This document shows, piece after piece, positions 1-64,000 of a DNA stretch of 64,000 bases. The notes beneath the pieces are model-generated. The model saw only the letters and a program-made list of their open reading frames with translations. It searched no databases and had not been told where the DNA came from. Within the stretch, counting starts at the first letter, position 1, and every line of letters starts with the position of its first letter. Where the stretch lies: assembly GCA_009869945.1 (NCBI GenBank), contig WIXG01000113.1, forward strand, positions 146,879-210,878, given 5' to 3'. The DNA comes from Mesaphorura yosii (Eukaryota; Arthropoda; Collembola; Poduromorpha; Tullbergiidae). Both the position numbers and the translations under genes were made by a program.

Positions 1-6774
<6,774 letters not shown>

Positions 6775-7382
6775 CCTACAGTAAATAGTTACCCCGACAG
6801 ATAGATTTACGAAGGAAAAACGTGGCGCTCTTTATCAAGACCGGCCTCCCTGGATAATTATATTTAAGCTTTAACCTGGAAGGGGGCCGGAATCCTTAAA
6901 ACGAAGCGACGTGGCGATAACGCCATAGTCTTACATCAAGACGTTAGAATACCTTATCACTCTTAAACTGAATATGGAACACTAATTCACTTTAGCTGAC
7001 CAGTACTCTAGGACTCAAATAACTTCTTTTGCAAAGAATCGACTCGATTATCGTGAAGAGCTTCAGCTTAATTGATCACTGTTGAAAGCTATCGCAAATT
7101 TCGAGGTCAACCTTCTTTCTGAACGATTATTTTAATTGACACTGTGAGAACAATGAAGAATTCGTTTTACTGCACACTTTATAATGACGCCGCTTCAAAT
7201 GCAGCAAGCTACGGCTTTTGTATTTGGTGCCTGAGAATCAACTACGCAAAAAATAACCAGGAACATAGTTCCTCAGTCTACCGCATTTGTCTCGCCGCGC
7301 CGCAAGCACAAAACAGAACTCACATTTCACACCTGAGCTCGCTTGTAGGAACGTTTCGCCATACTCTTTGCAAAAAGCAACA
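6775..7382. promoter_or_regulatory. Divergent intergenic region between Prp8 and Mnt
   Basis: About 0.6 kb separates the Prp8 start codon (minus) from the ATG of the upstream Mnt first exon (plus). It must hold both 5' UTRs and probably a shared promoter. I see no clear TATA box or repeat. Confidence 0.5.
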
Positions 7383-7449
7383 ATGGACAGCAATGTGGAG
7401 CCAACAGTAGACTATCGAAGCAGTGCCCATGACCGGCGTTCAATTGCAG
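7383..7449 (+). CDS. Mnt: Mnt alternative first coding exon lacking the Sin3-interaction helix
   Basis: ATG in a good context (AACAATGG) opens 22 codons plus one base and ends at a strong donor (CAG|GTGAGA). The residues MDSNVEPTVDYRSSAHDRR have no amphipathic LLEAA helix. The single leftover G joins the GT that opens the exon at 20387 to make the same glycine codon used by the exon at 12537. It lies 0.6 kb from the Prp8 start, so it probably uses the divergent promoter. That this exon belongs to Mnt rests on splice phase and position, not on homology. Confidence 0.65.
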
Positions 7450-10400
7450 GTGAGAATACACCGAACTGATGGGAATCTCCCGTTTTTATTGTGGATCCAT
7501 TACTCTCATCGTTTGGGGGATAAGACAAGGCGGGTGATTTCGGGGTATCTCCGCCCGTTTGAGTTAGTCCATGTCCGTTAATAGAATGACTGCCGACTTC
7601 TCAGGAGATTGGAGTGACACTGACACAGCTTTCAGAACATTTCGGCTTTCAGCGCCTCGAACCCCTTTCTTCATTTTCAGGTGAATCCATGAGAGAATAC
7701 CTTCTTCGCGTGAACATCAGATTTTATGTTGTCTAAACGCCCAGGTTATCTCATTGGGACAAAGTTCTCATCATTCAAGTAAGGATCCATTGCCGAAGTG
7801 TGTAAGACAGGTAGGTTTGGCATTAAAAATTAGAATCCAAAAGGTCACAATTTCCTCCTTTAGATTGCCAGCGACTGCAATTGTGTGTTCCTGCATCGTT
7901 AATGAGTAGGATGGATCGTATCAAATGTCAAGCACATGTTCATGAACGAACTTCTTGTATTTTTATTGAGCATGTTAGTGAGCAGTTTGTAAATAGCCGA
8001 GCCTGGCCACAACAGTGAGGGGCTGTGGCTATGACTTTGACTCAACAGCGAGCCGAGCATGTGATGAGGATGATGACAGACCTCTCATTCAAGTACAGAC
8101 CACGATTCGATGCTAATAGCTTATGTTGGAAGTATAAAAGTGAATCTGAGGATTATACGGCATGAGGCGCATATTTGTTTGTAGTCGCTCGAATCAGCAC
8201 CATAATAAAAATAATAAAAATAATTGGCAAATGTTATATGAAATAGAAATCAAAAGTCAGGCTACGTAAGACGAAGCAGAGCAGCGCAGAGCTCAGAGCA
8301 TGTACACACTTTAAATGTGTTAAGGTTGGCTCGATTGACTCCTCTTCAGCACTGCCGAGATTACGTTCGCTTAAATATGCACGTAATGTAAACCGTGTTT
8401 AATTTAGACTTGGCCAATAGCACTTAATTCCTGCCAAGCATCGAGCCTGATGTCCTGTTCTCGGCTTGTGGTTTATGTTTCATGGGTTCAGGCTCTGTCC
8501 GATGGTTTTCTATTTATTTAACAGCTTAGTTCGACCGAAAACTCCTTCCGAACGAACAGAAATGACTTTAAAACCATGATTTGGCCTTCCCGCATCTCTC
8601 GTCTATGCTACGGAGTTTATTCACATTAGAAATTATACAAAAATGTAAATTCTCACTTTGTAGTCCATGTGTGAGTTGTTTTTGTAAATAGTTTCAAGCA
8701 GCTCAAAGTTACCAGGTTCAGCGCAGCAGCACAAGCATGCCTGCCAACGTAATGAGTCGTTTGTGCACTCGCTGAATGCCGAGCTGTTTTCATGTGACTT
8801 AATTTACGAACTGCGCCTCATTTTAACATACTTAATTTACAACGGTCGCTCTTGAAAATTCCTATGCAGCTGCAGGCTTCTGATCATTCAGCGTCGAATC
8901 TCGAGGCCAGAATTTTGTGAGCGTCAGCGCCAACGTAAGCATAATCAATGATCGATTCATGGGACACTTGAAGGGCGAACTGGTAACCTCAAATTGCAAT
9001 TGCTCTCGCGTCGCCTCAAATTCCCGGCAGAGGCAAAAGCGAAGGTACGTGTTCATGCAAAAAGATGCAGGTAGTCGGATGTTGTGGTCAACAATCAGCG
9101 TCGAAAGCGACAAGACGAACAAGCCGAGTAAAAGAAATCACTGATTTCAATCTGAATTTTAATATCTCTAAACTGAATCGCTGCGCTGTGGAATAATTTT
9201 CGTCATGGCAGCCAGCATGCGATTTTTCCCTGTTCAATGTGAAATGTAGAATTGGAAATATTTCGCTTGCGACAGCGACAAGTGCTCTGGCGGGCAGTGC
9301 ATTAAATGTTTATGACGTCTGAGCAGATTGCGTGTACACTTGTGCCTGCCTCTTACAGCTGCTCTAAACCACGTCCCATAACCAATAAGCAGCACTGATC
9401 GTAATTACTGTTGGCTTTAATATTTGCTATCACTGCCATTCGAAATTTCACAATAATTCCTGAGACTGCTTACTCGTGATAAATATTATGACAATTTGTT
9501 TTGTCATTCGTTCGACTGCATGCGAGGCTTAACCCTGAGCGAGCGGAGCAACCACGTGCTTGACTGCAGGCCCCAACGCTCACTTTGGACGCACGGGTAT
9601 CTCGTATCTGCACTTGTACTGCCGCTGCTGCTGCGCTATTATTCTTAGAAATCAGCCGAGTCTGAGTAATAGCATCGCGAGTACGAGTGAGTACGCATAT
9701 GAATTGAATACTGAACAGCGCAGCACAGTAGCTTGACTCGAGGTGGCATATCATCGAACAATTGGTGATATAATTTAAAGGTGATGATAATGATGCTATC
9801 GCAGAACACAACGCGTTCACTGCACAGTCTTCATCATTTGCTTTTCGCTAAACTCAATCGGAAACAATTTTGATAGTGACTCATGCATTATTTATTGGGC
9901 TACATGCATCCGCAGTCATTTGTTTGCCATTGATTTCGCCAAGCCAAGGCTATAAATTACAGACATGGTCCAGGCCCACGACAATGGCAACTCGCAATAC
10001 AATTGCCTTATTACAATGATAAAAATGCGGCGGCCGGACGAAGCGACTTTTCAACGGACGAGACGGGAAGGTGGACTCGCGTTTCAGATTCGCCCAGAGC
10101 AGTAACGAACATTAGCAACAGGACGTGTTTTGCCGCGTGAGAGACTCAGATTCCAGACCGAGACTCATGCAATGCGCCCAAGTATTTTTGGATATTTTTA
10201 TTGCCGTTGAAGGGTTTCATTTCATTTTCCATGTTCCGAGCGAGCAACACGAAAAGGGACGCTGACTATTACTCAGCGCATGGTCCGCGTGTCAGTGCTA
10301 TTGAGCTGAGTCTGGTTGGAAGGGGCTGTGTCGATCGACTGCTGAACCATCTGATCGCATTGGTCCCGATCAGATGGCAGTTAACAAAGAAGAGTGAGAG

Positions 10401-13400
10401 TCCCTGCGAAGGTGTCTGGCCTGAGCCTGGGTCGGTTGTGGGACTGCAGATGATTGTTGTTTTGTTTTGTTAAGGTAGGTGGTTGCGTTTGGTATGCGTG
10501 AGTTGCATGCACGAGAGAAAGATGTGATTTTTCCTTTGTTGAGAAATGATTCTTTTTCTTGTTGTTCGTTGGTCCAATGTTGCCAGGTGGATGACGTGGC
10601 ACAAAGGATGTTGTGTACTTAAAGTGGAGGGTAGATGAAGGACAGAAACAGAAAAAAGCACGCAGCAAGCCAAGCACATGGAGTCTCAGTTCAATAAACA
10701 GTTGACGTCGCTATAATTTAACACAACATTCCGTATATGCCGGAGCCGCAGCCAGTGCTCGCACGGACCGACGGTGGAGATGCTACGTCTATATGGATGG
10801 AAAGGGTTTTTAAAGCGTGCAAGAGCACATGAGAGATCGTTGTACATATTTCTGCACGAACCAAGTGCAAGCGAGGTGATAGTCATGAGCACTCTGCCTC
10901 GTTTGGTTGGTTGTTGTTGGTGGGAGAAAAAATAGGGGAAAAAACTAACTAAACTTTGACAGTTCTCCTCTGCTTCGGTCGGTCGGCGTCCCAAGCAAAC
11001 GCTATAGAACCAACGATTGCCTCTGCCATCACGCTCATACGTAACACTCCATGTAACCAAACTTCGATTAAGGGTAAGATTCACGGTTTCCCGCGCCAAA
11101 TACAATAAATTTCGCGAATCCCGCGACGCCTAGACCTTTAAGCTCCAAAATCGCAAAATTTGCAATGAAAAAATGTCTCATCCAAGCGCACTCCGTTAAA
11201 TTGCGTTGGGAGTTTTTAAATGGTTTCAGAATTCCATTCCCATCGACTGGCGCAAGGAAAAAGCTAATTCGTTCGTGGTGTGGTAGTGAAAGTTACGCTG
11301 ATTAGAAGTTGGAAAAAAGCAAATTCGAAAGCTTTCCCCTCGCTTTCCGTGAGCCGAATCGAAACATCGCTTCGGGTGGCTTCGACAAGACTCGTTGCCC
11401 AATCAGAATGAAGACGTAATCTTTCTTTGTGTCATATCCATTTTGCAGTTTCCTTATCTCCCCAATTAAGATAAGATTGTTTGGAGACAATGGCGGAGAA
11501 CAAAAGGAGTAGGGACCACACATGTGGCTCTGCGATACGTGGTCGATGCGAGGGGAGAAGAATGCGCTATTGGTTGACGAGGACCTTAACCGTCGACGGT
11601 GCATCACACTCGTGTAGAATAGTACGAGCGAGTACAACGCTGAATGCACGGGCCAGCGTAGCATAGGCCGATTGTGAATCGAGTAAAACGGAAAGTGAGG
11701 CTTTGTACACGAGTGTAAGCATGGTGCATACTGGCGACTATCGAGTATGATGCTAGGTTAGGTATTGAGGTACAGATTTTGTGGAATATATACAGCATGG
11801 GATGATAATAATAATGTCGTAGTTAGTCTCTGTAGTATTAGAAGAAAGATAGAAGAGTAAAAAGCTCAATAAGCCGCGGGCAGCCGCTGCAACTACGAAC
11901 ACACACAACGGCACACAAAGTGTGTGGGACCTTAGAGGCCCTGCCAACCACGAAGGGCTGCACTGAAAATTACTTAATTAATTAGTCATCTTATTTTATT
12001 CGACGCGAAACAAACAGCAATTCAACCCTCCGAATAGCATAGATAACATAACTCGTAGCGTAGCGTAGCTTTCTGTCCAGTGCACTCACTCGCCCGATCC
12101 ACTCACAGTCCACAAACTGACAGTTCATTACAAGACAAGAATGCAAGTGTGAAGTGTCCAGGGATCTGCTCCGCTCCCACAACAAAGGAACACTCCCGAC
12201 TCGTGTCAGCACGGGCGTCAGGATGGGCCAATGACGAGGTCCACCGCTCGGCTTTGTCTGACCACCGCCACCACCATCACCTCCAGCCTCTCGCTCCTGC
12301 GCTGACTCGGCAGTGTCGGTAAGCCAGTTGCACATTCGGAAATTCCAGACTGACGCGAGTTATTCCCTAATGCGAGTCACGCACTTGTTTCCTGTCGAAT
12401 CATTCCAGTCTCAAAAGCTCCACGTGTGCAATTGCCTGCCCCCCCCCCCCCCCCTCATTGCGCCTGGCTCCAGAGCAGAGTCGATTTATGCTGTAGCAAT
12501 TACAGCCGGGCCCACGGACGGAATCACAGATCAAAGATGGGTTTGGAAACTCTGTTGGAGGCTGCCAAATACCTGGAATATCGGGCTGAGGTCGAAGCAC
12601 GTGGTTAGTTCTCAATTTGTCGCCCTCGCATGTGACTTTATCGCCTAATTAGACTACGGGAAGATTCCTTCTGGTTCAGCCAGGCTTAATCATGCGTCAT
12701 TAAGCTGTCCACGCAGCATTTGGGCCGAAATCTGCAGTTATTAGTCACAATTCATGTCATTAATGCACGGGCTGAGAACGCTCATGTACGTAGATAGGAA
12801 TCGTTGTTGTGAGTTCTCCGCTGTCAAGCCTTTCATGTGCTCTGCAAGAACGTGTACACGTACACACGCTCAGAGTCCAAGCGAAGCTTGCTCACATTGC
12901 TCATGGTCTGTAGCAAGTACGGGGAAGGAGATAAAGCAGCGGCAGCCACTCGCCTGTGCACCACGGATTACGTAGACGACGAGCAACCGAGCCCTGTCAG
13001 ACAGCATAGCGAGAATTTACAGTGTAGACACTTCAGCCCGTTGAATATTTCATACTCGCTCCTTTCTTTCTCTGTTCTCTCCACTACCATTCATTCCTCC
13101 TGCTTCTCCTCTCGCGTTCAGCATTAGCATCACGTATTACACTGCGCTGGTCATGTGAACACTCACAACTTAAGACTTAACTTTAATTAACGTCTGTGGC
13201 CGGGTTAAACGAATTCCCCGCACGGCTGCGACTGGACTGATCGAACGATGAGACATGCTGATGCTGACATTAAAGTCTTTTTTCAAGAGAAAAAGCGTTT
13301 ACTCTTGTGGGCACCGTCAAGGAAATGATCTAAATTGAGAAACTGGACTGAACTACTTAGTTTACTCTACTCCATACCGCAGTTAATGCTGGTGTTCAGT

Positions 13401-16400
13401 CCAGTTTACGCTGGCAATTGAGAGAGATAACGGTCGATGACTCATCAGGCACACACAACGTGTTCTCGTCGAACGTGCAAATATCAGCGAGTTTGCAAAA
13501 TGAATTTGCAATCAACATGACTTTATTACACACAGTTCTTGAAATAGTCACAGCCGTTATGGACCTGGGCAAGTTTGCGCACTAAATGCAATTGGAGAAG
13601 GCTGATGTGACAAATGCGAAAGGACAGTGAATGATGTGGAGTCAACTTTCCAGATCAACCTTCTCTTGGTGAAGGTCATGGCTTTCTGCCGAATTGACCG
13701 GACATCGCACCCATGCGCGCATCAAATTAGAGTCGCTTTCCCACTCGATTCCAAAATTGGTCATCTGGATTTAGAACGACGGACCAGTATTTTACCGTTC
13801 CGCATTTCTATTGTTAGCCACCGAGCCAAGAAGACCAAAGTTGACGCTGACTTGAGCTGGACGCGACGGTTGATGGTTGACTCATCGCATGCATGTTGAT
13901 TGGGTTCCTATTTACTTAGGCATAAGCGTGGGGATTTATATTTGACGCATACTGGAAGTAGTGCATTTGATACGTAAACATATTTACGAGTGACATTGCA
14001 TAAGATAAAGGTATTTATAACATCGAGGTTCAGTCGTCAGCAGTTTTTACGATTCATTTCCATTGAACGTGTAACGAGCTCATACATTGACGTGTCAGCC
14101 TAAACTGGAGGTAAGGCATTTGCACTGCTGCTCGTAATCATTTGCCTCTTGCCATGAACTCAAAATTAAAATTCACTTCTTTGAAACGTCTCAGCTCAAC
14201 AACAAGCCATGAATAGGGAGGATACCGAGAACTGAGCACGGGGTTAAGCCACAGCCACACATTTGCAATGCCATTGGGCTGGCTGTGTTATCATTATCTC
14301 AAACTTCATATTTCGCTCAGTTCGTAATGTGATGCGATGTAATGACAGCAGCTGTGTTGCAAAACAGCGAGTAATTAGTGTGATGCAATTAGAGCACATT
14401 ACTCTGAATAAGACTGTCACTGTGCGAAATGCGGTCTTCTGGACGTATTTTGGTATTGCCATTTTGCCCTCAGTTTTTGATCAATCAGGCACTTGCATTC
14501 CATAAACCTAAAGTAATCTGCATGCGGGTGCCGGCGCCAGACTCCTGCATTCATCGCATCCCATGGATTGCACATGGCTTGCCATTGGCGTGGCTGCCGA
14601 ACTATTGCTTCGTTCATCTCGATGCAGGCTGCAGTGTAACTCGCCAACATGGGGGATGATTTGTTATTTTACATTAACTACAGGGTTGGAGGCTCGAGCA
14701 CGAGAGCAAAGAGTTGAAAAATTGTTGAGATCATCAGTAACTCAGTGTGTGAGTTAGTCACGTGGAGTTTCTCAATTCAAACAAAGCGAAGCGTGTTCAG
14801 GCTTCATAGGTTCCTCGCTCAGCGAGTTGCGCCGCAATTTATACGCGCAGCGACTGCGTGGCTGTGTTGGCTCCGACGAAGGGGGCTTCGGCTTTCTGTG
14901 TTGAGCAATACAGCGTGTACGATCTGCAATGGGAAGAGATTCTTCATCCCATTGTTTGAATCATGCAAAAACACAACCGTGGTGCAGCGTAGAAAGGCTT
15001 TTAAAGAGATGGTGGTAGTTGACTGACTGGCGCTGCTGCAAAGGAGGCACGCATCCATTCATGGCAATGGCAGGAAAGCATGAACGCAAGATTTGGGGTT
15101 GTTGTCAAATAAGGCTTGGCAGAATTTTATTGCCGAATCTGCCACTTACACAATTATTGCAAATTGCATTTCATTTTGGTGGAGTTTCTGTTTGTCACTC
15201 GTGACGCTGTTGATTGGCTTAGACAGATTTCAGGCACTCAAGCAAAAGAATGGAAATAGTGATTTATTGATATCAGCGGCACATGGCCATGCCTCTTACA
15301 CCTTTAATCAACCGCTGAACAATAAACGATAGTGCCACTTTGGCTTGATGAGCTAGTAAATATTATTCTTTCATGCGTGGAATTGTTTGTGATGCGAAAA
15401 TGCAAGCCCATCTTTGTCAGCACACATTTGACAGCCAAGCCACCCTTGCGCTCGCGTCACACACGACTACGCTCGCAGTATTGTTGGCGTGGATTCGCCA
15501 CTCGTGTTTTTCTATTTTGGTGTTGTATGGGGATGCGATGCTGATTTCGTATCTCGTGTAATAAAATTTCATCGGCTCATAGTCATAAAAATTTCCTCCT
15601 TCTTCGTAAATGGTAAGCCGACTTTAAGTGCAAGAACGCTCGTTTTTGCTCGACATTTGATAACCCAAGCCTGTGACCTGTAACGTGTCGCATGATCTCT
15701 CAGAGTCGTGGACGATGTAGGATGTCGCACATGTATAGGAATGACATTGCGATTCGATATGGTGCACGCAAACACCACATTGCGCGTACTGCTGACGAAA
15801 GAAGTAAATAGTAATTTATTGGGATGCTGCTCCACACATTACGTATTATTTATTGCGTTGAATTGAAAGAGTGCAACAACTTGTTAATGCGTAAAGGTGG
15901 GGTCGAGGTCAGTGTAGCGAGCATCTGTCTCCCAACACACTGAACAAACGAACGGATACGCGATACACCGAGCTCGGACAGCACCCAGGCCTCAAAAACA
16001 AGTTTCATAGCTCAGATCGCGATATCCTGTACAGTTCAAGACTCTGACTATGGGCACAGTGTCGGCGTCAGCTTTGCTGAATTATAGAATTACTTGACTG
16101 ATGCGAAATCTCTCGCCGCCTCAGACCGCTGAAATGGCCCGAAGTTGCTTTTGGTTTGTGTATCATTTCATATCATTATTGCATAAGCTGCGGTTTTGTT
16201 GGCAAAAACATAAATAAGTGTGAGTATGCTCGACTGAAGAACACATGTTTTTGCAAACGTAGTTTATAGTACGTGGATGATGTACATGTGACTCCTCAGT
16301 TGCCTCAGTGTTCCTCTTCCCGTCCCGTGCTCTTTGGATATAGCGCAGAGATAAGGATTCGGGTGGGCATTAAGCAATATAGCACTGAGGTTCAAAGTAT

Positions 16401-19400
16401 AAGAGTTCATGCTCACATGGTTCTGTGTACGTGCGAAACGGGTTTATAGAAGATCCATAGAAGCAGCACTGAATTCTTGGGTCGAGAAATCCTGAGACTG
16501 CTGCGAATGTCATAAGGAAGGTGAGCTTAGAACTTCCAGGCTCCCATGAAGGGCTGTCAGCCAGACTATGCATAATTTCTTCGCAAAGAAAGTGGAAAGC
16601 CTGGCCAAATGTGGGAATTCTTATTGCTCTATGATTCTATTTGCTAATGAACATTGCATTCACTGCTCACATTACTACTATGGGCTGGGGCTATGATAGG
16701 TTGAGCTGTTATGTGTTTGCCCGGACATCTATCACCAATTATAGACCCATTGACGTCGTCGTTCGTTTGGTTCCGAAGTTCATGGAATAAATGGAATTGT
16801 GGATACAGTTGGGTCGTGGGGTGGCACGGGTCATTATGCTCATAAACTGTACCATCGGTATTCCAGCTCAACGGAACCTGACACATACGCGTAAACAATA
16901 AAGATAAGATAGCGCACAGAGCATTGAATGAAGATTCAAAAGATCATGTGGGTTAATTGTGCGAAGTCAAAGTAAAGTCATTAAATATTGATCATTGAAA
17001 TCACTTGCAATTGCAATTAATCCAAATGATGCGGATTAGTTGGCTGCATGATGTGCTAACCAAGCTGCTGTCAAATAATGTCAGGAGGACGATCGAATTA
17101 CTAATTCATCCAGTTCTTCGTTACTTTTTATTTTGGCGATCGAGCGAGGGTGTTTTGTATTCGCTCTGGTTTCGAATGAGTGAATGGCGAAAAAATGTTA
17201 TGCATATTTATGTGTGAATGTTAGCTGTTTGCACAGTTTCTGCTGACATCTGGAAAATTCCTTTTTTGGAAAGCGTATCAATGCAATTCTGCCACTCGAT
17301 GTTCATGTTGAATAATCTGCGTCTCTCCTGATGTGTGTGTCGTTGCTGTATCTTGACTGAGCACCCAGCCTGCATTAAATCATGTTTATATTTTGCACGT
17401 GTGTTTCGCATGCTGAACTCCCTGCCAGTTCTTCATTCATTATATGCGTGGAGAGAAGTGATATTCGCCGGGCTCCCAGTGTCACCTCTACGCAAGCCAT
17501 GCTCGCCAATCTGAATTGCGTAAATAGTCAGCGGACGAAAAAGAAAACACGTTTCTCATCTTTGGGCTGAGCCGCGCGTCAAAGCCAAAGCCGAGGCGAG
17601 GCGAGGCAGAGATCGCCATTTATGCACTCTTGTTATTAGCATAAATACACGTTCACGCGAAAAGTTGAGCAGGTAAACAGGATAATGACATGACCACATC
17701 GACTTTTCTGTGCGAACGTACGCGGCCGAGGTGGATTGACCGTTCCCTCGTCTCTCTGGCCATTTCAAACCAGTCTTTTTTGCATTCACGCGGCTTGCAG
17801 AATGTACATTGTTTCATGAAACGTGCTAACCACCACATTGCCGTGTCGGTCCGTGCAACGCAATGTGGTAACTTATTGAAGGGTAATGAATGACGAAGTT
17901 CGCCTTATTAACTCAGCTGCAGGGAGCTGGGCACCGCGTCAATTCCCTGCCAGAAAGGTATTATGCGTTGGTTCGTGCTCAAATTCCGTCCTACCCGAGG
18001 AGAGACGGAGCAACAAGATGTAGGTTGACCTCTTGAACTTGAGGAAGTTTACATAACCTTACTCGCGTTCGATAAAGTTACCCCAGGGACTGCTCTCACC
18101 GAAACCAGCCAATGGCGTGGCGTGTCTCGTGTGTTGGCTCTTGCAACGATAACTTATTTTATTACTTTCATAAATGACTCATCTCGTCGTCGGTCGGGCT
18201 GCACATTACGTTTCTGAGCATCACGAACCTTCTCTGCTCATGCCTTGAGAGTTGCTAGAACGACAGTCTTGTGGTAGCGTGTATTCTGGAGTGACGTAAT
18301 TAACATTATGATAATGCAACCATTATGTTGGGCCGCCGAGAGAGTAATAGTAAAGACAAGTCGTTCGAATCTAAAATTCAATTTGTAAGCGAGCCTGCGT
18401 CTAAATATTAATGTGCAGCATGTTGCTAAGTTTGCGTTGTTTGGATTTGCACGCACTTGCAAAGACGAAGAAGGAAAATATTCCGCATGCCGCAGTGCTG
18501 CGTACAAAGCACGTCTCCTGTGCTGTCGACGGGATTGTTATTTCACTTTTGCATGCAAGGACAGCAACCTTATGCAAAATATTTTGCAAATTGGGCTCTC
18601 CTTTACAGTTTGATGCTTGAGCATTCCTTGAGAGCGAGCAAGAAGTGGCGTGATGTGGAGTAGACTCAGCATGTCAAAATCAATACCGGCATGAGTGTGT
18701 TCTCGTGAGTTTCCAGCCGGAGCCGGCTGAAGCCAAACGCAACGAGTATCATATTACCATTCAATTACGGACACACTGCTGATATAATAACACACGATAA
18801 GGCTACTTTCCAGAAATTCAGTTGCTTGTTGCTTTGGTCCTTGAGACGTTCTGACGGTAGCGATGACAAGAATTAAGTTGATTTGCCGTCGTCAGTCAAT
18901 TGGTTGCTCTGTCGGTCTTTAATCAAGCATAAAAGAGTGCTGGGGTGCAATGAGGCGAATTACGAATTATGATGCACTTAAATTTGATGTCTGAACCCTG
19001 TGCTATCATTCAATCCTGAGCAGGCTTATTATCTGCATAAGTACGTGGTGCCGTGCACTGCAGAATGCGAAAACTTCTGCTCGACCTGCATGACTTGTTT
19101 TCAAACAAGAAACAGTCATTCAGTCGCTAAGATCGCGCATATTTTTTCACATTATTTGCTTGCTTATTTATTCTGCCAACACATTTGCGATCCGTACAAG
19201 TGTGAGTGAGCCAACACGTTCAAGTCGTTTCGTTGGATGTATTCAGAACTAATCTGATAAACACTGCTCATTGTAGTACCTCATGATGAGAATCGCTTCA
19301 TCGCATCGCAGCCTCCACACGTCTCCCTGTCGTGTCTGCCCGCATCCACACGAAATCCAATCATACATTCATTTATTATGTAAACCACAGACAGAGTTGA

Positions 19401-22400
19401 CTAGACACGGCACCACAGCACGTATCGTTGCATGCCGCCATCAGTTAACCCTTGCTTAGCTCGGTTCGCACAATTAAAAACTCATTCTGCGCACCAGAAC
19501 ACAGTGTGAAGAGTGAAGGAAGTCGGAGCGAAATTCCCCTCCTGTATCAAGTTCAACAGGCATCGGCTGCATTTTTACAAGTCTTGTCTCAGTTTGCACT
19601 TGTCTCCACTTCTAACCTGTGCTCCTGAGATTTTGATTTGACCCTTTTTATGAAGCATAATTTGTGCCTAATGAAGTGCCTCACATTCTCATTCCATTCT
19701 AGTACGCTTTGAAGTGATAACGAGTTTGGCTGCAGCTGGTGCCGGCCACACTCTTCGAAAGTGATAGTTTGCGAAGCACCTTGACAAAGAACGATCATTT
19801 GACATCACCATCGTGTATTTTAGACTACTACTTTTGAGCTTTGACGTCCTCAAGTCGTGCTGGTCCTGAGAACATAACAAAAACAAGACCAGCACCAATA
19901 CATTGGGTTTCTTCTGCGACTTGACAAGTGCATGATTACGTAAACATTAAAACCACTTGTGGCTCTACAGTTTTATAGTTCTTGAAAATGATGCAAATGA
20001 GCAGCATCTCATCACTGCAGTGCGAGCTTTGAATCGTTAATCGTTTGTCTCAGTGCAGTGTTGACTCGAGTTAGCCGCTCAGTTAAATTGTCACGCGAAG
20101 GCTCGTTTTTGAAAATCGGTCCGCACAAATGAGTATGTGTGTGCTTGTCCATCATCAACGGCACTCTTCGGTCTCCAGTAGAGAGATTCCAATTCCGAAG
20201 AAAAAGTGGATCAGAGAATATTTCAGCTTCGGTATTCATTCATATCATACATTCATATTGATTCAGACCTTAGCCAGACTCAAATTGGTCAAGGAAAAGA
20301 AGACTGTATTTGAATCCGACTCTCTTTCATACTTACTCTAGCGTGTCTCACTCTGCCTTACGTGTAATCATAAATGTGTCTTGCAGGTGAGAAGGGCGAC
20401 CTGCCCACCAATGGCTCATCACCTCCGACGCCAGCGTCGGTGATCCAGAACGGCTTCGTCAACCATAATGCCATCATTCCTAACGGACTGCATTATGTCT
20501 CTCCAACGGCTAACAAATTCAAATCCACCAGCCCAATCAACAATACGGCAGGATTCTCACGAGTACCTGAACCCTTGAATGGCTACAAAATTTCTGATCA
20601 TTCTTACCGGCGGACAAACAACCTCAACCATTCTCCCACCTTTGATTATAATGGAGGGACCAATCGGATCAGCAAATCAACGTGAGTAGCTTCCACACTG
20701 CCGACCCTGCTCACACTCTTCGCATGGAGCCGCATATAAGACATGAGACGCTTAGGTTGAGAATCGATGATTGAATTCAATTTTGTTTGCAACTTTAGAA
20801 TGAATGGCAATGGGAATGGCAATAGCTTGAACAATACTCTGCACAATAGAAATTCGGGCACTCGAGAAGTTCACAACAAATTGGAGAAAAACAGACGAGC
20901 TCACCTGAAGGAGTGCTTCGAATTGTTGAAGTAAGTTTCTAATTTTGAACAAGTTTTAATATATTATTATTAGTGAGAATTTCAGATTACATTAGCTACA
21001 ATTGAGACTGTTTTGCGATGTTGAATTGTTAAACTAAGAATTTTGATAAATACCTGAACTAAGAACAAAGGTACGTGGACAAATAACAGGATGATATTTT
21101 CAAAGACTTCCTAGTCATGATTTTCATGATTTACCTTAACCGTCACGATTTTCGGGTGCAGTTGACTTTTTAATCAAGAACTTATCCATAGTGGTCTGAT
21201 TTTTGTGTTTGGACACGTCTCTTAGCAAATGTGTAAATTGATAAATAATGTTGCAATGTAATGACTTCCAATGTTCATGGGGAGAGCCGTAAAATTGACT
21301 AGCCAGGAGCACTGAACAGGAAAATAAGACTCGGTAGTCGTGAAGAAAAATTACAAAACAGAACTGAATTAAATGGAAAAACGAAGTTTCAAGGATGGAA
21401 CCATTGAGCGTGATTCGTGAGATTTGAACGAACAAACGAACCTTTTGAACTTTTTAATGCGAAATCGTTACCACCATGAAAATGCTCATTCTCAATTATT
21501 ATTACTCTCAATAGGAGTCAGCTCCCTGCATTTGAAGACAGAAAGATCTCAAATTTGGCAATTCTTCGAAGCTCCCTTCGTCATATTCATGTAAGTTGTG
21601 CACAAACATGACTGGAGTCGCAACAAATTCAAATATTTATTATGTTTTCGTTTAACAGACCTTAAAGAGGAAAGAGCGTGAATTTGAGCACGAAATGGAA
21701 CGGCTGGCCCGGGAAAAGATTTCTCTTCAGCAGCGCCTATCCAATTTAAAGAAGGACATGCTTGGCAAGTGGGACATGTGGTGCGTTCAAGAAGACCAGG
21801 ACGTCGAGTATGATCAGAATGGATACTGTAATGATTCTGGCAATTCTGACGATCGTCCATTGGATTGCCGCCAGCAGCGTGACGGAATTGAAAATGGCCC
21901 AACCAACCTGCACCAGCCGCCCAAGATTGAGGGCGATTCCCAACATCCGCTCTCTGTTACAATTAATAACTGCCATTTAGGTGGGTACTGTATAATTAAC
22001 ATTGCATTTCATATTTTACAAGTTTTCTCTTGAAATTTGAAGGAGACAAGTTTGAGACCGCGAAGAAATTGTATGGGCACATGAATGGGGTAAATGGAAT
22101 TGGCAACGGTCCGATCAGCTTGGTCACCACAACTAAACTCAGTTCGTCTCCACTCGCGGCCATCACTGTTGAAAAAACTGCTAGTTCTCCAATTGGTAAG
22201 CATGAGTCAATCTCATCTACTTTTCCAGACGTTTCAAATAAAGTTCACTTGTTACAAACTATCTTCATCTTGCGAATTACGTTCGAAATCTGGAAACGTT
22301 CTTTTACCTCATCAAATCTTGATGCTGAGATTGTAAACTTCGTGAAAAGATGATGAATGATTTGACATATTTATTCCTCTTGCAGGAGGTGCCACCTTTA

Positions 22401-22586
22401 ATGGTACAATTCACAATTCCGGAAAAGGTACGAGCCGTAATTGATCAATATGCATATGAAGAAATCCTTTACTAGCAAGTTAACTGAATGCGTTGTTTTT
22501 GTATTGCAGGGTTCTCAGTGCTGAACAGTACGGCTGTTCCGGTACACAATCTGGGTCAGTATTATGATGAGAAGATGTGTAAATGA
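7383..22586 (+). CDS. Mnt: Mnt, Max-partner bHLH-leucine zipper repressor (two alternative first exons)
   Basis: Mnt dimerises with Max on CACGTG sites and opposes Myc by recruiting Sin3/HDAC. First exon 7383-7449 or 12537-12603 joins 20387-20681, 20799-20930, 21515-21590, 21659-21980, 22043-22195, 22386-22427 and 22510-22586, all in phase; either choice gives 387 residues. The basic region and helix 1 (about residues 141-165) contain GTREVHNKLEKNRRAHLKEC, typical of Mnt. Helix 2 contains ISNLAILRSSLRHIH (about 176-190), and the zipper follows as TLKRKEREFEHEMERLAREK. An acidic D/E/N-rich stretch comes after it. The tail is much shorter than in vertebrate Mnt (about 580 residues in total). 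The 12537 exon encodes the Sin3-interaction helix; the 7383 exon does not. Identity is strong from the bHLH plus the Sin3 helix; expression of each form is inferred. Confidence 0.93.
12421..12426. promoter_or_regulatory. CACGTG E-box upstream of the Sin3-helix exon
   Basis: A perfect palindromic CACGTG sits 111 bases before the ATG at 12537. A second copy at 12598-12603 overlaps the last six bases of that exon, up to its donor. CACGTG is the binding site of Myc/Max and Mnt/Max dimers, so autoregulation is conceivable. Single six-base sites are common by chance. Confidence 0.35.
12439..12454 (+). repeat. Poly(C) run of 16
   Basis: An uninterrupted run of 16 C lies 82 bases upstream of the ATG of the Sin3-helix exon, between the E-box and the start. 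The length may vary or be mis-assembled. On the other strand it is a G run able to form quadruplex structure. Confidence 0.9.
12537..12603 (+). CDS. Mnt: Mnt alternative first coding exon with Sin3-interaction domain (SID)
   Basis: The exon encodes MGLETLLEAAKYLEYRAEVE and ends with one leftover G at a GTTAGT donor. The pattern M-x-(I/L)-E-T-LLEAA-(R/K)-(F/Y)-LE is the amphipathic helix at the extreme N terminus of Mad and Mnt proteins that binds the PAH2 domain of Sin3. Its position right at the initiator Met is as in the family. It joins the exon at 20387 across a 7.8 kb intron. It is 67 coding bases long, exactly like the alternative exon at 7383. Confidence 0.92.
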
Positions 22587-24675
22587 CAACCAGTCTAGTC
22601 CTGCTAAAATCGATCATTGCACAAGAAAACTTCAAAATTTACCTAAGTCTACACAGTATGTTATTGCGTGCAGAGCCGGATGTAGTTATGATATTCCAAT
22701 TCTTCCTCCGAAACCATTAATCAAGAACTGGTAATTGTTATAGTTAATTCAGAGTTCGACTTGTCTGATTGCATCATGAATTCTGCTGCATAGGCTAAGA
22801 CTTGTGTTACAGTTGTTTCAGCTACGAATCAAATCAAAAACTACAAAAAAAGTAGGTTATGATAGTGATACATTTTACAGTAGACTAGCTGAAATAACAA
22901 ACCAATGGATCTGTTTACCGGTACTTTTATTTTTAGCTAATCTGAACGTAGCATTAGTAAATTGTTTGTATTGCCCTAATGGTTATCAGTAAGTGCTTCA
23001 ATGTCGAATACAATTAGCACACAGTGTCTGAAGAGTCGGAGGAGTGAGTGCTGCTGCTGCCTGCCCTTATCACATCACAAGACAAACTAGGTTACCTCGT
23101 ATTCGTCTTAATGCCTGGCATATTGTTTGATGGCCGCAGAGAAACAGCTACTCCTTGAGAATGGCGAAGAGATTTGTATATGTAATCTGGGAATGAAGAC
23201 TAGGACAAATTCAGTCTAGAAGTAAGTTGGCTATGCTTATTTTATGTGATGGAAAGAGAATTGTCTCATCGTTTAATACAACCTTACAAAGGCGGACGCC
23301 AGTTTTATTTTTGTCCGCTACATCTAAGTGTAGAAACGTGTGAAAGGCCGATTTTGTTCTAATGCACTTGATTCCAGTTAGCTAATGACAATGGAAAGAC
23401 CTCCTTTCTGTACATGATCTAAATCTCTAAGGCTTCTGTTCTATTTCATCCGGCAAGCTATTGTGAAAATCGAATCAGGAGAAACAGTTTGAAGAAAGGA
23501 CTACAATCACGCTGAAACATTGGATGTCAAGTCAAGAAGCAGTTCCTCGAACTATTGCACCAAATTATGCACCGCTAGTTGTAGACTGACAGGGACTATT
23601 ATGATAGCCTGTCCGACTTACGTTGTACCTTCCGTCGAGACAAGAATGGGGAATTGAGAACTGTTGAGCGAAGAAATTACTGGTTGAAGATGACGCCTGC
23701 GACTAGGCACACCTTGCGTGGACTCAGGGAATATTGGCCTGTGAATGTTGAGTGCGTATGGGAGCGAACAATGAGCGTGGAGGATGAGTGGTCAGGTGCA
23801 ATAGAAAGAAGCCTACAGAGAAACACTGAGAGAAGACTGGTCCAGAGTTTTGTGAAACGTACAAGAGTTGTAATACGTATTTCGTATACTAATACTGTAA
23901 GTTCTCGTACCATATTTGTATGGTTTCCAATAATTGGTACTTTTGGTAATCCAAATTTTGTGAAGGAATGTTGAATTAATTATCTGTGATTACAAAGTAT
24001 GTCGCTTCTCTCCCTTCCTGACAAGAGTGTTAGCGTTACGACCTTCTGAGGACTGTGTCATGTAGTGGCGTAATTAGGACGAATAATTCCTTCACTTTTC
24101 TTTAAAATTTCTACACGAGAGCCAGAAATCAATGTTCAGATGTCCATCGGATGAGAAGTCGAAATTATTAAATGTGAATCACAGAATTCGTTAATCATCT
24201 ACTTAGAGCTGGGGAAGATGTCTCAACGTATTACACTTTGTCACAACGTTCTGAGGGAAGACCGCCTCTTGCTTTATCATTTTCAGGGGATGCCATGCTG
24301 TGTAACTAGCTGATTTATGTCTGATCTGGGAAGATTTAGATGACGGAATCCAAGAGACTAGCAGAACGAGGAGAATGAACCTTGCATTATCATTATTGTC
24401 GGCTTAGTTTATTAATTACACTCATATGTATTACCAGACAAAATAATGACGTTGTACAAAAGGATGATGATAATGATACTGATACTACTGTAATAATAAT
24501 AGCCTAAGAACTAGTAAGGTATCGGAGGATTCTGACTGATTGAAAAACCATAGAGCAAAAAGCAAAGAAACAAACCGTAACTTATGTTGCAAGGTATGCT
24601 GCTAAAAATAAGAAAATATTTATGATACACATTTGAATCGAACAGTTTCAAATTTTATGTGAACTTTGTAATAAA
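22587..24675 (+). terminator. Mnt: Mnt 3' UTR with poly(A) signal
   Basis: The first AATAAA I find after the Mnt stop is at 24670-24675, implying a 3' UTR of about 2.1 kb, long for this compact locus. An ATTAAA variant near 24168 could serve instead. No further coding exon is recognisable. Confidence 0.5.
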
Positions 24676-25073
24676 CAAGTTTCGTTGAGACATAGGTAAT
24701 ACGGCTATTGTTTTGCTCAAGACACTGCACACACGCGAATTTTTTCCTTCGCACACGTACTCTGAACCTCTACTGGACCGTGGGCCATAAAAGTGTACAC
24801 GAACCATAAATTCGAAGCTGAGCTCGAGCAACGGAAGAGTTATTTATGAATCACCTTCAGCTGTTCATCTATCTGAATATCTGAACAGTTTTTGTTTTGT
24901 AATTTTATGTACATGTGAAAGTTTTCTCCATGATAGATTGTCTAAACGATATGAAGTTTTATGAAAACCTGCGATTTCAGGCGCCTGCACCATGTCTGTG
25001 TATGTGTGAAAGCCGAAGGAACAACGCCTTCGTAATTCAGATTCGCGTAATATTATTATAATGATTTCATGTG

Positions 25074-25079
25074 TTTATT
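25074..25079 (-). terminator. Poly(A) signal of UBE2L3
   Basis: AATAAA on the minus strand lies about 60 bases after the UBE2L3 stop codon, giving a very short 3' UTR. It faces the Mnt signal about 0.4 kb away. Confidence 0.7.
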
Positions 25080-25135
25080 AACGGTTGGTATTTCTTTTGT
25101 AAATTCGAAAATAATTTAAGAACTAAAGTGGATAA

Positions 25136-25838
25136 TTAATCGATCGGTCTCTTCTCTCCATGTTTTCTTGTAAACTCTTCAGCGTTTTTCTGAAACTTCC
25201 GTTTATCTTTAACGTATTCTTCAGCCACGTCTGCTCGAAGTGGATGTTCTGGTTCAGGATCATTAACCAAAGCCACAAGAGCTTGAATGACTGTACACAA
25301 ACGATGGTGGTTAGCTTATAGTAAAGTTGGCTGCTCGTTGGGCTAAGTAATAATGCACGGATATGTACCTTGATCTGTTTTGGTAGCCGGTTTCCAGTTT
25401 TCTGCGCTAATGATGGGCAAGCATACTTGACCTTTTTCATCAATGTTTGGATGATAGATTTTGGTTTTAAAGTTGATTTTTGGTGGTTTGAAGGGATATT
25501 CAGCAGGAAAGTTGATTTCGATTCTAAAGGCACCTTTATTATATGGTGGATTGTCCTGATGCAAATGAAAGACGCACGAGGGAGGTAATTAGAAACTGAA
25601 TGTATTCGCATCTGGCTCACTGCAGAGACATTTTTCTTACCGGAACAATCAATCCTTGCCAATATAAAATGTTAGTTTCATCAACAATAATATCACGGAA
25701 GGATCGCACGCCATTTGCGCGAAGTTCCTGCAGTTCCTGCGTAAATCAGGCGAAGTATAATAATGACTAATGGGGAATTGGCAACGCAGAGCGAATCATA
25801 AGTCTAATTACCTTTTGTAGTCTTCGTGTGGCTGCCAT
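25136..25838 (-). CDS. Ube2L3: Ubiquitin-conjugating enzyme E2 L3 (UbcH7 type)
   Basis: Class I E2 that passes ubiquitin to HECT and RBR E3 ligases by cysteine transfer. Four exons on the minus strand, 25812-25838, 25641-25736, 25369-25555 and 25136-25290, join in phase to 154 residues, exactly the length of human UBE2L3. The core is almost unchanged: [20 protein letters not shown], then [20 protein letters not shown] with the active-site Cys86. Phe63, the E3-contact residue of UbcH7, is present. The C terminus ends EKRPID. The HPN motif stands ten residues before the cysteine as in all E2s. Start choice is the first ATG and matches the family MAA start. Confidence 0.97.
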
Positions 25839-28313
25839 TATTGTGAAATTGATTGTATTTTGAATACAGCTTACAAATTGCAAGTCAAGGGCGTCAGGGG
25901 AATTGCTGCCCGAATACTCAGGGTCCAACAATTAACGAATTAACTGCTATTGATTCCACTCTATGCTATAAGAGGTAATACACTGAAAAAACCAGCCAGT
26001 GATTATTTCCGCAACAATGGTGTATTCACTGCGTGCACTCCTCAATCAGCCGTCATATGGGATGGTTTTGGAGATACCAACTCACAAAACTTGAAGTGTT
26101 GTAAAATTTAGAAGATGGAAGGAAACCAGACTCAAGAAAATGCGTGCAGGATGCGATTAGAGATTACGCAATGTTGTGCAAGGGGCTTACTTTACTGAGA
26201 GAAAAATGATTTTACGAAATTGTGACCGTAGCTTTGGTTTCTGCTCAAAGTGACGGGACTACGTAAATACGGTGAAAATGAATCACATTTCAGTAAAGCA
26301 AAAGCCTAACTCTAGTTTCAAATTCTGTTAAAACTCTTTTTTCGAATGGGAAAATGAAAACTGCGCTACGACCAAATTGGTGGTTCCTTTCTGAATTCCG
26401 AGGAACTACCATAAATGGTGCGCCTTTTGTGTTGTTGCTGTGTTCGTGTGGATTCGCAGTGTAAAGTCGGTTGAAAGTGAGTTAATATTTATGATTAAGA
26501 CTTCTTGACTCTTCTAGACTGAAATTGTTGCAGTATTTTCGTGAGAAGACAGCCTAGTCGGTGGCAGACTTGCCTGTCTGCCTAACTGTAAATCACTTCG
26601 TAGTGTTAAACCACAACCTGCCTTCGTTTTGTACCTCGTCAAATGCTTCGCTGCAGACTTGACTGCCCAACTGCTTTGCTGTCAGATATGTGAATCTGCT
26701 TGTGATTTTTAGCCCTGAACTTTACAGGGCAGAACTGAAGCTGAGCGTATACGCCGTAGTACAAATTGTTCCTGCCACATTCCTCTGAACGGCAAAGGCA
26801 GAGCGCCTGCACCATCGCATTACACTTTCCGACCGACGGCCGAAAGTAAACTGTTGAGCAACTTTCTTTTGAGCAGCCAAAGTACATTGCACTGCACGCG
26901 CAACAATGTTGTCGAAAAATAGTTCGCAGCAGACTCGGCTCCAACGAAAGACCAACGTAGTATGGGACAGAGAAGCAGCGAAGCTAACCAAATCGAAACA
27001 TAGCCGGAGCAAAAGGAGATTGAAGCCGTCCTCGAGGGATCTTCTAACATGCGAATGTCTGCTAAAATGAACTCATGTGATGTGCAGAGTGAAGTATGAT
27101 ACGCAGTAGGAATAATAACAAATCGAGTACTTTGCTCGTAGTGACTGTCGGTCGTCATCATTTAAATTTATGTACATTTACCAAAAATATTTATTTGTAA
27201 AGTTCACAGTTAATTCGACTTCATTTTAGTCAAATAACTTCACTTTCTCTCGAATTCAAGAGAAACACGAGAAAAAGTCGAATTTGTCAACAAGAAAGAA
27301 GGGACGTCGTGAAGAAGTCTGATCTCTTCTAAAAGTGCATTAATTTTTCTCGCATCGTAGTTAAGGGACACTTTTCACTTTAAGTTTTATGAACGCATTT
27401 CGATAAATCGCATCTCGCATTAGGAATTAGTGGAACGTGTTTTATATCATTTTCTACCGAGTAATTTCAACCACGTGTAAGTCAACAAATCTAGTCAAAA
27501 GTGCTGTGACAGGTGAAACGGGTCGGCCGCGGACTATGGACAGAGAGTGGAAAAGCCAGTGCTCCTTGGACGTGACAACTGCACTGGCGAGATCAGAACG
27601 GTTGGGTCTTGAGAGAATTGCAAGACAACGGTAGGAACGTGTAGACTTGAATTGTGCTTCAACTCCGCTGTGGTGAAAGGAAAGGGCGAACTGAACGGAG
27701 AGACTTGGCAAGTCGTTGAACTACGAGAACTTTTTACGAGTTCATCGGTCCAAGCTTGTGTAGCCGCAAAGCACTTGTGAGACAGAATTCGTCGTATCAG
27801 AGTCCTTCTAAAGTATACCAAGATTAATTGAAGATAAACGGCACCGGTATTCACCGAGTTTACGACCCTATAAAATGAGAACATGCATTGTCATGCTAGT
27901 TTATGACGCGTAACCCTGTTTACATGAAACAGCAGCCGAGTTTAGTTCAAATCGTTTCCAAACGGAACAAATTGTCGTACTCGCGTGTCGCATCTCACAA
28001 ACGAAGAGTTGAATAACCTTCATTCATGAATTGATTGTTGTCATCTCATTTGACGTTTGTTTCAGAATTTCTTCAGCGCAGCGTCGCGCAAACTTGGCCT
28101 CACCCAATCGTCATTTCTTGTCGAAAATCTGTGCCGTCAAGTCAGATCTTCATTTCTCGCCTGTCAGATTGCGTCAGATTGAAATTAATCGTCTTCAGTT
28201 TTAATTGTTGTGATTGAAGATTAAAGGAGCCTAATTGAAATCGCTGAGTCATTCAGCTTATTGTAAAGAAGACTGAACCCTATAAGTGGTGCGTCAGAAA
28301 AACTTCAAATCAA
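25839..28313. other. Intergenic region between UBE2L3 and 4E-T
   Basis: About 2.5 kb between two divergent genes. It should contain both promoters and 5' UTRs. I recognise no coding sequence, repeat or RNA gene. A GTAGGA donor-like site at 27631 could end a non-coding first exon of 4E-T, but nothing confirms this. Confidence 0.4.
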
Positions 28314-31300
28314 ATGAATACCAGTCCTCTCTCCAGCCCTCTGAAGGGTAAGTTTACCAAAATAATCTTGTTGTTAGCATCAGTATCTGCCGCACAAGGA
28401 CGGTGCCTTGAACATTCGGCCTGGCCCCCAAATGTAGACGATTGTGAAAGCCTTTGTACTTCTCCATGCCTTCCAAAGAACTTCCACGTTCTTATCTGTA
28501 CTAGGGCAATGCTGGACTCAGTTCAAGTGTCATATTAATTCTGGTCCAGGCTCAGGTTTATGCGCACCTGGAGTAAAGTTTCCTGCCCAGCGAGTCATTA
28601 CCTTATCGGCACCCTTTCGTCATGTAAATGAATATTCAATGTCCTAATGTCCAAGTTTCATCCATTGAGATGTACACTTTTCGGGCTTCAGTTTTGTGTG
28701 ATTGCTGAAGGAGAGTGCTTGTGCTTATTTTATCCAATTCGAGTTCCAAAATTCAGCTAAAGTTGATCGTATTCTTAACTCCATTGTTAGTCTTTAGGAA
28801 CAAAGGGAAGGTTTTTATTTTTGTTAATTGATATCGTTGAAGCACGTATTCCTCATTTTAACCTGAAGGAGTTTCGCAATTTGATCTGGTAAGCAAATAT
28901 TTCAGCCATTGAGTTATCAGTGCTCTTGGCACTTCCATGCCAAAGCCTCAGCATTTCTCCAGAGACCAGTTTTTTCTTCTCATTTTGGAGTTCAAGACTG
29001 ATAATTCAGACACTATTTAGGATTCTTCGAAGTCAACATGCAAGTAGTAATAGCAAACGCTTAGATACAATCTGACGGGTTTTGCTAAAGACAAACGTCA
29101 CGCTTTATGCACGCGCTCAGCTATTCCTGCTCTTCATGCAGCATCCAAGTTCTTAGACATACCCTCAATGCATCTTGAATCTATAAAAATGCAAAAATTG
29201 AAACATAGCTGAGGTCCAACAACCGTTTTTCTTATTTTCGCTTTGTCCTATTTCCATCTGATCATTTCAGATCAGATTTGGATGAACGTGATAAGAAATG
29301 AACGAACTTTGGCCTAATCGTCTTCGACTAAAATCCCACATCTGCATAATTTTTCATGATCGTATTTAATACGCAAATATTTAATACGCAATCACACATC
29401 TACGGCCCGCTTTCAAATATTTGCATTTCACCTGAACAATGTCTTTACAGGCAAGATGGACTCTGTTCGTGTTGAAAACAATAACGCCAAGCTAGAATCG
29501 GCACGCTCGTCGCCTATGAAAACAATCACCAGTAGCCTGAACTTTCGCCTGCCCAATGAAAATTCGCCCTCTCGTAAACCCGATTTTAATAATTCTGCCG
29601 CGGCGAAATCACCCAATGGAGAGAATTCAGGAAAGCGGATAGTCTACAACAGGGTAAGCAAATATCGATGACCAATCCTTGAAATAATCTTCATTTGATT
29701 ATCTCAATGATCACAAATAATGATTTGAAATTCAGGACGCTTTGCTACAGTTCCGAAATACTCCCGTTCGTGTTTCAAAGCTAGAAATACCGCAAGAACT
29801 TGTCAGAGTGAGAAAAACAACGTCTCCATCGGACTTCGTCTCGTAAGACTAATAATCAAATTTGCCTTTCATTTGCATTGAACTTATTTGCAACTTTCGA
29901 ACATCTCATTTTAGACCTGATCGAAAGAGAGTTGGAGGAGGAACGCCGACTCCGAGAAAAGACAATAACCAAAGTCCTCGTGATGATAGTATTAGCCTAC
30001 GCCCACACAGTGGCAATTTTTCCAGCGGTTGCGCGCCAAACCTGTCACCTCACAATGGCCCTTTCCTCTCACGATTTCACACACAAGAAGATCAGCCCAA
30101 ACCATTCTTTGACAGGTTGGTTGAGTCTAGCTCATCAAATGTAAGCATATTGCTTTTTTTAAAGGGTTAATGTATTTTAAATCGCAGAGATATCTCTCGT
30201 AACCAATTTCGTTATCCTCCTCCAACGAGAATGGATCCGCAAGATCGTGCCAGGGAAAGAGTTCGCGATGGACGAGGCCGAGAGGAACGGCCAATGCGTG
30301 ATTTCGACAGCGAGAGAAGTCGCGATGGAAGAGATCGAGAGAGACCTGGCAGAGACCAAGACAGAAGCTTCCGAGGACCAGGAAGTCGAGCACCACCGAT
30401 TGAGAATGGACGCCGCAGTTACGGACAAGGCTACTCTTGGGGAGCTGAGGAATCGGGAGACTGGAGCAGGCGCAAATCCAATGAGCAAGGACACTATCGT
30501 CGTGAGTATAATGATAGGGACAGGCACAGTGGGGGAATGGAACAAGAGCCTGAATGGTTCTCAGGTACTTCCTTTCTTCAATATGACTGATTTGTTTGAT
30601 CATTTGGATGTACGGAAAGTTAATCTGCCCTTTAATTTACACGTGCAGAGGGACCAATTACTTATAACGATACAATTGAATTGCGAGGATTTCACGACGA
30701 TCATCGTCAAGAACCAAGCAAAGGAGACAACGAAAATAATGCAAAGAAAGATCTGAGTGCAAGAATGGGTGCGGGTGATGCAATGACGGATGTCGAGTCT
30801 GATATTGTAAAAAATTCTCCAAAGCCAGAAGAGAGTGGCATCAGTCTTGATAAGATTTTGGCAATGGATCAACTTCCTGGCATACTTACAGTAAGTCACG
30901 CTTAGTTAATTATTAATAAACTATTCAAGTTAAGTTGGGCTTATGTATTTCTTAATTTGGTTCGTTCTTTAGAACGGCTTACTTGAACATGAAGAACCTA
31001 GTGGAAGTTCCCGCTTCAGTCAACTGTTCCAGCGGTATTCGGAAGGCTCCCGCCATGAACTGAATGGTGTCCGGAGGAGCTCTCCGCGTGATAACGTCAT
31101 GAATCTAGCCTCTGAAGCCGCCAGAGATGATGGAGCATTTGGGCTAGGTAAACGAAAAATATTTAGATTTGCTTATTTACGAATGAGTTTGATCATTTTT
31201 TAAGTGTATTATAATTTAGATATGAAGAAGAAGACCGCCAAAGATATTGAATCAGCTCTCCGTAATATTCTTCTTACTAAGCCTCCCGAAGAGCAAGAAC

Positions 31301-32347
31301 GAGCCAAGGAAGATGTTCTAGCGTTCAAGAAATTGGTAAAACTTTTCAGAGCAAAAACTCTACAATTTTAATGGTTAGAAATCGCGAATCTAATTACTTC
31401 TTTGCTTTGACGTTTAGCTGGATCAAATAGTAGTCAAAGGGGGAAGCCATTCAGACACCCCAAAAACAAATCAAAATGTGCCTAAACCGGCAACCGACGG
31501 AATGTCAGAAGCATTTGCAAGACTTGCTAAGCTGGAAAATGACGAGCAGCCAAAACACCGAGCAGAATTTCAGGCTATTTTCTCGAATTTCTTTGCTAGA
31601 GCTATGGGTGTTGACTCTGTCCCTAGTTCTTCTCATCTTTCGAACTGTCCAAGAAGAATGATACCGAATATCCAAGCACCACCGCGTCAAGTTTGTCCAC
31701 AGAGTTCGTCCATGGATGGGTTTCGGCCAGTTCATGGGGGTATGCCACGTTTCGCTCCTCGGAACCAACCTCATGGTCCTCCAGAACAGATGAAATTTCA
31801 ACATCACCAAAGACCCAGTTTCTCAGCTTTTGAAGTTTTAAACTTACTGCCGCTGGAAATGCAGTCCCTCGTACTTGGGGCAAAAATTGGACCAGAATTC
31901 ATGAAGCGAGCAGATGTGATGCAAATCATCAATGGTAAGATCTGCAGTACTAGTGAAGTCAAAATGCACTTTATTTGACTCACACTATTGTGTAATTTAG
32001 CTTTGAGTACTGGAGAAGTAATACTTGGTGACATCATTCAGCAACTGGGAGCTCCTCAAAATCCACACAAGCTAATTTTGGCAGGCGTGCTGAAACTTGG
32101 TCTTAATGGGGTGATTCCTATTCCGGGCTTGGTCTATACTCCAGTTGGTCATAATCTTCCACCACATCTGCCACCCAACAAACTTCCGCCGAATGCATAC
32201 CCGCCACATCCACCTCACCAACACTTCGGCCCACATCCACATTTCCCCATGCAACATCACAATCACATGCCTCCAATGCATGTTCCAAATCAAGGCAACC
32301 CACATCACGGTCAACCTCACTTTAATGGATCCCACCCCGGGTTCTGA
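28314..32347 (+). CDS. 4E-T: eIF4E transporter 4E-T (EIF4ENIF1 family)
   Basis: 4E-T binds eIF4E, carries it to P-bodies and represses or destabilises mRNAs. Ten exons give about 772 residues: 28314-28347, 29451-29653, 29736-29842, 29915-30115, 30188-30564, 30649-30890, 30973-31147, 31220-31335, 31418-31934 and 32001-32347. A canonical YxxxxLL eIF4E-binding motif, YNRDALL, lies at residues 77-83 and is split by an intron. Then come an R/D/E-rich stretch, the family block EPEWFSEGPITYNDTIELRG (from about residue 302), and SSRFSQLFQRYSEGSR. The C-terminal part has ALSTGEVILGDIIQQLGAP and a P/H-rich tail. The donor at 30116 is weak but is the one that keeps frame; a stronger GTAAGC at 30141 would not. 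It is shorter than human 4E-T (985). Confidence 0.92.
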
Positions 32348-33752
32348 GTTTACTTATAAAACCCTCCTACAAGCTTACGCGTACTTTCTAAAAATATCCT
32401 TCACCTACGAATTTGCATTAACGGTTAGTCAGGTGCTCTTTGAGGGCCATAAGTGAACATAAAAGTTAAAAGTTAATCCTATTGAGGAATTTAATCCTCC
32501 AATTGGTGATGATATTAATTAACAATGAATATTTCGAATTACCAATTTGCTCAGGTAAATTTTCTTTCGTAATTAAAACATTCATTAAATTCTTTTCAGG
32601 ACGGCCTAAATTTTTCAAGTTAAAAGCGACCTGACTAGTTACTTCGTCCCTGTTCTGAATTTACCAAAGTACGCTTCTCCAACACTTTCGGGTACTTTAA
32701 TTAGTGTGCATTTTGGTTGTAGCGGCGTTATCAAATCTGTTACTGCATGCTCAGGGAAACTCGGGTTCGAGTAATGAGACTGCTTCTCGATTGTTAGATT
32801 ACTATTTTATGTACTAAGATCAGACGTGTTCGAAAATCATACAATGAACCGTGCGCTCTAATCGATAGAGCCATCTTTTCTACGTTAATATTAAGGTACT
32901 TTGTGCAAGGAGTTAAGTAGTCAAAATTATTATCGGAAAAGTAAGCGATCAACAAAAATAAAAAATTCAAGCAAATAAATTTTCATAACAAAATGAAGTC
33001 TACATCAGTCTGAAGGACGAAAAGATCTTTCATTTCGGGTTGCTGCTTGCTGACTGGGAGTCTATACATATCGTAAAGCCATGAGATCGTTCTACAAACA
33101 ACTTGCATGTCGCATTCTTGGACTGCAAACGAGAGAGACTTTTTCTTCGCTCTTTGCTCTTCACTTCACTCGCGTCGGAGAAAACTTTTATTTCAATTGC
33201 GCTACTCGTAGAGTCTCTGATTTTTGATTAATTGGCTACATTTTATTTATTTTCTGTAAGTTAACGAGGTAATTTTGCTGCCCACTAAAGTTTAACGTCC
33301 AATGACTGACTTTTAGTAGTGATTAGCGAAGTTTGCAGAAAAATTAATAGAATCTAGCAAGTTCCCTGGATTCTGAACCGGATCGGCTGAATTGTCTTTA
33401 CAACTAGAACAGTTAATTAACTAGAAGCACTCCAGAGTCGCAAACTTTGAAGGCGAAGCACTAGCACTCATTCTGACAGTAAGTTCGTACCTTCCAATCG
33501 GCCGAATCATTATTTGAAATTAAGAAAGGAACCTCGTGTGGATGTCTTCATTATTGTGGCACTTTCTAAAAGTGTAACTGGAATTTGAGGCAGAACGAGT
33601 TTGGAAAAGGACTTCTTGCTAGCACACTTGTTAATTTGCATGATAGGAAACGGAAAAGGCTGATTCATCGAGTAAAATGGCACATTACAAATATAAAGCC
33701 GTGATGGATTCACCGGCTGAAATGGAACAATCTTCTTCGAACCAAAAAGATA
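32348..33752 (+). other. 4E-T 3' UTR and intergenic stretch
   Basis: AATAAA signals at 32957-32962 and 32974-32979 mark the probable 3' end of 4E-T. The rest up to the next gene shows no recognisable feature. A frame from ATG 33677 runs to 33766 but is out of phase with the exon that follows. Confidence 0.55.
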
Positions 33753-35710
33753 ATGAAACCCCAGTTGTAAGTCCAAGAAGTTCCGAGAGCTAATAATTTG
33801 TATTTCGACACATTGTAGAACCCCTTATTTCTTAACTGAGTTGACAGACACGTCCAAGCATTCACAATCAGCAAGACTCCTCGAGCCAGCATTGTGGTTA
33901 ATTGGACCGCAAAAAAGTTTCTGGATGCCGAACTTTCCTCAGCTGCAGCTGTTTCCATTCTGGAGGAGTCGGACATGATGCATACTCCACCATTCGAGAC
34001 CAGAGCCGAGGAATCGCCATCGCCAAGAATCCAGTTCCAACATCCGCGAGGAATGCCAATCTGCAAAATTCTACCAACAATGAAGCGGGCCAACCGATCC
34101 CCATCACCATCGGTGAAGAAACCTTTGGAATTTGCACCAGTTCAAGCAGATCGTCCGGTTACGCGAGGAATTCGGCTTGCCAAGGCTCCAACAACATTGA
34201 ACCTAGCCAAAAGATCACAATCTCCATCGCCATCCGCTTTGGTCCGTCCGGTCACAGGAATGATTCCTCTCAGTAAAACTCCAATAATCTCAAGACGAAC
34301 CCGAGGGTCACCATCGGTACATAAATCTTTGAAACGTTTTCCAGCTCTGGCGTCCCGTCCGAAAAAGTACAGCCATCCCTTCGTCAACATCCCTGTTAGA
34401 GCCCAGGCAGCACCGTCGGCTACCACGGCCGATGAATTGCCATTGAATCACCAGCCGCCGTTGCAATTTCCTCCTTTTGTTCGTCAACTGAAACACGTCA
34501 ACCTTATCGAAAGAGATCGTGCAGCTGCTTTCAAAACGCGGCGTAAGGCTTCTCCTAGCTTGTCCTTCCGGTCATTTTACGCTAGACGAAAGTTTGTTCA
34601 AGAGCCGGATGTCATTCGAAAGCGCAACTACGACCCCGAAAGCGCGTGACTACGCCCGATCATGGGCTCAAGCTCATGTCGTTCGTTCTAGATCGCTTCT
34701 GCGAACGGTGAGTGCAATGGTATAACTAAAATTTACACTTTTTATCGGCTCTATTCTATTGACCAAGCTATTCGTATTCTGCATCAAAGGTTCTTGATGG
34801 AACTTCTCCGGTTGACTCGCTTCCAAGTGTCAACTTCTGCCAACTTTGAGTTCTTCAGCTGAGTTAAGTCAATTTGAAACAAAGGAAGCCAGTGATAGCG
34901 TCCTTCTTGATAAGTAAGTCGCCCTCCAAAACCTTCGTCATTACCGTTTTTGTAATTCGAAGGTAGCAACCTCTTTTTCCAAATTCAGGTTCGTTGTCCC
35001 AAAACGCACTGGAGACGTTCCTAAGCAAGCAATTGGACTACCATCGGATAGCACGTATCTTCGGTCAGGCCGAAAGAAGATGCATCTGAAGGAAGATCCT
35101 AGCAGTAATACAGTTGCTGCGAAGAATCTTGCTCGGAACAGATTCTCGGAAGCAAATTCGACTATCAAACACAAGAAGATCGCTGCGAATGCTCATCGTG
35201 TTCGTCATTACATGAAGCCTACTTTCGTCAGCCTGCAAAAGGCAAGTTCAAGCTCTTCCCACAATAACCCGAAACATGGTTGGCGCATCTGGTGGCAAAG
35301 GGAATTTCTTGGATCCGCAATACTTAGCATCTGGAGTTGAAAAGGTTCAAGTATTCACAGCGTTCAAGTCAAAGCTTGGGAAGAAACTGCACGCATCGGA
35401 GGTGCGCAAACGAGCGACGAGCGAGTCAAGACACAAGTTCAAGATTGCCAAGGCGAAAGCAAGAAAACCGAAAGCTCGATCACTTCCTGCAATGGCGGCA
35501 GTCGTCCAACAATTATTGGAGTATGCTCATGACGCTTCGGAGGAGCTGGAGCTACCGCCAGTTGCTCGTACTGGCACTGATGTTGGGATGCTTGATGCTG
35601 ATTCTAAGAAAATATCAGGCTTGGCTGAACTTGGCGAAGAGAAGATGGCTGAACCGGAAACAGATTCATGTAAATCGCTATTTTCATCACTACCTCAAAA
35701 TTTAACGTAA
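33753..35710 (+). CDS. Unrecognised basic protein with degenerate SPS repeats (orphan gene, tentative model)
   Basis: I do not recognise this gene. The anchor is a long open stretch from 33848 to 34649 encoding a basic, proline/serine-rich protein. It holds three degenerate units of about 34 residues, each with an RPVTRGI/RGMPI-like start, a lysine-proline core and an SPS run (NRSPSPSVKKPL; KRSQSPSPSALV; TRGSPSVHKSL). One in-phase model is 33753-33766, 33848-34542, 34586-34707, 34963-35241 and 35345-35710, or 491 residues. It needs a 43-base intron, a GC donor at 35242 and a tiny first exon, so it is provisional; the frame could simply stop at 34649. The last part is lysine-rich (SKLGKKLHASEVRKRATSES), then acidic. 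AATAAA at 35798-35803 supports a transcript ending here. Repeats and basic charge hint at nucleic-acid or cytoskeletal binding; this is inference. Confidence 0.45.
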
Positions 35711-35797
35711 GGATGCTTACCATGATCGCTTCAAACTAATTCGGACGCATTTGATTGTTAATCACAATCTTAAAAAATTCTATGCATTAACAAAATT

Positions 35798-35803
35798 AAT
35801 AAA
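35798..35803 (+). terminator. Poly(A) signal of the orphan gene
   Basis: AATAAA lies 88 bases after the last stop codon of the orphan gene model at 35710. Confidence 0.55.
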
Positions 35804-38063
35804 ACACATCCACACTATCAGTGCTGCTGCTTGAGGATCAATTTGCGTGCTTTAATTTCTGCTGTTGCCACTGTCTCGTAAGCTATTAGGCTATTGCATC
35901 TTACTTAGCTTAACTCTAGCCATGAACAATGAATTCAAAGCGTCACAAGAGAGGCACTCACCAAGGCCATCAAATTCGGATGAAAGTAAAAAGCTGTCCT
36001 CTGTCAATTTATTGAGTAATATTACTTGGACACAAAAGCATGGAGCCTGGCCACAAGAATAAATGTTTTCAGACATAAAATCTAGAAATATTTGGGTCGC
36101 GGAGTTCTGTAGACATGAGTCCGAAAAATTCATTCATTCTCATATTCTCATTCTCAAAAATCATTTTCAACCCAAGATTAGATAAATAGTAGGAAATGGG
36201 GTCATACTTGCGGTTGTATTCCAGTTTCAACTCCAATTTTCAAGGTCCAATTTTCTTGCAAGTTACTCAAGACAAATGTAAGCAGGAAAGCTGCCTTCGC
36301 GTGCTTTCAAGCAAAGTGTATCAATTGAACGAACGCCATTTATGCAAAGCAGATAAGAGCATGACAAGTAGGTAACGGATTCAATCACTATGTGCAAAGC
36401 AACAGAACAATTCTTTTTCCAGCATTCGTCATTCGTACTGCTATATTGTTTAGTTTACTCGTCCAAAAATTTAAAGTTGGAGCTGGAGCTTCTTTTATGA
36501 TTCTAATTCGAACCGTGTACGGTTTACATTTGTCAAGACGGGAGATGAAGCGCATGCAATAATGCAGAATATGAAATCATGAGCCATGAGCATGGGCTGA
36601 ATGCAATGCAAAGGCCTTGCACACACTTTTGGGGATCAGTGCATTGAGATTCACAGAAAAGATCACAACAAATTAAATTCAGTAAATTCTTTTTGAAAGG
36701 AACATTTCTCAATTTTTAGGTCGACATTTTGACTAACTGTGAACATTTTATAATTTTGACATATTACAAGATTTTGCAGATCTTTAAGCTCAAAGCCAGA
36801 CTGAAAGGAAATCAAACTGTGCTTCTCTTCGACATCGAGTGAGCGTAGAATACGGAACACGGCGCAGCAAGGCAAAGAGGACAGGGTTGGTGTTTTACGC
36901 GCACAGTGCCACCACAAGGCAAGGCTTCACGGCACGGCGTAGTAGCAAAGAGCCATGGGTAGATGAAGGTGCTCGTTCTCTGATGATAAAGCGAAAGCTG
37001 AGAACCCAAGATAGATACGCTGTGTTTTAGCAAAAATAAGCACTGCACAAACAGTTCGAAAGCGCAGTAACCATGGGAAGAGAGGAAGAGACCTGCTGGA
37101 CACATTTTCAGCCTAATAATGGAGGAAGACATTAGAGTCGTCGTCGTCAGAGATCATGAAGAATTTCCGACCGAGTTCTTCATGCCCAATAGTTGTGACC
37201 ATAATGAAGTAATTTAATAAAGTTAACACGGGACGAGGACAGAAAGTATTTCTGGTTAAGTATTTTGCACAGATTCTATTTTCAAGTGTGTATGTTTCTG
37301 CGAGAAATTCGACGCGAATTCTGTAACTATGTTCCACACCTCGCTGCATTGCAGTCACGTACGCATCGTTGTGAACTCTGACTGATACCGTTGCATAGCC
37401 ACCGACGAAGACCAAATGGACACCACACTGTTATGAAATGAGTACAAACAATCAACTATAAACCATTAAAAACGACACAAACCGAATTAAAAGACTGGAA
37501 CACTGCGACACTTGCATTAAAGTACGTACCTAATTTTTCTTGGCATATCTCATTATCTCATTAGGCTATGCCCTCTTTGACCAACTGGTTAATTCTTCAA
37601 CAATGGGAGTTGCGCGGGGAATTTCCCTGAAATCATATATGAAGATTTAATTAAATTAAGAATTCTCCGAGTCTGAGGGTAATTGCACCAATGAACACAT
37701 TGGCTCAGATCAACCAATCAGATTGCTGAAGACACTTCGTTCAGTTTTTAACTATTACGAAATCTAAACGATTTGTCGTTTTCTTTCAAACCAGCTGCCG
37801 GGTGGGCCCGTGTATTGTGCCTGGTGCATAAATTGTAGCCCTTTGTCCCAGCCCTGTCGAGAGAGTATGCATCTTAATTTAGGCCTTTGCCTTAAAAATT
37901 AGTTTTTCAATATTATTGGTTTGATTTACTTGAGGAAACTGTCCATCATCCTCCTAACTGGGCTTCTATATCTTGAATGCTAACTTTTATCCATTCTATG
38001 TGTAGTTACCGCCGACTTCAGACGGTGATTTAACTTCAGCCGATGCAATCTTGAAATACTAGA
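35804..38063. other. Intergenic region before the zinc-finger gene
   Basis: About 2.3 kb without a recognisable gene on either strand. It presumably includes the promoter and 5' UTR of the gene starting at 38064. Short open frames here lack family resemblance. Confidence 0.4.
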
Positions 38064-41000
38064 ATGGGTGACTACCGCCGGTACCAATATTCGGGACACA
38101 ACAGCCGAGATGACAGGCCCCGGAATTCATTCTACGGACGAAGAGATTACTACGCTAACAACAATACGCGACCAGGAGGTCATTACTCCGGATCACACTT
38201 TCGTGGTCGGGGTCGGGGTCGAGACAACTTCAACGACAGATTTCAAGGCTCCCAGCAGCGTAGAGAGTACTCGACTGAAATGCACAAGCCCGAAGACTGG
38301 AGGCCACGCAGAGCAGAAGACGATCCATACAAAAGGAGATTACAGTCTGAAAATGGTAATATCGATTTGCAACTCAAAAGGGAATCGACTTTACGATTTA
38401 CCATCGACAACTGACCGTTTTTATACTATTCAGAATTTAGCAGAAGCGCTGGACTAAACATGGAAGCTTTAAAGTACATGGAAAGATTGCGAAGTTCTAA
38501 ACCATATCTTCAGAAACGCAAGAAGGAAATAATAGAAACGAAGAAGGAGAAATTACTGGAAGATGAACTAGAAGACATTGAGTTTTGTCTGGATGTGATA
38601 TCTGATGCAAATGCTGACAAGTAAGTGAACCAATTTACTGCATAGTCGGACTTTGATTTTAAATGGAACAGTGGATTCATGATAGCTAAATTTGCTAAAT
38701 GAACTATCGAGTCGAGTTATTTACTGGTACAACTAATTAATAGATATTAAGAAGAAATTTGAAATATTCTAATCTAGGATTAAACGTCCATGAATGGTTC
38801 ATAAGGAAAGGGGTAAAAAATTAAGGGCGAAACGGATAAAACGTTAACAGATTTAAATGTCCACAAGCAATAAAAAGTCCATCGATCGAAATGTTCATAC
38901 AACAGAGAACGTCAAATATAAACGTATAAAACACGAAATTATTGGTGAAAATATTAATGTAGACGGGATTTTAAATTTCTTACGTGTTGGCGTCGCTAAA
39001 ATCAAGTGATCTCTTTCTCGTACTGCTCTTCGTTCCTGACGAGTAATAAATATTGGTGGCATGAAGTTCTGGTTGGGAGTAATACTACACAAGTAGGATA
39101 TTCCAGGACGAAGTTGAGACGCCTTTGATGCAGATAAATGATAAACATAACGACTGCCCTTCAGACCTATAGGTTCCTCACCCGCCAATCCTTATTCTAG
39201 AACACCCTCAGCTCTGTCAGTTTGTTGCTGCTCTCGCAGTTATCAAGTGAACTTGTAAAGAGCCGGGTAGGATCCCCCGCTAAGCTATGCAAATACATAG
39301 TTTAATAGCATTTTTACATTGTGGATCTTTTATACATCAACCCTTTTATCCTGTGGCCCAGCTTTGTACAGTGGACCTTTTTAATTTGGACTTTTGGTTT
39401 AACAAATGGGAATAATCCCTGAACCAAATATTCAACCCATTCCTATTACTCTGACCCTCCTTCTTACTCTTGACTGTTTTTCAGGAGTTTTGGACTGCAG
39501 ACTATCAAAACTGCCTACGACAAAGTACTAGAACTGGTCCGCAATAATCCAGTCACTTCGGTATGTTGAAAAGTGTAAAGAAGATTAACGATGTCAAAAT
39601 TAACTGTAATTTTTTCCAAAGCAGGTTCCTGAAGTTGTGGATCTCGACTTGGAAGATGATGGCATAGAAGAAATTTGTGCACCAAGAAGTCCTTCTCCAG
39701 AAATCAGCGCACCTAAGAGTGACAATGACATAATCGTAATACCAACAGAAAGATCTCAAGTGAAAACAGACTGGAATTACAGGCCTGACATAAGTGAATA
39801 TGATAGTCAAACTGACGAAGATCCAATGTTTAACCGAATTTCAGTAGGACAAGCCCATTCGTCGTACTCGTCGAATATCTCCGTGTCCGTCTCAAGATTT
39901 AATAAAGATCGACCACCAGAAAGAAATGATCGTCGCAATAATAACAAGACAGACAACTACAGTTCCAGCCAAGCTAGCTTTACCAACGACACGGTGGCTG
40001 AAGGAGGAGGAGACTCGGAGGCGAAGACAAACATGGCTCTCCAAACTACGACGAATTCTAGACAAGACTGGGAAGGAAATTGGAATTATCCGTCTGGTGC
40101 AAATCCCTGGAATCCATCAGAATCGATGCCATCGCAAGATCAGGACATGAGAATACTTGACAGTCATCCAAGCTCAGCGATGCCGCCACAGGATTCAAGT
40201 ATTAATTTGGGGTCGACACCAAGCGGCTTACCAAACGCCACTGCCTTTGCTAACAACTTTGCCAATGGACTGAACCCCAACGCATTTGTTGCAAATCTTA
40301 TGAATTCTTCCTTAATGAATCAGATGATGATGGGTCTCCAGCTGACTCAGCAACAGCAGCAGATGTTGGCCATGAACATGGTTCAAAACCAAACGGGAAT
40401 GCTCCCTTCGACATCGTATCCACCAGGCCCAAATCATCAGTTCAACAGTATTCATACCACGATAGTGCAAAGCAGTCAAGTAAACTTAGTTGCAAACCCT
40501 CCTAATCAAGATATGTATTCTCAGCTGCCCCGGCCCGCTCGGCCTGGTCTACTGCCCACACCTCACATGCAGCCGCTACGAAATCCATTCGAATTAACCA
40601 GCTCTCCTCACCAAACCGGACAGATGTTTCGACCAACAGTGCCATTGCCACCAGGATTTCCTTTCGTTCCAAACCTAACTGTGACCCAGTCAGATTTTGA
40701 GCGCGTAAGATTTATGGCAAGTAAAATTGGAACAGCACAAGTGGAAGCCTCTCAGCGATTAGCTGCGCAAAGCCAGCAGAGTAGTTTTCAATCCTCTCCG
40801 TCTTCCGACTGTAACACAAGTACGAACAGAAAACTTGGTTCCGGTGAAATAAACGGTGACCCACGTATACGTTCTCGACTGCAGAAGGAAAAACTTGCGA
40901 ACAAATCTCAAGAAACAAAGGAAAGGCAACAGCGTATCACAGAAAGTGCAAAGAAAGATTTGAGTGTGGAAAATAAGGCAACTGTGCTTAAATTTAGAGC

Positions 41001-44000
41001 CTTGAGTGAAATAGCTGCATCGGGTCCAGTGAAAATAGGTGATAAGGAACACACGAAAGCCGAGATGCTCAAGAGCACGTTGCAATTGAAGAAAGCTCTC
41101 GCAATTAAAGCCAGCTCCGAAGCCTCGATAAACGATGACTACGACTCAGAGCAGAGAAAAAGACGACCTGAGTCAGGCGAAGGAAAACAATCTTCAGATG
41201 CCACGCAAGCGGAAGAGGATCAGTGCAGAAAATCGAGAAGGGAAGGCGATCGTCCAGTAGTGGGATCTGTTAAAGGGTACAGAATCCCAAAGATTAAAAA
41301 ACCTGAGCCTCAGCCAGAAGTTATCGAAGTTCCAACCACTGAATTGAACGAGTCAAACCAACCCGGCGCACAAGATGTGGTAAGTTCAGTATGAATTCAC
41401 AATCGTTTATTCTACACACTAGAAATTGGCTAAACACCTGTAATTTATATTCAACAGGTAACTTCTAGTCCAGCAAGCCCGGCTGATCAGACCGCCTGTG
41501 AAATACTGGAAAGTCCAGAAAGTCCTGACCCAGTGTCGTCGACTGTGTCTAAGCACGGGTTGGATGCTGATGATCTCCTTAAAGACTATTTGCTACAGTC
41601 CCTCCCCGCGGACAAGTTGTCGAAAATGAACTCAGACAGTATGGCTAAACTTCTGGACTCACTTAAAGGAGAACTGAATGCCAAATTACAGCAACTATCG
41701 AAAGACGACAGTGAAGAGCCGACCGAGCTGGACGTTTGTCAACAGGAAGAAGAATCACACGTTATCAGCGATGTCGATGTTGAAGGATCTGCACCAAGTC
41801 CAAAAGAAACTAGGCCAGAACGAAAATCACGTGCTGCTATTAGAAAAGGTCCTGAGGAGAGACGGACTCGCCGCTCTTCCTTGGACAAGCTTCATGACGC
41901 TCTGCAGTCAATCAATTTCGACGCTATTATGCCGCTTCGCCCTCGAAGATCAACGAGGGAGCAGGAGCCTGAGCCGGAACTTAAAGTGAGCAAGACTCTA
42001 GATAAATATGCTTACTTTATTACGACCTATGCTTTTCAATTATAGACAAGAGCAACACGTGGAAGCAGACGAAAGAATTCATTCATCGAGTTAGGAGCCG
42101 AAGCAGTTGAAGCTGCGCTAAAGCAGGTTCAGGTTCCGATCCCACCGCCTGATTCGGTGCTTGAAGACACTCAGAGCACGCCAGTCAAAGGAAAGCGTGG
42201 TCGCAAGAGGAAATCTGATAGTCAGGAATTGGTCGCAAAGAATGCAAAAGCCTCGAAGATTTCGGCTGAATTAAATTTGTCGGATCAGAGTGACAAAACC
42301 ATACAGAAGCTCCCAAGGGGAAGACCGAGAAAGGGCACTAAAAGGCGGAAGACGGTTGTAAGGAAATCCAAGCCAAAACCTTCGGCGGGATCCAGAGTCA
42401 CACGAAGCCGAAACATTTCTAGCAATGAAACGGATGATGCAAAAAGTGAGAGTGATGAGGCTGAAACTCATGATAGTCAGGAACAGGAACTCGATGAATT
42501 TGTGGAAGGGGAACGCCGGATGGAGACTGCTGACGAAGCGATCAGATATTTTTGCCAGGCTGGAGAGGAGCCGCCGTATGAACCTGATGAGGATGAAACA
42601 GGGTCTCAGAATATAATGGAAGAGGCCATTTATGACGTCGATCTCTCGGAAATGGAGGATGATATTGGTGCCACCTACGCAAAGGAAATGTCAAGAACAG
42701 AAATTTCACTGCCAGAATCAACTGTCAGTGATGAAATGAAGAAGCTGTTCGACCATATGCTGAAGCCAACACCAATAACAGAAGATGAGGAAATCAACTT
42801 ATTGGAAGAAATTGATTCAGTCGTCATTGCAGCTGATGTCTCTAAGTCAATGCATTGTAACCCTCCATGTGATCAGACGCCGGAACTTGAGAAAACAAAT
42901 CAATTTGATGAGAAAACTAGAATCCTAGAATCGTCGCCCAAGCCTTTGTGTGAAGATGTAAAGCTCCAGGATGAAGATAAAGAAATCATCCCGGAATCAG
43001 AACTGGACGATTCCCCTGGCAAAGAAGTTGAATACTCTGACGAAGTAGCTGGGCATGATCAGGCGGAAAATGTTGCTATTGAGGACGAGGTTGATAAGAA
43101 AGAAACCCAGGAAAAAGTCATTTCTGAAGACAACAACCGAGGTTCTGAGAAGGGAGACGACATGGCTGTTTTGGAGGAGAACGTGACTCAGATGGATCAG
43201 AAAGTTGTTCATAATCTGGAAGGTATGTTTGTGTTTCCTCTCTAAGACTAAATTCGAATCGTTGTGGAAAGGTTGACCACAATGACGTTTAATTCCTTCT
43301 ACAGGTCATTCATTGTACCAATGCGCGAATGACAGATGCAACTTCACAGCAGCTGATAGCATCTCATTCAAGGAACATTCAAATACTTGTGGACTAGTTG
43401 GGGAAGTGAAACAGTTGAACTGTTATCACTGTGATAAGAAGCTGAAAACTATTGGCAGTCTCCTAGAACATCTTAAGACTCATGGACGGCGGAGACAAAT
43501 CTGCACTCTTTGCCCGTTTCGGTGCTGGCTTAACATAGAATTAGCAAAACACATGAAAGTATGTTATCAGTTAATACAAGGACCCTTAATACTTTATCTA
43601 ATCCGCATTTCTTGTACAGCTTACACATAAAGTCAGTAATTACAAAATTATCAAAATCACGGAAGACGGGGAGGCGGACTATCTGATGTATCCTAAAGAC
43701 GTTTGGAGCAAATTAACTCAGCCCGCCTCTCTAAAGGAAAACACAATAATTTATTGTCCTCGAGTCCAGTTTATCCCGGAAGAAATTCCTGCAATTCCTC
43801 GGAATGCCATCTTCCCGTAAGGCAGTATTTCGACCATATTTACAAATGCATATTTTTGCTTATGCTTACTTGTCTGTTCAGGTCGTTCGTCTATTGTGGT
43901 CTCTGTACGTATTCTACGAAAGTTCGATCTAACATTATACGCCACCTGCACCTACACGAGCAAGCTGAGCAGGATGGTGGTGCGACAGAAGTTCCAGCAG

Positions 44001-47000
44001 AGGCGCCTGTCAATCCTGTGCCGCATTTGGAAAGAAACGAGCTTATGTTTGACAAAATGACCAACTGGGCAGGCAGTTCACACGCTAACAAAGAGTAAGT
44101 CTGCTTAAGACAATGCAGTATTTCAGAATTGGACTGCTTCGTTTAAATGAAATTTCTCAAACAGTAAATCTGAGATTGAGACCGAAAATGCTTCCAAAGT
44201 TCCTCAGTTTGTGCTGGAGCAATTCCGGTACGTTTGTAGTGTACCGAGTTGCAATCACCTGACCGGAGACGACAGCCTATTGCGATCGCATATGAAGGCG
44301 CTGCACTCAGATGTGGACGCTTATGTTTGTCCTCATTGCGAGACGAATGAGTTCACAAGTATGTGCAGCGTATCAAGCCATCAACGCATGCTTAATATTT
44401 ATTGCTATATTTAATAAATTGATAACACAGGGAACGACCCACGGAATTCTGTGACAATTGATAAAATTGGGACTCATCTGAAACTTCATGGTTCAAAATT
44501 GCTGAAGTGTGGCCATTGCGATTATATTCACACCCAGAATAGAATAATGGAAAGACACGTCGTGGAAAAACACCCAGAAAAGAAGCGCGTCCATCTGGTC
44601 GTTAGAAATCTTAATGGGGACGGTAATAATTCAAACAGACGTCCCTCCGTGGAAGACCTCCAGAAGGCTTCTACTGATCGTTGGAGATGCACTTTGTGTC
44701 GTGCCTTATCCGCAACCTGGGAAGAAGCAAAGAATCACTGTGACAGTACACATGGCATTAAGGGGCAATTCATGTGTTCCTCCTGTCGCTACTGTACGTC
44801 CAGCATATTTTGTATTGAGGGGCATGTGACTGAAGGCGTTTGCCAAGTGACTGAAAAACAGGCGTCTGTAATGGTCATGTTTTCTCGGTAAGCTCAACTA
44901 GCTGCTGCTAAATTTTTCTAAATAAACCTTCCGGTGAACTTGCCAGATTCAAATAAGATTTTATTTTAGCAACGAAGTCATCAGCGGAGCGGACTCTAAA
45001 GAGGAGCCGTCCCTCAATCTGGCAATATGGTGTCGTGATTCATCGAAGATAAAGCACATAAGAGGTATCTATCTGGAGGAATGTAAAGAGCGCAAAGAAC
45101 GCAAGGAGCCGAAAGAAGTGAAAGTGAAGACGACGACAGTGAAGAAAGAGGTGAAAACTGAAGGTCAATTCAAGATCGTGAGAGCCTCGACTATCGTGGA
45201 AGCCGCAAAAACAATGAGGCGTCTAGCGTTTAAGAAGCGGTTGCAGATACCTCGTAACGATCAAATCGTAAAGGCACCATCTGCTCCTATTCTGGTTTGT
45301 CCAGCATGTAAAATGTACAAAACTACTAAGTCTAATGACTTTGTAATTCATCTGTATAATGAGTTCCAGTACAAAAGGTTAGATAATGAGATTACATGTT
45401 AAATAACGCACAGATAAAGCGATATGTAATACTGATCAATATTTTAACTAGGTACGGATGCTCGCTGTGCGTAATTGGCTTTGTAACTCTTGACTCGTTG
45501 AGGGTACGTGTTTACAGGAAACGAAATTAAGAAACAACGGGTTGAATAAGTGAAGAAGTCATGTTTTACTTGATTCTTTTACAGATCCACGTCATTAACG
45601 ACCATAACACAGTGTTTGATGAAGATATTCATTTGAGGCTCGCACCTGTGAACCCTGAGTTGGAAGACCATATTCGAGGTGTCATCAAGTCTCAGTGCGG
45701 CAGTAAAACAGAGCCTGAACGTACTACAGCTAAGCATCGTGGCATTCTTGAAGTGGCAGTTAATTGCAAACATTGTGATGCCCCGGTGTCTTCATATCAC
45801 AACTACAAAACACACATTCTAGCAAAGCACCTGGCGCCTGACAGGTGAGTCGCCGTTCCACCTGTAATTAATTGCTCTGTGCATTTCCAATACATTATCT
45901 TACATTGTCCAGATTTAAATGTAAGCATTGCGATGCTGCGTCGTGGAGTGAAGGCGCTCTAAAAGCACATCATTCGAGGACCCATCCAGATCAAGAATTT
46001 GGCTGTATTGTGGATGACGAGCTAGAGAAAATACTCACTCCAGAGTTTTGGTTGAAGCAATATGGTATACCTCACTCAAAACGTACAAAAGGAGGTTTAG
46101 TAAGTCAGAAACTTATCCTCAAAACAAATATGATGTGTTTGGACCAGTTTTCAATATCATTTTTAACTAATTAATTTCAGGGTCGGGTGAGTGACGGTTC
46201 TCCTGTGAAATCAAGCGCTTCTTCTGTGACATCAGGTTCTACTCCTGAGGTTGCCAAAGTAGTCAAGGTTTCTAAACCCAAGAAAACTGCTCAAACTGCT
46301 AAATCCTCTATTAAATCGACTGGGCAGAAGGCTAAGAACTACACGTATAAGTGAGTGAAGTTATAATTGGAAAAAAGAAGAGAGGAAATAATTTCAGATG
46401 ATTCTGCACTTGCGTTTTGTAGTATTAATAAATATTTATTATTTATTTGCCTCCGTAGATGTGGGCATTGTGGCAAATTTACGATATCGCTCGCCACAAT
46501 GAGAAGTCACTGGGAAAAGGTGCACCAGGATGCGAAACTAGACTGCATCTATTTTCGCTACGAGGCCTTGCCGCCTTCGTGCGCTTACTGCTCCTTCACG
46601 ACATCCGACGATGCCGTACTTGAGGAACACTTTCGCCATAACCATGTTGGAAAAGATGTTTCGAGGAAAAGTGTGGAAAAGCCAACTAAAATGGCTCAAA
46701 CATATCACACCAGGCTAATCTGCTCATACTGCAATGAGAAGATTGAGGACTACAACAAGCTGAAAACTCATACGAGAATTCACCACCCGAACATGAAGCC
46801 TAAGTACACAACCCATACCTCGTTGGCACAGTTGAAGGAAAAGTGTTTTATTGACGTGATATCTTTCACTTGTCCCCAATGCGGGCTGGGGTTTAAGTTC
46901 GAGGGGTCTTGTTTGAGCCACATAATGACACGTCATGGGGAACCAATGTCAACTGTGACAGCAACTATGATACGCCAACAGAAGGAATACAACCAAGATA

Positions 47001-47695
47001 CTCACAAACCCAAGACGGCCGAAGACACGCCACTCAAATGCCCCAAATGTGAATACATGCCGAAGCATTTGACAGACGCAAGAGAACACGTTCAAGCCAC
47101 CCACGTGTACCCCTTCAAATGTCCAACATGCTGGCTTATATTCAAGTCTCCAACCGAAGCTACCTTCCATTTTCGTCATAATCATGGAAGCGACACTTTA
47201 AGAGCCGTAAGTAATAAGAATGCGGTGCTGGAATTCACTGCTATGTTCCGTTCTTTGTCCGATTCAACTGGGACGCACCAACCGATGGAAATTGATCTCA
47301 AAAGTCTGTCAAATAATGAGGATCCAGAAGATGAAGTGCAGGTTATAGAAGAGTTAGCTCTTCCTTCTAAGAAGAACCAAACAGCAAGAAAGTCGACTGG
47401 TGGTCTTCCACCGTCACTAGCAAAGACGAAGGATGAAGCACCGACCACTTCGACCTTTGTCACCGTTCCATTTACACAACCAACTCCGAGACTCCTGAAA
47501 AATAACCCTTCGAACATGCCTGTTATCGACCTGTCAAATTTGTCGAATACACCTATCGTAATCGATGACTACGAACCTTATGACGATATACCCGTTGACG
47601 CGTTGGGGTCCCCTTCTGATCCGTTGGAGTGGGACGATTTGTTCGTCACTTCTGGTGCTGCATCGTCAGGATTAGACTTTATCCAGCTGGGTTAA
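38064..47695 (+). CDS. Large RGG/AT-hook multi-C2H2 zinc-finger nuclear protein
   Basis: Seventeen exons join in phase to 2,547 residues: 38064-38355, 38434-38620, 39485-39560, 39625-41379, 41458-41985, 42046-43222, 43305-43558, 43620-43816, 43882-44094, 44165-44358, 44431-44887, 44970-45377, 45452-45503, 45585-45844, 45913-46099, 46181-46350 and 46459-47695. The N terminus is R/G/Y-rich (HFRGRGRGRDNF), followed by a lysine/glutamate helix region and an N/Q/M/P-rich low-complexity stretch. Then come a basic segment with a classic AT-hook (LPRGRPRKGTKRRK) and a long acidic segment. From 43305 onward there are about 18 C2H2 or degenerate C2H2/C2HC fingers, for example FKCKHCDAASWSEGALKAHH. The tail has VIDLS and IVIDD followed by acidic residues, like SUMO-interacting motifs. 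A chromatin or RNA-linked regulator is likely. I cannot assign an orthologue. Confidence 0.88.
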
Positions 47696-49431
47696 TAGTT
47701 TACTGAAACAAATCTTTGCCGTTTGTATCTTGTTAAACTTTCATTTCGTTTTTCAGGAAGTTTTTTCTCATCTCGTTTAATGTATTTTGACCGTTCAGAT
47801 CTTTTTCTGCTAAGTAATATTCCTATTTTGTCAATAGTACCTTTTTTAATTGATAACCTTCTCCCGCCATACACAAAAATACTTCAGCACTCGGCACTCG
47901 CTATTTATGTCTGATAGTTAGCTAAGTTAAGGAACTCTTTCGTCAAGGCTCAAACTGTTGACTCTGAGTACTGATTTGGAACCCTTTTAATTAAACTTAT
48001 TGAATCTAATATAAACCATGAGCATCGTTTCTGTGGAAAAAAATGCACATTTTCTCCTGGTTGCTGCTCTTGTCTCATTATTGAGTTCGAAAGATCTCTC
48101 AAGTTAATTTAATTTGTGCAATCGAACCCCTTAAGAAAGCGTCTTCACGGATCAACTTAATTACCTGCCGAGAGTGGTAAAATGTAATTTATTCATAGAG
48201 TAGTGAAGAACTGTAAATCGCCTAAATGTATTGTACTTTGCGTAGACAATTGAATGATGTTCTCCAATGTCATCCTAATTAATGGGTGAATTTGTATATT
48301 TTATACGTTGGAATACTTGTGTTTGTAGTCTGAATTTTTAACAAAGCAAACATCACCCTGAAGCTGGAACTTTTGTGTTCCATGTGAATAAGCTTAAATA
48401 TTATCTAAGCACCTGTAAATAGTTAGTTCCGTCGTCCTGTCCATTTTGTTACATGACGTAGTTTCGATATCGCATACTTAGTTTTCATATGTAAACAATG
48501 ACGAAATTTATAAAATAAAATAACTTTCTTGCAAGTTAAAACTTATGTAGCTTGATGCTGACGCGCGGAAAGATAAAATACATCGTGTGCCTTACTATTT
48601 TGGAGCTGGACCTTTTTGAGGCTCATTCGGGACATAATAACTTGGAATGAAATGTAGCTTTATTTCCAACTAAACTGACACGATGCGCGACGGAAGATAA
48701 TCACTACGAAATTCACAAAGGACCGAAACTTGCAACGTTGCAACAAAGGTGCGGCGAAGAGTGGAGCTACCTACGGTTACGTAAAAACCTGTTGTGGGGT
48801 TCAAGAATGAAGACGTTGAGACACCTGTCTTGTGTATCCTATGAATTTTCATTGTTGTCTTGCAGGTGAGGTTAGACTGTACTGTATGGAAGGGCGGGTC
48901 GTTATGCACTGCATGTACAAGAGCTGCTGAGTCTGCGTTCCTCCGCTGTCGGTATTCGCTATGACTAATCCAGGCCATAATATTTACATTTTCGGAAATC
49001 GAAATCTCAATGCAATGCAACAGTAGCAGTTTGAGTTTAACGCAGCTCAACATTTAAACGTATTTCACGGGAAAATACTCAAACTAGAGTTAGCTTCCGG
49101 GCTGAAAATATTACTTGGCAGAACACTATCACTCCAATCTCTATCAAAGTATTTAAATTCGTGATGTGCCAATCGGTGACACCAAACTGTCACAATTGAT
49201 CGGAGAAAAGCTAGTTGAGATGTCAAGACGCGACTGGAGGGATGACATGTAATCGCTACCTCCAGGAGCGAATTTGGAAAGTAGTGAACGTAGTTTAGAA
49301 ACCTCTCCTGGTGACTTGCAGCAAATTTGAGGAGCATCGGAAAGTAAGCGTCCGCTGTCGAGGAATCTTGATTGACAATAAATTGACCGTTGGTCTAATT
49401 GCTTAGCATCATATTTATACTTGTTTTCAGA
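47696..49431. other. Zinc-finger gene 3' UTR and Contactin upstream region
   Basis: AATAAA at 48514-48519 is the probable end of the zinc-finger transcript (about 0.8 kb 3' UTR). The remaining 0.9 kb ends in a TTTTCAG acceptor at 49430, one base before the Contactin ATG, so a non-coding Contactin first exon lies somewhere upstream. Two open frames on the minus strand (49337 down to 48670) end near a minus-strand AATAAA but match nothing I know. Confidence 0.5.
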
Positions 49432-52400
49432 ATGGCTTTAAGAACTTATCACTGCATCATTGGCATGTTTTTGATTCCCACCACAACTTTATTTATGGCA
49501 CAGTCAGTACATGGTCAGAATGGTCAAAGTACTTCACGCGACTTCAATCCATTCAACACGTTCGGTGGAACGCAAGGGTTTGGTGGGCAAAGGGACTTTA
49601 GTGGAAACCCATTCAGCATTTCCAACACACTGCCTCCGACGGGGATAAGGGACAGGGAAAGAGACAGGGAGCGTGAGCGAGACCGAGACACACTGAGAGA
49701 TCCCTTCAATCCCTTCAGCCCGCAAAGAGGAATCGGGCTCAACACTTTCGGAGGAGGTCCTTTCGGAACCACACGTTTGGATTTTGACAGCACGTACAAC
49801 TTCCAATCCCCTGAGAACAAAATTTGCCCACCAGGCTGGGAACAGTACGAAGTGTCGTGCTACAGATTTGTCAGATCTCCTATTCACAATCGAGACGATG
49901 CCAGAAGGAATTGCCAGGTAAACGGAACACAACGTCGCAATCTTGATTATACGCAAAAAGTAAGTTTAATCGTCTCGTGTGTATGATAATTAGGCATACG
50001 GGAATGGTGCTGATCTCTTGAGCATCAATTCCTTGGAAGAGCATACGTGGATTGTACGGAGATTGACCGCCATCGATCCACAGCATCGTGAGTGGTACGT
50101 GTCAGGACGTCTTGCAGCCGGCAGTTGGATTAACGCTGACGGCTCTCAGTTTCCACCAAATTTTGATCAAGCATTCCTTCAGGATCAGCCCTCGTCTTCA
50201 TCTAATCTCCTCTACAATCATCTAGTTTATAGGTGTGTATAAGTATTAGTACTACCAGTCCTGTGTCGCCAAACAGAATAATACCGCTTAATTTTTGAAC
50301 TCTTTCTTAGTTATTCTGAACGAAGAAATCGAGCTTGGGGTCTACTGAAAGTGACTGGATATGACCTGCTTTTATACATTTGTGAAGTACCTTTGGCTCA
50401 AGTGCCTTACATTGACCTATCTATCGACGATAGAGATTTCGATTACGGAATAGAAGTCGACGATGTTAGAAAAATTCCGAAAGGGCCGTATTTTATTCAG
50501 GAGCCAGAAGATGTGGTTTTCGATCTCTCTCGAAACATTCTACGTTCGTACGTTTCACTCAGGTACGCCCAGTTTTTTAAAAAAATATCTTTCATTCGTG
50601 AGAATGTTGAAAAGACCAACGCCAAAAAATGTCTTTGATATTTGCAGCTGTTTGGCGGACGGATGGCCTGCTCCTATGTATGAGTGGTATAAAGAGGAGT
50701 ACTTAAATAACACGATGATTGAAATTCACATCGATCCGTTGAAGAATCCCAAGTATACGATCAGCGGTGGAATGTTGATCATCGACTCACCCAAGCAAAT
50801 TGAAGACAGAGGAAATTATCACTGTGTCGCAACAAATAAGTTTGGCTCAGTCATTTCGCAGACGGCTTCCATTTCATTCGGGTATATCGGAGAATTCATT
50901 CCAACAAGAGCACAAGAAATTGGAACGCAGTATTGGGGCAAAGCCATTTTCTGTGATCCTCCACAACATTATCCTTCCGTTCTGTACTATTGGTCCAGAA
51001 AGTCATTCCCCAACTTGGTAGAAGAGGACCAAAGAGTGTTTGTCTCGTATGATGGCAATCTTTACATTTCCTCAGTTGACATGAGCGACTATGGCCTCTA
51101 CACCTGCCACGTCCAGAGCACTGTCTCGGGGTCTGGTCGAACGGGTCCACTCTTTAGACTTCATGTGACATCAAATGGTTAGAAAAAATAACATTTTGCC
51201 GTAACATCAACTGCAGCGTGAATTTAACTACGCGATTTTTAATACAGCAAACTATCAGCAATTGAAGTTTCCAAACAACTTTCCAAAAGCATTCCCTGAA
51301 GCTCCGAAGGCTGGGAACGAAGTTCGTCTGGAATGCGTCGCCTTTGGATAGTAAGTCAAACATAACCAATTAGTTTCTCACGATGTGTTCCTAAGACGTG
51401 TGAATTTTGTGTCCAGTCCTGTGCCTTCCTATAACTGGACAAGAAAAATTGGAAGTATTCCGAAAGGTGCAATTTTATCAAATTACAACCGTGTTCTTAC
51501 AATTCCCAACGTGAGGGTCGAAGATCAAGGCGAGTATGTGTGCCGAGCAACAAACAACCGACTATCAATTGAGGATAGCGTTACGCTAAGCATTCAAGGT
51601 AAGATGACACCGTTCTTTGATGTTCGTTGGAGTACCTCAGACAATTTTATATATTTCTTTACCGATTTCTAGCTGCTCCAAATTTTACAATTCCGCTTGG
51701 CAATCGCCACATGGACAAAGACGACGACTTAGTTTGGATATGCGAGGCTTTTGGTATCCCCGACGTGGAGTATCAGTGGTATCGAAACGGGAAATTGCTG
51801 ACAATGGACACCCTACCTCCAGAAGATACAGGGAGGTATCAGATCCAAGATAATGTTTTGACCATTCGAGAACTGAACGAAGAAAATGATGCCGGAATGT
51901 ATCAATGCCGTGCGAATAACTCGCTCTTTGCCACGTTTTCCACTGGCCAACTGAGAGTACTCTGTAAGTCAAGTGCATGTCTTAAAATAATATTCTAGAC
52001 TCTCTTAACGTTCATTGTGTCACAGATATGAAACCAAGTTTCAAGAAGACTCCAGTATTGTCGGAGACCTTGGGGGCAGAAGGAGGAAATGTTACTATCA
52101 GGTGCCAGCCAGAAGCGGCACCTCGTCCCACATTTGTTTGGAAGAAAGACGGCAACATTATCGGAAGTGGTGGACGACGCCGCGTTTTTCCGGACGGAAC
52201 TCTTGTGATTCAGCCTGTTTCAAGAGATGATCAAGGACTTTTCACATGTGTCGCTCAGAATGTGCTTGGCATAGAAGAAAGCTCAGGATGGCTCGAAGTG
52301 CTGCAAGGGCCCATACTTGTGGAGCCGCCTCCTGAATATGATAATTACACAATGGGAAGCACCTTGAATTTGAATTGTCGCGCAGAGGCTGATCCAGCCT

Positions 52401-54551
52401 TGGATATTGCTTACGTTTGGAGGCGAAATGGCTTCCGCCTGGACGACGAGGAATACATCTACAGGGTTCTGGTGGACCCCCGAACTGGATTTTTGGAGAT
52501 TTCGAATGTCACCATCGACGACAGAGGCGAATATGAATGCGAAGTCAATACTTGGGTTGGATCTTTACGAGCTATATCCATGGTCCACGTGATGGGTCCT
52601 CCCGGGCCTTCTGGTAAGTAGATTTACATTTCGCATTTTTATATGCATAGGGTAGCCTTCAAATTCTTCTCTTTCAATTTTAAGGTGGAGTTCAAGCGTT
52701 TGATCTTTCTTCTACAACTGCAATTATAAGATGGTCGGATGGTGCAACAAATGGAGCACCGCAGTTTCTGTACACGATTGAAGGACGCACACAATGGGAC
52801 CCTGTGTGGAGAAAGCTCTTAGAAAGTAAAACAGGACAAATTCAAATGATGGTTCAAACAAGTATTTAATTGAATGTTTGATTAGATGTTGAAGCTGATC
52901 GGTTTGTGGATGTACGAATCGGGGAAACGACGCGGAAAGAAAAATTAGTAGGAGTCTTGTCGCCGTGGTCCGCATATGAATTTCGCATCTTGGCCGCTAA
53001 CAGATACGGCTACGGCATTCCTTCACCTCCATCTCCTCAATACAACACGTTACCAGACAAACCGTTCATTGCCCCGAGAAATGTTGGAGGAGGAGGCGGA
53101 AAAACTGGGTCATTGACTATCACGTGGGATGTAAGATGCATTTTTATATTTCTGCATTCAGTGTCAAGAACACCTTTAAGATATTCAAATGGTTGCTGGA
53201 ATATTATTTTGTAACTGGTTACGTCTTGATTATAATAGCCTCTGCCAGCAAAGGACCAGAATGCGCCAGGAATCTATTACAAGGTCTTCTGGAGAGAAAC
53301 AAGGAACTACACGGAAGGAGAATATCAGAGTGTCATTCTAAAGCAGTGGGGAAACATAGGCATTCACGTAGTTCAAGTCCCATCAATTAATTTCTACACC
53401 CTGTATGACGTTAAAGTTCAGGTCTGTCACAATCACAACTGAATTCAACTATGACGAGCGCTGGAATACCAAAGGCACTATATTGTTTGTATGCATGTTA
53501 GGCTTGGAATGATTTGGGTTCCGGTCCGGAATCTGCGCCAGTACCGATCTACAGCGCCGAAGATATGCCTCAGGCCGCTCCTGCTCTTGTGACTCCAAGA
53601 CCGTACAACTCGACTGCGATTAACGTAACTTGGATTCCGGTGGAAGAAACGCGAGAAAAGATTCGTGGAAAATTGATCGGGTACCGAGTAAGTACTAGCC
53701 GTATGTAAATCAATTCAGCTTCTGTTGCCCTCATTTCTAATCTTAATCCTATTGATTTAGATCCGTTATTGGTTGAAGAAAGACATTAATTTGTACGATC
53801 CCGAAGCGTTGAATTATCTCAGCCGCTCCCCAAAGCCATGGGCACTAATTGTAGGATTACAACCAAATACGTATTACTATGTTCAAGTCATGGCTTACAA
53901 CTCGGCTGGCCCTGGGCCGGCTAGTGAACCACAATATGGTACTGCATTTATTCGCGACCATTGTTGCATAGGCTTAACAGAACAATTTTATTCGTGCAGA
54001 TCGAACGATGAAAAAGGCACCACAAATGCCACCGATATCAGTTGCGATTTCCATGGTCGATGCAACGACTATACGAGTAACTTGGAGATTTGTCGCCACG
54101 TCTGTTGATGAAGAAGCTCTCATCGGATATAAAGTGAGTGCATTTTCAACTGCTTAGTAGAACGTGGATCCTAGCGCATCGTTTGTCGTATTAGGTTCGA
54201 ATCTGGCCGGCCGATCAAGACATTTCCACTGCGGATGATCATCTCGTCAATTTTGCGCACCGGCGATTGGAAGCTATAATTGGAGGCCTCCAGCCAGCCA
54301 AAAAGTACTTGGTGCGAGTGCTAGCCTACTCGCAAGGAGGAGACGGGAAGATGTCCTCACCCGCGCAAGAAATTATTTTAGGTGAGTTTAACGCAAGTAT
54401 GCTTAACCTGCGACCTTTTTTTAAGGTTTTGCGTTTTGATGTCCTTTCAGGGGATCCACTTGCTTTAAGGAGTTCAGCCTACCGATCTGTTTCACCATCT
54501 ATTTGGTCTCTACTGGCCTTGCTTTTCTTAACTTTAAATATTTTGAACTGA
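49432..54551 (+). CDS. Cont: Contactin (C-type lectin, six Ig, four FN3, GPI anchor)
   Basis: Cell-adhesion glycoprotein of septate and paranodal-type junctions, partner of neurexin IV and neuroglian in insects. Sixteen exons close in phase to 1,341 residues: 49432-49917, 49994-50232, 50311-50562, 50648-51177, 51248-51350, 51417-51598, 51673-51963, 52026-52613, 52685-52825, 52886-53130, 53239-53421, 53502-53687, 53761-53938, 54000-54133, 54195-54381 and 54451-54551. A signal peptide (about 1-30) precedes a low-complexity segment with NPF motifs and an RD/RE run. The C-type lectin domain follows (about 132-268, CPPGWEQYEVSCYRF). Six Ig domains show the usual Cys, Trp and DxGxYxC (for example DQGEYVCRA). 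Four fibronectin III domains follow. The end is hydrophobic (SIWSLLALLFLTLNILN) with no cytoplasmic tail, as for GPI anchoring. The lectin domain marks the arthropod form. Confidence 0.95.
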
Positions 54552-55019
54552 ATCTTTTTCCATCGACTTGCTGATCTTTTAACGAAGAGAGAATTGGAAC
54601 AAACGTACTTAATGTGTACTTCAAGGCTCTCCTATGTATTTATGAACCTCAAATTCCGTCCATTTATAACACTGTAGCTAAGTTAACTTTGTTATGTCTG
54701 AATTATGCAGTATTTATTAAGCTTTAGTTGAGTTGTCTGATAGTTGTTGAATTCCATGACATGCTGTAAACACCGAATCAAGTTATTTTTGTGTTATATT
54801 TTTGTTTAAATTAATATTCATCATTTTGCATTTTTACTGCCAAAATGGAGAGCTATAGCAATGTTTTGTAAATAAATTCAGACAATATTTTATTCGACCT
54901 AAGTCTGCGAGGTTGGTCAAAAACATTTCCTTTGGAGATTGAGGCGCAAACTAAAATGTTGAAATGCAAATTGAACTGGGCGTGCTAACAAAATTCATAA
55001 ACTACACCTAAGTTCTAAA
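54552..55019. terminator. Convergent 3' ends of Contactin and PhK gamma
   Basis: Plus-strand AATAAA at 54871-54876 serves Contactin. Minus-strand AATAAA at 54889-54894 serves PhK gamma. The signals point towards each other only 12 bases apart, so cleavage 10 to 30 bases beyond each would make the two mRNAs overlap by a few tens of bases. Confidence 0.65.
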
Positions 55020-57188
55020 TCATACCCTATTTAAGTTACTAATGTATATCTTCTTTAATTCGGTTTTTGGTATATTTTCAAACAACGCTGCTCGATTTTG
55101 GCAGTCGCCTTTCTTGACCCAGTGGCCATATACTCGAAACGCGCAGTTGTCCACCACCTGCAAGAAGAAGGAATGTTAGGTTGTGTCTTGCCCAGACAAA
55201 GCATATGGAGTTTTGAGCTTGCACAGGTCCCTTTCTTACCTTCCTGAATGACTTGATGGTGTATGGATCCAGTGCGGCGATAGCAAGGGAAATGGGTTCC
55301 GGAGTAAATCTTAGGCGATGAATTCGTACCATACATCGAATACAGAGGATAGCGAAACGAAAAATTTTCCGAGCATCAAATGCCTTTGGCGCGTAATGCT
55401 ATCCAGACAATACAAGAAGAAAGACTGAAAGCTTGACATGGATGAAATCAACGAATTAGCAACTTACCACAATTTGAAAGAAATCATGCTGCATAGCTTT
55501 CCCCACCGTAAGTCGCTTGGCTGGGTCAACCGTCAGGAGCTTCCTAATCAAGTCTTTCGGCGAGTCTAATCCACACATACCTTGAAGTCATTTTAGGATC
55601 GCGTCCTCGAGTGTTTGAAAGCAAAGAGTGTACCTGTGATACCATCCCACTCTGGGGAGTGAAAAGAATACTTTCCTTCCATAATATTTCGTAGCATCAC
55701 CATTTGCTTCCGGTGCCAAAAAGGGGGACATCCAACTAGCCTGAAAGGAATTCGTGAATTTTAGACCGACGAGATGGAATTATTGATGTAGGCACTTACA
55801 AGGTATACATAATGACTCCACACGCCCACCTGGAATTCCATTCAGAATCATCTATTAATATTGCAATATAAGTGCGAGCATCTCCAAAATAGGAACACAC
55901 TAACACGTCAACAGGTAAACTGTATCCCATGGCGTCTTCGTACATGGCAGCTTTCAGTAATTCGGGAGCTAGATAGCCGGGTGTCCCGCACACATCTACA
56001 CAAAAGTTAGCAAAATCACGCATGTTAGCACAACTGCCCTGCATACAATCATACAGTTGCCAGTGATTCACAATTTTACTCTCTCTATCCTTCATGCAAT
56101 CACTTCTAATTCTCCCCAACTCAGTAAGATCGAATAATAGTTAACGGAATAATAAACTCGCACCGCAATCGACATTGACATTATTCAAGTTTGTCAACTT
56201 AATGGAAATTAATTCCTTTTATACCTACATGTCAACTTTCTGATCATATCCTTCATGATTCTCAAACATATTACATCGCAGAAGTTCAGGGGACAAGAAC
56301 CCCGGGGTCCCACATAAATCTGATGAAGTAATTGATACATTATTTCTCGAGTTTTTGTTGCCAAATGCTGTACTCTGACAAAAAAGTCTCATCGCTTACC
56401 AAACAATTTCTCGTTTGGTTTCAGCACTCTTGCGAAACCAAAATCAGTCAATTTGACATTGAAATTATCGTCTAGTAAAATATTCTCAGGCTTCAGATCT
56501 CTGTGCACAATATTCTTGCTGTGAACGAAATGCAAAGCTTCGAACAGTTGTTTCATGATGTACCTGTAACCAGCAACCAAATATTAAACTCCGAATTTTT
56601 TAGATTGATCTTTTACGAAATAAAATATTCCTTACTTTGTTTTTTTCTCAGAGAGCGTCACCACATTCGTCAAGTAGTCAAATAGTTCACCATTGCGACA
56701 TAACTCGAACACAAGAAATATGAACGTTTTGGACTCAAAAACATCGTGAAGTTCAACTACAAAAAGATTTGTAATTATATTGCCTTAAAGTCTCGTGCTA
56801 TTTTTTTTATATTTTACGGAATTTACTTATGTAAGGGTGCCCAGACACGAGTCGGAGGATATGAACTTCTGTGAGAATCGACTCTCTGAGTCCTTGAACA
56901 TTGTGGTCTTCATTACTTAAGTCAATGATTTTTGCGGCGAATTCTTTCCCAGTCTCCTTTTCGATGCATCTTCTCACCGTTGAACTGACTCCCCTAAAAA
57001 TAGCCGTTCAGATCGATCAATTCAAATGTGATACACAAACATAAGCCGATTTGGATCCGCAAGTTCTTGCTTTCTTGTTTGCAGGGGACTTACCTTCCAA
57101 GTACCTCCTTTGGTTCATATTTGGCATAAAATTCTTTGGCAGCATCTTGATCTGGCAACGTGTCCTCGTCCTTCTCACCACGAGCCAT
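55020..57188 (-). CDS. PhKgamma: Phosphorylase kinase gamma catalytic subunit
   Basis: Catalytic subunit of phosphorylase kinase, which activates glycogen phosphorylase in response to calcium. Ten exons on the minus strand close to 389 residues: 57094-57188, 56827-56993, 56636-56756, 56400-56563, then 56229-56319 or 55905-55995, then 55800-55829, 55634-55740, 55468-55565, 55240-55398 and 55020-55157. The kinase landmarks are the Gly loop GRGVSSTV (31-38), Lys53, HRDLKPEN (148-155) and DFG (168-170). An Asp at 183 stands where the family has the Glu that replaces a phosphorylated loop residue, so constitutive activity is expected. The family block [20 protein letters not shown] follows. The C terminus keeps [15 protein letters not shown] and QNRAALFEN, the calmodulin-binding regulatory region. 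Two interchangeable fifth exons are described separately. Confidence 0.95.
55905..55995 (-). CDS. PhKgamma: PhK gamma alternative exon 5B (distal)
   Basis: 91 bases, entered in phase 1 and left in phase 2, encoding [20 protein letters not shown] and on to YSLPVDV. It covers the P+1 loop, the APE motif and the start of helix F (residues 183-213). The acceptor is TGTAG and the donor GTTAGT. Length and phases equal exon 5A exactly. It keeps the standard APE, whereas 5A has SPE. Confidence 0.9.
56229..56319 (-). CDS. PhKgamma: PhK gamma alternative exon 5A (proximal)
   Basis: 91 bases, phase 1 to phase 2, encoding [20 protein letters not shown] and on to YDQKVDM. The acceptor is TCATCAG and the donor GTAGGT. 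It aligns residue for residue with exon 5B and is closer to the usual NMFE/HxGY pattern of the family. Including both exons would shift the frame, so use should be mutually exclusive. Confidence 0.9.
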
Positions 57189-60992
<3,804 letters not shown>

Positions 60993-61220
60993 AGATAAAA
61001 TAATTCGCCAACGCCGATTTTCTAATGCCTTGTTTCTAAGAATAATAAATGAAGTTTATTTAGTTGATAAATAAATGCTCCTTGAATTTGGATAGCGAGT
61101 AAAGCTTCCAGTATTCAATTATAGCATCGTTCTTATCCAAATTTATTCTAACAGAGTTTCCTACTTGTCGCATTGTAAACAAGTAAGAAAATAGTAATTT
61201 GTGTCAGTTTTGTAATGCGT
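60993..61220. terminator. Convergent 3' ends of FTSJ3 and OXSM
   Basis: 228 bases separate the two stop codons. Plus-strand AATAAA lies at 61044-61049 (another near 61069) for FTSJ3. Minus-strand AATAAA lies at 61142-61147 and at 61055-61060 for OXSM. Confidence 0.6.
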
Positions 61221-62786
61221 TCATTCCTTAAAGCTGGTAAGACAGAGGCTGGCATTGGTTCCACCGAAACCAAACGAGTTTTTCAGTGCAATCAGTCTGT
61301 CTCCAGTTTTGTCTAGTTGTTGACTGGAACGAATTATTTGTAACCCTTCAAATCCTTCATCAAGATTTTCAAGGTTGAGAGAGGGTGGCGCAACTTGAGA
61401 ATGACACGCCAGTATGGCCAGAATTGACTCAACAGCTCCCGCGGCTCCAAGCAAGTGTCCATGACTTCCTTTCGTTGATGATATCACGACTTTGCCAATC
61501 TAAATATCGAAATATCAATCAGGTACGACGCATTTCTTTGTGGGAGTTCTCGAATGATTACAGTACAAATGAATTGTGAACATTAGCATACCTCAGCATT
61601 TTGGAAAAGTTGTCGCACAGCTATCAACTCGGCCTTGTCTCCAATCGGAGTAGACGTGGCGTGACAATTAATATAGGAAACTTGCTCCGGTTTGACATTC
61701 GCTGTATTCAGCGCTTGTGTCATTGCTCTTAGAGCCCCTCGTCCATCCTCTCGTGCTGCAGTCATATGGTTGGCGTCGCCGCTGAGACCATAACCCAGAA
61801 CTTCACCGTATATTTGTGCACCTCGTTCCAAAGCGTGATTCAACTCTTCCAGAACAAGAATTCCGGCTCCTTCACCCATCACGAACCCATCCCGCTTTGT
61901 GTCAAATGGCCTGGAAGCCTTCTGAGGGTCGGAATTAAACTTTGTTGAGAGAGCACGGAGGCGACAGAACGTGGCAATAGAAAGCGGATTTATGGATGCT
62001 TCGGAACCTCCACAAATCATGACGTCGGCATAGTTGTGTCGAATAAAATTAAAAGCGTCGCCAATGCTGTGTGCACCAGATGCACATGCAGTTGATGCAC
62101 AGTGATTGGGACCCTAGTCAGAAGAAAGTATAAGCAATAATTAATTAGGTCAAAGACGTGATAAGCGAAGGAATTCGAATTGACTTACTTCAAACCCGTA
62201 CTTGATGCTAATTTGCCCAGCCGCAAGATTTGGCAGAATTCTTGGGATAAAATATGGCGTGACTCTACTGTATCCTCGCTCCTCAAGTATGTGGCCTGTG
62301 TCTTGAACATCTTGAAGATCACACAGACCAACTCCCACACACACCCCAATTCGTCCCTTTGAAGCTTCATCCAAGCTCTTATTATCTAGTAACCCGCTAT
62401 TCTGAATAGCTTCTTCGGCAGCCACCAACGAGTACAAAGTTGCATGAGACGAGGACCGTCGTTCTGCCTCCGTAAACTTGTTGGCGATGTCTAGCTGACC
62501 CTCACTGCTTTTGCTAGCACCTGCAGCAAGTGTCAATTATAAGTACAAAGAGTACGCTGGAGTCTATGAAGGTTAAACTCGTACCTTCGTGACTAGTTGG
62601 CGTTGGAACGACTCCAGCTACTTGGCAAGGAAGTTTGCTGTATTTATGATCTGATAAGGCAATAATTCCAGACGCGCCGCTGATGATTTTCTTCCATACC
62701 GTCTCAACTCCACAACCCAAAGGCGTCACCAGACCAAGACCAGTCACAACAACACGTCGAGCACTTCCTCCAGTGCTGCTGTACAT
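61221..62786 (-). CDS. OXSM: Mitochondrial-type 3-oxoacyl-ACP synthase (beta-ketoacyl synthase, OXSM)
   Basis: Condensing enzyme of mitochondrial type II fatty-acid synthesis, which feeds lipoate production. Four exons on the minus strand, 62585-62786, 62189-62520, 61592-62113 and 61221-61499, close to 444 residues. The KAS II fold signatures are complete: [15 protein letters not shown] at the start, active-site Cys188 in STACASGAH, His329 in [11 protein letters not shown], His367 in [14 protein letters not shown], and [12 protein letters not shown] near the end. The block [17 protein letters not shown] is typical. The ATG at 62786 leaves only about ten residues before the core, with no mitochondrial presequence. 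An acceptor (TTTTCCAG) just upstream at 62796 suggests that a further 5' exon, possibly with the presequence, exists. Confidence 0.95.
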
Positions 62787-63931
62787 CTTAAGGAACTGGA
62801 AAATTGCAGTGTCTTATCTGTGGCTGGAAATATTGTCAAGACGAGTATCAGTAGCCCTCAGTCGGTGCAATAAAGTGTAAAACCCAATGATAAAACTTTA
62901 TTCCGTAGAATCACATGTTTCCCGCTGGGCATTCAGTGCGTGTGTTTTGAATTGGCCTATTGTGTTAGAGTAGTTGGATTTGAACATCTTGGCTGGCAAT
63001 TTCTCCATGTTGAGTTAATTTGACAGTGTAGCGGTGTAAAATTGTGTAATCAATTGCACATGCTGTTTGAAGTGTAATCTGACGGGAGGAACCTGATGTG
63101 GACGTCCAGCACCGATATCAGTGTTCCTTTCCAATGAGTTAAGACTTCAGAAACTTAAGTTCCTCCGTTCAGGTAATCATTTTTAATCATTATAATCAAT
63201 AAACTTATGCATGATGTCTGGGGTGTCTTCTTACATCATCAAGTTCGGTAGGACTTGGAAACGCCGAATTGTAATGTTACTTTTGCGCATTGCATTGGTT
63301 GCATTTTATGCTTTCAGTATAAGTTAGTTCAACTCTGCCGATTAATGTTGCGATGGATGAGATGAGTGCTTTGCTTCGAGTTAATGTTTTTTCTATGGCT
63401 CACAATGTAGCCGTTACGGCATGGGTTATCTGTTAAAGTTCAATGAGCGATAAGCGGGGTATGGTGTGATACAGATCAAAGCCCTTTTACAATCAAGTAG
63501 TTTCGCAAGTCGGGAAGCCGATCCGTGTCAGTAAAATTCCTCTACAGCTATTTGTGAAGTGCTGCATAAGCATACATTGCCTTTCCTTATCATTTATGTT
63601 TTTCATTCTTGTTACAAACTGTCACGACCCACGTGGTCATCGTGACGAGAATGTCTAGAATTAGTAGCTAGAATTGAATATGAGTGCTCGTGTCCTCAGC
63701 CGTCTTGGGAGTCCTACGATTAGTATTTTCGAGTAAACAAAACACTTAAAAACGCAAAATTAAATCCTACGTTATCATTGCTCAGTTGTTGGCAGGACTT
63801 CGACCAGACGTCAGGCGATATTATTGAGGTCATTGTTTTTCATTGTATCTGTTTGTGACATTATTTGAGACACGTCCTTAACGACGAGGCTTCATCATCT
63901 CAACTCAACTCTTCTCCTTGCAGATTTCAAA
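62787..63931. promoter_or_regulatory. Region between OXSM and the TANGO2-like gene
   Basis: About 1.1 kb between divergent genes, presumably with both promoters and non-coding or short first exons of each. A CTCCTTGCAG acceptor at 63923 precedes the start at 63932. On the minus strand, an ATG reading MRKSNITIRRFQVLPNLM runs to a GTAAGA donor near 63235 and looks like a presequence, but it does not join OXSM in frame. Confidence 0.4.
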
Positions 63932-64000
63932 ATGTGCAACTTGTTCATCGCCGTAACTCCTGATTCTTCTGAACGACAAAGTGACTACAAACTCGTCCTT
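63932..64000 (+). CDS. Tango2: TANGO2-like (NRDE family) protein, 5' end only
   Basis: The last 23 codons of the window start MCNLFIAVTPDSS and end DYKLVL at the edge. TANGO2 proteins begin MC-(I/L)-(L/F)-F, then a short loop, then (Y)-(K/R)-L-(I/V)-L leading to the NRDE motif. The invariant second-position cysteine is here. The NRDE motif itself would be just outside, so this rests on a short match. A splice acceptor eight bases before the ATG implies a non-coding first exon. Confidence 0.6.
   Translation, partial: MCNLFIAVTPDSSERQSDYKLVL

Follow-up and report, generated by a model that had tools for sequence, protein, structure and literature searches.

An apparently old pair of homologous, very likely mutually exclusive exons in the catalytic core of a phosphorylase kinase gamma gene from Mesaphorura yosii

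Mutually exclusive exons that arose by tandem duplication are known from Dscam, tropomyosin, FYN and other genes, where the accessible parts of two surveys describe them as homologous neighbours of equal phase with one included per transcript (PMC9741552, PMC3228551). The exon pair described here resembles these cases in being composed of neighbouring internal exons of similar length, the same phase and homologous sequence, but it was inferred from DNA only and is located in a metabolic kinase subunit. Two of the known systems are also kinases. Exons 7a and 7b of JNK1 and JNK2 are likewise exchanged inside the catalytic domain and appear to affect kinase activity, as far as the available text goes (PMC8746764), although JNK belongs to a different kinase family from phosphorylase kinase (PhK) gamma. 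The B and T forms of FYN also derive from a homologous exon pair and differ in partner binding and phosphorylation; however, the portion of the source available places that pair in the linker that joins the SH2 and kinase domains and in the ATP-binding N-terminus of the kinase domain, rather than between the P+1/APE region and helix F (PMC9741552).

The closest cases concern PhK gamma itself. In Drosophila this gene has a FlyBase-annotated mutually exclusive exon pair and is, within the accessible text, the single case among annotated X-chromosome genes in which such exons are dissimilar (PMC3228551). The Drosophila exons, which were compared with ours by description only, differ from each other in length and sequence, unlike the pair reported here (PMC3228551, accessible text). 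Vertebrates also possess two gamma kinases per animal, and Val184 of PHKG1 and Leu184 of PHKG2 echo the two exons found here (A and B, respectively). The vertebrate kinases are nevertheless two genes and not two exons, and share 24 of 30 positions in the segment, whereas A and B share 17 of 30. A literature search covering titles and abstract openings, with most subscription papers outside its reach, returned no description of the present pair. Pairs of homologous, mutually exclusive exons are known and common; their position in the catalytic core of PhK gamma is unusual. Textbook accounts of glycogen breakdown feature PhK as its kinase, and the activation segment of the enzyme is generally regarded as fixed, since an acidic residue makes phosphorylation unnecessary for activity. 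Natural variants located just after this acidic residue would make a ready experiment on the role of that surface, and the pair would be a case in which splicing takes the place of gene duplication.

The gene was found on the minus strand (57188-55020) of the window, which is the whole analysed stretch of 64,000 nucleotides of contig WIXG01000113.1. Each transcript would contain ten coding exons and encode a product of 394 residues. The features of the gene are as follows.

57094..57188, minus strand: exon 1, coding part, with the ATG at 57188
56827..56993, minus strand: exon 2, product aligns to PHKG
56636..56756, minus strand: exon 3
56400..56563, minus strand: exon 4, with the HRD and DFG motifs; its last base is the first of the Asp183 codon
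56229..56319, minus strand: alternative exon B, 91 nt, with an open frame, GT-AG borders, entry at phase 1 and exit at phase 2; 29 residues between the split codons for Asp and Met
55996..56228, minus strand: intron between B and A, 233 nt, containing one TGCATG at 56098-56093
55905..55995, minus strand: alternative exon A, 91 nt; 29 residues between the split codons for Asp and Val; donor gttagt
55830..55904, minus strand: intron between A and exon 6, 75 nt, of triplet length and with an open frame
55800..55829, minus strand: exon 6, 30 nt, 10 residues
55634..55740, minus strand: exon 7
55468..55580, minus strand: exon 8
55240..55398, minus strand: exon 9, where the C-terminal regulatory domain begins
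55020..55157, minus strand: exon 10, coding part to the stop codon, holding a 17-residue autoinhibitory motif (role as in the accessible part of PMC10978961)

The preliminary description of this DNA had named the gene PhK gamma, and the identification is borne out at full length. In phmmer searches, the alignment to human PHKG1 spans residues 8-383 of 394 and scores 445.4 bits for the A form and 450.8 bits for the B form, whereas CaMKII is the next-best family for both products at 209-210 bits. The kinase-domain alignment to PHKG2 scores 377.8 bits (A form) and 386.9 bits (B form). Both the kinase domain and the regulatory C-terminal domain were matched to PHKG, and the 12-residue autoinhibitory region was found in the tail of the product as a stretch of 15 residues. 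This region occupies the substrate site in the human holoenzyme, according to the accessible part of the source (PMC10978961).

The earlier coordinates for the two alternative exons, namely 91 bases each, phase 1 to phase 2 and 233 bases apart, were observed to be exact. Both exons have AG acceptors and GT donors (...ACAT|gtaggt for B and ...ACGT|gttagt for A), and either exon alone gives an intact reading frame of 394 residues. As had been predicted, including both or neither shifts the frame: the former combination leads to a stop after 241 codons, 415 nt upstream of the last junction, and the latter to a stop after 193 codons, 377 nt upstream of it. Retention of the intron between B and A gives an immediate stop. 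A stop codon located so far before the last junction normally means decay of the message. Because of the frame, the stop codons, the homology of the exons and the sequence they have retained, A and B are very likely to be used in a mutually exclusive manner. Neighbouring exons with such features that are not mutually exclusive were reported in only 6 of 1705 genes of the Drosophila X chromosome in the accessible part of a previous study (PMC3228551).

The two exons are clearly homologous at the protein level, with 17 of 30 residues identical when the split Asp183 is included. A gap-free scan with exon B against all six-frame positions of the window scored 171 for itself and 98 for exon A, while the next best position scored 27. 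At the DNA level, 43 of 91 bases differ, and the alignment of the two exons was equalled by 55 of 500 shuffles. The differences fall at 13 of 30 first, 10 of 30 second and 19 of 30 third codon positions. The introns flanking A and B are dissimilar (their alignments were equalled or exceeded by 115 and 351 of 500 shuffles). An assembly artefact is ruled out by the number of base differences and the unrelated introns. Since the flanking introns are unrelated and the exon DNA is barely similar, the duplication looks old, with mainly the protein having been held.

The exchange affects residues 184-213, of which 16 of 30 are identical. The DFG and HRD motifs are kept, as had been stated before, because both belong to constitutive exon 4, and Asp183, the acidic residue by which PhK dispenses with phosphorylation of the activation loop, is retained by both forms. 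The reported change from SPE to APE was also found (Ser in B, Ala in A at position 192). Most of the residues contacting the peptide substrate had been proposed to change as well, but the sequence does not support this claim: from the P+1 loop to APE/SPE (residues 183-194) only three of twelve residues differ and the other nine are identical, the changes being Leu/Val184, Phe/Tyr190 and Ser192/Ala (B/A). The change is concentrated between APE and helix F (residues 195-213), where 8 of 19 residues are identical. Leu versus Val at position 184 also separates human PHKG2 (Leu) from PHKG1 (Val).

The similarity of the two exons to the vertebrate kinases depends on the measure. Over the whole segment A and B are about equal in identity. 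In the first 12 residues A is nearer to the vertebrate sequences (10 and 10 identities versus 7 and 9 for B), while in the next 19 residues B is nearer (9 and 9 versus 7 and 8 for A). The BLOSUM scores favour B (106, 115 and 108 versus 95, 96 and 87 for A), as do the phmmer bits to vertebrate PHKG. The linker encoded by A lacks residues that B and the vertebrates have in common, among them the His and the Cys that precedes xM.

We compared the exchanged surface with the contacts of the kinase domain in the human holoenzyme, where residue numbers were transferred through the PHKG1 alignment. The accessible part of the structural study lists residues 16, 17, 22, 35, 52, 99 and 101 as contacts to the alpha subunit, and residues 111, 113, 117, 120 and 231-235 as contacts to the autoinhibitory tail (PMC10978961). 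Residues 184-213 are absent from these listed contacts, within the part of the source available (PMC10978961). As the exchanged surface lies outside the listed internal contacts, substrate docking or another partner are candidates for what it serves. It is possible that the two forms differ in specificity or regulation.

Alternatively, both exons might be used with changes in the protein that are neutral, or the pair might serve mainly to control the RNA level through productive versus unproductive splicing. This fits the early stops that result from wrong choices, the nearly unchanged P+1 stretch (9 of 12) and the nearly equal kinase-domain scores of the two forms (259.3 bits for B and 259.1 bits for A). 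However, a poison-exon switch needs no two intact alternative coding exons, and each exon keeps human residues that are missing from the other. We consider this explanation unlikely, though more probable than the two other alternatives below.

It is improbable that a single exon of the pair is used, with the other one cryptic or a relic in decay. The donor of exon A has T at position +3, whereas the donor of B and the eight constitutive donors have A, as judged by eye from the ten donors of the gene. Because its donor lacks A at +3, exon A may be weakly used. This donor and the missing shared linker residues would suit a relic; yet both exons are open, in frame and bounded by GT-AG, and A matches the human kinases at no fewer positions than B (17 of 30 for PHKG1 and 18 of 30 for PHKG2, versus 15 and 18 of 30 for B). 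The age of the pair also bears on this question. We simulated drift in 20000 runs per exon, where a run passed if the frame stayed open and 17 of 30 residues were kept. With 0.25 substitutions per site, 6168 runs passed for A and 5754 for B; roughly 30% of drifting exons would thus look intact, and a recently dead relic would fit. At 0.4 substitutions per site the numbers fell to 882 (A) and 722 (B), or to 207 (A) and 157 (B) when GT and AG had to be kept as well, and at 0.5 to 130 (A) and 107 (B). A separate set of 4000 runs at 0.5 substitutions per site gave 0.8% and 0.5%. The human residues kept by A contrast with introns that have diverged beyond recognition and with an NG86 silent distance between A and B that is saturated. 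Four of the eight fourfold sites common to A and B differ, which corresponds to a crude silent distance of about 0.82, or 0.4 per exon. The drift test is only moderately strong, given the runs that pass at the smallest distance and the few sites behind the silent distance. Both exons are probably under constraint.

An exon A route with the 75-nt intron (55904-55830) retained, which would place 25 extra residues before helix F in a third and probably inactive form, is very improbable. In its favour are the triplet length and open frame of this intron and the unusual donor of A; of eight further introns of the gene (seven constitutive ones and that between exon 4 and B), seven are interrupted by a stop, and the eighth is open with a length not divisible by three. 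Against it, open triplet-length introns of this size are presumably not rare, so this may be chance, and the insert would fall at the start of helix F.

Old, duplicated and mutually exclusive exons in one PhK gamma gene are the reading that we regard as highly probable. Splicing would select either B or A, and transcripts with both or neither would reach an early stop and then be degraded. The two products would share the ATP site, the catalytic loop, DFG, Asp183 and the calmodulin-regulated autoinhibitory tail, and would differ slightly at the floor of the P+1 site and strongly in the loop from APE to helix F. Both forms would most likely phosphorylate glycogen phosphorylase, and the exchange could adjust how fast the enzyme works, how it docks its substrate or how it meets a partner, according to tissue or stage.

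Regarding how exclusion might be enforced, a docking/selector mechanism was rejected since pairing among the three introns was no better than chance, with 94, 30 and 257 of 300 shuffled pairs at least as stable. Simple steric exclusion was also set aside, as the separation of 233 nt is presumably too long. The simplest reading of the exclusion is decay of the wrong products together with a regulated choice. The one TGCATG between B and A compares with about 0.08 copies expected by proportion, although it was searched for after several other motifs had been considered; as a putative Rbfox motif it is a weak lead. Bound at this site, a factor of the Rbfox type would normally promote inclusion of B and repress that of A. 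An Rbfox-like gene seems to be present on contig C171, where two matches are 70% and 87% identical.

A bolder and rather doubtful proposal is that this lineage uses the splicing of one gamma gene where vertebrates use two genes. The two PhK catalytic subunits would then differ in the C-lobe surface from APE to helix F, which would serve to choose substrates or partners in place of glycogen phosphorylase or in addition to it, and an Rbfox-type factor might switch between the two subunits in muscle or nerve.

The rest of the genome was searched with a 74-residue query from the A form, in a search that scores the best candidates only, exon by exon. It gave 57 matches, three of which are the gene's own exons (7, A and B), while the remaining 54 are at most 60% identical with E values of 8e-9 or weaker. 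A second PhK gamma gene in the genome appears unlikely, and a single gene is supported by these matches. In the prokaryote and viral contig collections there were 27 and 2 pattern matches, respectively, and none was confirmed as a relative of the gene. Genes of the PhK alpha/beta family were found on contigs C53 and C221 with a PHKA-like query. Glycogen phosphorylase gave eight matches, all on contig C372, where the phosphorylase kinase site RRKQISVRG is encoded at the N-terminus, 5' of the glycogen phosphorylase domain match (L019, G000:C372).

Several other genes were observed in the window. The PhK gamma gene and an FtsJ-type methyltransferase gene on the plus strand are divergent, with about 600 bp between their start codons (57188-57773), and it is possible that they share a promoter. 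The FtsJ-type gene has a Pfam FtsJ match in frame at 58126-58641, and its start codon was placed by eye. A plus-strand gene at about 49400-54550 converges on the 3' end of PhK gamma; it has Pfam Ig domains in frame at 51986-52621 and fibronectin-III-like repeats seen by eye, and is perhaps a contactin-like adhesion gene. The minus strand also carries a spliceosomal PRP8 gene at 1264-3090 (Pfam U5_2-snRNA_bdg and RRM_4) and a beta-ketoacyl synthase gene at 61583-62113 (Pfam ketoacyl-synt and Ketoacyl-synt_C).
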